Part shown: piece after piece, positions 1-64,000 of the stretch
Layout: each line of letters opens with the position of its first letter
Position numbering within the stretch: the first letter of the stretch is position 1
From: Heterobasidion occidentale
Lineage: Eukaryota > Basidiomycota > Agaricomycetes > Russulales > Bondarzewiaceae
Length of the DNA stretch: 64,000 nucleotides
Assembly (NCBI GenBank): GCA_039111635.1
Contig: JBCAQO010000007.1
Location: 1,302,001-1,366,000 of the forward strand
Reading direction: 5' to 3'
Notes under the pieces: generated by a model
The model's input: only the letters and a program-made list of their open reading frames with translations
Databases searched by the model: none
What the model was told of the DNA's origin: nothing
Translations under genes and position numbers: made by a program

Positions 1-2029
1 TTGCCCGATAGTCAAGGGCTTCATCACAAACCCCTTCCATTGCTTGACTGAGCCTACCATCCCTGGATTGGCCCAATTGAGCAGCGTCCAAAGCTCAAGG
101 TACGAGTTCTGGATCGCTGTACCAGTCAGGGCGATGCGCATTGGGCCCGTCCTAGTTTCCGCAAGCTGCGATCGAGACGACGTCGCTTGGTCGGCTTGGG
201 CATCGGGACTATTCAGCTGAGAGATGTGCGATGGTATTGGATGATCGGGCGCCCAAGCAAACTCTGACAAGGAAGTTGTTGTTTTAGAATTGGGGTTCTT
301 GAGTCGATGTGCCTCGTCAACAATGAGGACACTCCACGGAAGGGACTCGATGAGCTCAATCGACCGAAGAGCAGTATCGAAAGAGGTGATAACTAAAAAA
401 TTAACCATCATGCGACCATACCTAACACCTCTAACTTACCAACGTCGAGCCGTCCCATCTTGAAATCGTTCAACACTTCATTGCGGGCGTTGCCTTGAAA
501 GGAGCCTACTTCGAAGTGCGCCCACTTATTGTATATATGTTAGCAGGAGAAAAGGTCCAGCTTCAAATAGAACACGAACCTTCTTGAACTCAGCCTCCCA
601 CACACCAACAACGGAAGTCGGCACTACGATCAATGCTGTGGCCCAAGTTGCGTCCGCCGGTGGCAATTTCCGGTGCTTCCGCCATTCTCTCTCATCTTGC
701 AGCTCAGAGACGCGATCCCGCCGTCTACGGCGGTCCTCCTTCGTCCCAACCTTGTGCATGATAGCAGAAAGAAAAGATATGACCTGTATCGTCTTCCCGA
801 GACCCATGTCGTCGCCGAGAATAGCGCCCCGATTGGCGACGTAACAGTCGTAGAAAAACCTCACACCCTCACGTTGGTAGTCGCGCAGATATTTGTTGAG
901 GGATCTTGGGACACGGATTCCGCGTCCTTTGTCAAGCCAAAAAGCGTCTACATCCTCTGGATGAGGCGCCTTCGAATAATCTTCAGCCCCAGAATCTGAC
1001 TCCGTTGCGGAATCGTCAACCTCTGTGGATTGTTGAGTTGTGCGGCCTTGAACGAGGTTGATGAATGATTTGACAGATGAGTAAACGAAGGGGACTCACG
1101 ACCTGCCTGCGAAGCCTGGATGTTCGACACAGTGACGTCGGCTTCGCTGTCAGACTCTGTGGCAGAGTCATCGTCATTTCTTACTGTAGCAGCTTTGGGT
1201 ACCTGTGAGGAAGCCCGAATTATAGTGGGCATAGACGCCTCGTCGCCATCGTCTGACTCTAAAGAATGAAGATGTGAACATCAGGACACGACATGATGGC
1301 TGAGACAAACCTGTCTCGCTGTCATTGATCGCAGTGCTTTGTGTTGGTTGAGAAGCTACTGCGCGAAATGATGCAAAGTGCTTCGGTCTTACTGGACTAC
1401 TCGACAGTTGTTCGCTGAGCTGACGTCCTCCTCCTCCTCCTGTTCCTCCAACTCCTCACCTTCTTCGCCCAAGTCTTCTTCTCAAATGTCTCATCGTCAG
1501 ACGACGCAACTTCAAGACCAAGACTTTCATCTAAAGTACCGTCAATATAGAGCTTCGAACAGCGTCAATTATCTTCTTACCGAAATATTCAAGAAGGGGG
1601 TTGTGAGTTGAAACATGTTGCCGCTTGGCCTCTGAGACAGTCTGTTAGACCGTTGTTGATGTGGGAGGAAAAGAAATACTATTCACTTTTCCGAGGGGGT
1701 CTCGTATCAATATATCTAGCGCATCGCTCCTTCTGCCTCGTTTGGCCCTGGTAGTAGCTGCGGCTCCCTTGCGACCTCGGCCTCTCTTGGGCAACTCGTA
1801 CACGTACGAACCCGGATTAAAATCAGAATCAGAGTCCTCCTCTGAGAGTAGTGGTTCGTATCATTGAAGCAACATTTTAAAGAGTGGGTCTCACCTAGAG
1901 GGGCCGGTATTGATTGCAGTTTCCCTGTGAGCGTCTTTCAGAATGGAGATTGTTGGAAAACACGATAAAAATGACCCCACTCTTATCATACACAGAGGTG
2001 CCCTTAGCACTCATTTTATTTGACATCAT
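1..2029 (-). CDS. SNF2-family DNA-dependent ATPase, ERCC6L2-like (C-terminus beyond window)
   Basis: Chromatin or DNA-repair translocase that hydrolyses ATP on DNA. The minus strand shows Walker A GDDMGLGKT (about 780-810), the helicase Ia-like stretch ALIVVPTSVVGVWEAEF, the Walker B/DEAH box LIVDEAHRLKN (about 300-330) and motif III ALTGTAIQNS (about 120-150). The residues around motif I and the KLPPADATW segment resemble the fungal ERCC6L2/Rad26-like subgroup. The N-terminal exons (about 1,000-1,900) encode acidic Ser/Asp stretches and an AT-hook-like KRGRGRKG. Only the N-terminal region and the first RecA lobe are present; the second lobe lies to the left of the window. The ATG at 2,029 is a guess, because the first two exon junctions do not resolve cleanly. 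It diverges from the Snf12 gene. Family assignment is firm, subfamily moderate. Confidence 0.85.
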
Positions 2030-2362
2030 GATATGGTTAGTTCGTACGGGCCAGCCGCCAGTGGCGCAGATGAGACAAGGAGAAGAGGAAGGGGTTGCAG
2101 AACAAGACGCGCAGTCATGGTTCGTGACTAAATGGACGCGTCGAATCACGTGTGGTGGCCATTTGTGACATCTGTGACCATCCTCCCTCTTTCAAGCCGA
2201 CCCTCCGACGACCTCGAGGTCTGTCTTTCTTGTTTCTCCCTCATCCTGACTCCCAAATGCTTATATTCTTGTCCAGAACTTTTTGGGTCCTCTATTTCGA
2301 GGAATTTGAGCGCGTGAAATAACTTATAACTAGGCCGTTGATCAACCGTCAAAGCTGTTGAA
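2030..2362. other. Divergent intergenic region between SNF2 ATPase and SNF12
   Basis: About 330 bp separating two divergently transcribed chromatin genes. It presumably holds both promoters. I see no additional ORF or repeat. Confidence 0.5.
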
Positions 2363-4076
2363 ATGAATCCGGCAGACCAACAGAAGGTGCCAAAGTGCGT
2401 ATAACGCCCGCGCCTGCCCTTGAACGCGTCCTTGACATCTTTATCGTCTCTGACTATGCCCTAACCACGGTGCGCGTTGCAGAAAGCGCAAGATCGTTGA
2501 TCGCACCTTGCCGTCCTCTATCCACTCCGACCCCACATTTTCCGTGGACTCGAAGATGTACCAAGACTTACTCGAGATGGAGAAAAAGCTGGACTGGACA
2601 ATGATGAGGAAAAGGGCCGAAGTCCAAGATGCGCTTATGCGAACACCAACTGTGCGTCCTCATGGAACCATCACGCTGTTCGTTGTCTCACATACAGGCG
2701 AATTTGTTGCATCAAGACAAAACGCACGCTTCGGATATTCCTCTCACATACCGTCTCCGGTCAGACCTGGCAAAGCGCCGATGCAGGAAGTTCGGCGACT
2801 CCTAATCTGGAGACAGGTCAGGGTATACCAGCATGGCAAATGAAGATCGAGGGGCGTCTATTGGAGGTACGTTTCCATCTATGAGCTGTGCTTTAGCTCG
2901 AAACACATCGGACTCGTAGCCTCAAAATCAGCGCTCGAAAGACAAAGCCCCCATTCGTCAGTTCTCCACCTTCCTCAAGAGCATGATTGTGGAACTCGAC
3001 CGAGATCCCGCTTTGTATCCCGATGGGAACATCGTGGAGGTGTGTTGATCATCCTAACAACAACCTATGTTGTTCTCACCTTCTCGGGTACAGTGGCATC
3101 ATGGGCCCGCGCAGCCAGTATTGGATGGTTTCACAATACGGCGGACGGGTGATAAGCCGACTAAAATTCGGCTCGTTATGTACCTTCAACAACAACCTCA
3201 ACAGTACAAAGTGCACCCAGATTTAGGTCTGCTTTGCACTATGCGCGCCTTCCGCCGGCTGTGCCGCCAAGACACTCATGATCCTTCTATGCAATAGGTG
3301 CCATCCTCGGTGTAAGAGAAGACAGCAGAACTGGCATTATCCAAGCTCTGTGGAATTACATCAAGATCAACAATCTTCAGGATAAGACCCATAGGCAGCA
3401 GATACATCTAGACACGGCTCTCCGACGTGTGCGTTGCACCTTTCATCATTCACATCGATTCGGTGTCCTCCACCAGTGTCATCTTTTGGCTGATTCTCGG
3501 AGCTGCACAGATATCCAACGTTGAAAGCGTTCCATTCGCGGCACTACCTGAACTTGTCAATCGATTCCTCATGCCATCGGATCCGGTCGTCATCCATTAC
3601 ACTATCAATCCCAGTATGCCACCGCCAGAAAGAGCGATGGCCTGGGATGTAGAGGTAAAGATGGAAGATGTCGCAATGAAAGCAAAGATGACTGGTGTCA
3701 TGTTGGGAATGACCCGCGAAGCATCAAGAGAGATACTGAAACTTGATGACGAGGTATGCTCTCGTTTGAGATTCTCTTGTCACTTTAGTCTCTGAATATC
3801 TGGACCTAGATCTCGGCGTTGACGCAGTCGATGCATTCCTCTGTGCTCAAACGACAATTCATGCAATCCTTCGCTGACGATCCCGCGGTTTTCATCAACA
3901 CTTACCTTCAATCTCAGTCCCGCGACTTGGAGTCGATGCTAGGCAGCGGGCCAAGCGAAGGCGCGACGGTGCGCAGAGAGGATCTGCAACGCAGTGAATA
4001 CTTCCGGATGCCGTGGGTTGAAGAGGCGGTGGCGATATGGGAAGGCATGAGACTGGCGAGCAGGGTGATGCCATAG
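2363..4076 (+). CDS. SWI/SNF-type chromatin remodelling subunit with SWIB domain (Snf12/Rsc6/SMARCD family)
   Basis: Accessory subunit of SWI/SNF- or RSC-type nucleosome remodellers. It starts with ATG at 2,363 (MNPADQQ). A first intron then joins to PKKRKIVDRTLP, which matches the KKRK-D-LP opening of SMARCD proteins and looks like a nuclear localisation signal. Next comes the MYQDLLEMEKKLDWTMMRKR helix typical of the family. The SWIB/MDM2 fold lies at about 3,150-3,430 and is recognised by PTKIRLVMYLQQQPQQYK, LGAILGV and QALWNYIKINNLQD. The C-terminal part (3,520-4,076) contains QSQSRDLESMLG and ends MRLASRVMP. At least seven short introns are inferred. No frame problem was seen. The protein is about 400-450 aa, in the normal range. 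Confidence 0.93.
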
Positions 4077-4561
4077 TCGAGGGCGATGCATACCTTCATC
4101 TGTTATTATTGTGTAGTTTTGTGTTCCGCTATCCGCTGCTATCCGTAAGTATCCGTATTGTATTGGGATTGCGGCCGGTAACGAGTGGCGTCAAGGCCCC
4201 ATCATGTGCTGCATGTGGTCATGATGTATATGGCCCGTAATATGCCGAGCGTTCAAACGTCGATAGACAAAGAAACATTGACTGAAATTGGGTGGTGAGG
4301 CCTCGAGGAAGATGTGAAGGTATCGAGAGTTGGTCTGACGACGGCCGTGTGTCGTAAACAAGACAGCTTGTACGCTTTCACATCTTGAAGAACGAAAAAT
4401 AGCCCCACTAGGCCAATTGTGAGCCAATCGGGAGGGTCCAGCCGACCACACCGTTGAGAGGGGTGGTTCGATCCACCATTGACTTATAAAGGCGGCTCAA
4501 ATACCGGCACCCCTCGCTACGTTCGTCCCTCTCTCTCCTCTCCCTCTCTCCCTCTTTAGAT
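4077..4561. other. Intergenic region, upstream of BAR-SH3 gene
   Basis: About 485 bp between same-strand genes. A TATA-like TTATAAA lies near 4,484. Pyrimidine-rich CTCTCCCTC stretches just before 4,562 resemble fungal core promoters. No coding signal was seen. Confidence 0.4.
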
Positions 4562-7023
4562 ATGAATGCAAGCAAACGAGTGCGTCTTGCCTTTCCTCTA
4601 TGTCCAGCGGCGGACTTACGGCATCCCATCTAGCTTGGACGACTCCGTCAGGTATACAGCTCGGTCATCTGCCACGCGACTCGGAATAAGCAGCTGATGC
4701 GCCCACACCTTTAGTGGGCAGGTGAAGTCATCTCGTCCAAAGACAAGAGCAACGTCACCGATGAGACGCGCGAGCTTGAGGATGATATCGAGCTGCGACG
4801 AAGTGGGATTCAGCGGTGTGTGCCATACCCCCTTCCAACTCCACCCACTTGCTGAGCATCGTTCAGTCTCCTCCTCGTTTCCGCCCAGTATCATCATGTA
4901 TTATCCAAGAAGAAGGAGTCAGAGGCCCTCGACGATCCCGATAAATACCTCCCTCGCGATTCGATGGGCATTGTAATGATAGCACACGGAGAAGAATTCG
5001 GCGAGGATTCTGCGTTCGGTGTGTCTTCCGGGGTTCCCTATCTCAGATCCCGTGCTGACACGCTTCCTCTTACGCGACAGGATCCTCCCTGGTCAAATTC
5101 GGGCGCGCGCACTGTAAAATCGCTACACTTCAAGAAGCATATGCACTTACACTACAAGATTCCTTTGTAACACTCTTGAACATTTTTTGGATGAGATCAA
5201 AGACTACGAGCAGGAGAGAAAGAAGCTCGAGACTCGAAGGTTTGTGTGCTCTCCGGCCCTTTCCCGCCGTGAACAGCATGACGAGCCCGGTGCATCAGAT
5301 TGAACTACGATGCCGTCCTGAACAAGATGGAGAAGCTGAAAGGGAGTAAGAAGGAGAAGGATAGGTTGGATGCCGAGGACGAGCTGGCCAAGGCGCGATC
5401 ACGCTAGTGCGTTACTATGCCTTATGCCACAGACCTTCACTCACCTCATCGTTGGGTTTCGTAGCGAGGAGACAGCGGAAGATGTCCGAGCGCGCATCTA
5501 CGCCATCCAGGAGAACGAGATTGACCAGCAACGCGAACTGACGAATTTCCTAGACCTCGAGCTGAACTTTGCTGAGCAGTATGTAGAGGTGCTGCGCGAT
5601 GTGAAGATGAACTGGGTGGAGGAGTATGTTGTACCCGGCACTTCTCCTTCATCACATATACTGATCCGGTGGGCCTGCCCAGCTCCAGCGCCTCGAGACG
5701 CGACCATCCGCGCCCCACAGGGCCTATGCACAACTTCGCTCGCTCAGCCGAGCTCGAGGAGAGAGAGAAGGACAAAGAGATGGACAAGAAGACGAACAAG
5801 TTCAGCTCTGTTCGCTCGCATAAGTCTAGCCGCAGCTCCGTCTCGACGGCGAAGCGTACCTCACCCCCAACTGACGACGATTCCTCCGAGGAAGAGGCGG
5901 ACACCAAGCCCCGTTCGCGCAAGTCTTCTACTGCTACACGCTCGCGGGCCGGCTCGGTCGTCTCACGACCGACGTCGCGCGCGAGTCGCAAGCGGTCGGA
6001 TAGCGTGACGACGACAGGGAGTACCGTAGAAAAGAGAAGGAGGACAAGAAGCGATTGAGCGTGGCAGGATGGACAGGTGGCTGGAGAAAGAAGAACGGGG
6101 AACGGCTCAAAGACGATGACGACGACGACGAGCCACAAGAGCCATCGCGTCACGGTTCAACTAGCTCCCTTTCTTTCATGTCTGCCAAGTCAAAGCCGAA
6201 GTCTGCGAAGAGCACACCAAGCACGTCGCCCGTCGCGCCCTCACGAACCCTGCGTGGGCTTCCAGACGAGACGCGCAAGCGTGTGCGCGCGCTGTATGAT
6301 TTCTCGGGGTCTTCGGACGAGCTGACCTTCCATGTGGGCGACGAGATCGTCGTCGTCAACGAAGTGCTCGACGAGTGGTGGATGGGCGAGCTCGGCGGCA
6401 AGAAGGGCCTGTTCCCGACGAGCTATACCGAGCCTGTCCTTAACCTGCGCGCCAGAGCCTCGCCGCCGATCCCGCGCCGCGCGAACACCTTCAACGGGGC
6501 GCACCTCGGCTACCAGCTCCTCAGCCTCTACTTCAGACGACAGCGTCAGCCGACGCATGGCCGACGCGGCGGAGCACCCCTTCGGCGATCACAACGCCCC
6601 GCTAAGCGCGCGCACGCCGTCATCGGTATACGGGCATGGGTACGACACCGAGAGCCTCGCAAGCAGCGTGGAAGACGACGAGGAGCACGAGCAGGCAAAG
6701 CTGATGCCAGAACACAGCCACGAGGACGAGGATGACCCGTGGACCACACATGGCACTCGCGCGGCACCTGAGTTGCCTCGTCGCCCGACAGATACTACCC
6801 CGCGCAAGGCACCCCCGCCCCGCCTCCCCGCCGCGCAACCGTCACATCGTCGACGCCACCCATCGGGGCTGCCGCAGCCAGCAAGGCTTCACCTTTCTTC
6901 AGCTCAGTTTCGTTACCTGACAGCCAGACGGGCAACTGCAGCGAATTCAAACAGAACCCATTCAAGACGAAGGGGATGTGCGTGAACTGCTTCAGGATGC
7001 ACAACGTTGACATCTTGATTTGA
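4562..7023 (+). CDS. BAR domain and SH3 domain protein (four apparent single-base frame breaks)
   Basis: Predicted membrane-curvature/actin-endocytosis adaptor. The start MNASKR is followed by an 18-nt microexon (4,634-4,651, LGRLRQ) and WAGEVISSKDK. The BAR helices run to about 5,620 (YHHVLSKKKE, GEEFGEDSAFG, KFGRAHCKIATLQEA, YEETAEDVRARIYAIQENE). A Ser/Lys-rich linker follows. The SH3 domain is at about 6,280-6,435 (RALYDFSGSSDELTF, WWMGELGGKKGLFPTSY). The tail ends in a Cys motif, FKQNPFKTKGMCVNC, and stops at 7,021-7,023. The reading frame breaks near 5,183-5,188, 6,030-6,040, 6,496-6,499 and 6,826-6,829; each is fixed by one base. Family resemblance continues on both sides of every break, so I read this as one gene with sequence errors, although a recent pseudogene is possible. 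Confidence 0.87.
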
Positions 7024-7424
7024 TCTGCTTGACGGCCTCATGAGACCTGAGAAGTCGAACGTGTTTATTTTTTGCTGGGTAGGTTATATACATATTGCTT
7101 GGAACGAGTCACGAAATCCTCGCGGCTCGGGCGACCCTTGTTTAGTTGGAGTTTTGGTACTTATGACGCGCATATACACATCGTAGACGTAGCGTAGTGG
7201 CCTTGGTATCGCTGGACGACATTTAATGGTGCTTACTGATTAGCTCACATATCTCTACCATGCAGGTTGATTGCTCTCCTAGAATTGCTAGCCATGCTGT
7301 TCCGGTTGTGTCTGAACGTTAACATTGAGGCGTTACTCCAAGGCTCTCCAGCCAGCAGACTGTGTCTTCCATCTATTTTACAAAAAAAAATACATCTTGA
7401 CCTCTAATGTCTTTTTCTCGAGGT
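7024..7424. other. Convergent intergenic region
   Basis: About 400 bp between the 3' ends of the BAR-SH3 gene and the IMPase-like gene. It contains an A9 run at 7,382-7,390. No gene was recognised. Confidence 0.4.
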
Positions 7425-8866
7425 TCACTCAGCCTGCACATCCTCTACCGTTTCGTAGAACTCCTTGACGATTCTTTTCTGCGCGTCGACCGCTTTCTCG
7501 CCCTACAAGGCGTCAGTTCGACGAATAGATTGTTCACGGATAAACATACTTCAGAATCTGCAATTCCTCGGACAACGAGATACTTTCTTCCAGTAAGGAT
7601 GGTCTCGGTGACCTCGCCGTCGTGTGGTGAGTCTTTCGAGCCTGTGACGAAGCCGCCGGCTTCTTGAGCGATCACAATCCCGGCCTGTTCGAGGAAAAGT
7701 ACAAGGTAAGCAGAGGACATTAAAGTGATTCGAAACGGTGGCCTACGCAGACATCCCATGGCCTAGTTAATCGAATGCGGAAAAACAAGCACCGGCTTTA
7801 ATACCAGGCTACCCAGGGAATCATACGTCACCTACCAGCATCCAATCTCCCTGCATAGCACAACCTTTCATCAGTGGACGCCCGAGTTTATTTGTGCTGA
7901 CCGAAGAAGGCGCACCAGTACATATCGAGCCCACCCTGCGCAACCATCGCAAAGTTGAGCGCCGCGCTACCGATAGAGCGGAGAGAGTGTGCCATACGCC
8001 CGCCTTGGACACCACCGGCAGGGTCGCCCGCGAGGCGCGTGAACGAGTCGGCTTTCTTCTGAATTGCAGAGGCCTTGCGGTCAGAGCCCCATTCGATCGC
8101 TGTAAACCTCGGCCGTCAGCATTTCGCGATTCGTGGGCGGAGCGCGTCGGAAAGCAGAGCGTCCCCTCGTGTGTGCGAGAGGGGAGCCGTATGCAAATAC
8201 AATACGAGACACGTACCCACAAGAGCTTGGGATAGAGATGGCAACGGGTGTGCGGGGGCCAAGGGCAGCTTCTGTTGTTGCCCGCCATTGCGCGTCAAAA
8301 ACGACCCTTGCCCTTTGGTGCCAGTGTATAGATGGTCGAGGAACGGGTTGTAGATCACGCCAAGGACAGGACGCTTTTGGTCGATGAGACCGATGGATAT
8401 GCAGGCGAAGGGAAAGGCATGGACGAAGTTCGTGGTTCCATCTGCAGGATCAGATGAACGCGCAGCATGCAGTCGTATCACAGGGTTATTTACCGATGGG
8501 GTCGACACAGAAGGTGGGTTCGTCTGTAAGAGGAGGCCGCGTTCCGGACGAGTAGCTTTCCTCCCCGATGCTGCATCCGGTATCGAGTCAACCATTCAAT
8601 ATTGACCAGAAACTCGAAGGAGAGACGCACAACTTGAAGTTTGGATAAGCCTTCGCGATCTCGTTCTTGACAAGTTCTTCGACCTTGACGTCGTATTCCG
8701 TGACGAGATCGACCGAGTTTTTCTTCTCGCCGATGTCGGAAGCAGACGCGTTCTGGATAGCGTGTGAGCCCTCGAGTATGAGCTTGCCTGCGGTGCGCGC
8801 AAGGTTGACCGTGAAGGCGAGAATATCTCGCAAGTCGGAGGGAGTAAGTGGGTAAGACTCAGTCAT
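7425..8866 (-). CDS. Inositol monophosphatase family protein
   Basis: Mg2+-dependent phosphatase of the IMPase superfamily. It likely dephosphorylates inositol monophosphates, though the QutG/Qa-X group is also in this family. All three metal-site motifs are readable: [18 protein letters not shown] with an intron after DPI, and the C-terminal YWEIGCWPWDVCAG. This last motif is assembled from two consecutive microexons of 15 nt (7,836-7,850) and 16 nt (7,747-7,762). The N-terminus is [15 protein letters not shown]; the in-frame codon further upstream at 8,884 is TTG and was rejected. The protein ends [12 protein letters not shown]. The estimated size (about 310-320 aa) fits the family. It lies downstream of LeuRS on the same strand. 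Confidence 0.93.
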
Positions 8867-9212
8867 TGCCGTCGTCGTCGTCAAAGAGGAGATGAGTTAT
8901 TTGCCAGCCAGTTGCAACGAGCAAGGATAGCACGTTCGTCCATCTCCGGGACTTGGTACGCGACGTCATAATCGATAATCTCAAACTGCAGGCAGCAACA
9001 TCGACGATGTTTGGACTTCACAGCTGTGCTTCTCTTTATTCCAACGTATAGTCCGATCGTTTATTCATAGTTGGCTCGTTCTTTCGGAACACACTTATCG
9101 CACAATCAGGGAAGTCACGACTTTCCTTCCTCGCACCGCCGCGTCAAAGCCTGAAGAAAGTACATCGCTGTCGATTATTAGGCAGTTTCCCCACATGTAA
9201 GAGCAAGAGTCT
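8867..9212. other. Intergenic region between LeuRS and IMPase-like gene
   Basis: About 345 bp, LeuRS 3' end followed by the IMPase promoter, both on the minus strand. Nothing else was recognised. Confidence 0.4.
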
Positions 9213-12200
9213 CTATTTCTTCGTCGAACCCTTCTTCTCTGGTGCGGCGTGATTAGGCGGAAGCTCTTCCCCGGTGGACGTAACGTTCCTAAACTCAAAG
9301 GCGGGGCCTCCTGGCTCCGAGCTCTCGATAATCGACTTCGAGTAGCCCTTCTCCAATGCCTCCTCAGCAGACAGGACCTCAGCCACGGTGAGGTTGAGCG
9401 TGCGTTTCAGGTAGGGCAAGATCTCGCCCAGGACTTGGTTTTCCGAGAACGGCAGCGTCCGGTTGAACGCCGTCGTTGCTCCGAACTCGGCGATCCGTTT
9501 CTGTTCAGTCACAACATCATAAGCATTCAGCACGCGGGGATCGAGAAGCGTACAAGTAAAAACTCACTTTGAGCAGCTGCACGAAGGGCATTGCGCGCTT
9601 CTCCTTGATCAGGCCCTGCGCGGTCAGGATCTCCCGCACGCGCACATCGTCCACCTTGTCCCTCTCGGCGTCCCATGCCTCCTTGACCGCCTGCAGACAC
9701 ACGTTCTGCCACTCGGGGAACTTGGTCGCGACGTATACGCGCACGGCGCGAGGCTGCTTCGGGTCGAACAGCGCGGGCCCGCCCTTGGCCTTGCTGATCT
9801 TCTTCAGCAGCGCGACCTCGGCATCACGGATCGTCTTGACGGTCTCGCGCATGTAAGTGCTGGCGTCAAGAATCGGCTTGTCCACCGGCGAAATCGGTGT
9901 CGGCCAGAGGGCATGCTGGATCGACTTTGGCTCGCCAAGGATGGACGTCCAGATGTGCTCGGCAAAATGAGGAGCGATGGGGGTGATGAGCAGAGCAGAG
10001 ATACGGATCCAGTATCGAACGAGGTCGGCGTGCATGCCGATGTCGGAAGTAACTTCGCGATACCAGTCGCGGGCGGTTTGGAGCTCGTAAAACCCGTACT
10101 TCAAAGCATCTTTGTAGTTAGTGCTGCGAGGATCCATCGTAAGCTATATGGGCAAGAGAACGGATGGATAGGAACCTACGAGTCGTAATGTGACTGAGTG
10201 ATGTTGATCAGGTTGTTGATTTCCTGCTCAAACACTGCGTCGTGATACGAACTACGAGGTCCTGTTCGCAAGTTCGCAGATGCCTGTGTCATCTCCTAAA
10301 ATGATGGGAGAGCAATCAACGGCGATTTTACGAATCAGGAAAACAGACAACGCACCTCGCACCACGCCAACAAGGTATGCACCCGCAAGATATTCGCGTT
10401 CGCGGTCTTCTCGTCAAAGTTCGCGTCCTCGATGCCATCACCAGCATCCGCAAGAGCCAACCGCGTCGCGTCCGCACCGAATTTCTCCACGCCCTGACGC
10501 AGCGTGAGCGAGTTGCCCGTGCTCTTCGACATCTTCTTCCCGTTCAGCATCAAATGCCCGTTTGTGCGCATGCTGAGCGGCCATTTATCTTCGGGGAAGA
10601 TCGCGACGTGGTTGTAGAGAGCAAACGTCAAATGGTTGTTGATCAAGTCCTTGCCAGACGAGCGTACGTCGAAGGGATAGAAGTAGTTGAACTCGTGTTT
10701 CATCGCGTCTGCTTTTTCTTTCGGCAGGGAAGAAGAGGAGGGCCAAGGTCCGTCAACCAAGATGTACTCCCACACCTCATCGGTCAATTGTTCAGGGGCG
10801 ACATCGAGCGGACCGCGGACCTTGCCATCAAGAGACCCTAGTTACAAGAACAGAGATTCAGGTCGCAAAAGTACCGTTGAAAGCGAGACTGACATACTGT
10901 GGAGCAGGTGAGCGACGGTGTAATACGACATGTATAATGTCGAGTCACTCAAACTCTCTACCAAGAACTGCTGATCCCAAGGTAACTTGGAACCCAAACC
11001 ATATGTCCGGGCGCACGCCCACTGGTTCAGCCACGCCAAAGTACCCTCGAACGCATTCCGCGTCTCCGAGAAATAGGTGTTCATTTTGGCGAGCGCACTG
11101 AAGGAATCAAACGAATCAGCCGGCGGCGTCTCCTCTTAAAGCGTTGAACGCACCGCTCGGTTTCCGCGCGCCACTCGGATTCTCCGTAGTCCAAGTACCA
11201 CTGGTCCATGAGCGCGACCACGCACTCGTCCGCGCTACGTGAGATGACGAGCCCCTCAGGCTCCGCATATGCGATCGCCACGCCCTTCTCGATCAGCGCC
11301 GCGCGCACCTTCGGCTTCGCGTCTTGCACGCTCTCGCCCTTGAAGTCACCAACGAGCATTGTGCCGCTGTAGAAGCCCTCCTTGTACGCGAGCTCCTTCG
11401 CCTCCGCGAGTAACTTGGTGTCCTTCTGCGATGCGATCTTGAATTTCTTGATGAGCGCAGGGGCAGTCATGTCTCCGTAGGTCGGCGTTGAGAGCACTGG
11501 GACGGGGTCGAAGGCAGCCCATTTAGGGATCGATCTTGTAATACTCGGCTTTTTTGCGGAGGTCGGTGAGCGTCGCAAAGTCATCTGGAGAGTCGGAGGG
11601 GACGGAGGTCACGACACCAGTACCCTGAAATCCATTTCCATGTGTAAGGTTGCAAGAGATACAGGTTAGCTTTCAGCACACGAACCTTGGTTTCAAGGAC
11701 GTGTCCATCGGAAGAAACAAAGATCTCGGGATGATAGACAGAAAGCGGCGCAGATATTTTCGTGCCGACAATTTTGGATCCCTTCGATCTCTGCGAGCTT
11801 GTTCGCCTGGCCACGGATTTCGAAGATGCCCTGGAAAGCCATGTTGCGTGCTGAGCGTGCTGTGCAGACGTAGGCCTCCTTGTCGTTCGCCGCGTAGACG
11901 CCGTACTTGATGGCAGTACCAACGAAACAGTTGGTCTGGCCGTACCTGCGAGGAGAACGGAATCATGAACAGCACAAGAAAGACAAGGATGCAACATACA
12001 TGGTCTCTGGTCTCAAAGTTGCGGCAACGAGGTAAACCTTGCGTCCGCCGACCTTGGCTGCGATCTCTTGAGTTTCCTTGCTCCACTCTAAAACTTCCAT
12101 CTTGATGCCGGTATACTCTTGCGGCCCGACTCCTTCGCCATCTTGTCGATCGTGATCCATGGCAAGGCTGGCCATCCTTGGGACTGTAGATCGTGTAGCG

Positions 12201-13159
12201 CTCGCCGAACTTGATCTTGTTGAGCTTGTACAACTTATTGATCTGCCAGCGGACGAAAGAGTCGTAGTACGGGTTCGCGTCGTGGTCATGAAGCTACGGC
12301 GCCAATCGATACGGCTGCCCAACGAACGATTGTCTGCCTGAGAGATGGTGCATTCTCAATTTTATTTTCGCAGCAGCATAAAAATCACAGGATGTGCTCA
12401 CAATCGCGATCGGAGGGAAGTACTCCAACCAATGGTAGGGGTCTGCAAATTTCTTGACTTCAGTCAAGGGGACGCCGATAGACTCGAGGATTTGGAATTG
12501 GTATTTGAGCCCGGTCGCCTTGGCCAAGATTTTGCCCTTCTTCGCCTTGTCTGCAGCCTTGGGTTGTCCTGCAGCGCTCTCAGATGCGGCAGCGGCCTCA
12601 GCTGCAGCCTCAGCCGCTGCCTCCACTGCCTCAAAATTCTCAAAGTTCTCTCCAAACATTTCTATTTCCCGAATAATTTTGTCTGAGGATGCCTACGCCG
12701 ACTTATTGTCAGTCAACCCAACGACGTCTGAGATTGAATGCACTGTCCGACGCACCTTGATGGGCATTCCGGTGACGTGGAAACCATGGGGGAAGAGGAC
12801 CCGCTTGCCCAGCATACGATGGTACCCCGCAGCAAACTCAATCTTGGATATCGTAAAGGCGTGTCCGAGGTGCAGAGAGCCGTTCATGTAAGGGAAGGGA
12901 AAGTTGCCGAACCATTTAGGGAATTTCTGTTGGACTTCTGCGGGGGAGAGTCCAGCGGTCTCCTCGACTGATGGCGCTTCCACCTCGAAGATCTTTTCCT
13001 CCTCCCATCGTGCCTGATATTTCTCCTCTAGATTCTTGAGATAGTCTCGCTTGACGGTCTGTCAACGGCTGCAATTAACAAACGTGTCGAACATTGGGAA
13101 AAAACGAATAGCACCTGGCCAAGCTCGAGTGTAGCCGCCGGGACAGAGGCGGAGGCCAT
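9213..13159 (-). CDS. Cytosolic leucyl-tRNA synthetase (three apparent single-base frame breaks)
   Basis: Class I synthetase charging tRNA-Leu. It starts [15 protein letters not shown] and continues with the HIGH-type motif [15 protein letters not shown] (about 12,850-12,900) and the archaeal/eukaryotic signature [15 protein letters not shown]. An internal editing (CP1) region includes [10 protein letters not shown], and YLDYGESEW follows. The KMSKS motif is exact ([16 protein letters not shown], about 10,480-10,545). The C-terminal domain ends KKGSTKK. About 10-15 exons are inferred, including a 55-nt intron before ALAKMNTYF. The frame is lost near 12,161 (extra base), 12,281 (missing base) and 11,525 (extra base, creating an in-frame stop). 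The flanking peptides on both sides are clearly LeuRS, and the gene should be essential, so these are probably sequence errors. The yeast counterpart is CDC60. Confidence 0.94.
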
Positions 13160-14669
13160 GTTGGGATGTGTATATACGAAACGCGGATGTACAGCTAGTT
13201 TACAGGGTCTCGAAGATCGAGGAAAGCGGAGCACACTGCGCCAAATGGTGACAATTGTGGCAGGAGAGGGATATGATGAGTTGTGGGCAGGCGCTCTGCC
13301 TTGCTCTGTCCGAGTCCAATCAATCCGATTGACTGCAGACGCGCCGGAGTCACGTCCAAATTTTCAGCCATCGATCGCAAACATGTGCAAAGAACCCCTT
13401 CCTTTCTCGGCCTCACTGCAACATCTAGTATTCACCTCACCTCGTCCACTATCACCGCCACTGACGACGAGCGCACCTTGGCAAGATTTCTGCGACAATT
13501 CAGCCCGGGAGTCCTCCTTGAGTGTCATCTGCTACGTGTCGGATGCTTCGAATCATCGACAAAACAGCGCTTCCTCGATACGTGCGTCTTGAGACAGATG
13601 AGTGTACGTCCGATGCAAGTAGCGTCGCATGACATCTGGATATCTCTACAAAAAGGCTCCAAGAGCCCCACTCGGCTGCCAAAGTCCGGAATTACCGTCA
13701 GTTTACTTTTGGGTTCATCATGATTTCCATCTGTGCTCTAGGCTGCGCCCGCTATGTATGCGGCTGCTGAACTGTATGGCAGCTAAACAATAGTGTCTCT
13801 GGTCATCGTCGGACCGGTACTCAAAGCAGGTAAGAGTCGTGCACGAATAACAAGCGCTTATAGTGATTTCGACACAGATATGACACTGTGTCTTGAAGCG
13901 GTCACCCGCTGTTGGACATCGGCGTAGATGTGAAACTGGATGTGATCACCTTGTCAGGGCCTGGCCAAGCCTTGAATTAACTACAATCGGATGGGATATA
14001 CACCAGAAGCTGTTGCTCGTGAATATGCTTACAACGGCACCTGGAATCCGACATGAGTGAGTTGTCTGTCTGAAGGTACTTCACTACTTTGGGACATTTT
14101 AACAACATAACATAGCTATCTTTCCGCTTCCGCACCACCGTAGCAATGCCAGGCACCCGCAGCGTCCTGGCACAACTGGAAGCAGAATTCGATTGAACAA
14201 AGTCATGCCGGAACCTTCTTACCATATCCGGTGGGCCTGTATCTGTCTTATTGTTAACGACTCAGGCTCGACATCGTGGCGGGGGCAGACTGAATCAGGT
14301 CGGCGCCTCCGAACATGTTTAGCTCCGTTAAACCGCGGGCCGTGTGCGTGCAAAACAATAAGAACTTGAGCCGACCCGTCTTGGTCACTCCATCCGCGCC
14401 ATTGCGATGTGTAATATAGGCACGCTCGACATCTGTCCTCACCAGTTCAATTGTCTTTCGCTGTGAATGCTTATCTTGTGTCGAGAATACATCCGAAGGG
14501 TGTCTAAGATCTCCTGTCAGTGCGAGATATAAAGGACCGCCTGCACGAATGCATCTTCTCCCCATCGACCATCATCTTGACGTCCGATCCAGCGCTACCT
14601 CGTCCTCATCCTCATCCTCACCCGCACCCTCACCCTCACCTCTCTTCCGCATCCGAAAATCCTACTGCA
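13160..14669. other. 1.5-kb intergenic region upstream of pheromone gene
   Basis: No ORF with recognisable similarity or plausible splice structure was found. The distal end carries a TATAAAG box (14,528-14,534) and a hexamer-like CCTCAC repeat (about 14,598-14,640), which belong to the promoter and 5' UTR of the pheromone precursor gene. Confidence 0.4.
14528..14534 (+). promoter_or_regulatory. TATA box of pheromone precursor gene
   Basis: TATAAAG, 136-142 bp upstream of the pheromone ATG. The position is reasonable if the 5' UTR is about 100 nt. Confidence 0.5.
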
Positions 14670-14789
14670 ATGGATTCTTTCATCACCGCATTCTTCACCA
14701 ACACCCCAGTCGAGGTCGAGCCTGCCAGCACGACCCCCATCGATTCTGATAACGGGAATAGCGGCGGTTCCTACTGCATCGTTGCTTGA
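14670..14789 (+). CDS. Mating-pheromone-like precursor with CaaX box (39 aa)
   Basis: Small lipopeptide precursor of the kind that activates STE3-type receptors in basidiomycetes. The peptide opens MDSFITAFF, is rich in Thr, Pro, Asp and Ser, and ends GGSYCIVA. CIVA is a farnesylation/carboxymethylation CaaX motif, and the family usually keeps an MD-S/T-F start and about 35-60 residues. The likely mature peptide begins around the DSDN/GNS residues, but the processing site is inferred. Upstream is a TATA box. Downstream is a probable 3' UTR intron (14,859-14,923, GTAAGT...CTAAC...TTAG). No receptor gene was found in this window, so it is isolated from any B mating-type core seen here. It could be a mating-type gene or an off-locus pheromone-like gene. 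Confidence 0.8.
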   Translation: MDSFITAFFTNTPVEVEPASTTPIDSDNGNSGGSYCIVA

Positions 14790-14858
14790 ACGATCGCGCA
14801 CCACCCGACGTTGACACCCACCCACACTCTACACTGGCTAGTTAATCTTATTAAACTC

Positions 14859-14923
14859 GTAAGTCCTCTCTCTAGCATGCTACCAACGCCATCCTAACTC
14901 ACTTCACTTTTGTGTTTCCTTAG
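14859..14923 (+). other. Probable 3' UTR intron of pheromone gene
   Basis: A 65-nt interval starting GTAAGTCC, with a CTAAC branch-like element and TTCCTTAG end, 70 nt after the pheromone stop codon. It has perfect fungal intron signals in non-coding sequence, which supports a real spliced transcript. Confidence 0.6.
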
Positions 14924-15447
14924 AACCAATATTCTTTGCTTTACGACCGCTGCCGCGTTGTTTCGAGAGGAGGGGCTCCCGTTTTTTTTGGCGATTTGGT
15001 GCTAGAGATGCTCGCCGACTCACTTTTTTTCGCGGCGGGCATGAATCTCATCATGCTTTTTGTATTCGACTTTCGATCTTCTCTTGTTGTATTAGTGTCA
15101 CCAGGTTGGGATTTCTCTTGGGCAACGATAAAATGGCAGCATTTATGAACAGTTGTAACATCAGACATTGTGTGTTGTTCAAGCCACAAGCAAAGGTATG
15201 CACAGGGTAGAGGACGTGCAAGGCTGTCCGCGGTCATATCTGCAGCATAGGCCTTCAAGTGAAGGTCGAATAATATGTCAAGATGTCTTGTTGCATGAGT
15301 GAAGGAACGCGCTCCCGTGACGTACTATCGCCGATCATTCAACGCGTCGGCAACGCGGGTTCGACGTGCCAGCTTTCGACCACTTCCTCAAGGACCCTCC
15401 GTCGACCAACTGGAGGTCAATCGGCGCATTCGCCGTCTTCGAGTACC
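14924..15447. other. Intergenic region between pheromone gene and CxxC protein gene
   Basis: About 520 bp covering the 3' end of the pheromone transcript and the promoter of the next gene. No further coding signal was recognised. The reading frame of the following gene is open back to 15,283 but has no conserved features there. Confidence 0.35.
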
Positions 15448-16761
15448 ATGCCCGGACCCAGCAATTCGCGTAAGAGGAGAAAATCTGAGGGCAGGAAGGA
15501 GAAGGAGAGACGCGGGAAGGCGCGCGCGTCACTGGATACTACCCTCATTGCCGCCACCGCCGCCGATGGAGATATGAACGACGATTCGACGGCGGTAGAC
15601 AATGGGTCCGAAGGATCGAGTAGCCGGCTCGATGACAGCATCATCGAGGAGACCGCGTCGATTGACGGGTCTGTTCCTTCCGAGGCCAGCGAGATTGCTT
15701 CTACGCCACTGCCGACAACAACACCCGAATCCACCTCCGGCATCCAAAGCGCAGAATCTCACCATGACGCAACCATGACGCTCGCCGACGACAGCTACAC
15801 ACGACACCCACCCCGACACGGCTCGCTTTCGCCACCCATAACGACTCTCCACACTCCGCGCCTCGAAGCCGTCACTTCGCCCCCATCCACCATCCTCCAC
15901 AAGCATGCCGACGCGCACGACCCTACGCTCGCTCTGCTACAACACCCAATGATTCACGATCCCGGCAACGGCCCCCGCGTACGCGACGTGCGCGCGTTCC
16001 TTGCGTCGTCCTTCGCGCACCCCCCACACACCGCGGACCCTCTGTGCGCCGAATTCGCGCAGCCCGAGGTCTTCCAGATGCTCTGCACTGTCCTTCCAGA
16101 GGAAACAGCCCTCGTACGTCCTCCGTCCTTGCGTCTTCCGACGTGTAGGTTCGATTCACTGATGTGGGTCGGACAGTTCCTGTGGTACAACAAGAGCCGA
16201 AAGACAGGGCGCATCTGTCCAGCGTGCAGGCGTCTGTATTGTCTTGGGGATGCGCTCCCAGACCCCATGCACGACCCATACGAGCAAGCAGCGAAGAAGG
16301 AGCCCTCTCTGCGTCTACTCGCCGAACAACAACTCAGCGGCCTCTGTACGTCCCTCCACCCACTCTTTTCCTGACCCCGGCCCTTCCTCCCAATTGTCCT
16401 CGTTGCGTATCGCCCCTCACTCTCTGCAGGCTCTCCCCTCTGCTTCATCCTCGCGTCCTTCAACTACCCCGGGGCGATCCGCTCCACCTGGGGTCGCGTA
16501 GCCCAGGAGCTGGACGACGCGACGTGGGCGCTCCTGGACGGCCCCGGCGGCGGACAGCCCGACCTCGGGCTCAGCATGCTCCTCAAGATGACGCGCCTGC
16601 ACGACTTGGGTCTCGCGCAGCTGTGCGTGCCGGACTTGGGGATTGACGAGGAAATCTACGATCGGTCGTCTCAAGAGGACGAGGAGATTGCTGCTCATGG
16701 ACCGGTTGCTGCTCATGGACCCATATCCGACGCCCCGATTCCGATAGCTGTATCGTTATAG
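15448..16761 (+). CDS. Hypothetical protein with basic nuclear-type N-terminus and CxxC motif
   Basis: I do not recognise the family. Three exons are inferred. The first is long, opens MPGPSNSRKRRKSEGRK and is Ser/Thr/Asp-rich. The second (after an intron ending ...GGACAG near 16,177) encodes FLWYNKSRKTGRICPACRRLYCLGD, a possible zinc-binding CPAC-x4-C site. The third (after ...CTGCAG near 16,430) encodes LCFILASFNYPGAIRSTWGR, a Trp-containing segment, and ends with a short internal repeat, GPVAAHGPI. The ordered second and third exons versus the disordered first suggest a small C-terminal domain in a nuclear protein. The ATG at 15,448 is preferred over 15,283 because the intervening residues look like translated leader. 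Function is unknown. Confidence 0.65.
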
Positions 16762-16878
16762 CGTATTTATAGAGCACTTCCGTGATACTTGATGCTCTTG
16801 AGGTCTGTGCATATGCTCGTTTAGTACGTTCTTGCGGTCGCGAGTGGGTCATGTCGATTGTTGGTCGGCTAACAACAT

Positions 16879-16973
16879 GCCCGCCTAGCTCAATCGGCCA
16901 GAGCGTCAGACTTTTACGGACTGTATGAGTTCCATCAATCTGAAGGCTGCGAGTTCGACCCTCGCGGTGGGCT
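16879..16973 (+). tRNA. tRNA-Lys (anticodon TTT) with 21-nt intron
   Basis: The acceptor stem GCCCGCC pairs with GGTGGGC. The D arm is TAGCTCAATCGGCCAGAGC. The anticodon stem TCAGA/TCTGA surrounds CTTTTA..A. The T arm GCGAGTTCGACCCTCGC carries box B. The intron (16,917-16,937) sits at the canonical position after base 37. The anticodon TTT reads Lys AAA/AAG. Confidence 0.95.
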
Positions 16974-16979
16974 TGCATA

Positions 16980-17996
16980 CCAGTAGCATTGCTTTTGTTT
17001 TGTGAGCATATTTACACAGCCGAAAGGTGGGTCTTGCAACTATTGACGCGAACAGAACGTGAGGTATTCATGGACTCGACGAGGATATCGTTCATACGGA
17101 GAGATAAGCTATTCGCGACGGAGGGCTTTTCTTAAAGGGAGTCAGCCGGGGTCCTCCATTCGCACACGTGCCGCGGCGACGCCCACCTAGCAACACGTGC
17201 GACACGACTGCGACGCGCCCGACACCAAGCCGTCCTCGTCCGCCCTCTACCCTCGTCCTAAATTTCGCATCTCGAGCACGCTCGCAGCCGGCCGACAGCT
17301 CTCTTCCAGCCGCGCACTGCTCCCCTATTCTACTATGTACACAGCTTCCATATGTGCATATAGCATGCCATGTAGCCTATGCGCCCGTTCCTCGGGCGGG
17401 GGGCGGGCGCACGTCTGCGCACATGCACAATAGCCTGGATCCGCCCGCGCCTGGACAAGCCTGTCTGTTCTGGACCGCTGGGCGCGACGCCGCTGACGCG
17501 AGGAGCACAGGCTCTATTCATACAGAGAATTGACTCGCCGGCGAGCGAGCACGCGCAGTGCACGCCCCTGCTGATTCGGGCCCGAGGCTAACTGACGTGT
17601 TGACGTTTGCAGCCGCTTCTGTTCGGGCGCGTTCGATCGGTCGGCGGTCGGCGGTCGGACGTCTAGACTCTCTATACATACAGTATGCACGAGGAAGATC
17701 TAGAAGAGACATGGCACTACACGCGAGCTCACGGGCTGCTGGGCGAGACTGGACGAGCGACAGAATAGACAGGACGGAGACGACGAGTACAGACAGAGTA
17801 CAGACAGGAACCAAACGAGAAGAATATAAACGGAGGACTTGACCTACGAAGAGCGGGACGAGGGACGCAGAAGCCATAAATACAACCCCCACCCCCACCC
17901 GACGGCGTATCGCCATCACCACCACCACCACCACCACCGCAGCCGCCATCTATCACCGATACCCCTAGCAACCGCGCCTCCCCGATGGGACCGCGC
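16980..17996. other. GC-rich intergenic region with a (CAC)n run
   Basis: About 1 kb between tRNA-Lys and the low-complexity minus-strand gene. No ORF is convincing. It includes a CACCAC trinucleotide run (about 17,913-17,938) and several GC-rich palindromic stretches. Confidence 0.4.
17913..17938. repeat. CAC trinucleotide microsatellite
   Basis: A short uninterrupted CAC run just downstream of the His-rich gene. Next to a gene full of CAC/CAT-type codons, it may mark a locally slippage-prone stretch. Confidence 0.7.
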
Positions 17997-19526
17997 TCAC
18001 ATCCACGTCCCGTGCACCATCGCGTCCCACGCGCTCTTGCTCTGCAGCGTCGCGACGAAGTGCGCGCGCGCGGCGGCGCTCCCGCCGTTGGGCGTGCTCG
18101 CCCCCGAGCCCGAGGCGGAGCCTGAGGAGGGGGGCGGCAGCGGCGGAGTCGCGGTCATGCTTTGGCACAGGGGCGACGGCGCGTCGGGCGGCGGGGCGGG
18201 GAGCGCGGGGACGGGCGCGGGGGCGTGCACGGTGGGCGCGTGTGCGTGGGCGTGCGTTTGCGCGTGGGCATGGGCGGGGGCGTGCGGGTGCGCGTGGGGA
18301 TGCACATGCGTGTGCGGGCGGTGCCCGTGCCCGTGCCCGTGCGGCGTCGAGGGCAGCGTGTACGCGGCGCCTGCGGGGCCCGGCGCGTGCGGGTGCAGGT
18401 GCGCGTGGAGTGCGGGCGGGGTCGGGGGCCCCGGGGAGGGCGAGGGCGAGGGCGACCCCGGCGGGGTGGGGTGCGTCGACTCGGAGGGCGTGCGCTGCGG
18501 CGCGGGCGCGTGTGTGGGTGCGGGTGCAGGTGCAGGTGACATGCTCATGAGCGAGGGCCTCGGGGGCGACCCGCGCAGGCGCGCGTGCGCGGGGCGTCAG
18601 GGGATAGGGGCTTACCGAGAGGCTGAGCCGGGAGGGCGTGTGCGGGTGCGTGGGGAGGTGTGTGTGGAGGGGCGAGGGGTGTGGAGGGGGCGGAGGGGGC
18701 AAGGGCGTGTCGATGCCGCCGTGGGCGGACGCGGGTGCGAGCGCGGGGTGGGCGTGGGCGTGGGCGGATGCGTGGGAGAACGACGAGGGCGAGGAGGTGC
18801 CTGAGCTGGAGTGCGGCAATGGGGGGCGTTTCTGTGCGGAGATTAGGAGGTGTGCGTGCGGAAGGTCGAGAAGAGGGCGGCGGGGGCGGAGCCGGAGAGC
18901 CGGGGCTTGTGCGGGGGCTTGTGGGAGGGGAGGATGAGAGAGGGGAGGGGGCGTACGGGGGACAGGATGCTGCCGAGCACGAGACGGAGGCCCATGACGT
19001 GCGCCTCGCGGTGCTGGTCGCTGGCGGCGTGCTCGACGAGCTTGCTGTGTGTGTACGTGGGCGTGTGCCCGTGGGGGTTGTGGTCGGGCGGGTGTGCGGA
19101 CTGTTGTCGGGCGGTCGGGTCAGAAGTTCGGGCGATTGGCGAGGGGGAGAGCACAGACCATGTTCTTTGTTCAAATCTCAGGCACCGCGGTAATAGGGGC
19201 GTCGAGGGGCTCCTGCGGAGGCAAGGGCGAGCGATTCGAGAGGGGAGGGAAAACACGAAAGGCTGTTGGGAGCTGGAGAGGAGATGGGAGGGGCGTGGGG
19301 GCAGACTGGGCTATGTTGTACTTGAATGCGGGGGACGCGGGGAAACTGGGCAGGCCCGATGGGGCATCGCGCGCCTCGGGAGATCTCGTCCCGTCCTTAC
19401 CCCGCACTCGTGGCTGTGCTGCCCCATATCGAGCCGAATCGCCGATTCACTTGTTAACAGTCTTTCAGCGTTCGCACGCATCATCCCAGGCTGTCCTTGC
19501 TCGCTATCACAGCTATCACTCGCCAT
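17997..19526 (-). CDS. Hypothetical His/Pro/Ala-rich low-complexity protein
   Basis: The family was not recognised. The C-terminal exons (17,997-18,820) read as alternating His-Ala, His-Pro and Pro runs (for example HPHAHPHAPAHAHAQTHAHA) and then end in a more ordered tail, FVATLQSKSAWDAMVHGTWM, which looks conserved. A good donor (GTAAGC) and acceptor (GCCGCAG) join the two parts near 18,500-18,615. Upstream exons include HSKLVEHAASDQHREAHVMG and LRLVLGSIL (about 18,970-19,060), again ordered. The 5' end is uncertain; an ATG at 19,526 with a good donor (GGTAAGG) is possible, but the phase to the next exon does not resolve. GC content is extreme. The ordered tail and splice sites argue against a chance ORF. 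Confidence 0.4.
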
Positions 19527-20402
19527 CGCCGCGCCGTACTCCGCATGCCCCGTGCGTCCCTAAGGAATGAGAATCCCGTCGCGTGGGTCGCGTGTTATTC
19601 GGCTCGAGGGCTGTGGGACGCCCCGGAGGTACACCGACATGAAGATCTCATGGCTGATCGCACGTACGAGGCATATCGACGTCAGCCGTTGCTAAGCGCA
19701 CCAATCAACACACGAGCAGTCTGAACTCTCCTCTCCACGCGTCTGTACCCTGATCCTTTCTTTTCAAGACACCGATACATGGGAATCGGTCCTGTTGTCA
19801 CCGTGCCTTGTGCCCCCGATCCATCCTTCGTGTTAGCCCGAAAACAGCTCGAGACAGCTCACTGGCTTCCAGTCGTCTCGCGGGGCTTTCGGCAACGCGT
19901 GCGACGGTCAAGATGCGGCCAGCAGCTCCAATCTACAGCAATCTATTCTTTGAACGAGCTCAGCGTGCCCGGCGGACGTCGAGCGTGGAGATTTTCGAGC
20001 CGATCGCAGTCCCACATGCTAGCGTGTCGACGACATCGACATCAGTGTCTGTCATCGCTTCTGCCATCGCGTCTATCGTGATTCGCATCTGCGCGGGACC
20101 TGCTCGCGGATCTGGAGACAGGGCCGGATCTCAACATGGCGAGCACATTGAGTCGCGTTATATACGTACGTCCAGCACCCACCGATGGTCGATCGCCATA
20201 CGTACACTGGATAGGCGCAGAGACAGATTTTGGCGCGTAGCTTTGGTCTCGACAGGGCCGTGGTTGGCGTCGACTGGGAATGAAACGTGCACATGTTGGG
20301 TTGCTGGCCAGCAAATGCGTGTCGAGGTCGACTTTGGGCGGCGCGTTTTGCCCGACTAGCCTAACCGTGGATCATAGTGCGCAATAGCCAAAACAAACTC
20401 AT
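19527..20402. other. Intergenic region without recognised genes
   Basis: About 880 bp. ORFs on both strands lack family features and splice logic. Nothing supported. Confidence 0.35.
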
Positions 20403-20494
20403 GGGCGTTTGGCACAGTGGTAGCGCGCACGCTTTGCACTTACAATTACGTAGCTCGTTGCGTGAGGTCGAGAGTTCAATCCTCCCAACGTCCA
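20403..20494 (+). tRNA. tRNA-Ala (anticodon TGC) with 20-nt intron
   Basis: The acceptor stem GGGCGTT pairs with AACGTCC followed by discriminator A. The D arm is TGGCACAGTGGTAGCGC. The anticodon stem CACGC/GCGTG has loop TTTGCA..T. The T loop is GTTCAATCC. The intron (20,439-20,458) lies after base 37. The anticodon TGC reads alanine. Confidence 0.95.
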
Positions 20495-21155
20495 GTCTTT
20501 TTGCTCATCTCGGGCGAGCATTCTCAATACCCACCTCGGGGGCGGCTTGTATCGCAACCGCTAGGTCTGGAGCGTCTTTTCCGTATTTTTTGGGGAGGAG
20601 TTGTTGTCAAAGTCAAGGGCAATCAAATTTCCAATGTGATGGGCGCGGAAGCCAAAAGGGACCATACTGGGCTGCACTTTATCATGAGCTGATGTACTTA
20701 GCCGTCTGGAGTCTAACATAGATCAAAACTTCTTTGACCCTCTCGAACCGGTACTGTGCATATATGTGCGGCGGTCAAAAGCACAGAATTTCATCAAAGC
20801 AATCACGAACGCCACCCCTTAACGATCTCGAGGACAAGTCCCAAACACGTTGCTGCACCATGCAGGCACCAGTGTTAATCGCTCCACCATAAGCTCATCC
20901 ATGCTATCCATGACTTTCCGTGGTTAATGGAGTGCACAGCGATCACGCATGGATTCCATTTAGAGATCGGATCAGCCCAGACAGTGACCGCTACTGACCT
21001 AACACAGAAGATAGCCGTTCCGTGTTCAATCAGTCCAAAAATGACAATCTTCAAATAAAGACAGCCACACGAACATGACAGCAGAGCGGGCAATACTAGC
21101 AGAAGAAAAGACGCACAATACGCGGTGTACGGCTCATCGTGAGGTTACAACATAC
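20495..21155. other. Region where the rest of the GH35 gene would be expected
   Basis: About 660 bp downstream of the GH35 fragment on the minus strand. No continuation of the GH35 catalytic domain was found in any frame, and no other gene was recognised. Confidence 0.4.
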
Positions 21156-22355
21156 CCGTATATGTCGACGGCGCCCTGGTCAAAATGTGTCATCGAACTG
21201 TGACATGAATGCATGAAGCCCAGCCACTGACACGCACCGACCCATTCACGAAGCTTTTGTGTTCGCCAGGATCATTATCCGTGAGCGGAACCACGATCGA
21301 GGAGTTATGGTAGGCCTCCTCGAGCTCCGAGAAGTATGCACCGGTTACCGCGTTCTGAGCATACTCGTTGTCTAAGAATCGACTGAATCAAAAACGCGCT
21401 ACTGCGAAACACAAGCGCCGACCGATTTGGATCGCTGAAAGAACGATTGGTCGCCGTTACTTCGAATCGGGAAGCGGCGAATAGACATGCGCACCAATAA
21501 CAGGCCCGCCCTCCGTGATTTGATACCGTGCAGTCTGCTCGATGACACCTCGTATACAACCTTGCCACGACGCTCCAAAGTCTACCGCGTCCGTCCTCAA
21601 CGGGCCTGCGATCGCGCGCGTGACCCAATGCGCGATACCGCCCGCACTCGTCTCCGCGTTGATGTACAGCCCAGGGCGCAAGACGATCCAGATCCCGGCG
21701 GCCTTGGCGGCCTCGTACGCACAGCGGCTCCACGGCGCGGTATATCCGTCAAAGTCGATCACGCCTGGGGCCGCGGGTTGATCGCTCCCCAGTGCGGGTA
21801 CACGCTGATCGCGTTCAAGCCGGCGGCCTTGATCTTCTGCAGGATGTCGGGCCAGAGAGAGGGCACGGGCAGGCGGTATGTGTGGAATTCGCTAGAACTG
21901 CGACTTGCTACGAGGATCGGCCTGTCGTAAAGGGGGGGAAAAACATGGTCTTACTAGACGAGAACGCGCTGTCCTTGCAGGATCTGGCAGGCTGTAGTTG
22001 TCCCATTGGACCTGGTCTGTGCGCCCGTTGGAGGAAAACAACCCTCGAGTGGCTCGAGGGCTTCAGCCGTTGCCGAATAGCGCGCTCCGAGATCCAGCGC
22101 AGCATCAAGGCGCGCAGAGTGAGGAAACAGCAGAATAAAGGTCAAGAGAGATGAGGCGACGCCGAGCAACAAGCACGGCGGCCAAGGCCCCCGCCTCGCG
22201 GTCGCCGACGAGGCGCTGTACCGATTCATGGGATCTGCAGAGCGATCCGCAGGCATCTGAGGTGCAGGCTGGCGGCGGCGGAGCGCAAGCGGCGCGTCGA
22301 CCCCATCGTGGTCCACCTTTAAATCCACAGTCATGAAGAGAGCGACCCACGTCAT
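21156..22355 (-). pseudogene. GH35 beta-galactosidase, 5' fragment only
   Basis: The N-terminal half of a glycoside hydrolase family 35 TIM barrel. Readable motifs include [68 protein letters not shown] (with the acid/base Glu of the NEY motif) and GAYFSELEEAYHNSSIVVPL. It ends at GAVDIYG followed by a good donor (GTATGT), with no further GH35 exon downstream. A 12-nt microexon (21,423-21,434) supplies IQI. A hydrophobic segment near the N-terminus (LLLGVASSLLTFILLF) may be a signal sequence or anchor; the start is uncertain. Two offsetting single-base shifts occur around 22,010-22,060. Most of the catalytic barrel and all later domains are missing, so function is unlikely. Confidence 0.75.
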
Positions 22356-23615
22356 AATCGCCCGAGAACGCAGTCTTGCGATGGCGCACGCCAGTGAAAG
22401 AGAACGGGGGGCCTGGAACGCTGTTCAGGTGGCTCTTGGTGCAGGAGCGGACGGTCCGCAAGGGTGTCGTCGAAATTCGAAGCATCGCGGCGACTCAGGT
22501 TGAAACTTCTAAGCTCTTGTCAAGACGTCTTTATTCGGGCCGATCGACCACCATTTCGCGTTGAGAAGAGACTTATCCCAAAGAGCCCTACAAGGTCCTT
22601 GAGTACACTGCTCAGAATCGACTTGACAATGACTTCGAGTTTGGCTGATGTCATCCAACATAGAGGTGGGATCATCTCGTCTCTGTTGCTGAAGACAGTC
22701 GTTCTGTGTATATAGGGCGTCGGTCTCAGGGTCCGACGCGGGGTCGACGCAGCATGCACCGCAGTCGCAGCCGTACACGACGAGCGCGCCGTTCGTGAAC
22801 ATGAACACGGACGTGAACATGTGGTTTCCCCTTCGGTTCGCGCATTGGGTTGACGTCGACGGCGTCGGTTCAGCTGCCGAAGCCCGCGAAGCGAGAAAGC
22901 GGGGGCAGGCGTCTGGGAGCTCGACTCGCGGGCCTCGTGGGCTGAGCCAGGACGTGGTGGCGGCTCCAGCTGCCGCCCAAGGTCACGTCCAGGACACGAA
23001 GACAGTCGCTCTGTGTATGCAGGAGGGACGATCTGTTCGTGCGTGAGTGGATCCTGCGTGCGATTGGGCGTGCATGTAGCTTGTCTTGTAGTTCTTTTTA
23101 TTTGTGCGCTTGCAGTTTCAGTATGCAGCATGGGGGGTATTCTCGACATTCAATGACACCTACGTATGACTTGGATAGGATGGTAGCCAGAGAGTCGGCA
23201 AGTGTGGATACGATCCCGCAGGGACGAGCTTGGCAATGATGGACCGCCTCGCTTCGAAATCCGACGGTGCCTCGGGCACATGATGGCGCTCCTCTCGCGA
23301 GACAATTGGGAGCCGGGTGCACATTGTGCAAGCTGGGATCCATCAGATGCGGGCTGATGCGGGCTGGGTGCTGTTGTCTTTGCCGGAGACTGAGAGGCGA
23401 GAGATGGAATTGAGAATCGTACCAGTCGGGAGTCGCGTGCGGATCTGGCAATGCATATCATCGCAGGCGACGCGGTGGCGTGGATTATAAGCGGCGCCTG
23501 AACTCACGCGGGAAGTTGCGGAGAGCGGTTGAAGCGGGCCAACGCCCTCGCCCACGCCCTCGCCCTCGTCCTCGTCCTCGCCCCCGTCGACGGTCCCCTC
23601 GCCCAGCTCGCATGA
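22356..23615. other. Gene-poor region upstream of PAK-like kinase
   Basis: About 1.26 kb. It has a 21-bp direct repeat (22,691-22,711 and 22,998-23,018, one mismatch) and, close to 23,540-23,590, a CGCCCTCGTCCTC-type low-complexity stretch that is probably the 5' UTR of the kinase gene. No gene was recognised. Confidence 0.4.
22691..23018. repeat. Pair of 21-bp direct repeats, about 300 bp apart
   Basis: The motif GAAGACAGTCG(C/T)TCTGTGTAT occurs at 22,691-22,711 and 22,998-23,018. The coordinates span both copies. Origin is unknown. Confidence 0.6.
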
Positions 23616-26600
23616 ATGGCATCCACATCGACCTCGGCGAAGCCCACATCGCGCTTCTCGTCCTTCAAGGTGTTCAAGTTCGCGGGCTCGTCGTCCAAGG
23701 CGCCGCCGCCGCCGCCGCCGAAGGATGCGAACTATCTGTACTCTGCGACGAATCCCTCGGTGCTCTCGTTCTCTAACCAGTCTCTCTCTCTCGACGCCGC
23801 CTACGCCTCCCAGCCCCAGACCCCGCTGTCCCCATCCATGCCCCCCGCGCCCCAGCCCTCCGTCCGCAGCCCGTCCCCCGCCCCCAGCCGCGCGACACAG
23901 TCCAACGGCCCCTCCAGCTCCAGCTCCAGCACCCTCTCCCCCGACCCCTCCGCGGCGGCGGCGGCGGCTGGCTTCCGCAAGGGCTTCATGAAGGTCGCCA
24001 GCCTGGGCAAGCGCACGTTCACGCCCAAGAGCCCGCGTTTCCCCCCCGCGGACGAGCTCGCGCCGCCCGAGCCGCGTGACGACGAGTCGATCTCGCTCCC
24101 GTGGGGCTTCCAGGTGCGTGCTTCCACTCCCCGACGCGTCCTTCCCTGCGTGCTCACTTCATGGGCGTCTATTCCAGCACCACGTGCACGTCGACGAGGA
24201 GTACGTCCGCCCCGCTTCATTCCTCCTCTCCGCCCCGTCCGTCTTCGAGCGTGCATTCCTCCCGCTGATCCTGCTCTCTCCCCGCAGGTACGCCGGCTTC
24301 CCGTCCTCCTGGTCCTCCTCCCTCGCAGAAGCTGGCTTCACACAAGAGGAAATCGCGGGCTTCATGCAGGCCCGCCGCGTCCGCTCCCCCTCCGCCCTCA
24401 TCCCCCTCCCGCTCTCTCGCGCACAGTCTCCCGCGCCCTCCGCCTTCTCCGCCCTCCACCGCCAGCGCTCCGACGCATCCCTCTCCCGCTCGGAGCGTTC
24501 TCACCGCTTCGCGACCCCCGAGCCCCCGCCACCGCTCCCCACCGCCGCCCCGCGCAAGTTCTCCAACGCCTCCAGCTCGACTCGCGGCGACCCGTCCTTC
24601 GACCGCTCCTACTCCGAGATCGACGCCGCAGAGAGCATCGTCGCTCACTCCGACACCCAGTACGTCTACGTCGACCGCGCCAACCTCCGCCAGAGCTCCG
24701 CCACGATGATGTCCGTGGCCACCATTCGCCCCGGCGGCTCCGCACCCGCACCCGCGCCTGCACCCTCGCCCTCCGCGACGTCCACCTTCTCCGTCGCCTC
24801 CGGGCTCCCGCGGAACCCGCGGCCTGTGCACGCCACGCAGCCCATGCCCATACCCACGCAGACCCAGACGCAGGCGTCGGCCCACCAGCAGCGCTCCCGC
24901 ATCCGCACGCCCCCGCGGAAGGTCTTCCGCGTCGTCAACGAGACGCCCCCAGGACGGCGGTCCCCGCCCCCCGCTTATAAATCGCCCAGCAGGGACGATC
25001 TCCGGGCGGACGACCACCTCGGCAGCAGAAACGCTTCGAGCGAGGACCTGCGGTCCACCGCGGCTCCGCCGCCGTTGACAGCGTCTGATATGAGCAGGGC
25101 CGCGCCTGCGGAGAAGCAGGCCGCCGGGGACGCGAGGGACGGGAGAAGAGGGGGAAGGGGAGGAGGACGACGAGGTGGGGGAGACGAGCAAAAGGTTCAG
25201 TCGCCCGCCGCCCCGCCTGTCCGTCCTCCCGCCGCGGCTCTCCCTCCGCCAGGACACGATCGACGACCTCTCGAGCTGGACCGAGTCCCTCTTCTCCTCC
25301 ATCCCGTCCGGGCTCTCCACCACCGCCACGACCACCTCGGGCGGCTTCTCGCTCTCCGAGCTCGCGGGCACGCCCACGTCCACGTCCACGTCCCAGTCGT
25401 CGGTGTCCGCGTCCGCGCTCTCGCCCTCGCCCTCGCCCTCGCCCGCGCGCCGGCGCACGCTCAAAGACTCGCCCAACCGCAAAATCCCGATCCCGGACAT
25501 CACGCTCAGCCTGACGCCCGAGCGCGCGCGCGGGGCCAACGACGGCGACGACGACGCGGACGAGCGCTCCTTCCACCTCAGCGCGTCCCCGCTCTACAAC
25601 GAGCTCATGGGCATGATGCAGGACCGCGCGCCCGTCCCCGTCCCCGCGCCCGCGTCCATCTCCGCGTCCGCGTCGGGCTCGTCCGCCTCCTCCCACCGCT
25701 CCTCCTCCTCCCTCTCCTACCCCTCCTACCCCTCCTTCGGCCGCGCCTCACCCTCCCCCGCCCCCGGCTCCCCCGCGCTCTCCGAGTCCCCGTTCATGCC
25801 GAGCAGCCCCGTCTCCGCCGCCGCGTTCCACGCGCACCTCGCCGCCTCCGCCGCGCGCGACTCGGCGCACTCGCAGCTCACGATCACGCCGCCCCGCCAG
25901 AAGGACCGCGACTCGAGCATGTCGACCGCGTCGGGCAGCACGGTCACGCACGCGACGATCGTGCATGGCGCGAGCGTCGTGCGGTCGGTCCCGGCGAACG
26001 TGGTCCCGGCGCGGGTAGGGGGCCTGGCGCAGGCGCAGGCACGCGCGAGGGAGGACGTAAGCACCGATGAGGAAGAAGAGGACGAGGAAGAAGACGTGCC
26101 GACGTTACCGCCCTCGCCTGCGCTCCCCGCCGCCCTCCGATTCCAGCAGCAGCAACAGCAGCGGCAGCAACGGCCTCGCCCGGCCTCGCGCGCGAGCTCG
26201 CGCTCGCGCTCGTCGGGCAGCAGCAGCGCTGGCAGCGGGAGCAACTACGACTTCTCGGGCTCGCCGCGGCAGACGCTCTCGATGACGTCCGGCTCGAACT
26301 CCCTCGAGGACGGCGGCGCGCTCAAGAGCCCCGGCCTCGGCGCGTTCGTGCGCACGTCGTCGCCGCTGTCGTCGCCCTCGGCGGTGCGCACGAGCTTCGG
26401 CGCCGACGCGCTCCGCGACAACCGCGATTCCCGCGACCGCGCGCGTGGCGGGGACGAGGACGGCGATAGCGATAGCGATGTGGAGCCGGCCGCGCGCCCG
26501 TCGATCGTGATCACGACGGACGTGCAGACGAGCAAGGGCCTGCACTCGGGCACGACCGCCGCCGCCGCCGCTCCCACACGGGGCCCGCCCAGTGCGCGCG

Positions 26601-28025
26601 CGCGGTCGCCCTCACCGTCGCCGTCGCCCTCGCTGGCCCCGACGTCGACGCGCGCGCAGCGGTACCCGCCGTGGCTTGCGGAGGCGCTGAAGCCGCTGGC
26701 CGAGTTCATCGACGCCGAGGCGGACCCGCGCGCGCTGTTCGCGGACCTGCAGGAGATCGCGGAGGGCGAGTCGGGCTCGGTGTACTCCGCGCTCGTCGTC
26801 CCCGACGCCGACTCGGCTCGCAGCACAACAGGCGGCGGCAGTAGGTCGCGCCTCGCGTCGTCGCCGTCTGCGTCTGCGTTCCCGCGCGCGCGCGCGAACG
26901 AGCGCGTGGCGATCAAGCACGTCGCGCTGGTGCTGGGCGGCTCGCAGAAGCTCGGCGACCTGCGGCGCGAGCTGGAGCTGCTGCCGCGCGGCGCGCGGCA
27001 CCCGCACGTGTTGCAGATGGAGGGGCTGTACGTGGACCTCGTCGAGGACAGCCTGTGGATCGGGATGGAGCTCATGGAGCGGAGCCTGGCGGACATGTTG
27101 GGCGTGGGCGCGGACGCGGAGGAGGAGGAGGAGGATGGGGAGGGCAGGTTGGGTGGGGCGGCGGTGGTGACGATCACGGAGAACATGATCGCGCGTTTTG
27201 CTTGGGACGTGAGTGCTCGCGCGTTTTTCGCGGTGGTGGGTGCCGGTGGTGACCGCGTGCTTATTTCGCGCCCGTCTAGGTCCTGCTTGCGCTGTCGCAC
27301 CTCCAAAAGCAACACATCGGCCACCGCGACCTGCGCTCGGACAACCTGCTCGTGAACCGCGACGGCGTGCTCAAAATAGGTGCGTCTGCCCCTTCCTCAC
27401 CCCGCAGCATGTTGTCGGTGCTCACCGCTGTCGTTTCTCGCCGCGTCGGCAGCCGACTTCTCGAGCGCCGTGCACGCGCCCCCGGGCACCCCAAAAACAT
27501 CGGAAAACGTTGGCGTCATCTACTGGCAGGCACCAGAAATGCGAACGTGAGTCCCGCCCTCTGCCTCCTGCCGCCCACCGCCCGCGGACGCGCTGACGGC
27601 CCTCCCAGCGGCCTGTACGACCCGCTGCGCGTCGACGTGTGGTCGCTCGGCGCGACCGCGTGGGAGCTCGTCGAGCGCGAGCCGCCCTTCTCGGACGTCG
27701 TCGACACGCGGCAGATCGGCCTGCAGCTGCCCCCGCTCTCCGACCCGGAGAGCCACTCACGATCTTTTCACGATTTCCTGCAATCATGCTGTCAACCCGT
27801 CTCGTCAAGACCGGATCCCGACGAGCTGCTGAGCGTGCGTGTTTGATTCTTTTGTCTTTCGGGTTCGCGCGCGCTGACTTGGTCCTCACCCCCTCACAGG
27901 CTCCTTTTATTCGGACTGCGTGCCCGCGCTCGGCGATCGTGCGTTTGCTCGCACAGTGTCGGGCGGTCGAGGAGAGGCTGCTGCACAGACGGCTCAGCTT
28001 TGATTCTCAAGGGACTATCTCATAG
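23616..28025 (+). CDS. PAK/STE20-like kinase with CRIB domain and DFS instead of DFG
   Basis: Rho/Cdc42-effector kinase. The start is MASTSTSAKPTSRFSSFKVF. The CRIB motif ISLPWGFQ-HHVHVDEEYAGFP is built across a 23-nt exon (24,178-24,200) and followed by SSWSSSLAEAGFTQEEI. A very long Ser/Pro/Ala-rich linker follows, with PPPAYKSP. The kinase domain begins about 26,660: loop EGESGSVYSA, Lys in VAIKHVAL, catalytic loop GHRDLRSDNLLVN (about 27,325-27,360), then ADFSSAV, VIYWQAPEM and DVWSLGATAWELV. The activation-segment DFG reads DFS after splicing (27,449-27,462), while the HRD Asp and VAIK Lys are kept. One frame shift at about 25,135-25,165 is needed to join two long open frames. It ends SFDSQGTIS. 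An active or reduced-activity kinase are both possible. Confidence 0.88.
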
Positions 28026-28240
28026 CTTATCTCGCTGCATATACCCCGTACTAATCTGCTCTCGTTACCCCCCGTCCGTCCGCCCCCCACTGCTATCCCC
28101 GCCACGCCTTCTTTACTCCTACATACCTCATTTCCATCGCTGCACAGGAACGATGTGATTCGCATGTAAACGCTATTTATCTACCACGATTTCTTTTACC
28201 GGGTGCCTATCCTTATCTACGTGCATCTACGCGCCACGCC

Positions 28241-31200
28241 TTACGCCTCTATGCGCTCCCCCGTCGCGCTCTCCACTGCGTCCTTGAGCTTGTGTGTGGC
28301 CTTCACGACGCTGTCGTTCTCGTCCTCCGCGCACTCGGCGACGAACGTCGCCGTCTCCGACACGAAACCTGCGCCGATCGATCAGTAAGAAACCCGCCGT
28401 CGATCGACGAAACCGACTGTTTGCGTACCCATGAGCTTGTGTCCGTGCGCGGCCCACAGCGCGCGGGCGCACTGCAGCGCAAAGAGCCGGACGCGGGGGT
28501 CCTCGGAGCGCGTGTGCATGAGGACGTCCAGGTTGATCTTCTTGAGCAGGTCGTCGTCGTTCACGGCGCCTCCGAGCGCCACGAGCCCGGCGGACATGAC
28601 GTCCTTGGGCCCTTGGCCGCCCGCGGAGACGCACCGAGAGACCTGGGCGACCAACGGGGGCACGATCTGTTGGAGCTTGTCTTCGCGCCAATATCCTGTA
28701 ACGCCGCGATCAACTGCCGATCGTGATCGTGATCGCGAGGAAGGCACTCACCGCCCTCGTCCACGACGAAGCTCTTCGTCAATGTCTCAACCAGGCATGT
28801 CCACAACTCGACATTGTCGTCGGACACCGTCGAGAAGCCTTGCAACAGGTCGATGGCGGGTTGTAATAGGAATGAAAGATACGGGTCATCAGGGACTGGA
28901 GTGGTGAAAATTAGTTGAGAGCCAAGAAGAATGCCGCAGCGACGCACCTTGAAGTGATCTAACAATGCCATATAGGCATGGCAGAACGTGATCTTTCTCT
29001 CCACGCCTGATTCTAGAAGAAACGATCAAAATAGGATGTCATCATATATGCGCATACACAAACCGGTGAATGCCCAGTCAAATAGCCTGCGGAACAGTGG
29101 CCTGAAGGATGCCTCGTTGAGTTTCGTGACGAGCTCTGTGAATGCAAGAATCGCCTGCTTCTCGACCTGTTGTTCCAGTAAATCAAGGTCTCATCTTGAA
29201 GAACTACGGACCGCACCTTGGGAACCTCCGAAACAGATAGCTGACTTCGAAGTTGGAAGGTCTCCAAAATCATTTTGAACAAAGGACGCAGATGTTCCAT
29301 GACCGCTGCTCTAGGTGCCGCTTGCATGGCTCTTTTCAACGTATACAAAAAGCCTTCGCAGCGAGATGCCATGTCCTAAGAAACGCGATGAGTGAGACAG
29401 CTTCCAGCTCGTGTTAATGTACGCTGACCTTGACTTGTGCACTTTGTAGTGACGACCACAACTCAGAGAGCGCGGGAAGAAGGACAGCGGGAGATGCTTT
29501 CTTCGCGATAGACTTGATGAAAGCACTGATATCGTCGGTGTCGGTAGATGAGGAGCAGTAGTCAAGATAAAGAAGGACGATTTTGCCAAGCTCAGCGTTG
29601 CCCCAGAACGTCGGAATAGCAGTGAACAAGGACTTCAACGCCTCCAGAGCATTTTTGAGAAGCTCCCCGGTAGCCTCTGAAAGATAAATGAGTAATTATC
29701 AGATGGCGGCGGACAACTAAAACTTGCCTGATTTGCCCTTGATCCCTTCCCGCAGAATGTTAACACATTCGTCCACGATATCTCGGAAGTAGGGGATAAT
29801 TCTCGGTCCCAGCTTAGTACTATAGATGCTCGTCAACAAACAAACTCAGTACGAGCAGTGAAGTGACACACCATAGCACCGGCAGCACGGTGATAGCAGA
29901 TACGGCAAGCTTTCGATCTCGCAAAGCAGATATCAAAATCGGGACACACGCTACCATGGGCCCTTCTTCTCCCGGGCACAACGTAGTGCTGATGGCTCGG
30001 AGGGAAGCGAAGGCTGGAATGACAGCGTCGTTCATGGGTCTCCCGAGCAGCATGATGACCCTCTCGACAAGTACAACTATTGTGGGTGTCACCTGTCGCC
30101 TGGCGCTTTCTGCTATCGACAACAGCCTGTCGCCGAAGAGATCCAGTACGGAGGCTTGAAGCTAAGACACATAGTGAGCACACATCCGCGACGCATACAG
30201 CCAGCTGAACTCGCCCATGATTCTTCGGTTCGAAGCATCTCCACGACAGACTCCACAAAATTGACTGCAGGAATGACCTTGAGGCATTGAGCAATTGAAG
30301 TTTGGGCAGCCTTCCTGATGTCACTGGTGTCTTCATCAGACGCGAAACCGCTGCGGCTGCTCGCGATATCCAGTAGGGCTGATAGCAACTCGTTGAGAGT
30401 TCCATTGTTGATCTGAGCACCCGCGGAAGCTGACGGCGATGTTTCTAAAGCGACACCAACAAATACAGACAATGCATGAGTTCGACGCTTGAAAACAGAG
30501 GGTGCTTGTGAGGATTGCTCGTTATCACTGTCGGTATTCGTGAGTCAGAGATGCGCGATTGTCTGGCGTCAGCTTACTGGGTGGTATCTAAGATGATGGG
30601 CTGTTTGCTTCCTGGATCGACAATATGTGATAACAGGCGTTGTGCCTCCCACAGAATCTCAGTCAATGACTATAAATGGTTTGATCAGTTATAGAATAAA
30701 AGCGAAGGCGAAAAAGAAAGGACTTGCCGTCATCTGCACGCCGGTTGGATAGTGGTGAATGATCGAGAGAGACAACGTCAAGGTAGCATGGAGATCGTCA
30801 CCCTGCTGCCTTGCAACTCTGTTGGCAGCCTTGCCGATAATCAACATACAGACGGGAGCCAGAAATTCTTCCGGTCCCAGGACATCTACGAGGTGAGTGA
30901 AGAAGCTGGGGGTTGTCAGTTTATATCCAATGTATAAGTTGAAACCCGTACTGAGTACGCCGATGGCGGGGAATATGATTGGCGGCATCCGTGAAGATAC
31001 GCAAGAAATCTCTCGATGCAATGAGGAGGTTGAGACGTTCACTGTGCCTCTGCTTGAGAGAGGCTACCATGACAGGAACAATGCTGTCGATTGTCTAGGA
31101 GTCACAGTCAGGAAATGGTGGATCAGATTTCGAGGACCATAGTCACTTTCTGCACAACTCGGAAGCTGTATGTGTCGTCCCGATGGAACACGTTCGAACC

Positions 31201-34200
31201 CATGAAAGTGAACACCGGCATGATGTTGTGTAGAACAGACTCTGGGGCCAAACGAGCTAGGCTAGCCATCAACAATAACGCTTGGTGGAAAGTCTGGGGA
31301 TTGTCTGCGACTGTGCGGAGACATCAGCATCGCACCTGACTAGTATCGTCGTGAAGCATACCACGAATGATCTCGACAAGGGTATCGAGTCGGATAGCGT
31401 GAGGTGCAATTTCATCAGTGTCCTGTGAGACGAGTCAATCGTCAGAATCAGAGAAAAGCATATATGACTTACCAGAATATGGCTAGCTGAACTTTCGATC
31501 GCAGCCATAAGCAGCTGTTGCAGATAGATGATATCCGCCTGGGAAGTCCCGTCAGAGTGCGCCACCTTGCTCAATGTATCCAGAAGACAAGATATCAAAT
31601 CCAGGGAACCAGGGAGGGACTGGCTGCTCAACACTTCGGCTAGATAGCTCAGAGTCGCCAAAGAATCTGTGTTGCTAGCTTTCGTAGTAGTTCTTGATCA
31701 GAGAAGTTTAGCTTGATCCCAGTATCTAAGAGGTAGACGTGCGCTTACTGAGTCACTTTTGCTCGCTTATTTGCACGCTGAGTCCTGTCCTTGGTCGACG
31801 GTTGAAGGGTCGCCAGCAGTTGAACAAGTAGTGGCACGCCTTGCAAAATGTTAATGAGAGTCGCCTTGACAGTATTCTATGACGGATGGATGGATTTAGG
31901 AGATATAGCTGTTGTCAAACAAATACCCACCATGTTCGTATCCTGGCTGCCCACGTCAAGAAGCAGCCGAGAGATTTCTAATTTGCGTGGAAGAGACAAG
32001 TCGGTGAATAGACCATGTTCCAAGTGGAAGGCAAGGGCCTTCCACGGCGATGACGTTGAATCTGGTTGTAAAAATGTCAACACAGTCGCAGGCTTTTAAT
32101 AAGTTATGACTTGCCCGTGTTGGAATAATGGCGCACAATACCAAGGTACACTGGCCACAAGTTGCTTTCGCTATGGTTGAATTCCTGAACCAAAGAAGAG
32201 TCTAGCGACGAGACCAAGAGTGTCGAAAACTCTGCGAGATGATCCCCGCATAGAGCGGCGAGTTTTTCGCGCTGAGAATTGTCAACCAATAGTTGCAATG
32301 TTGGTAATAAGTTCTGAGCTTTGACATTATCGGATATGTCTTCTAGCATACGAAGGAGGGATGTCTTGACATTTGACAGACGGCAAGCGTTGACGTGAGA
32401 CAGTATGAAGCACAAGACGCGTTGTTTGTAACTACAGACGACTATTAGATTCAGAATTCATGCTCATTGGTAATGAGAACCTACGCTGCGTCCTTCTTAG
32501 AGTCGGCCTGATTGTGCTTTAGATGCCGATGGTGAAAGATGCGGATATAGCTTGGATCGCTAGCATAATGCCCAAGCAGCTCAATCATCGCCTTGACATA
32601 TCGTTGAAGGTCAGACCAGTCGAGGTACTGTAATGATCTTGGAAAATTGATGAGCGTAAAAAAAATGGGATAATTTGACATGTTCCTCACTGGAATGTGA
32701 GCCATAGATCGTATCAAACCCATATATACCCGTGGCCTTCTTTTTTGAGAACAATTTCGCAAGCAACTGCAGGCATTCGTTCGCAGCCTCGCGAACCGAC
32801 TGGTCAGGATCCTGCAGGGCAAGCAAAAGCGCGGGTAATATCGTTTGGAAGTCCACAGTTTGCTCAATGGATTCGTGGGCAGCAAGAAAAGCGGCTGCAT
32901 GGCACAGGGCAGCGCGACGGTAACGAGGTTCGTTATCAGCTGATTTAGGACTTTGAATGAGCCAGATTCCGGCCAAGAAAGCCAGGGTGTCGTCGGCCAG
33001 GTTTATGAATTGAGCGCGGAGCAACGCAGTGGACAAGAGAGGAAGTGCAGTGGATGAGTTGACTAAGCGGTATACTGCTCTCATGAGGCGAATATAGCGC
33101 GTGCTACGAGTGTCGGCATCCTCCTAGAGGGTGTTGTCAGTATGTCGGCATTTCTTGTTGAGAACCCGCATTGAAAGCACGTACGACATGCGCGTCAGAT
33201 AGCCAGTCTAGGGACACATTGGTCGGCCGCAAGATGATGGGCATCACGGCCAGCAAAGAAGCTTGCAGCCAGTGAGTCGTATTCTTGCTGCTTGGTTTCA
33301 AAACAACGTTCATGCCCAGGCTCGTATCGCTCAGGAACTGAAACAGACAGCGCTTTAGATCAACGTTTGTGAGACGCAGATAATGTGACACACCTCCTGC
33401 AGATTGTCCGCATTTTTCATGAACCCGTCCATACCCGCAAGCGTTTCCAATCCCATCGAATCCAGGACGAGGTTCGCAACGTCAACCTGATGTTCGCCGG
33501 ACATATGTCCAAGCAATGCTCGTGTTATGAGATACGCGAGATTGCTAGCATGAGGGCTTGGGTCTCGCAGTTTGGATAAGAGGAAAGCAAAATGAGTCGA
33601 GTGATCGTTTGAGGCCAGAATCGTCTCTATATACGATGTTTGGTTCAGTTCAGCCCTCATTAAGAGCTAGACTAAACTCTTACCTGCCATCCTGGACGCT
33701 ATTGATAGATTGACCTTAGAAATTACCTGTAGACTTTCGAATCCACCGTCATCCTTTCTCTTGCGCTTCTTCTTTCCTACTTGCCCCTCCTCCCATCGCA
33801 ATACATCCACGCAACCACTGATAATCTCATAGCTCTCGATGCCTGTCTTGCCATGCGTTTCCGCAGTTTCAAGAATCTCCCAAACCATTTGAGCTGTTTT
33901 TTGTCTGGGCTTCGAGAACAGGAGGAAAGAGAAAATAATCCTCTCAAACACCTCCTTCAAGACCTCTTTTGAAGCACCTTTAGTAAAATGGTGTGCAAGG
34001 AAGGTGAGATGGAGGCGGATGAGCTGGCGAGAGTGGGCTCCTTTTTCACTGATAGAATCGACCAGGGTCTGGATATATGTCGAAGAATGGTCACGCAAGA
34101 TGGGAAGAATTGCAGAGGGCTTGGCATAAAGAGCCGCGATGACAGGTATCGCGGTGTCATGGACCCGAGCAACGAGAGCGGAATGGATAGACTCCTAAAG

Positions 34201-36053
34201 AAAAGACAACAGGGGCAAAATTACAGAGGCTCAAGGAACATGTGAAATATAACAAACCAATTCTGCCGGTTCAATCTTAGAATTTGCTAGCGCATCGAGC
34301 ATGTCTCGTACACTGACTGCACGGACTTGAGGGTCTGCATTCAGAGAGGCAATGACCAGATCGACATCGCGAACTTGATCAGCGGATTTCGCGCTAGAAT
34401 AAGACTGACCAAGAAATTGAGTAGCGGATCTTTATCAATTGGAAAAAAAACGCCGTACAACAGATAAAGAAAGAACGATCTGCTCGACAGCGGCCCTGGT
34501 GCTTTCATTACCCATATGAAACTTTGAGGCATCTTGGAAGATAGACGGGTGCCGCTGCTGGACTAAAGACAGAACACGGCGGAGGTTCTCATGACGAGCA
34601 GATGCGTCGCTTGCGACCAGATCAGCTATGGAGAGTATAGTGATCTTCCGGATAAGGAGAGAAGGAATGGTAGGAGATGATGTGAGGAAAGACTCTACAG
34701 TGGCTAGTGTATTCGCCTGGTCTATTCTGAGACAGAGTATCAGCATTTAGTTCGATGAACGGACAGCGACAACATACCGTTTTACAAGTTCAGGTAACAG
34801 CGGAGTGACCAACTTTTCTGACCCCGTCCAGGTCAATGCTTTTGACAGGATATCAGTGAGATCTCTGTGTAATAGCCATCAGCAGATAAGACGTTAAGCT
34901 AAAATCAAGACACCTACTGCGACCCAAGTAATCTTGCTGTGAGGACATTGGGAAGATCGTTCAGTTCGTCCTGTGGGGCCATCACAGACAACGAAGCATG
35001 AATGAACTGCTGGCTGGTCACTTGTTCACTGCATGAAGCCATGGAACTGAGTATCGTTTTGAGAGCAGCCGGTGACAGACGGCATCGCTGAGAGAGGGCT
35101 GAAAGTAAGATGTAACTTGCGAGCTGATAATTCGTGTTATTCAACACCCGTGGCTTGAGAACCGCTTCACTCACAATCAACTCTGTTTTGAAGTCAGATT
35201 TCTTTTCGGCAGTGGTTTGCAGTGGTGCCAGTAGTGAAGGCAATAAGAACGCCAGAACACCATCGTCCATAGTTTTGTCGCGAGCAACGTAGTCGATGAA
35301 GACCCCAGTGTGGAAAGCGATGAGGGCTCGATGAACATAGCCCCCCTGGATTGCACTTGGAAGCAGTGAGGCGATGAACCGTGTTAGATCAACATTTCGC
35401 AGCATTTCCGTTACGAGTGATTGCCGGGGAACGCTCTGAGCTGCAGATCGGTATGCGTTCAAGAAACTCCATGTAGAATTGGGCCTATTCAACAGTAAGA
35501 ATTGGACCGAATGTTTGAAGGAAGACAGTACGGACTTAATATGGAGAAGGGTGACCATTTTGGCAAAGTGGGGCGATTCATGGTAGGGAAGGAACAGTGT
35601 GAGAGCGTCTTCCACGTTAAACTCGTTAATCCTATTCACGGTTAGAAAGATTCACGCCGCGAGGTCGTGATAGGCATACCTGAAGCGCCTCACTAGCCAC
35701 TCTAAGACTTTACTCGTAGGAGTCTCCGTTAAGTACACGCCAAGGAGAGGCAAGAAGTTCCCCAGATTCTTGCTCAACTCCTTCCCGGCAAGGCCTGGAA
35801 GTAAAGTTCGATCGACACCTTTAACAGAGTCAGAAAATAAGATATCTTCGTAGTCTCTGAAGGAGGGTTTCAGTTGTATAAGCTGAGAGAAGGCGCTCGA
35901 TGCAATGGCATGTATGGCATCGAGGTCGTGGTGGTCTGCTTCACGTCCGACGAAGAGGTAGGACTCTGTGGGCTTGCGGCGAGATCGATCGACAAGAAGA
36001 GTTGAGTTGAGAGATGCCGCCTGGGCCAATTGAGCCGCAAGACTTGATACCAT
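28241..36053 (-). CDS. UTP10: U3 snoRNP / SSU processome component UTP10 (HEATR1)
   Basis: Large HEAT-repeat scaffold of the small-subunit processome, needed for 18S rRNA processing and rDNA transcription. The N-terminus [20 protein letters not shown] and the segments [22 protein letters not shown] and [20 protein letters not shown] are characteristic. Repeated helical pairs run through the 7.8-kb span. The C-terminal part has [58 protein letters not shown] and ends [11 protein letters not shown] at 36,053 was chosen over 36,071, since the family starts at MVSSLA. About 20 short introns are inferred, and I noticed no frame breaks. The size (roughly 1,900-2,100 aa) is normal. It neighbours RPA49, another rDNA/ribosome gene, on the same strand. 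Confidence 0.94.
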
Positions 36054-36473
36054 GGCCAATATCGCAGTCAAGGAGCATACGGCTCAGTACAGACTCAAGG
36101 AAAGGTACCTCGTAAAAATAAATTGGAAATGCGAAGCATGTGATCTCTAAAAACTGTATCCCGGGGTCTTTAAGGGACCCCGATTCCGGCAAGATCTAAA
36201 TCTCGCTTTTGGTCAAGGACGAGAAAAATCATAGGCTTTACGCTTTACAATATGCAGTCGTGGTGAAAAAAGGGGAAATGACCACTTGTGAGGCGTAGAA
36301 CAATAAGCCGATCGCTTATAAGAACTTATACTGGCGATTCAAGAACGCACATCATCATAGATACATGTTTTCTGTGCTCCAGTTACACAAAAAGAGTGCC
36401 GCTTCAAGGAAGAATGAGATCGAACACACGGCAATCATGTTAACAGCACTGCAAATTTCCAGGTAATTCAAAA
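36054..36473. other. Intergenic region between RPA49 and UTP10
   Basis: About 420 bp, promoter of UTP10 plus 3' end of RPA49, both minus. No other signal was identified. Confidence 0.4.
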
Positions 36474-38187
36474 CTACCGCGAGAAGGCCTGTAGAAGTAT
36501 TTCAACCTCTCCTGCCTGTTCTCGGCTTCGGGAAGGTGAGCGGCATTTCAGTAGGGCCCGCTTATTCTCGGCGGCGCTGTCAGGTAGACCTAATCTCTTC
36601 ATGTCGTGAAGAGTCAGAGTCTCAATTTTGCAGCCTATATTTGAACAGGGAAATTAACAGGAAGTATGACAATTGAAAACACAAGAAGCATCACCTAATG
36701 AGCGGAATAACGTGTTTATTCTATCATAGAGAATGAGTAGACTGCAGTATAGGCCCGAGAAAAGACTGACCTCGTGACGCCCAATTTGAGATCCGTTGCC
36801 ATGAGCTGAGTATCTGTCGCATAATCGTCGACTCTCAAACAGAGAGCAAACATACTTGTCAATAGAATCGTGTCCGTCTGAGAAGTCATATGGGCTCTTG
36901 AGGCGAGGTCAATCATGTTAGCAGCTACAACGTGTAATTCACTAACTTTGTGGAACCCCTTGCTTTCTCCGTAAAGCGTGTGAGGAGGCCATCGACGACA
37001 ACCTCAGGTGCTGGAGACAAGCGCTCTAGAAGCGCACGTCTTTCTGGTACTGCTTTTCCCGTAGCAGAACGGAAAGCCATCAATGTTGTGATATATATCA
37101 ACATTTTGCTATAAGTCTCGTTGAGGATTTTGGAACAACCGAAATATCAGGACATGTGCGTACACAATTTTGGAGCTTGGTTTGGGTGTTGCGTACGCGA
37201 GGTTCAAGTGCTCGCGGACCCATTGGCTTCTCGCATTCGGCAGCGACTTCATCCGATCGAGCGTTGAACTCATATTTTTTAATGGGCGATAAAGAGCGTC
37301 GAGAGCACCCCACTCTTGCTCTGGAATGATGCCATGCAGTGGATAAGCGTCTTCTGGTGTTTCGGCATCCATATTATAAGGTGGGATCAACCGCGCAGCA
37401 TCGGCAGCGAGCTTTGCCTCATCTAGATCGCGGTATGATTTTTTTTCCAGACTGATACCATGACCCGGGTACACGTACCTTTTGTGGGGAGATTTCGGTC
37501 CCCTCTTCGATACGATCTTGCAGCATCCCTGCAACGTTCTCCATCGCGCTCACGTCGACTTTGTTGCGCTCATAAGCACGAATGGCAGCCTGAGCCTTCT
37601 TCGTCCCGAATGTCTCCCCCAATGCATTACGCGCTTGCAAGCGCTCCGCTGCGGTAGGCGCAATAGGCTTGAGGTGCTTGAGTGCTTTGACCTGTCGAGT
37701 GAGGATGTAAAGAGGTGCAGACTGCAGGACCACCTTTCCGGTAGATGGGTGGTGAACAGCAAGGTAATACCTGGAAGCATTTATAAGGAGATGGAAAGAT
37801 ATGAATTCAGGAGTAAGCACCTGCTGCCCAGACCATTTTCTTCGCCAATGCTCGGTCCGGAGAATTCTATTGAGTCTGTTTCACCAGCTACGACCGTATT
37901 CTGCTTCACGAACTCTCTATCGTCCTCTCCTTCGCGAACATAACATTGGAAAGCCGTTGACTTGGGAGGCTGGAGCGATGGAAAGCTCACTAAAATGTAA
38001 ATTGCGATCGTAACCGAAGGCATAAGTACCTCCCGCGGCTCGGTCGATCGTACAGACAATGGAACTTACCAAGGACAGGACCAGGTTGAGTCGCTGGGAT
38101 ATGGGAAAGTTCTAGGGATATGTTTCTTCGCTCCTCTGCATCTGACGGACCGCGTTTCCGTTTTCTAGAAAGAGTTGGTGAAGGCAT
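36474..38187 (-). CDS. RPA49: RNA polymerase I subunit A49
   Basis: Pol I-specific subunit; its N-terminus dimerises with A34 and its C-terminal tandem winged helix supports initiation and elongation on rDNA. The start MPSPTLSRKRKRGPSDAEE leads to HIPATQPGPVLVSFPSLQPP, and the dimerisation region continues through YYLAVHHPSTGKVVLQSAP and LYILTRQVKALK. The middle has ETFGTKKAQAAIRAYERNKV and PPYNMDAETPEDAYPL. The C-terminal domain has LGCKIETLTLHDMKRLGLPD and ends AGEVEILLQAFSR. Five or six introns are inferred. No anomaly was seen. Confidence 0.92.
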
Positions 38188-38579
38188 GAATGTGGTGGAC
38201 GGAGAAGTGGTACGGAAAACGCCGAAAGGTGATCGGGCCCGATCCATGTCCCGGCTGCGTCTACGTACGGGGGACTCACACGGACTCACACTGGACTCAT
38301 GTTAGAGCTACAATCTTATTTGCTTGCAGATGAAAACGAGGTTGAATTGTTTCAAGTAAATTCAGTAGACATCAACAACCCAATTTCTGACATAATGCTA
38401 ACCCCGACAGAGTCCCGACAGGCACTCTGGCTGCTGGCAAACAGTAAATCGTTCAAAACTTAGTCCCTGCATATATTTCAAGAGCAGCAGAAGAAGGGAA
38501 GGAAGTCAGAAAATTCATATGAGGTCTGACAATACTCACTATCATGTACAACGATTTTGCTCGAATAAAAAGGAGGTCC
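38188..38579. other. Intergenic region between DUF1365 gene and RPA49
   Basis: About 390 bp between same-strand genes; nothing beyond expected promoter and 3' sequence was recognised. Confidence 0.4.
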
Positions 38580-40338
38580 CTAGTTCCACCCCTCCTCGGT
38601 ATTACGATGTGGTTGTAGCGTCGTTGTTCTTGCAGATGTTTCTGGGTGCTTCGACGCCCATTTAACCCCTGCAATCGTCCAAATGGAGTACTCGACCCAC
38701 TCAACAACAAAGCAGGTGCCGAGAAGGACGATAAAGGGCACCCAAGCTGTCACATCTCGCACCGCGGGATCAAGTGCATTAGACAGTGGAACAGGTATCT
38801 TCTCACATCCACGAGTTTCCAGTGGGGAGCGCGAGGCGCGCAGGCTCTGAGATATGGACGATCTAGGATGATGTGGGCTTGATGAAGAAGCGAAAAGCTC
38901 TCGAAACAGGTTGTCATCAGAGGTGATAAACTCTCCCAACTCACCCCCTCTGATCGATTGCGGCCCACCCAACACGAGCGCGGCATCTGCGCTTGGCGCG
39001 AGTAAAAGAAGTGTGAACAGGCGCGGGGAGAGAGATGAGATTGTCAAGTACTTTTGGACTTTCAGCGTGTCCTCCGAGTCTTGAAATGGTACGAAGGCCT
39101 GGGTAGGCAGGTATGGGTTTCCAGGTTTCAGCGTAATCTCCATTCCAAGTTCGTTCGCGCGTCGAGATAGAAAGCTGGAAACATGCTTTTTGGAGAGACG
39201 TTCGAGGAGGGATGGTACCTTCCAGTATACACCACCTCCTTGTATGCTTTTTGATTCGTCCTTGCTGACTCCTTTCTCTCCCTCGTCAGATTCTTGCGTA
39301 CTTGCCTTGGCGGAGGCCCAGCCTCTCGTGACAGGCTGCATTTCTGGTCGCTTCCAGACTCCTAACGAACGGTTGTAATGGAGGATATATGCATGACGCA
39401 GGATTCGTGGAAAGGTCATGAGCAGAATGAATGGCTGGGCGATCAAGGTGGTCATGAGAGAAGACGTCGTAAGCGGTATGGCCACGTTCGTCCAATGCAG
39501 TGCAGTCAGCTTGAGGGGGCCCTTCTCTTTAACACCGTCCGTGTCCGCAGATGGCTCATTCAAGTGCACTCGGACGGCAGGTTTAGGGTACAATTTCGAA
39601 GCTGAGGGGTCGTTGGGGGATTTAATGGTGCACGTACTGAGATTGTATACGTGCCTGTGCGGTCGTTAAACGGAGAAACATGAAATTCTCTGGAAAATGT
39701 CCATTGGTGCTCAAAACTAACATGCAAACCGACTTGGTCAGCCTCAAATTTGAAGAAACAGATGAAATCAATCACCCCCTATCAGGCGTCTCTTCGTCCT
39801 TCCCGATTTCGAGAATATGAACATGACGTTCTCCAAATGTGTTATGTATCTTCATATATCGGGTCTGAGCGTACGCACGTCGTAATCAAAATGTCATACA
39901 TACCTCGAGTACAACTGTCCATAGTCTTCCGTCCATATAACAAAAATATACGGTCAAAGGATTGGTACCCTCGTATCCGAGGTAACTGGGCATAGTCATA
40001 ATCCACGCGTCGCTCATGTTGATAACATCATGGATTCCGAAGTCTTCTATTACTCGTACAAGTTTATTCCGGATAGATGTTTCTTTACCGCCATCTTCGT
40101 AGAGGTAGCCTGACGCACGAAGACCAGCGATGCGGCACGAAGCTCCTCCATATGAGAAGAGGTATCCATTCAACAGAGAGAGCTTGTTAGATTCAAGTTC
40201 CGAGAGAGATACAAAGAAGGACAGGACAGGATAGGTGAATGAATGTCGAGATTGAACTGGGAGTAGGCGCGAGTGGGTTACGGTGGTGCGAAGTATGTAA
40301 CCAGGAGCCTGTGAAGGTTTCACTGTTGAGTCTGGCAT
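38580..40338 (-). CDS. DUF1365 family membrane-associated protein
   Basis: Member of the DUF1365 family; biochemical role is not known to me. It starts MPDSTVKPSQAPGYILRTTV. The hallmark VTHSRLLPVQSRHSFTYPV matches the family's basic HxR...HxFxYxV opening, and GYEGTNPLTVYFCY matches the NPxSxYYCY motif. WTFSREFHVSPFNDRTGTY continues the domain. The last long exon (38,580-39,593) has two hydrophobic stretches, IPLTTSSLMTTLIAQPFILL and a C-terminal WVPFIVLLGTCFVVEWVEYS. These suggest a membrane protein and are an extension relative to short bacterial members. It ends TEEGWN. It diverges from the AT-hook gene. Confidence 0.88.
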
Positions 40339-40571
40339 CTTGACGTTAGAAAGCGCGAGAGGCGAATGAATATGTCAAGCACCGCAGACCGTAGCAGAGT
40401 CGGTTATCGTCCACGTGAAGGATGGCAACGGCGTTACACTCGGCGGACGCGTTGCCGTCAACGATGAGCTCACGTGACTGCCTTAATTGCTCACGTGGAG
40501 CATGTGCTTTCCGATCGGAATTGTTGTTTGTTGCAGTCTTTCTGCATTCTCGCCCATACAGCTCCTCAAGG

Positions 40572-42806
40572 ATGCCAGTTCTACATCCTCAGCCAACAAA
40601 CCTGGATAAAAAGATCAGTGGGGGCGTCAAATCCGTAGAAGAGAGTAAGGCGGAACGGCAGCAGCGCCACCAAGCGCGTTTCAGAGATCGTGGAGGGTGT
40701 GTCTTCCACTAGCATGCATTAGAACTTCCGATAACATGACATTATCCATCGACCTTTTTTTAAAGCATATTTGTTCCATCTGCGACTAATGACCTCGTGG
40801 ATATCTTGTTGTCCCGGAAGTTCAATGCCGAGTCACCCCTCAAAGTACGATCTAGCCCACAGAAGTCAAAGGGCCGCGCGAGCACTGCAGCAATTGGGTC
40901 CACAGCGAAGCGAAACACCCAAACTGAGACCCCACGCAAAATCTCTGCTACTCAGAAGTCCAAGTCCGCGACAAAGGTGGATGCAGAATCGTCAGCGAAG
41001 ATGGTTACGAAGAAGGGTACAAGGAGAAAGAGTCGAGTCTCTACAGTCTCTACAAAGTCTGCTTTCCCTGAACGTGCGTGTCACATTGCTCTATATGTAC
41101 CAGGTTACGTGTCCAATCCAGCAGCCATCTGACCTATCTATGCAGGGGGAGAAGGTGATGTGGCAGACATCTCCAAGGCAGTCACGAAGCCTTCACAACC
41201 CAAGGCGCATGACATCGCGCCTAAGTCTAGCAAGTCTGCAGCAGCACGGATTGCCGAAATTGGTATGCTCCCCAATCTATCAATGTCTGAGCGTCGTACT
41301 CAAACTATTCTTCTTGTAATAGTCAATTCCACTATACCTACGCCAGTCATGACGAAGGTCAGGAGAATACCTGGATATAAACTCCATGAGGAGGAGGGCT
41401 CGTCAGAAGACTCCTCCAAGGCAACGCAACTGGTCGTCCAGGCTCAACATGCGTCCAAGGCTTTCGATGACCATGGTGGTACTGTAGCCAAACAGCCAGC
41501 CTCGAAGAAGAAGGCCGCTGGACCAAAGAGGACAGTCGTCAAGTCAGGTGTACATGAGGACACGCTTCAGACGAAACAGGGGAGAGGAAGGCCGAAGAAG
41601 AAACCTGTCGAGGATGGAGGTCCAGCTCGAACCAAGACGCGTACCGGCCAGTCTAAGCAAAGCTTCAAGAACCAACAAAACCAGGACAATGTACCGAGCC
41701 TAACCCAACCTCCATCTCACTCTATCCCCACCGCTACTTCGTCTCGCCGATCCTCGCCCGAATCTCTGCATTCATCCACTGCTACCACTTCCTCCGCATC
41801 AGCTTCGAGGCAGACACAAGCACCCACATCTAGAGCGACATCATATACAACGCCCGAGTCTGATTCTGTGCCCAATCGCAAAAATCAGAAACCTCTGAGA
41901 AATCCCATCAAATCAAAACCAAACGCTCGATCGGCCGTCGCACGAGGGCTGCCACCTATTACCGAAACAGGTGAAGGTGTAGAGGTCTCTGTCGGCATTG
42001 ATGAGGAAGAGGCTCTATATTCGGAGCCTCTGCCAGGGTCGGACGAGTCTGTCGAGGTGCCTCTTGTTGAGGTCATGAAGCTGCAAATTTTGGCTAGACG
42101 CAGAGGTAAGCAGAAGGCTCAACCAAATGCGGAACCCGACCCACCTGCCCGTGGATCGAGTACGAAAAAACGGTCTCGGAAAACTCTCTGAGGTCGAGGA
42201 GGAGCCTAAGGTGGCACCTGCGAAAAAACGTGCGAAACCGGCTTCACGGAGCGTTGGAGAAGCAGCTTCCCTGAAAAAGCGTAACGCCCAGCGAAATCAT
42301 GGCGCACAAGAGGATGAAGCCCTCGAACAAGATATCCCTCGGCAGTCGAAGAAGCGTAAAAATGCGAGCGAGCTGCGTCGTCAGAACAAGAGGGCTCGAA
42401 GTCAATATCAACTAGAGCAAGATGATGAGCCCTCCTTCAGGTATGAGTTTCTCGCTCGCATCAACTCAGTTCTTAACGGTAATGACACCACCCACAATAT
42501 ATAGTCACGACAAGGAGAATATTGTATTCAAGAATGCTCGTGAAGCGCCTCAGAGATCACCTGTGAAGGTACGGCCTTGTTTTTCGAGGTATCTTCCTGA
42601 CAGCTGAGATTCATCTTCAGCCTCTTCCTAACCGAGGTCAACCTCCAAAGTTCAAACTTGAGCATACGGGGGGCATCAGGCGCGTCAAGCGTATCAACGT
42701 CCCTCGCAGAGCGCCCAAAGACGTCCTCAGACGCGCCGAAGCAAATGCTCTCAGAAGCCAAGCCAACGCGAATGACGATGATGATCCTATCAACTTGTTT
42801 TCATGA
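40572..42806 (+). CDS. Basic, AT-hook-containing nuclear protein of unknown function
   Basis: I do not recognise the family. The start MPVLHPQPTNLDKKISGG leads, through an intron, to RFRDRGGIFVPSATNDLVDI, the most ordered segment. The rest is Lys/Ser/Thr-rich with repeated SxxK motifs, an AT-hook core GRGRPKKKP (about 41,583-41,609) and basic clusters. The last exon gives KRINVPRRAPKDVLRRAEAN and ends DDDDPINLFS. Five to seven exons are inferred. Composition suggests a chromatin- or kinetochore-associated protein, but this is inference only. The conserved ends flanking a disordered middle argue that it is one real gene. Confidence 0.72.
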
Positions 42807-43108
42807 AAAGTGATCTGATTTCATCTACATATATATCTTTCCTTTACTGGTTTGTCCCTGCACACGGACCTTGCTTTGCACGACACTTTCATCTAAATTT
42901 GCTCTCTCACACATCTATACTCAGCCTAAATATATATTACATTGTTGCGAAAGAAATGATCACAGTAGGGACGTGACGTTGTACAGTGAATTTCGCCACG
43001 TACTCACAACGAGTGAAAGCCAGGATGAACAATGCAATAACAACAGGAATAAGTAAGATAGACAGCAACGAGGCAGCACGACAATCCGACACGGCCTGAC
43101 AACATCTG
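42807..43108. other. Convergent intergenic region
   Basis: About 300 bp between the 3' ends of the AT-hook gene and SET2. Nothing else was recognised. Confidence 0.4.
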
Positions 43109-46100
43109 CTATGAGGCGATTCCCACTGTTCCGACCTCCCGCATGGAAAGATCACCATCAGCGTCTCGCACAGGGTCCTTCGCATCCCAAGCCGCACTCC
43201 ACCCACGCTTCCTTGGATCCGTTGCTACGGCTGTCGACGTGTCAGACTCTGCAGGCTCTACCGGTGTCCGTTCGTCATCTCCTGGCGTCTCGTCTCTATC
43301 TTCCTCGTGCTCGTCAATGCGACCGCCCCCATTTATATGCATTGCCTCCTCGGGGGACATCGATCGACCATTGATCCGGTGTTCTGTCGAAGGTTTCAAT
43401 CGAGACGAAGAGCCTGAGGAGCCTGAGGACGACTTTGGGTCTCGTTTGGTGAGTTGACCTTGCTTTTCGAGCTTGTAAATAATCTTGACAGTATAATCGC
43501 GAGCGAACTTCTGTATCTTATAGATCGTATCGTCCGAAAGGGATTCATACTTGCTGTTCCCCCGGGCGTCCTGAGATTTCTTCTCCTTATCAGCAAGAAT
43601 ATGGGTGAGCTGGGGAAGATGCGAGTTAGTGGACCAAACTTGCACGATCATCGTAACAAACTCCTGACCTCCTTCGCGTGCTTCTTGAATACATCCACAT
43701 CCATTCTTGCCCGATGTCGGGACATGGTCCTCACCACGACCGGGCTGATCAGCTTCAGTAACCTCTTGTGCATATTTGCCTCCTTTTCCTCTTTCCTTTT
43801 TTTCTCTTTCTCCTTCCGCTCCTTCCGCCTCCGCTCCTTCTCCTCTTTATCCACAGTGAAACCTTCGTCCTTTTCAGCATCGGCTTTCGCCTTTGCCTCT
43901 GCCTCTGCGGCCCGAGCAGCCTCTTTTTCTGCGGCCGCAGTAATGATAGCAGCGAGTTCGGCGCGAGTTGCCTGCAGCGTCATATAATGTTCGTAATTCG
44001 CTGCTGCTGCGTGCACGAAAGAATCAGGGGGAGGGGAAGGTGGGCGTCTGGGTTGACGAGAGGGTCGCTTGGCTGCCGAGAAGCCCAAAGGCTTGATGTC
44101 GAGGTCGACTTCGACTAGATCGTCCAATTTGGAACGCTTGGCTGGACGAGACTCTTCTTCGGGTGGTGCAAAGACTCCCGGTGGCAAGATGGGATAGTAG
44201 CTTTCGCCCGTCTGTAATGAATCTATAAGTCCAGACATCCAAGATACTGTGCAGTGCGCCTACCTCTTTGTTCCTTTTAGGTATCCGATATAGAGTCTCT
44301 AAAGTCGCCCATTTATCGAGGAGCTATCGGAATGGTCATGTTATGCATGATGAAGACTAATAGGTGACGCACCTTCTGAGCTGCGGTCTTCAACGCCTCA
44401 TTGTTGGACTGAGTGCAAGCTTGCACAGGTATATTGACCCTTGAATCGTCGACCTTATTCCGATATATCAGAGGTAAAGCTGTCATGCATTGTATACCCT
44501 GTATAAGTGATTCAGAAAAGTGAAATGTGAGAGCAATTGGTGAGAAAAACGCACGAGCAATTGCATTTCCTCATCGTTCTCATAATCTCCCATGATATTC
44601 TTCATGGCACTAAAGACGCGAAGACGCATGAGGAGGCGTAGAGCTGCCGTATCTTCAGAAATCTAAAATGGTCTAGCGTGAGATAGGGAAAGGCTGTGGA
44701 GTGCATGACCCTCACCTTAATTCGAGTGAGTAGCTTGAACATGACCTTGCGACTTTGTGTTTGACGCATAGCTTGTACCATCTTCGCGACATCTTTCTCC
44801 ACCAAAGGCTTAAGATCCGGCTGTGGGATGATCGAACATTGGTACGGATTTTCAACGCAAGGCTGGTGCGACCTACCACAAAGTCTTCGTCCAGCTTTTT
44901 GCTCTTCTTCTTCTTGTTCCCTTTGAGGCCAAGTCGGTTGACTTCTTCAGTGATACCAAGGGCTGGAATGTATCGTCAATGATGCCACAGAACAATAAGA
45001 TATTCAGTCAAGCACGAACCATCGAGATACAAATCGTCCATAGCCGCCAGATCGGTCTGCGTTTTCCCACCGATGAAACCAATACATTTCGCTTCACCGC
45101 AATAACAAGGCTGGGCTTCGTGACTTCACAGCGAGTTATCGACGTCAGAAATTTGGCGCATACTCGCAGATCAGGGAAGACGAACCCATATCGGTCAACG
45201 TTATAGTTGAACGTAAGCTCCTCGTTTTTCTTGATCGTCCTGTTTGCGAAGATGCCCATCCGCACGTGGTCTCCAATGGTCCATTTGGCGACATAGCAAT
45301 TTGGATTGCACGAATGGTTGGCGAATCGACCAATACCTCCTCGTTTGGTGGCATCGATGTACTAAGCGAGAGCAATATGATCAGGTTGCATAGTCGAAAG
45401 GAACTGTAGGAAATTTCACAGAGAAGAGCTACGAAGAAGAAACAAGTACGAAGCGACAAGCGTACCTCGTCTTTCTGCAACATCATGAAGTAGAAGTGCC
45501 GAATACCCTCCTCAGCGTATTCGCGCATCCGTTTTGCAAATGAAGGATGGGAAATCACATCGCCAACGTACTCGTAGATGAAGTCGTCCCTAGAGCCTCA
45601 TTAGGTTCGCGATAGCACTGGAGAGGCAGACAACGCACTTTTCCAAAACCGCACCCGCTCTCAACCCAAAACCTTTCTTTTCTGTTTTCACGATGTCTAT
45701 TGGCGCATAATCATGACGCTGAAACCTAGATATCGGAGAACAATTGTTTATCAACCAGAGAAGGCGCTACGTGGCGTGGAGAAAGTGCCTACCGTTGATT
45801 GAGACAGTGCGTCCCGCATCGACAGTCGTCGGGCAGACATTCAACTTGCGTGAGGCGATTGATGCAATCAGAACCGTCGCCGCACGCAATCCAAGGACTA
45901 TCTACGCCTATGTAACGAGAATCATTCGCACCAGCACTTCTTATGTTACGAGGACTAGCCCAACGATGGGCAGTCAGACAGAAAAAACGATGTACACACC
46001 ATGTTCATAGACACAATCACACGTCATGCTCTCCCCTGCCTCCCTGCTGAGCCCGAGCGTCCCATACTGATAGTGGTTGGCTGTGATTTCGACAAAGGTT

Positions 46101-46285
46101 TTCATAGCTTCCTCCCGTGCTACTGGAAGGTGGCCTATGAGCTGCGGTTCCTTGGGCACGGGCTTGGTAGATGCAGGAGGAGTTGATTCTTCCTTCATGG
46201 ATTCGGCGAGCAAAGGTTCGTCCTTGACGGACATAGGTTCCTTGAGCAAAGGCTCCGTCTTAACGACGTCGTGAGCGTCTTCCAT
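43109..46285 (-). CDS. SET2: Histone H3 lysine-36 methyltransferase SET2
   Basis: Methylates H3K36 during Pol II elongation. In order: N-terminal acidic exon starting [15 protein letters not shown]-type cysteine region (CDCVYEHG, then [18 protein letters not shown]); SET core with [32 protein letters not shown] and [13 protein letters not shown]; post-[22 protein letters not shown]-like helical region ([20 protein letters not shown]); and a C-terminal SRI domain ([38 protein letters not shown]) that binds the phosphorylated Pol II CTD. The end is [10 protein letters not shown]. The NHSCNPN and ELTFNY motifs are intact, so activity is expected. About 12 introns are inferred. Confidence 0.95.
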
Positions 46286-47035
46286 ATTGACGTCGAATGC
46301 GATACAAAGGCTGTGACCCTCCTTCTTGAGAGAGAGAGGTCGAGCGAGACTTGGACACAACTGTGAGGAGTGACCTTACAAGTTTCGGTCAAGGAAGGGC
46401 TTAGTTCTGGCACAAGCCGTGTGCGGCCTAAATCGCTCGTGTCACCGAATGAGACGAATGTCTCCTTGGAAAAGCGATTGAACCTAAAAATACAAGAGAA
46501 CAGTTTCAGATGCAAAGGACAGCTCAGGAAAATCCTCCTTGTGGGGTTAGAGCTTTGAAGGACCAAATTCCAAACACACAGGTTATGTGCCGTCGGCCAC
46601 AGTCACGCCTGGCTGCGGACTCCGACGAAATGAATCATTGGATGCGGCTGCCACGCTACCAGCCGCACCGTTCCTGAATGGTCCACCCTGCCTTTGCTGA
46701 GCCCTGTGAGGCAGTCATCATTTCCATCATATAATACCAAGCAAAGAATCCCATCGAGATCGCAAGCCGCCGCTGAACGGCTGTGCTCGCGAGGGTACGT
46801 CTCATCGACTAATTCTAAGTGTTTCTGTCCTATCACTCGAGATTAAGCTTCCAATCACTTCCAGATGTCTTGCTTTGACGATGCTAGTCGAGACAAGCCC
46901 ACGCAACTCGAGCAGAGTTGGACAGATAATCACGGTGCAAAGTATCCCAGGTGATGGAGTAGCCCCGTCAATGCAATATAGACCCATCTGACCCTACTGG
47001 CTACATACCTCGACAGTCCAAATCCTACCACTTGG
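46286..47035. other. Divergent intergenic region between SET2 and F-box gene
   Basis: About 750 bp. Open frames on both strands lack family features. It probably holds both promoters. Confidence 0.4.
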
Positions 47036-48901
47036 ATGTCCACACTGAATACACGGATTGCAGACCTGGATTGCGTGTCGGCTTCCAGTGACTCTGACCA
47101 GGTGTCCGTGGCCAGAGCGAGACTGGACGCGGAGATGGATGACCTGCGTCAAGTCATGCGCGAACTCGCAACCCGCCGCAACAACTTGTCTTCCATGTCC
47201 CGCCTTCCAGCTGAGCTTCTTTCCAAAATATTTGATTCTCTTGTCTTGGATGCCTCTGTTCACTATTTCGCCAAGAACTGCGTCAAGAGTTTCGACTGGA
47301 TCCAGGTTACGCACGTTTGCCGCCATTGGAGACAGGTTGCTTTGAACCATACCTCCTTTTGGGGCAACATCATCTGTACCATCCCCTCCTGGACACCTGA
47401 ATTCATCGCTCGCTCAAAACAGGCACCTATCCGCATCATACACCGTTCGGATGACACTCGCTGGAGATCTAGGCAAATCGACTCCCTGATATTGGCATTG
47501 TCTCATACTCACCGTGCTAAAGAAATATATCTCGCCGGAAAGGCTTCTCTTCTTCCGAGATTGATATCACACCTCTCGTGTCCTGCCCCGCTCCTAGAAT
47601 CGTTTGAAGCCGTCGCCAGTCCAGATTTTACTGGTCTCACCGATATGTTAAGAATCACTCGCGCTGCGGAAATTGTCTATTTTCCTCCCAGTCTCTTTGC
47701 TGGCGAGGCGCCTCTATTGAGGCGCCTCCACCTGAATCGTTGTGGGCTTGATTGGGATTCACCTCTCTATAACAATTTAGTTCATCTCGCTGTGGAGATG
47801 CCAATTTCAAACAGCTACATGGAAATCCCACCCAGTCGTGCTCAAATCCTTTCAAGCTTACAGAGGATGCCCAATATCGAGTCGTTGGAATTGAAGTCCG
47901 CCATTCCAAAGGCACGCGACGATTCTGCATCCGATCCCCTCGTCAAACTACCCTTCCTTCGTCGGCTCAACGTATCTAGTATCTCATCCTCATGCACTTG
48001 GTTGTTACAGCATATTGCGATACCGCCCACAGCCCACATTGAGGTATCCTGCCAGTGTTACAGCCGGAGCAATGAAGACTTCGCCATGCCACTGCCTTAT
48101 ATTGCTCCGTTTACCGGTGGGCCAGAGCCCTTGCGGTCCTTGTGGATTGACATCTACAATCTCGATACCATCGATGTGAAAGGTTGGCCATCACTATTCA
48201 ATGACCCGAGAGAGATGAACGACACCGATATCGAGCCATCCACCAACCTCTCATTCACCTGGCACCAGTGCGACGTCGACACATACGAGAAGATGCTCCG
48301 GATCGTGGTCGAAGCTCTTCACACTGCTGATATACACATGCTGTATCTTCGCATCTTGACCCGCTCTGGTATCAACGTGGCCAATCCTCAGGAATGGTTG
48401 TCCCTATTTTCAGTCTTTCCGTCTGTGCAGTCTCTCTGCTTAGAGTGCAATGCTGCCTTTCCCTTCGCTCGCGCGATGGCTATGGACGCGCTCGGAAAAC
48501 GCGATCCCCGTAGCCTCCACGAAAGCGGGGAAGAGATGCTGCTCATGCCAGACCTGCGAAACTTCACCTTATACTCCGTCGACTTCTTCCGCCACGTCCT
48601 TCCCGAGGGTGAATATCCCCGTGCTATGTTGTTCCCTAGCTTGGCCGCAAGAATTAAACGAAACGACCGTCTTAGGCGCATCCACGTTGTCCGATCCGCT
48701 CTTCACCCTGAATGGGTTGAGTCTCTCAAATCCCTGGTTCCCGTTGTCATTTGGGACGGGGTGGTGGATGCTGGTGTTCAAGACGGTGATGAGGAAGACG
48801 GTTGGACGGATCGCGACGATTTTGATATACATGACGACGCCTATGCCTATCTGCGCGACCTGGCGGATGATACCGAGGATTTAGCGCCTAAACACCGTTA
48901 G
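47036..48901 (+). CDS. F-box protein (intronless, 621 aa)
   Basis: Predicted substrate receptor of an SCF ubiquitin ligase. After a coiled-coil-like start (DAEMDDLRQVMRELATRRNN), the F-box is at about residues 54-110: SRLPAELLSKIFDSLVLD followed by WIQVTHVCRHWRQVALNHTS and FWGNII. This is the form abundant in agaricomycetes. The remainder has irregular leucine-rich segments (LRRLHLNRCGLD, IESLELKSAIPK, LRNFTLYSVDF), consistent with an LRR-like substrate-binding surface. It ends with an acidic tail. The single uninterrupted exon contrasts with its intron-rich neighbours and is typical of this expanded family. The substrate is unknown. Confidence 0.9.
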   Translation: MSTLNTRIADLDCVSASSDSDQVSVARARLDAEMDDLRQVMRELATRRNNLSSMSRLPAELLSKIFDSLVLDASVHYFAKNCVKSFDWIQVTHVCRHWRQVALNHTSFWGNIICTIPSWTPEFIARSKQAPIRIIHRSDDTRWRSRQIDSLILALSHTHRAKEIYLAGKASLLPRLISHLSCPAPLLESFEAVASPDFTGLTDMLRITRAAEIVYFPPSLFAGEAPLLRRLHLNRCGLDWDSPLYNNLVHLAVEMPISNSYMEIPPSRAQILSSLQRMPNIESLELKSAIPKARDDSASDPLVKLPFLRRLNVSSISSSCTWLLQHIAIPPTAHIEVSCQCYSRSNEDFAMPLPYIAPFTGGPEPLRSLWIDIYNLDTIDVKGWPSLFNDPREMNDTDIEPSTNLSFTWHQCDVDTYEKMLRIVVEALHTADIHMLYLRILTRSGINVANPQEWLSLFSVFPSVQSLCLECNAAFPFARAMAMDALGKRDPRSLHESGEEMLLMPDLRNFTLYSVDFFRHVLPEGEYPRAMLFPSLAARIKRNDRLRRIHVVRSALHPEWVESLKSLVPVVIWDGVVDAGVQDGDEEDGWTDRDDFDIHDDAYAYLRDLADDTEDLAPKHR

Positions 48902-49396
48902 CGGAGCCTGGTGCCAAATTGCGAAGAGGCAAAATTTGGCTCCCTATGATGTTGGGAAATCTGGTATTTGTCGCAGCCACCTTATGTGTGGTCTCTGCGA
49001 TTCCTAGTCACCTCATCGCCCTTTGACAAATCCTATGTATACTTGTACCTTCTAGGAGGTCACTGCTTCCCAACTGTTGGCAGGAGAATCAATGCTCATC
49101 ACCAGTTCATCACCACATTCATCATGCATGCACCCATCGGACTCTATACCATACTCATCTAATTATCACCACTTTTGTACACTATCAGGACTCCTCTGTA
49201 GGACTTCGTTACTACCCATTCCTTAGTAGCTGACTATTAGAGGCCACAGGTATGTATGAGTAAGCAGTGCCCTGCAGCGTCATAGCTGTAGCGAACCGTG
49301 ACTGGCTTCCCATCAACTGCCCTTGTGGGACCCTGAGCACACACACGGGTCTCAAGTCGCAATCACGCAGTGCACATATCTTCTTCTCCAACCACC
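48902..49396. other. Intergenic region between F-box and dipeptidase genes
   Basis: About 495 bp between same-strand genes. No other gene was recognised. Confidence 0.4.
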
Positions 49397-51599
49397 ATGA
49401 GCGCGAGCCTGCCGTCTGAGAGCGCGCCTCTTCTCCCTGACGTCGAGCGCGCTAAGCCAGAGCCCACGAGGCGAATCAGAGCTGTCATTCATGCAGCGCT
49501 CTCCGCTATCTTTGTGTTGACGCTCGTGCTCGTACTCTTTTTCCTCGACGACGGGAAGAGCGGATCTTGGCTTTCCGGGCAGCTGCCGAAGGACCCAATC
49601 TTGGCGGCGCAGGAGGTGTTGAAGGTAGCGCCCGTGATCGTGCGTTCATTTATCTTTCATTTCCGAAGATCTAGGCTGTGCGATCTGAACTGATGGGAAT
49701 TGCCTACGGATAATTAGGATGGACACATAGGTGAAGTTCATGAGCCTCACTAAGACACTACTAAGACACACGCATGAACTCACGCGTTGAGGACTGTAGA
49801 TCTCCCGTGGCTTGTGCGCGCGGCATACGCGAACAATGCGACCGCAATCGACCTCGAAAGCCGGATGCCTGGCCATGTGGATATCCCGCGTCTGAAGGAG
49901 GGACACGTCGGGGGATTTTTTTGGTGAGTGCCTTGGGCATTAGCGGGCCGCTTTTGGCATTCGCTTGGAATGATAGTGCGGGACAGCACGAATGGGTGCA
50001 TTCTGTTCAACTTATGCTATGCTGGTCATTCAAAAGACGTCCTTTACGCCATGGCAAATATTTACCGAGCTTATCTCGTGAAACTAAAAGATCGCCACGC
50101 AGGAAGGCAAAAGCCTCAGTTTACGCTTTCTCGCTGTCTCTGAGAAAGCCGCACTTTTGGAAGCAGTCGGACCGCCATACTGATCTCTTACGTTAGGTCT
50201 GTCTATACATCGTGTCCGCGGGATGCGGGTTATGGTCCTGACGGAGATTTTGTGAACTCGACGTGGAGTGTTCGGTATGTGGGAATCACTGTCTGCAAGC
50301 TACCTCTTTGTGTCACGCAGCGTGCAGCTGACATTTGCATAGAGACACACTAGAACAAATAGACGTTGCACGTCTGCTCATCGACAAGTATCCCGATGTT
50401 TGTTCTTCAATAAATTATCTCTCTCCACGGCTAACCAACTCAACTAGGCATTTGAGCTCACGCTTACTGCCGCCGAGGTTAGATCCGCCATTGGGCGAGG
50501 CAAAGTCGCAAGCCTGCTTGGTGTCGAGGGGTTCGTTTCATGCGTCACGATCCTTCGTTCTGGCCAAAATCAATTTACTGCGGTTGTACCTGCACAGAGC
50601 GCACCAGCTAGGCAACTCGATCGGCGTCCTCCGACAGTATTACAGTTTGGGCGTGCGCTACATGACACTGACGCACACCTGCCATAACGCATTCGCCGAC
50701 TCCTGCGGACTGTTTGACGGCATCGAGCCGTTACATGGCGGGTTGAGGTGCGCTTCACTAAACTTTTCTGTTTGAAAATTAGATGTTCATGATATCTTTT
50801 TTCTTGTGATGTTGGCATGATAAGTACTCTCGGCCGCGCTCTTGTCCTTGAGATGAACCGCCTAGGGATGCTCGTCGACATCTCACACACTTCAGATGCC
50901 ACGGCGCTCGAAGCGATCAGTGTGTCCCGCGCGCCGGTGATGTGGAGCCATTCCTCCGCCCGCGCACTTCGCGATATCCCCCGGAATGTACCGGACAGTG
51001 TGCTGGAGAAGATCGGGGAAGAAAGCGAGGGCAAGAAGGACGGTATCATCATGGTAAGTCTCTTTCCTTTCCTTCCTCTTAATTTCTTTCGAGTGGACAT
51101 CAGATGACACGGTTTCCAGGTCAACTTTTATCCGGCCTTTGTGCATGATTCTGGAGAGGCCGACGTGAGCGTGATCGCTGACCATGTCGAGCATATCGCG
51201 AATGTGACGGGGAAGAAACAGTACGCTCATTCACAAGCTGTGGGTTTTTTCAGCACGACATTGAGTTTTTCCACACCAGCGTGGGTTTCGGAAGTGATTA
51301 TGACGGCATCAACACGGTTCCTAAAGGCCTCGAAGATGTCTCAAAGTACCCTGTACTCGTATGTTTGAGCTCATCATTCGTCATCCTCCTCTCTCAATCT
51401 GCTCCATTCGATCACAGGTTGCAGAGCTGTACCGACGCGGCTGGAACAAGCTCGAGCTCGCAGGTCTAACAGGCGGGAACGTGCTGAGAGTCTTGGAAGG
51501 CGCCGAAGGGTTAAGGAGGAGATGCGCCGCGAGGGTGTGCAGCCTGCAGCGGACCTGTACGACAAGAGACCAGATCTACCTATAAAGGAAGAATTATAG
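49397..51599 (+). CDS. Membrane dipeptidase, peptidase family M19 (one apparent frame break near 3' end)
   Basis: Zinc-dependent hydrolase of dipeptides. The start [14 protein letters not shown] is followed by a transmembrane anchor (about residues 28-50, [20 protein letters not shown]). The first zinc motif, DGHIDLP, is formed through a 13-nt microexon (49,718-49,730). Other motifs are [65 protein letters not shown] and [15 protein letters not shown]. After GAE the frame must shift by one base (GGG at 51,508-51,510) to give the usual ending [20 protein letters not shown]. Stop is at 51,597-51,599. Without the shift, the protein would end in an unrelated 21-residue tail. About nine introns are inferred. 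Confidence 0.92.
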
Positions 51600-51909
51600 G
51601 TGATATGACAGACACTTTATTGGAGCACATGTAAGTCTGGCTAGTTTCATCTTGTTGTAGAGCGAATAGTATCGAGATCTCTGAGGACTTCCATTACAAT
51701 CGGCCCTGTGGAGACTGAAGTAACATCTCCAGCTTCGAGTGTCTTCAGACCTTTCAGATCCGTCTGGCTACATTCCATGCACACAATTAATACCAAAAAA
51801 GGGATTTGCACTGATACAGATCGGTTCGGTTACAACAAGAGAAACACGCAGTAGTGTACAACACGGGCGGTCATGAGTGCCCCAGGTACATTGACATGCC
51901 TTGAGCGTT
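51600..51909. other. Convergent intergenic region
   Basis: About 310 bp between the dipeptidase and PDAP1-like 3' ends; nothing recognised. Confidence 0.4.
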
Positions 51910-52965
51910 TCAGCGCCTGCCTGCGTTCTTCTTTGCTTCTATCTCCTTTGTGCGCTCTGTGGCGCAAAAATCAAGTTAGTTTGTGAGATAAATAATGAAT
52001 AACACAGTGTACGGACCTTCAGCTTCTGCCTTGCGCTTTGCCTGCGCAGCTTCACGCTCTTGACGAATCCTCGCGAGACGTGCAAGGTCGGTCTTCGCTT
52101 GGTCGGTCTTGCCTTCGAGGTGGAGCTGTCGAGATTAAGAACAGAGGGATGAGATGTGTTAAGCGGGGTGTGGCACACATCATCCACGTACCTTCCAGTA
52201 TCGGTCCTTCGCTTCCTGCTTTTCCTTGGCTTCCCTGAATGCGACCGGCACGTCAGCCATCTAATACTAACTGTGAATGCGGTCACAGCAACACACCGCT
52301 CGCGCCTGCTCAGTTGTCTCGGCTCGTTCAAATCTGAGATGTTCATCTTCTTCACGACTCGATTCGGGTTGACAAGCAGCTCGTCCGCATCGGCGTCCTC
52401 GTCGCTGCCTTCACCGTCGGCCTTCTTCTTGTTCTTCTGATCCGCCTGTTTTTTCTTGAGTTCGCGCCGCTCCTGACGCGTGAGCTCGGGCTTGTCCGAC
52501 GCGGGTCCTCCAGCAGCGTCCTCCTCGGATTCCTCTTCGGAAGACTCCTCTTCTATATCTTCTTCCTCCGAGGATTCTTCTTCTTGGGGGTCATTCCTGC
52601 TACGGCGCCTGGAAGGAGGATTGGAAGCCGAGATATATATTTAGGATTTACTGCTATCGCGCATTGGCGCGCATGATAGCGGGCACGCACGGTTTGTCCG
52701 TCGACACAGCGGTGCCGTTCTCATCGAGTTCGAGATTCCGGCTAGATGAGAAACACAGGCGCAGATGCGCTGCAGATAAGTCCACGAGGACAAGCGAAGA
52801 GAAGAGCATAATCAATAAATAAATGAAGAAACGGAAAAGCGCACCTGAAGCTTCTTCCGCCACCCCTCTTTGTCTTGAACTTTCCTAGTAGATCGCAGCC
52901 TCAGCGAGGCACTTCAACCACGAGCAGCTGGGCGCGCAGAACGACGCACCGGATCCTCTGACCAT
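51910..52965 (-). CDS. PDAP1-like 28-kDa heat- and acid-stable phosphoprotein
   Basis: Small conserved eukaryotic phosphoprotein of poorly defined function. Spliced N-terminus MVRGSGKFKTKRGGGRSFS uses a 16-nt first coding exon, then RNLELDENGTAVSTDKPRRR. An acidic EEESSEEE region, a basic KKKQADQKNKKK stretch and the PDAP1 core follow: LLVNPNRVVKKMNISDLNEP, EAKDRYWKLHLEGKTDQAK and TDLARLARIRQEREAAQAKR. The end is ERTKEIEAKKNAGRR. ATG at 52,965 was chosen because its short exon joins in phase to KFKTKRGGG, as in homologues. It shares a 240-bp divergent promoter with the complex I subunit gene. Confidence 0.9.
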
Positions 52966-53205
52966 CGATGGCAATCTGCAAGTTGAAGGTTGTGGTGGCG
53001 TGCGGGGGAGAGTCGAAGGAACACAAAGCTCGCACTTGGCTGGAAATGACTAGGGCGGATATACGCCTGCCTCATCGGGACGCGATGGCGTATGTAATCC
53101 GCGGAGTTAGAAAGGCGTGATATGGCTGGGCGGGAACCTACGGCGCGCTGCGACTCACTGACAACAACAGCACCGTCGTCGTTGCTCCCCTGCACTCCTT
53201 CGACG

Positions 53206-53917
53206 ATGACCACGATCCCTGCCCGCCTCGCGCGCACTACAGCCGTGTCGGCCAGTCCCACGCACGCGCGCCAGAGGGTCTTACAGCTCTACCGAGACTG
53301 GTACCGTGCGGTGCGTCGTCCAGCCTTCCTGCCGCCTCCCCCAAGTCCATGGACTCACCCACGCGTCTCTTCCAAACATTGCAACCAAACAAACATCCTG
53401 CCTCTGAAAAATTTCCTGCGCTCCTCTTCTTTCCCGTACTCTCTCCTTGCCTTCTCAATGTTCCTTTTTTTCTCTTCTCTCCTTTTTCTTTGTTTGTTTA
53501 CTCGTGTGGGATTGGGTGTGTGCATCCGCATGACGCGCTAGGCTCCCGAGATCTGCACCCTGTTTGCCCTCAACGTCCCCCCTTCGCAAATCCGTGCCGC
53601 TGTGCGCCAGCAGTTTGAGAAGAACCGTTACGTCTCGGATCCAAAGGTCATTGACGTGCTCCTCCTCAAGGGCCGTCAAGAGTATCAGGAGACCTTGAAC
53701 TGCTGGAAGCAGGAGCCGCACATCCTCGGCATCCTCCTCGAGAACAGGGACCGGCCCCAGAGGTCATTCTTGCAGAAGTTCTATGAGGGTGAGTTCAACA
53801 TCTCATGTCGGTCTACAGATCGTTGTCACAGTCGAGGGTTCCGTTATGGATGTTGGAGCTGACATTGTTTTCGTAGGTCGGGAAGACGATGTCGTACCGG
53901 CTGCTAGCGGCCTGTAA
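53206..53917 (+). CDS. Mitochondrial complex I LYR-motif subunit NDUFA6
   Basis: Accessory subunit of NADH:ubiquinone oxidoreductase that binds acyl-carrier protein through its LYR fold. The start MTTIPARLARTTAVSASPTH includes a presequence-like region. The LYR motif is in RQRVLQLYRDWYRA. After a long intron (about 53,311-53,543), the second exon reads APEICTLFALNVPPSQIRAA, VRQQFEKNRYVSDPKVIDVL and SFLQKFYEG. The last exon gives REDDVVPAASGL. The length (about 125 aa) is normal. Downstream, at 54,067-54,107, a similar peptide DEIPAAPVVASGL followed by a stop can be read; see the duplicated 3' segment. Confidence 0.93.
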
Positions 53918-54076
53918 TACTCTTAGATATACACTTTTTTTCATCTCTGCGGTTTGCCAACTTTGCATCGACGGGCTCTCAATTTTCTGCGTAGGGCGGT
54001 ATCGCCGTTCAGCTACGCGAATAGTTGACTGTCGTGAGTTTCTATCTATCTCTTTCTCTCATCCGGATGAGATTCC

Positions 54077-54148
54077 TGCCGCCCCAGTCGTAGCCAGTGG
54101 GCTTTGACGATCGGTATAGCATACAGCCAAACATATATGCGCTGCTGA
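54077..54148. repeat. Direct repeat copy 1 (similar to NDUFA6 last exon)
   Basis: Starts TGCCGCCCCAGTCGTAGCCA and ends GCGCTGCTGA. It includes a potential coding end, PAAPVVASGL plus stop, that resembles the annotated NDUFA6 C-terminus PAASGL. About 80-85 percent identical to copy 2. Confidence 0.75.
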
Positions 54149-54318
54149 TTCCAATCTTCTCGATATTCAATCCTTCACTCGTAACTAATCACACGCTTTA
54201 TATCAGGTCAAACTCAAACCTCCGCCGTCTTAATGTGTCAGTCATCTTGACTTGGTGAGTTTGATTTTCTTGTTTTTGTTGGTTTTTTCGTTTCGCTTTT
54301 TTTTTCGTGATGATACCA

Positions 54319-54389
54319 TGCCGCCCCAGTCGTAGCCAGAAGGCCTTGACGATCGGTTTTTAGCATATAGCCAAATTATGCGCTACTGA
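54319..54389. repeat. Direct repeat copy 2
   Basis: Starts TGCCGCCCCAGTCGTAGCCA and ends GCGCTACTGA, 242 bp downstream of copy 1. Small substitutions and indels disrupt the reading frame seen in copy 1. Confidence 0.75.
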
Positions 54390-54590
54390 AATTTTCACTT
54401 TTTCTTTCTCATTGGCCTCTGGTTGCACGATGTGAATCACTGACGATGGTGCTCATTCCAGGGCTGGCCTGATCTCGAAGACATCATGTTTCATTTTGAT
54501 GGTGAGTATGAAGTCGACGGATGCAAAAAATACACTGTGAAACATACAGAATGTACTGAAGCAATACAAGACGATTGAGACGATTGAAAA

Positions 54591-56754
54591 CTACTCGGAC
54601 AATCGAATGAGTGACGCGAGGAACTGGACTCCCGCTTTGGCGCCATCGACAATGTGAACGGGCTTGAGCCCAGCTTCAGCGACGCCTTGCTGAACCAAGG
54701 CTTCCATTCCTGCCATACCTAAATCGGCGCAAGTCACACAACAACGTTCAACTGCGTCACAGAACCCCAGCAAAGCCAGAATGGCTGACCGGCGAGAGGT
54801 TGGTCTATTAGACTAGTAGCCAACGGACTTGTAGACCAATGAACTTGAGACTTATGGACACGTAGACAAAAACACGAGCTGCTTATCTCATGCCTTCTGG
54901 GCCATCGCGTCCGGCGGGTGTCGCTCCTCCGGCGGCATTGCTCCAGAGCCCCAGATACTCCCAGATGCTTAGGTCATCTAGGGACATCTGGCTAGATGTC
55001 TGTGTATGCCCAGATCTAGACAGATAAGGTGCTCTATCAATAAGCTGACTAGGAGGACATTTTTGGAAGGCATTGTTTGTAATGTCAGTGCTGGTTCAAA
55101 ATTTTTCAATACAAGAGCTGAGAAGAAAATTCCCAGTAATGTACCAGACTGTCATTGGTGCTATCTGTTGAATATCAGCTTGCTAGTGGTATTGAGATAC
55201 TTTCCTGTATCATAGCTCTCAAATGATGTATCATATGCCATCATTCTTCCATGAATAGATGCTAAAAATGCGAAAATAGATGTCACCTCACTGAGTTCAG
55301 GCATCCCAAAATTCTCTCAAGTCTCAAAAAGCTTGTTATAAGCAAAATGTTGTTGAGGAATATCATGGTCATATAGTGGAGTGGATAATTGTGGTCTTAA
55401 CATTGCTTACAACCGGTGAATGATTCAAGAGGTTCTGGGTTCAATTCCTGCACAGTGAAGATTGATTTTTGCAGTCGTCCTATTGACGACAATTATCTAA
55501 TCATTTCCATATATGGTGCATCCAGACATATCTGTCCAGACACCGGTGTGTCTGTCTAATCGGGGACTTGCTAGAGGCATCTGGGGGCCTAGGAGTGTCT
55601 GTCTAGGTTGGTACAGACACTTTCCAGTTTGCTGATGCCCTCAGCATCGGGCGATAAGTGCCATGACAAGTACTCTTTGAGGTGATTGACAAGTCGGAAT
55701 AGCTGTAAGAACGACGCGATTCTCAGCCGTTGAGTGATGTTTGGGTGGTCGACGAGAATACGAGAGAGACTTGATAGCGACATCAGTTCGTTGTCGCTGT
55801 CTGCTACGGCAATGGCGACAGATCTATGCGGTCCGGTGGTCTGTTTGATCATGCTTAGTGCGCCGGAGAAGCCGGCCAGCTCCGGCCCTTCCCACATCCC
55901 AAAGTCCCAAAGTCTACAACTTAGCGAGGTCTATAAGCACACAAGTTCATTGGCTACTAGTGCCAAAGTCCATTGTCCACTAGTCTAATAGACCAACCTC
56001 TCACCGTTCAGCCGTTCCCAGCAAAGCGAACACCCACCAGCACACCCAAGCAACAAAACATCGGCACCCGACGCTGCCGCCTTTGCGCTCGCGTCCTTCA
56101 TCGCACTCTCGACGTGCGAACGCTCACCCTCCCGCAGCTCGACGACTCCCAACCCAGTCATCACAATCCCCGCGAACCGCGCAGAGTCACCACCGAGGTG
56201 CGCACGTACCTCGACGTGGCGGTTGTAGCGATATCCCGAGCCTGTGGAGACGATGCTGAACCTGTCACCAATCAGGAGGGCGTGGGCGATGGCGGATTGG
56301 AGGATGCCGATGGTGGGTTTTGGGGTCGTCTCGCGGAGCATATGGATAAGTGGGTGGTCGGAGACTGGAGGAGGCGTTATGGGTTGAGTTATCCCCATGG
56401 GCCGTTCAGAGCGATCCGGTCCGATTCACAGGACCGTAAGAGAGTTGGCGGAGCGGTGGTGATTGCGTGGTCTCTGCTCAGCGATAAGCTATATGGAGAC
56501 GGAGAGGAGGCAGACGTACAGCAGCACACGAGAAAGCCATCGTACAGCTCGACGAGGCCTTTGGCACGGATGTCTTCGAAGCAGGCTGTCGCGGTGAGAT
56601 TCGCGGTTGTGAGATCGTTGATCGAAGGTGGCGCATGGCTCGGTGCGGTGTAGAACGTGAGCGTAGTGTCTGGTGGCGGGGACAGGGTGTCTCTGAGGCC
56701 GCTCGTGACGCTCTCGGAGGAGTTGGGGTTGATGACAAGGATGCTGTGAGGCAT
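54591..56754 (-). CDS. Asp/Glu/hydantoin racemase family protein, intron carries a transposon-like insertion
   Basis: Predicted to racemise 5-substituted hydantoins or allantoin (DCG1/HyuE-like). Exon 1 starts MPHSILVINPNSSESVTSGL and reaches ELYDGFLVCC, with the first active-site Cys. Exon 2 (about 56,375 down to 56,048) has IGILQSAIAHALLIGDRFSI, RFAGIVMTGLGVVELREGE and GADVLLLGCAG, with the second Cys. Exon 3 (ending at 54,591) gives MAGMEALVQQGVAEAGLKPV and KAGVQFLASLIRLSE. The exon 2 donor (GTGGGT) and exon 3 acceptor (GATTTAG) join in phase to GCAGMAGMEA. Their intron would be only about 70 nt without the 1.24-kb element inside it. The first gene of the hydantoin cluster; shares a 232-bp divergent promoter with the oxidase. 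Confidence 0.88.
54766..54776. repeat. Target-site duplication, left copy
   Basis: CCCAGCAAAGC, identical to 56,017-56,027 on the other side of the inserted element. An 11-bp length is in the range expected for Mutator-like elements. Confidence 0.75.
54783..54817 (+). repeat. Left terminal inverted repeat
   Basis: Reads GGCTGACCGGCGAGAGGTTG and continues to ACTAGT. Inverse of 55,979-56,013 apart from two or three positions. Confidence 0.8.
54950..55610. mobile_element. Nested tRNA-derived SINE-like insert (limits approximate)
   Basis: An AT-richer block inside the outer element. It contains an internal Pol III box A match TAGTGGAGTGG (55,374-55,384) and box B match GGTTCAATTCC (55,438-55,448), 53 bp apart. 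Imperfect CAGATGC/TCTAGACAG-type inverted repeats lie at both margins. The flanking minus-strand ORF appears interrupted by it. The limits and class are inferred. Confidence 0.45.
55589..55897 (-). pseudogene. ORF fragment inside the transposon-like element
   Basis: About 100 codons starting MWEGPELAGFSGALSMIKQT and containing RSVAIAVADSDNELMSLSSL and LFRLVNHLKEYLSWHLSPDA. Its composition looks like a real helical protein segment. The frame seems to stop where the nested insert begins, near 55,610, and could resume at about 54,955. It is not a transposase I recognise. It may be a captured host fragment. Confidence 0.35.
55979..56013 (-). repeat. Right terminal inverted repeat
   Basis: On the minus strand reads GGCTGAACGGTGAGAGGTTG and continues to ACTAGT, matching the left end. 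Confidence 0.8.
56017..56027. repeat. Target-site duplication, right copy
   Basis: CCCAGCAAAGC, identical to 54,766-54,776. Confidence 0.75.
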
Positions 56755-56986
56755 GGCGTCGAGGGAGGAGTGTGCAGCGGCGAAGACCGGCGAGCGCTCG
56801 AGTTTGCAACATGAGATCGGGGATCAGGGAGCCGGGAAACGGGGACAGATGGTGTTCGCCGCGGCCGTGGACGTTGCTTCGCGTGCACATCAAGGTCCTT
56901 TGGCTCCGATCCGCTCGCTACACCCGACGTTGGCGACTCCAAGCCATTCAAACATCTGATATCCTGACACAAGCACAATATTCTAC

Positions 56987-58284
56987 ATGGATCATGGGAA
57001 ACCCGTCCTCGTGTGTGGCTTTGGCATCATCGGCCTCACCACCGCCGTGCGCCTCCTTGAAGCCGGATTCGGCGTCGTCGCCGTTGCCGCGCACCTTCCT
57101 GGCGATCCGCTCGATCCGGCGTACGCATCGACGGCGGCGGGCGCGCATCACCTCTCGTTCGCTGCGGACGACGATCACCGTCAGCAGCGCCTTGATCGGC
57201 TCACATTCGACGTCATGGACGACGAGGAGCATCGTGAGGGCGACACCAGTGCGCTCCTCCGTCTCACGCAGAAAGAATATTATGGCACGGAGGGCGAAAA
57301 GCATATCGCCTTCTTCGAGTCTATGCCCGATGTGAGCAGCTCTCACAGGTTTTGACCCCCCTGCATGCACGCCGTCTGTGACACATCGCATGCCTTTCTT
57401 TGTGTTTCTATTTTTCTTCACGCAGTTCCGCGTAATTCCTGTAGATGAACTTCCCTCGTTCGCGAAACACGCCGTTACGTTTACCTCGCTCACGATGGAC
57501 ACCACCGCCTACCTTCACAAACTTGTCGCCCGGTTTTCATCGCTTGGCGGCCGCGTCCACAGGGCGCGTATCGATTCGCTTACCGACGCCCTGTCCCACA
57601 TTACAGAATCAGCAACAAATTCGCGCCTACAACCCCTTGCAATCGTGAACTGCACCGACCTGGGCTCACTCCACCTCGGGGATGTCAACGACACCAACGT
57701 CTATCCCGTCCGGGGCCAGGTCCTCGTCCTTGACGCGCCGTGGATCAAGGAAGGCAGAACGCTGCAGCAAGGCAAGCTCGACGGCGGCGAGGGCGGCGCA
57801 CGGACGTATATCATCCCGCGGCGAAGCGGCCAAGTCGTCATCGGTGGAACGAGGGAGGCAGATGACTGGTAAACGCACCTCTCCTTTCACCCGTCTCGTT
57901 TCACGTCCAACACGTTCGAATTTATCTTACGTCTGTTCGCATATTTATGTCATGTGGGTGAACAGGCATCCCGACCCGCGCCCCGAGACGGCACTTGATA
58001 TCAAGACTCGCGCGCTCGCGCTCTTCCCTGAGCTCTGCCCGCCGTCTGCGCGTGTGCCTGGGCGGCACCCCGAGCCGCAGGACCTCGATGCCATTGTCGT
58101 GCGCGAGGTTGTCGGGTTCCGACCTGCGCGGCGGGGCGGGCTGCGGCTTGAGCGTGGGAGCGATCTCGTCGTCAAAGGGGCGTGCATTTCGGTGCTGCAC
58201 AACGTCGGCCATGCCGGTGCGGGTTGGCAGTCTTCGTGGGGCTGCGCTGAGGAAATTGTCAGGCTCGTTCGAGGACTGGTTTGA
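56987..58284 (+). CDS. D-amino-acid oxidase family FAD enzyme
   Basis: Oxidises D-amino acids to 2-oxo acids with release of ammonia and hydrogen peroxide. The N-terminal Rossmann motif VLVCGFGIIGLTTAVRLLEA binds FAD. Further motifs are VTFTSLTMDTTAYLHKLVAR, IVNCTDLGSLHLGD, NVYPVRGQVLVLDAPW, TYIIPRRSGQVVIGGTRE and the C-terminal HNVGHAGAGWQSSWGCAEEI, which closes the FAD site. Three exons; donors lie after SMPD and EADDW. It ends VRLVRGLV, without an SKL-type peroxisomal signal, which is unusual for fungal D-amino-acid oxidases. It lies head-to-head with the racemase and tail-to-tail with the hydantoinase, so it probably processes the D-amino acids made by the cluster. Confidence 0.92.
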
Positions 58285-58640
58285 GAGTCTCTCTCATCTC
58301 GCCTCGTCTTGCCTCTTGCCTCTTCCTCCTTCACGAGGATGCATCCAGCGCCTCTGGGCCCATCAGAGGAAACGTTGTTATTTCGATTTCGATAAATTCA
58401 TTTCCGAAGTTGTACACATACACACTACGCGATATCATGTTGATCCGAAGCACGCAACTTCAAAGGTAAGTGACCACGATGCGTCCCCTATCTTACTTAG
58501 CCGTAAAAGAATTGATGACCTCTTTCTATTTATTCCGGCCGCCACTCCGACAACCACTGGTTCCTCGGGCCCCTATAGTTTAATTAATAGAACGATCCAC
58601 AACCGTCACCTTCGCTGTCCGTGAGCAACAAGGGAGGCAC
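58285..58640. other. Convergent intergenic region
   Basis: About 355 bp between the oxidase and hydantoinase 3' ends. Nothing recognised. Confidence 0.4.
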
Positions 58641-60685
58641 TTACGGCAATGAACTCTGTCCTCGCTTGAGGAACTGGCCGTACCCAGGCTCAGTGGTGAC
58701 CGTGTTCGACATGCCATCGTAGACAACCTGGCCGCGAAGAATCGTGTAGCGAGGCCAGTCTTGAACCTCGAAGCCCTCGAATGGCGTATAATCCACCGCG
58801 TGGTGTAGCTGCGGTAATGAATTACGGATATGTCAGCGCTCGCCCTTCTGTGAAGCCGAGGTGTAGAATGGAATGGAATGGAAGAAGGGGCGGGGGTGGA
58901 GCAGTACCTTCTCGTTGACAATGGTAATGGGCTTGCGTTGGTCTGCCGGCCTCCAGATGATCAGGTCAGCGTCGCTCCCCGGCTGGATCGTGCCCTCTGC
59001 AGAAACAAAAATAACACAGTCCGGGGCCAGTTCGTCAGCATACACGACACGTGGACAAGTGCAGTTCGCTTCCATCGGGCGGCTTACTTCGGGGGTATAG
59101 GCCGTCTAGGCATGAGAGAAGGAGAGGCAAGGCTAGGTCAGTGATGTTCGGGGATTGGGCGGCGACAACAGGAGCACACACAGAGCTTTGCGGCGTTGGT
59201 AGAGTTAAGCTCTACGAAGCGCTGGGGCGAGATCCGGCCCTTGAGCACACCCTCGCTCCAGAGCAGCGGCGTGCGCGTCTCGACGCCGGGAAGGCCATTC
59301 GGAATCGTGCGGAATGTTCCGCGCGGGTGCTTCCCGGGGTTCTGAATCATACCGAGCTGCATCAAACACGATCCAATGCGGAAGGCGTCAATACTCGGTT
59401 TATTCTCCTAAACGGGCTCACAAAGACGAGACGCGCGTACCTGCTTCCCCCTCTCGTCGTGGTAATTTGTCGGAGCGTGGTCGCTAGACACCACGGTGAA
59501 CGTCCCGTTTGCGAGGCCCTCCCAAACGCGCTCCTTGTCTAAGGGGTCGTCGCGCAATGGCGGAGAGCACACACATTTGGCGCCTTCGAAGCCGTCGCGC
59601 TGCATCTGCGTGCCGTCGAGCAGCGCGTAGTGGGGGCACGTCTCTGCGTACACAGGCAGCAGCCGCGTCTGTGCACGGCGAATCGTGCGCACCGCGTCCG
59701 GTGCGGAGACGTGCACGACGAGCATCGGCGTGTCCATTAGCTCTGCGAGCGCTAGCGCGCGGTTTGTTGCTTCGGCCTCGACAATGGGCGGGCGCGAGGT
59801 ACCGTGGTGCCAGGGTTCGGTCATACCCCGGGCCTCGAGGCTACGGGTCATCCATTCAATGCTGAGGGCAATGAACAGTAAGCACAAGGGCTGGAAGCAA
59901 GTCACGATGGCTGGGGATACGTACACGTCGGCGTTTTCACAGTGCACCATCGTCGTAACCCCGTACTTGCGCGAGGCGGCGAGGACATCAAGGATCTGGC
60001 TGTCATTCAGTTTGAGGGCGGCGTACGTCATGTATATCTGTGGAGCAGCTTGTTCTTAGCGCCCTCAAACTCCTATGAAGCGAGAAGATGAAATGGGGAC
60101 CTTGATTGACGTGATCCCCTCGGCGACTAGCTTTGGGAGCTCGACGTGCATCTGCTCGTGGGTCGGGTCGGTCACGATCAAATGGAACCCGTAATCACAC
60201 AGCGCATGGGCGTTGGAAAGCTCGTGGTAGTCGGCGACTGCTTGTGCCACCGATGCCCCTCTGTTCTGCACCGCGAAGGCGATGACCGTCGTCGTCCCAC
60301 CTGTACCTCAGGGGTTAGAAAAAATGAGCCCACTGGAGCAAAATATGCTTACCTGCAAGGGCGCTCCGCGTCCCGCTCGTCCAGTCGTCTGCCGACCGCG
60401 CACCAAATGATTTCGCGGCCGCTGACTGTGCGAGGTGGACATGGCTGTGCAGCATGTGCTTGAGCGATCGATATGCTTTGTGCGCATGCGAATATCATAC
60501 CTGTCAACGCCGCCCGGCGTCAAATAACCCCCCTCGGCATCGATGTCCTTACACCCTTCCTGCGCAGGTATTCCCTGCGCGAGCAAAACCACTTTTCCGT
60601 TCTTGATCCCAATGTCACACGCGACTTGGTCTGACGCGGTGACGACGATGCCGTTCCGGACGATGAGGTCGAGGTCAAAAGCCAT
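58641..60685 (-). CDS. Dihydropyrimidinase / D-hydantoinase family amidohydrolase
   Basis: Opens cyclic ureides (5-substituted hydantoins, dihydropyrimidines) to N-carbamoyl amino acids. The start MAFDLDLIVRNGIVVTASDQ leads to GGYLTPGGVD|SHVHLAQS, the metal HxH motif joined across an intron. Then come TSGTRSALAGGTTTVIAFAV, the carboxylated-Lys region GITSIK|IYMTYAALKLND, VHCENAD, PMLVVHVSAP, YAETCPHYALLDG and the catalytic Asp in VVSSDHAP. The C-terminal part reads TIQPGSDADLIIWRPADQRK, VDYTPFEGFEV and ends FLKRGQSSLP. All metal ligands appear present. About eight introns are inferred; the length (about 530 aa) is typical. It diverges from the carbamoylase across a 1.05-kb promoter region with tandem GATA sites. 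Confidence 0.93.
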
Positions 60686-61736
60686 GAATAGGTCTGCCTG
60701 AGTGGCTCAGAGGTCGGGTGACAGAAGATGGGGATGGAGACAGGTGGGAATGTGAATGCAGGCTCGATTCTTGAGCCAGAAGTTCATTTGCATTCATGGC
60801 CAAGTCCGGAACTACCAACGTTGTTCTCAGGAGGAGAGCCTGGAGGGGCGTCCTCGGCACGGGCTCGGATAAGATAAGATCGCCGACGGACGCCTGGCCT
60901 TGGCCGCGGCACATTCGCAGCTTTGTACCGTGAGTGCGAGTGAGTGCGCTGCTTGCCGTAAAAGGTCAAGCATTGTTGGATTTGGCATGCGCAGAAGACT
61001 CGAGGGTCACAGGAGGGGCGCACTGGGCTCTTGGATTGCTTCCGTTCTCTTCTTGGGGCCTGCGCTGTCAAATCGCCCGGGGCAGCATAGGCGGGCCATA
61101 CCGCCTGGTCAGTGCGTGTCAAACGCGGTATTCTGATAAATTTGTCACAAGGGCACTTCCGGGTGGGAGCTGTCAGGTGGGACATGATTTCTCCAACAAT
61201 GTACAGCAAGTTGTTGCACATCGTGGACACGATACACAGGATCGGCAGCAACGAGGGCAAGCGATTACGCACCTCCTTCCTTATAGGACTACTTACTTAC
61301 TAAATCGGGACCGTTGTCTCGCTCATCGTCGTCGTTCATGGGTACAAGTCAATTTTCAGTTTTTCAGCAGCACCGCTCGAGCTTCCTGACATCTTTACCC
61401 CTTTGAGGTGGGTTCCCTGAACAACTTCGTCCTTGTCTGTGTACTTTTGTTTACCAAGCCGCTATCTCATCCTATTGTGCTGGTCGAAGTCTTCCACGAA
61501 GTCTTCCACGACTTCCCCCTCGGAACCGTCACGATAAATTCGAAATGGGCCTACCACCACTGGAAGAGAGAGCTCCGTGCGGCCACTCAATCCTCATCCG
61601 GTGCTGAGTACCATTTGTTTGCCGCGGCTAAAGGCGACCCCGATCCAGGCTTTCCAGAATCCATAAACTTACACACTTCCCTTGTGACTGGCAATAACGC
61701 ATCCTGTTGGATTTCGCCCTCGCTTGACCCTCTGCA
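60686..61736. other. Divergent promoter region of hydantoinase and carbamoylase
   Basis: About 1.05 kb with no convincing gene. It contains overlapping GATAAG motifs at 60,868-60,878 and a TGATAA at 61,133-61,138. Confidence 0.55.
60868..60878 (+). promoter_or_regulatory. Tandem GATA-factor sites (GATAAGATAAG)
   Basis: Two overlapping GATAAG elements about 185 bp upstream of the hydantoinase ATG. Fungal AreA/Nit2-type GATA factors bind HGATAR, preferring closely spaced pairs, when preferred nitrogen sources are scarce. The role here is inferred from motif and context. Confidence 0.5.
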
Positions 61737-63026
61737 ATGACTCGCCCACTCAGAGTCGCTGCCGTCCAAGTCGGGCGCATTGATCGCGACACACCGCGTG
61801 CCGAGGTGCTCGCACGTTTGACAGCCCTCCTCGAAGAAGCTGCTTCGAAAGGCGTCCAGCTCGCTGTCTTTCCGGAGGTCACATTCACCACGTTCTTTCC
61901 TCGGTATGTTTTTACTCCGAGTGAGGAAACCGAGTTGGATGCGTTCTTTGAAGTCGAGGACCCAGAGACCGGAATTGTGGGCTCGACTAACGTGAAGGCT
62001 TTCTTCGAGCGCGCAAACGAGCTGGGAGTGGATGTCGCTGTTGGGTACGCAGAGAAGACTCCCGAAGGCACACCATACAACACCGCCAGCTACGTATCAA
62101 AGGGGAAAGTCCTTTCCAAGTACCGCAAGGTGAGCATTGTAGTAACTCTGCGCCGGGAGCAGCTGATCGATATTGAATCAAGGTACACCTTCCTGGAACG
62201 TCTGAGCCTGTTAGCGATCCAAATGCAACGAATCAGCTTGAAAAGCGCTACTTTCGTCCTGGAAATTTAGGCTTCCAAGCATTCAGAGCGCCGCACCTGA
62301 AGCACGAAACGAGGAGTCCGATTGTGGGAATGATGATTTGCAACGACCGAAGATGGGCTGAGGGGTGGAGGTGCTATGGGATGCAGGGTGCAGAAATAAT
62401 GTGCATCGGATTTGTGAGTCCTTCGTTATTGCGCAGCCTTCATACCAAAGTATGTAAAATGACGCACTCTCAGAACACCACTGCCTATGCCCCTCTGCTG
62501 TGGGGGTCTGCTGATATGACACAAGATCAATCCCGCGCGGAAGCGATAGTGAGCACCCTCTCGAATCACACTCTCTCCTTACATATAACCTTAAATAATA
62601 GTTCCACCATAAACTCGTTGTTCAATCCAACTCATACAGCAACTCAAGTTTGTTTTGATTACTCACAAGGAATGGATTCACGAGCTCACGAGTCGTCTCT
62701 TATAGCATTCTGTATCACCTCTGCACGCTGCGGCTGGGACGATGGAAAGTTTGAACTCATCACAGGCAGCATGATTGTTGATCCAAATGGCCACATCGTC
62801 GCGGAGAACAAGACCGACGGAGACGAGGTGGTTGTTGCCTATATTGATCTGGATGCTTGCGTGTGAGTCTGAAAGCACTCTCAAGGCGATTTGTTGAATA
62901 TCCTGACCCATACATCTCAGGCAAGGAAAGACGAAGATGTTCTGCTTCGAGAAGCACCGGCGCCCGGAACATTATGGCCTTATATCGGAAAGGGCTGGTG
63001 TTGTTGAGCCTGAAGAAGTTGTTTGA
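61737..63026 (+). CDS. N-carbamoyl-D-amino-acid hydrolase (nitrilase superfamily)
   Basis: Releases D-amino acids, CO2 and ammonia from N-carbamoyl-D-amino acids. The start is MTRPLRVAAVQVGRIDRDTP. The Glu-Lys-Cys triad is visible: Glu in VFPEVTFTTFFPR, Lys in YRK|VHLPGTSEPVSDPNATNQ and Cys in GMMICNDRRWAEGWRC. The CNDRRW motif and the VHLPG...NQLEKRYF stretch are specific to D-carbamoylases and differ from beta-ureidopropionases. The C-terminus has ITSARCGWDDGKFELITGS, then QGKTKMFCFEKHRRPEHYGL, and ends VVEPEEVV. Most introns resolve, but around 62,550-62,670 the exon after SRAEAI is one base out of phase with the FDYSQGMDSRAHES exon. It is followed by a regulator gene on the same strand. 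Confidence 0.92.
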
Positions 63027-63317
63027 TTTTATGGTGTGTATGAATATGTCGTATGTGAGAACATCTTGTGTAGGGAGTGTGTGCATCGTGAGACGCCCTT
63101 ACTGGACGCGACGCGATTGAATCACGTGGTGTTGTTTCGTCATGAGTCAGGCGATTGCAGGCCTCGTCCGCGCGGTGGTCGTCGGTTCCCCACGATTATT
63201 CATAGACGTGGATGTTTTGTGCTTCTCGTCGCTGCTCGCTCTTTCATATCTACGGCCAGTCCCACACGAATAGCCTCGAGAACGCGAAGCCCCAAGGCGA
63301 GACGCGTAGCGAAGAGC

Positions 63318-64000
63318 ATGCCAGAAGGATCGTCTATTCCAGGGCCAAGTTCAACCGCGGGCTTGCTTCCATCCACTCTGTCAAGGCCGTTTCGATCGAG
63401 GAAGAATCGGCCTTGCGACGCATGCGTCAGTGTATTTTCACATTCTTTTTCAATCATTCGACTGAGGTGTGAGCTTTGAATGGTCTGTGCCAGCGTAAAG
63501 CCAAGACGCGCTGTGCCATTCCCGAAGTTGGTCCACCCTGTGTGGAGTGTCAGTGAGCGAGCCTTTTATGCTGCACGCGTCCGACAAATGAATCATTGCC
63601 ACTGTCAATCAAAGGCAGACGCGTAAATCATGCACGTTTGACGAGCTGCCGCCAGAGCGCAAGAAACCCACCAAGCGCGCATTGCCGCCTAATCAAGACG
63701 GTGCCCACATTGGGAGCATCAGTTCTCCTGGAAGCGAGACTGGTACACAAGGGTATGCAGCAGAAAAAAGGCCGCGAAGGGCGAGTATGACTGCCAGCGC
63801 AAGTACAAGCCCCAGTGTCGACTTCACTGGAATGCACGCGCTTATCGAGGCGGCCACCCAACAAGAGCGTCAGCAAGCGGCTTCGATATCAGGTCCTACA
63901 TCTCTAGATCTGTCTACCACGGACACTCTCGAGCCCCATGTGCTCACTGTTCTCCTGACGGACGATCTCTTGCCCATTGGGAATCGGCAGACGGGATCTG
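63318..64000 (+). CDS. Zn(II)2Cys6 transcription factor (C-terminus beyond window)
   Basis: Fungal binuclear zinc-cluster regulator. The start MPEGSSIPGPSSTAGLLPST leads to RKNRPCDAC. Two introns (63,426-63,493 and 63,553-63,614) interrupt the cluster. The spliced spacing is CX2C X6 C X8 C X2 C X6 C (CDAC, RKAKTRC, AIPEVGPPCVEC, QQTRKSC), a perfect zinc-cluster pattern. A basic stretch RKKPTKRALPP and a Ser/Thr-rich region follow, consistent with a linker. The first intron has the less common donor GTCAGT. Only about 190 codons are in the window. Its position next to the carbamoylase suggests that it is the pathway-specific activator; this is inference. Confidence 0.85.

Follow-up and report, generated by a model that had tools for sequence, protein, structure and literature searches.

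Five genes lie contiguously in the genome of Heterobasidion occidentale at the right-hand end of the window, i.e., the whole 64,000-nucleotide stretch of DNA that was analysed: a racemase, an FAD oxidase, a dihydropyrimidinase/hydantoinase, a D-carbamoylase and a Zn(II)2Cys6 factor. The initial annotation had placed these five genes side by side, and this is borne out: with GT-AG splicing, all four enzyme genes give uninterrupted, full-length proteins, whose family matches in profile and solved-structure comparisons are far above chance level. The features are as follows, in window positions.

54591..56754, minus strand: Asp/Glu/hydantoin-type racemase, 229 aa (exons 56754-56520, 56364-56038, 54718-54591)
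54777..56019, no strand assigned: hAT-like element within racemase intron 2, 1,243 bp
56755..56986, no strand assigned: upstream region common to the divergent racemase and oxidase genes, 232 bp
56987..58284, plus strand: D-aspartate-oxidase-type FAD oxidase, 368 aa (exons 56987-57331, 57426-57868, 57966-58284)
58641..60685, minus strand: dihydropyrimidinase/D-hydantoinase family amidohydrolase, 486 aa, 9 exons (60685-60501, 60444-60353, 60300-60101, 60037-59925, 59861-59441, 59356-59182, 59105-59088, 58996-58908, 58808-58641)
61737..63026, plus strand: N-carbamoyl-D-amino-acid hydrolase (nitrilase superfamily), 335 aa, 6 exons (61737-62129, 62183-62413, 62474-62548, 62602-62647, 62706-62862, 62921-63026)
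63318..64000, plus strand: Zn(II)2Cys6 transcription factor, 5' part (first exon 63318-63425, read by eye)

The Zn2Cys6 gene extends beyond the window to about C7:1,367,990, the model here being its N-terminal part, and further genes beyond the window code for a GNAT acetyltransferase and an NCS1 permease. One copy each of the racemase, hydantoinase and carbamoylase was found in the genome. The splice models of the racemase and the carbamoylase are supported by near-identical full-length database proteins, i.e., a 229-aa racemase of H. irregulare (P0121, 96% identity) and a 335-aa carbamoylase (P0001, 97% identity), each among the best 120 matches listed.

The racemase scores 154 bits against PF01177 (cut-off 31) and is the sole PF01177 gene found in the genome. 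Its solved relatives are 5lfd, named an allantoin racemase, and 3qvj/3qvk, entered as putative hydantoin racemase; alignment to 5lfd and 3qvj shows that both catalytic Cys positions are kept, in the motifs LVCCFSDHP and LGCAGM. Excerpts of a published study name Cys79 and Cys184 as the catalytic pair of the 3qvj-type racemase and term 3qvj/3qvk allantoin racemase (PMC12661438). The relatives of the window racemase fall in the allantoin-hydantoin racemase subfamily, which according to the same excerpts comprises cyclic ureide enzymes, but peptide-derivative enzymes as well (PMC12661438).

Racemase intron 2 measures 1,319 bp and would be 68 bp without the inserted element, so that the earlier description of all introns as typical does not hold for this one. 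The element is flanked by an 8-bp target duplication (AGCAAAGC) and has 52-nt terminal inverted repeats that are 88% complementary. Its end matches at least nine further places in the genome; seven of the copies elsewhere were tried and five were readable, three of which (L043, L045 and L047) show an 8-bp duplication beside ends of the same type. That the 1.2-kb insertion breaks the racemase was considered and rejected, since the element sits inside the intron and both splice sites are intact.

The best solved relative of the carbamoylase is the D-carbamoylase 1fo6 (E 5e-67). Among 28 distinct solved sequences, the top 11 are all D-carbamoylases at 222-230 bits and the next reaches 52 bits; entries named only beta-ureidopropionase score at most 27 bits, and 3ivz, a nitrilase also bearing that name, scores 49 bits. 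Alignment to 1fo6 shows the signatures FPE, KYRKVHLPG and ICNDRRW, i.e., the Glu-Lys-Cys triad in its CNDRRW context, and the triad columns are invariant across 12 aligned fungal carbamoylases. In the carbamoylase tree, all 21 fungal rows stand on one side of a 100/100 branch and 20 bacterial rows on the other, a topology compatible with the earlier suggestion that any transfer would be old. A transfer of the cluster from Agaricales into Heterobasidion was suggested by raw identities: among the best 120 matches listed, the racemase is 72% identical to that of Mycena crocata vs. 64% to that of Bondarzewia, and Bondarzewia belongs to the same order as Heterobasidion. This idea was set aside, as the trees do not reject a Russulales grouping (p-AU 0.32 for the racemase grouped with Bondarzewia, 0.17 for the carbamoylase grouped with Stereum).

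The hydantoinase passes the D-hydantoinase model TIGR02033 (498 bits, cut-off 393) and falls narrowly below the cut-off of PRK13404 (624 vs. 647). Aligned to 2fty and 1k1d, it has HVH, the K of GITSIK, the H of MVHCEN, the H of VHVSAP and the D of SSDHAPT, which correspond to the metal ligands of the family (HxH, carbamylated Lys, His, His and Asp). The family active-site residues announced by the initial annotation are seen in the alignments of the carbamoylase (including ICNDRRW), the racemase and the hydantoinase. The best solved relative is the dihydropyrimidinase 2fty (446 bits), the Lachancea kluyveri PYD2 enzyme, followed by the D-hydantoinase 1k1d (366 bits); the yeast dihydropyrimidinase is therefore closer to the window hydantoinase than the bacterial D-hydantoinases are.

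This closeness speaks for ordinary uracil/thymine breakdown, with the hydantoinase as a dihydropyrimidinase, the carbamoylase as a beta-ureidopropionase and the other genes adjacent by chance. However, the Heterobasidion genome yielded no partner enzymes for the reductive pyrimidine route: a Fer4_20 search for dihydropyrimidine dehydrogenase gave one match, in a frame read by eye as glutamate synthase, and a search for an M20-type carbamoylase/beta-alanine synthase gave no candidate, intron-split fungal copies being a possible blind spot of that search. The uracil pathway family URC4/DUF1688 is present elsewhere in the genome, the carbamoylase scores stand far from the beta-ureidopropionases, and linkage with the racemase and the oxidase is conserved (see below). 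We give this reading very little credence. The same low weight goes to allantoin breakdown, which would make the racemase an allantoin racemase like yeast DCG1 and turn the hydantoinase into an allantoinase. Besides the resemblance to 5lfd, four homologues among the best 120 racemase matches listed are named DCG1 or dcg1, and excerpts of the DAL cluster literature describe yeast DCG1 as an allantoin racemase (PMC3646786). Yet the window hydantoinase scores 225 bits against allantoinase vs. 498 against D-hydantoinase, there is another, allantoinase-like gene at C1:1,691,939 (254 bits to TIGR03178 in one frame, below the cut-off of 358), and a D-carbamoylase and a D-aspartate oxidase (DDO) would be without a role in the allantoin route. 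With neither a dihydropyrimidine dehydrogenase nor an M20-type ureidopropionase found by these searches, and with URC4 and allantoinase-like genes located elsewhere, both were rejected as the role of the cluster.

The best PDB match of the oxidase is the D-aspartate oxidase 9vpf at 328 bits; the next, at 127 bits, is the highest for any D-amino-acid oxidase chain. In the tree, the window protein belongs to a 31-row group together with the DDO of Vanrija (Cryptococcus) humicola (100/100; 49% identity between the two), separate from 13 D-amino-acid-oxidase-like rows. The gene had been annotated as a D-amino-acid oxidase; an FAD oxidase it is, whereas the general type gives way to the DDO clade, and a broad D-amino-acid reading of this enzyme is probably too general. 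The Vanrija DDO, studied as a D-Asp-induced gene, is described in excerpts of two papers as highly specific for D-aspartate and made only when D-aspartate is present (PMC5854778, PMC8708985). C. gattii CgDao1, of which we infer the clade row P0276 to be the orthologue, is given in excerpts of PMC4489021 a value of 0.916 with D-Asp and of 0.040-0.062 with ten other D-amino acids; the same excerpts attribute overlapping function on D-Asp to the Cryptococcus DAO genes.

The active site is less uniform. Where 25 of the 31 clade rows have TRQ, the window oxidase has TLQ, i.e., the clade-typical Arg is replaced by Leu, and human Arg216 aligns to Gln, as counted by hand; lacking both, the window oxidase may have a weaker preference for acidic substrates. 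At the position of human Arg237, the window oxidase has Arg (GGTR), as do 28 of the 31 clade rows vs. 2 of the 13 others. However, the characterised Vanrija DDO has Met there, so this Arg is no proof of an acidic preference.

These residues bear on a broader version of the pathway, proposed in the initial annotation, in which many 5-substituted D-hydantoins are processed and the oxidase takes neutral D-amino acids too. The Leu in place of the clade-typical Arg fits it, and bacterial D-carbamoylases and D-hydantoinases have a broad substrate range. Against it stand the placement of the oxidase in the DDO clade, with 328 bits to DDO vs. 127 to D-amino-acid oxidase, and the other oxidases of the genome, on C12 and C13, which lie nearer to the non-DDO group (the two groups being divided here by list rank, not by tree) and could serve neutral D-amino acids. 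We regard the broad version as unlikely, at somewhat better than one chance in five. An acidic product other than D-aspartate would be D-glutamate, formed from hydantoin-5-propionate in histidine or ergothioneine breakdown. Mushrooms produce ergothioneine, and DDO is described in an excerpt as deaminating acidic D-amino acids (PMC8708985). However, CgDao1 is credited with only 0.049 on D-Glu in the excerpts of PMC4489021, the hydantoinase reaches 221 bits against the ErtD hydantoin-5-propionate model (cut-off 650) vs. 498 against D-hydantoinase (cut-off 393), and in a general reading of the cluster neighbours none stood out as a gene of ergothioneine or histidine metabolism. D-glutamate is thus an improbable product.

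Conserved linkage in other basidiomycetes, proposed earlier as a check, was found for the racemase, carbamoylase and oxidase. The comparison was compiled by hand from three lists, each cut at its 120 best rows (out of 6815, 636 and 332 matches), with equal contig size as a proxy for the same contig and with the contig given being the longest one represented in a 90% protein cluster. In these best-120 lists, at least two of the three genes are apparently on one contig in 22 of 26 species, and their gene numbers lie within 6 of each other in 14 of 26; where all three genes are listed, all three are apparently on one contig in 7 of 10 species. In Rhodosporidiobolus ruineniae and R. poonsookiae, the trio carries consecutive gene numbers. 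No common contig is apparent in the lists for Armillaria nabsnona, Meredithblackwellia eburnea, Schizophyllum commune and Rhodotorula toruloides, the last two being scored as unlinked although several strains are mixed there. The count leaves aside species found in one search only, as well as species whose sole oxidase row falls in the other-group range, such as Panaeolus, Infundibulicybe, several Mycena, Coprinopsis marcescibilis, Calocera and Jaapia argillacea. Also left aside are Rhodotorula paludigena and, from Sporobolomyces pararoseus JCM5350, the carbamoylase (different strains). In Jaapia argillacea, the racemase and an other-range oxidase, absent from the tree, are apparently on one contig. 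As a control, a second oxidase copy is apparently on another contig than the linked DDO in all five tree species having both; of these copies, Kwoniella dejecticola P0298 belongs to the DDO clade and the remaining four to the other oxidase group. The clustering of the trio across many distantly related fungi points to what would be a real nutrient pathway.

The conserved module could also be the trio itself, acting on N-carbamoyl-aspartate or another N-carbamoyl compound, with the hydantoinase as a local Heterobasidion neighbour. Linkage elsewhere is demonstrated for the trio only, and in the two Rhodosporidiobolus species nothing lies between its members. However, the hydantoinase of Heterobasidion sits between the oxidase and the carbamoylase, no second close gene of this kind was found in the genome, and the subfamily of the racemase includes cyclic ureide enzymes, together with the peptide-derivative enzymes mentioned in the excerpts of PMC12661438. 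We consider this reading rather improbable, at about one chance in seven.

The Zn2Cys6 factor scores 21.8 bits against PF00172 (cut-off 21) and, below the cut-off of 23, 19.5 bits against Fungal_trans; its spliced sequence contains the motif CX2CX6CX8CX2CX6C, and it is likely the local regulator. No word of at least 8 bases is common to all three intergenic regions of the cluster. The neighbouring permease scores 343 bits against PF02133, and its only solved relatives are entries of the hydantoin permease Mhp1 at 61 bits, a likeness too distant for the substrate to be read from it; NCS1 permeases take many different substrates. Trp220 of Mhp1 is not conserved in the neighbouring permease.

Taken together, gene content, intact coding sequences, active-site residues, family placement and the linkage of the trio suggest a catabolic cluster for hydantoins or N-carbamoyl amino acids with an acidic D-amino acid as its end product, a reading to which we assign a probability of roughly 0.5. 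In such a pathway, the NCS1 permease, just outside the window, would import a 5-substituted hydantoin, and the two-cysteine racemase would interconvert its enantiomers. The hydantoinase would open the D form to the N-carbamoyl-D-amino acid, from which the D-carbamoylase would release the free D-amino acid, CO2 and ammonia; the DDO-type oxidase would then yield the 2-oxo acid, ammonia and H2O2. 5-Carboxymethylhydantoin and N-carbamoyl-aspartate would be the likeliest substrate pair, leading through D-aspartate to oxaloacetate. The reactions themselves, their sequence, the substrate, uptake and regulation are predictions for this fungus. Of the initial idea, in which an oxidase prolongs a hydantoinase route encoded by neighbouring genes, the gene set stands and is joined by the linkage of the trio, while the D-amino-acid scope is probably narrower, given the DDO clade.

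Bacterial hyu loci combine, by family, the same three enzyme functions (hydantoin racemase, D-hydantoinase and D-carbamoylase), and 12 of the 16 loci L118-L133 pair a carbamoylase of 42-46% identity with an amidohydrolase 41-48% identical to the window hydantoinase. Of the bacterial loci from the carbamoylase scan, 80 were retained; a racemase relative is present in 38 of them and an amidohydrolase relative in 31, whereas none has a DDO relative within the fetched flanks. The fungal cluster adds the DDO-type oxidase, the NCS1 permease, the Zn2Cys6 factor and introns. The Saccharomyces DAL cluster with DCG1 likewise groups nitrogen genes of a fungus, a racemase and an allantoin permease among them, but its description in the excerpts includes neither D-carbamoylase nor DDO (PMC3646786). 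Conversely, no allantoinase, allantoicase or ureidoglycolate hydrolase gene was identified in the Heterobasidion cluster. Hydantoinase_B is a different family from the window hydantoinase. In excerpts of a Heterobasidion virus paper the mention found is of a Hydantoinase_B protein (PMC11494978), and the one hydantoin mention in those of a caffeine transcriptome paper is an oxoprolinase domain (PMC12735256). The excerpts of the Vanrija DDO papers name no such cluster (PMC5854778, PMC8708985), and the main text of the Vanrija RNA-seq paper contains none of the words hydantoin, carbamoyl and racemase (PMC10006432).

A dedicated enzyme for oxidising D-aspartate exists in some fungi, and the conserved link of D-aspartate oxidase to a D-carbamoylase and a hydantoin-type racemase suggests a source of that D-aspartate. 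We propose, tentatively and at about one chance in three, an ancient basidiomycete pathway, undescribed in the literature searched, in which 5-carboxymethylhydantoin and N-carbamoyl-aspartate would be salvaged for their nitrogen and carbon through D-aspartate, with its own hydantoin permease and regulator. If so, it would provide a natural metabolic source of substrate for fungal D-aspartate oxidases, bring the bacterial hydantoinase route into a eukaryotic gene cluster, and offer fungal enzymes for D-amino acid production. N-carbamoyl-aspartate is a pyrimidine precursor, and 5-carboxymethylhydantoin is its five-ring form.

The window (C7:1,302,001-1,366,000, C7 being contig JBCAQO010000007.1 of a genome of 45.05 Mb in 159 contigs) contains the five-gene set that the initial annotation had described, i.e., racemase, oxidase, hydantoinase, carbamoylase and Zn2Cys6 factor, and removal of GT-AG introns gives uninterrupted proteins from all four enzyme genes. 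The genes and their neighbours are arranged as follows (L003 is the C7 stretch running past the window end).

50793-51368, plus strand: M19 membrane dipeptidase, partial, farther left than the LYR-type gene
about 53.2-53.8 kb, strand not given: complex-I LYR-type gene, left of the cluster
56754-54591, minus strand: racemase, leftmost of the five
56987-58284, plus strand: oxidase, second from left
60685-58641, minus strand: hydantoinase, third from left
61737-63026, plus strand: carbamoylase, fourth from left
63318 to about L003:2990 (3′ end by eye), plus strand: Zn2Cys6 factor, rightmost, running past the window
L003:3414-4045, strand not given: GNAT acetyltransferase, after the Zn2Cys6 factor, outside the window
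L003:7375-4795 (C7:1,369,795-1,372,375), minus strand: NCS1 permease (16 exons, 557 aa), third gene after the carbamoylase, outside the window

The start codons of the divergent racemase/oxidase pair are 232 bp apart, and 1,051 bp separate the divergent hydantoinase/carbamoylase pair. Enzymes of the M19 membrane dipeptidase family can release D-residues, and the M19 gene may or may not belong to the cluster. Elsewhere in the window, G+C reaches 0.69-0.72 at 18-20 kb and 24-28 kb vs. 0.46-0.62 in the remainder; these G+C-rich stretches hold long Ser/Pro/Ala-rich open frames, one of them with an end resembling a kinase by eye.

The racemase matches PF01177 at 154 bits, retains both catalytic cysteines, and has 5lfd, 3qvj and 3qvk as solved relatives. 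The hydantoinase passes TIGR02033 (498 bits, cut-off 393) and narrowly misses PRK13404 (624, cut-off 647); its top solved relative is the dihydropyrimidinase 2fty (446 bits), which we take to be the Lachancea kluyveri enzyme, followed by bacterial D-hydantoinases (at most 366 bits). For the carbamoylase, the 11 top solved sequences are all D-carbamoylases (222-230 bits), the next one scoring 52 bits.

The top solved relative of the oxidase is 9vpf, a D-aspartate oxidase (DDO), at 328 bits vs. 127 bits for the best D-amino-acid oxidase. A tree built from 44 oxidases places it within a 31-row group (support 100/100) together with the characterised DDO of Vanrija humicola, leaving 13 rows apart. 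Arginine occupies the place of human Arg237 in 28 of the 31 DDO-group rows, including the window oxidase as judged by its GGTR motif, vs. 2 of the 13 others; both Vanrija rows, the characterised DDO among them, carry Met there. The TRQ arginine is found in 25 of the 31 rows and is Leu in the window oxidase, in which human Arg216 aligns to Gln (residue roles after PMC8260693). The oxidase is thus of D-aspartate type by family, while these residues are compatible with either answer. Three linked Pucciniomycotina oxidases (P0267, P0268 and P0277 of the protein-search lists) end in AKL, presumably a peroxisomal signal, and the Heterobasidion oxidase ends in GLV.

The chemical order would be racemase, hydantoinase, carbamoylase and oxidase: a racemic hydantoin would yield the D-hydantoin, then the N-carbamoyl-D-amino acid, then the D-amino acid, and finally the 2-oxo acid, ammonia and H2O2. 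If the oxidase prefers DDO substrates, the amino acid would be D-aspartate (or D-glutamate), and the pathway is predicted to start from either 5-carboxymethylhydantoin or N-carbamoyl-aspartate. N-carbamoyl-aspartate is the pyrimidine precursor, and 5-carboxymethylhydantoin reportedly appears beside ureidosuccinic acid in a paper title of Lieberman and Kornberg (1954).

An alternative is that hydantoinase and carbamoylase serve reductive pyrimidine breakdown. This is unlikely: the only Fer4_20 domain detected in the genome falls within an open frame that inspection by eye assigns to glutamate synthase, a search for M20-type carbamoylases in the genome gave none, and URC4/DUF1688, a family of the uracil pathway, occurs on two contigs. 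Two exons score identically at these two loci (C10:31013-31949 and C17:31333-32940), which suggests either that the locus was duplicated recently or that its alleles were assembled separately. A role in allantoin breakdown is likewise unlikely, as an allantoinase-like gene exists separately at C1:1,691,939. It is the one distant relative (37%) of the hydantoinase in an exon-by-exon, six-frame search of this genome, and the model it matches best, that for allantoinase, gives 254 bits with a single open frame, under the cut-off of 358. The cluster hydantoinase itself scores at most 225 bits with allantoinase models and at most 221 with ErtD, hydantoin-5-propionate amidohydrolase, both far under their cut-offs. 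The same search found no second copy of racemase or carbamoylase. Distant oxidase relatives on C12 and C13 (best exons 41% and 38%) are closer to the non-DDO oxidases, the two groups being split here by list rank; a further, weak relative at C1:1,827,231 is unplaceable (67 vs. 61 bits for the two groups).

The NCS1 permease, one of five such loci in the genome at E ≤ 0.001, matches PF02133 at 343 bits, within the uracil/allantoin/hydantoin group, and its only solved relatives are entries of the hydantoin permease Mhp1 (61 bits). By our own count in the alignment with Mhp1, its Trp117, Gln121, Asn314 and Asn318 are kept and Trp220 is not, all five being residues with functional roles in Mhp1.

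Conservation in other fungi was assessed from gene names and contig sizes in three protein lists (the best 120 of 6815, 636 and 332 matches for carbamoylase, racemase and oxidase, respectively), with equal listed size as a proxy for the same contig. Among the 26 species retained after exclusions, each present in at least two lists and this genome left out, 22 have at least one pair of the racemase/carbamoylase/oxidase trio on a contig of equal size, and 14 have trio gene numbers at most six apart; for genomes of 6,000-12,000 genes, the probability of such proximity between two randomly chosen genes is about 0.001-0.002. All three genes share a contig size in 7 of the 10 species with all three among the matches listed. 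The trio is consecutive in Rhodosporidiobolus ruineniae (racemase 3084, carbamoylase 3085, oxidase 3086) and R. poonsookiae (oxidase 2954, carbamoylase 2955, racemase 2956), nearby in Coniferiporia weirii (racemase 8959, carbamoylase 8964, oxidase 8965), and on one 37.7-kb contig in Pseudohyphozyma bogoriensis; carbamoylase and oxidase are three gene numbers apart in three Kwoniella species. These examples presumably fall in Agaricomycetes, Tremellomycetes and Pucciniomycotina. No trio pair has an equal-size contig in the best-120 lists for Armillaria nabsnona, Meredithblackwellia eburnea, Schizophyllum commune and Rhodotorula toruloides (4 of 26). As a within-genome control, the second oxidase copy lies on a contig of different size in all five species of the tree that have one besides a linked DDO (Coniferiporia, Phellopilus, Phellinidium, Kwoniella dejecticola and R. 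poonsookiae).

The linkage sought in other fungi is conserved for the trio. The cluster described in the initial annotation is confirmed, and its proposed general D-amino-acid product is refined by the DDO grouping to a probably acidic one. The cluster itself is real and conserved in part; most likely it serves hydantoins or N-carbamoyl compounds, with an acidic D-amino acid as the predicted product. No description of such a cluster was found in the titles and abstract openings of the open-access PMC literature, which leaves out most subscription papers.

The D-hydantoinase-type route is already known from bacteria, and the fungal cluster with its DDO-type oxidase is a variant. A genome scan with fungal carbamoylases gave at least 575 confirmed relatives. 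Among the 80 top-ranking bacterial loci kept (41-52% identity), the fetched flanks include a racemase relative in 38 (at about 26-35%), an amidohydrolase relative in 31 and a DDO relative in none. D-hydantoinase-like relatives (41-48%) accompany more distant bacterial carbamoylases at 12 of 16 loci (L118-L133). A carbamoylase tree built from 21 fungal rows and 20 selected bacterial ones separates the two sets by a branch with 100/100 support, and a single basidiomycete group is rejected (p-AU 0.007). The best tree sets Neolentinus apart from the 12 remaining basidiomycete rows and puts Pucciniomycotina next to Agaricales, against the species tree, which may reflect transfer or hidden copies within fungi.

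Finally, racemase intron 2 (1,319 bp) contains a 1,243-bp element at 54777-56019. Its terminal inverted repeats are 52 nt long and 88% complementary, and an 8-bp duplication, AGCAAAGC, flanks it; without the element, the intron would be 68 bp. The element's end also matches at least nine other genome places. Seven were checked for the duplication and five were readable: three have an 8-bp duplication beside like ends (L043, L045 and L047), and two have none inside the fetched stretch. Such 8-bp target duplications are typical of hAT elements, and the insertion appears to be a hAT-like, non-autonomous element tolerated within the intron. The racemase is 96% identical to that of Heterobasidion irregulare (P0121), and the gene looks intact despite the insertion, because LGCAGMAGM spans the exon junction of the spliced product and the full 229 aa can be aligned to P0121.
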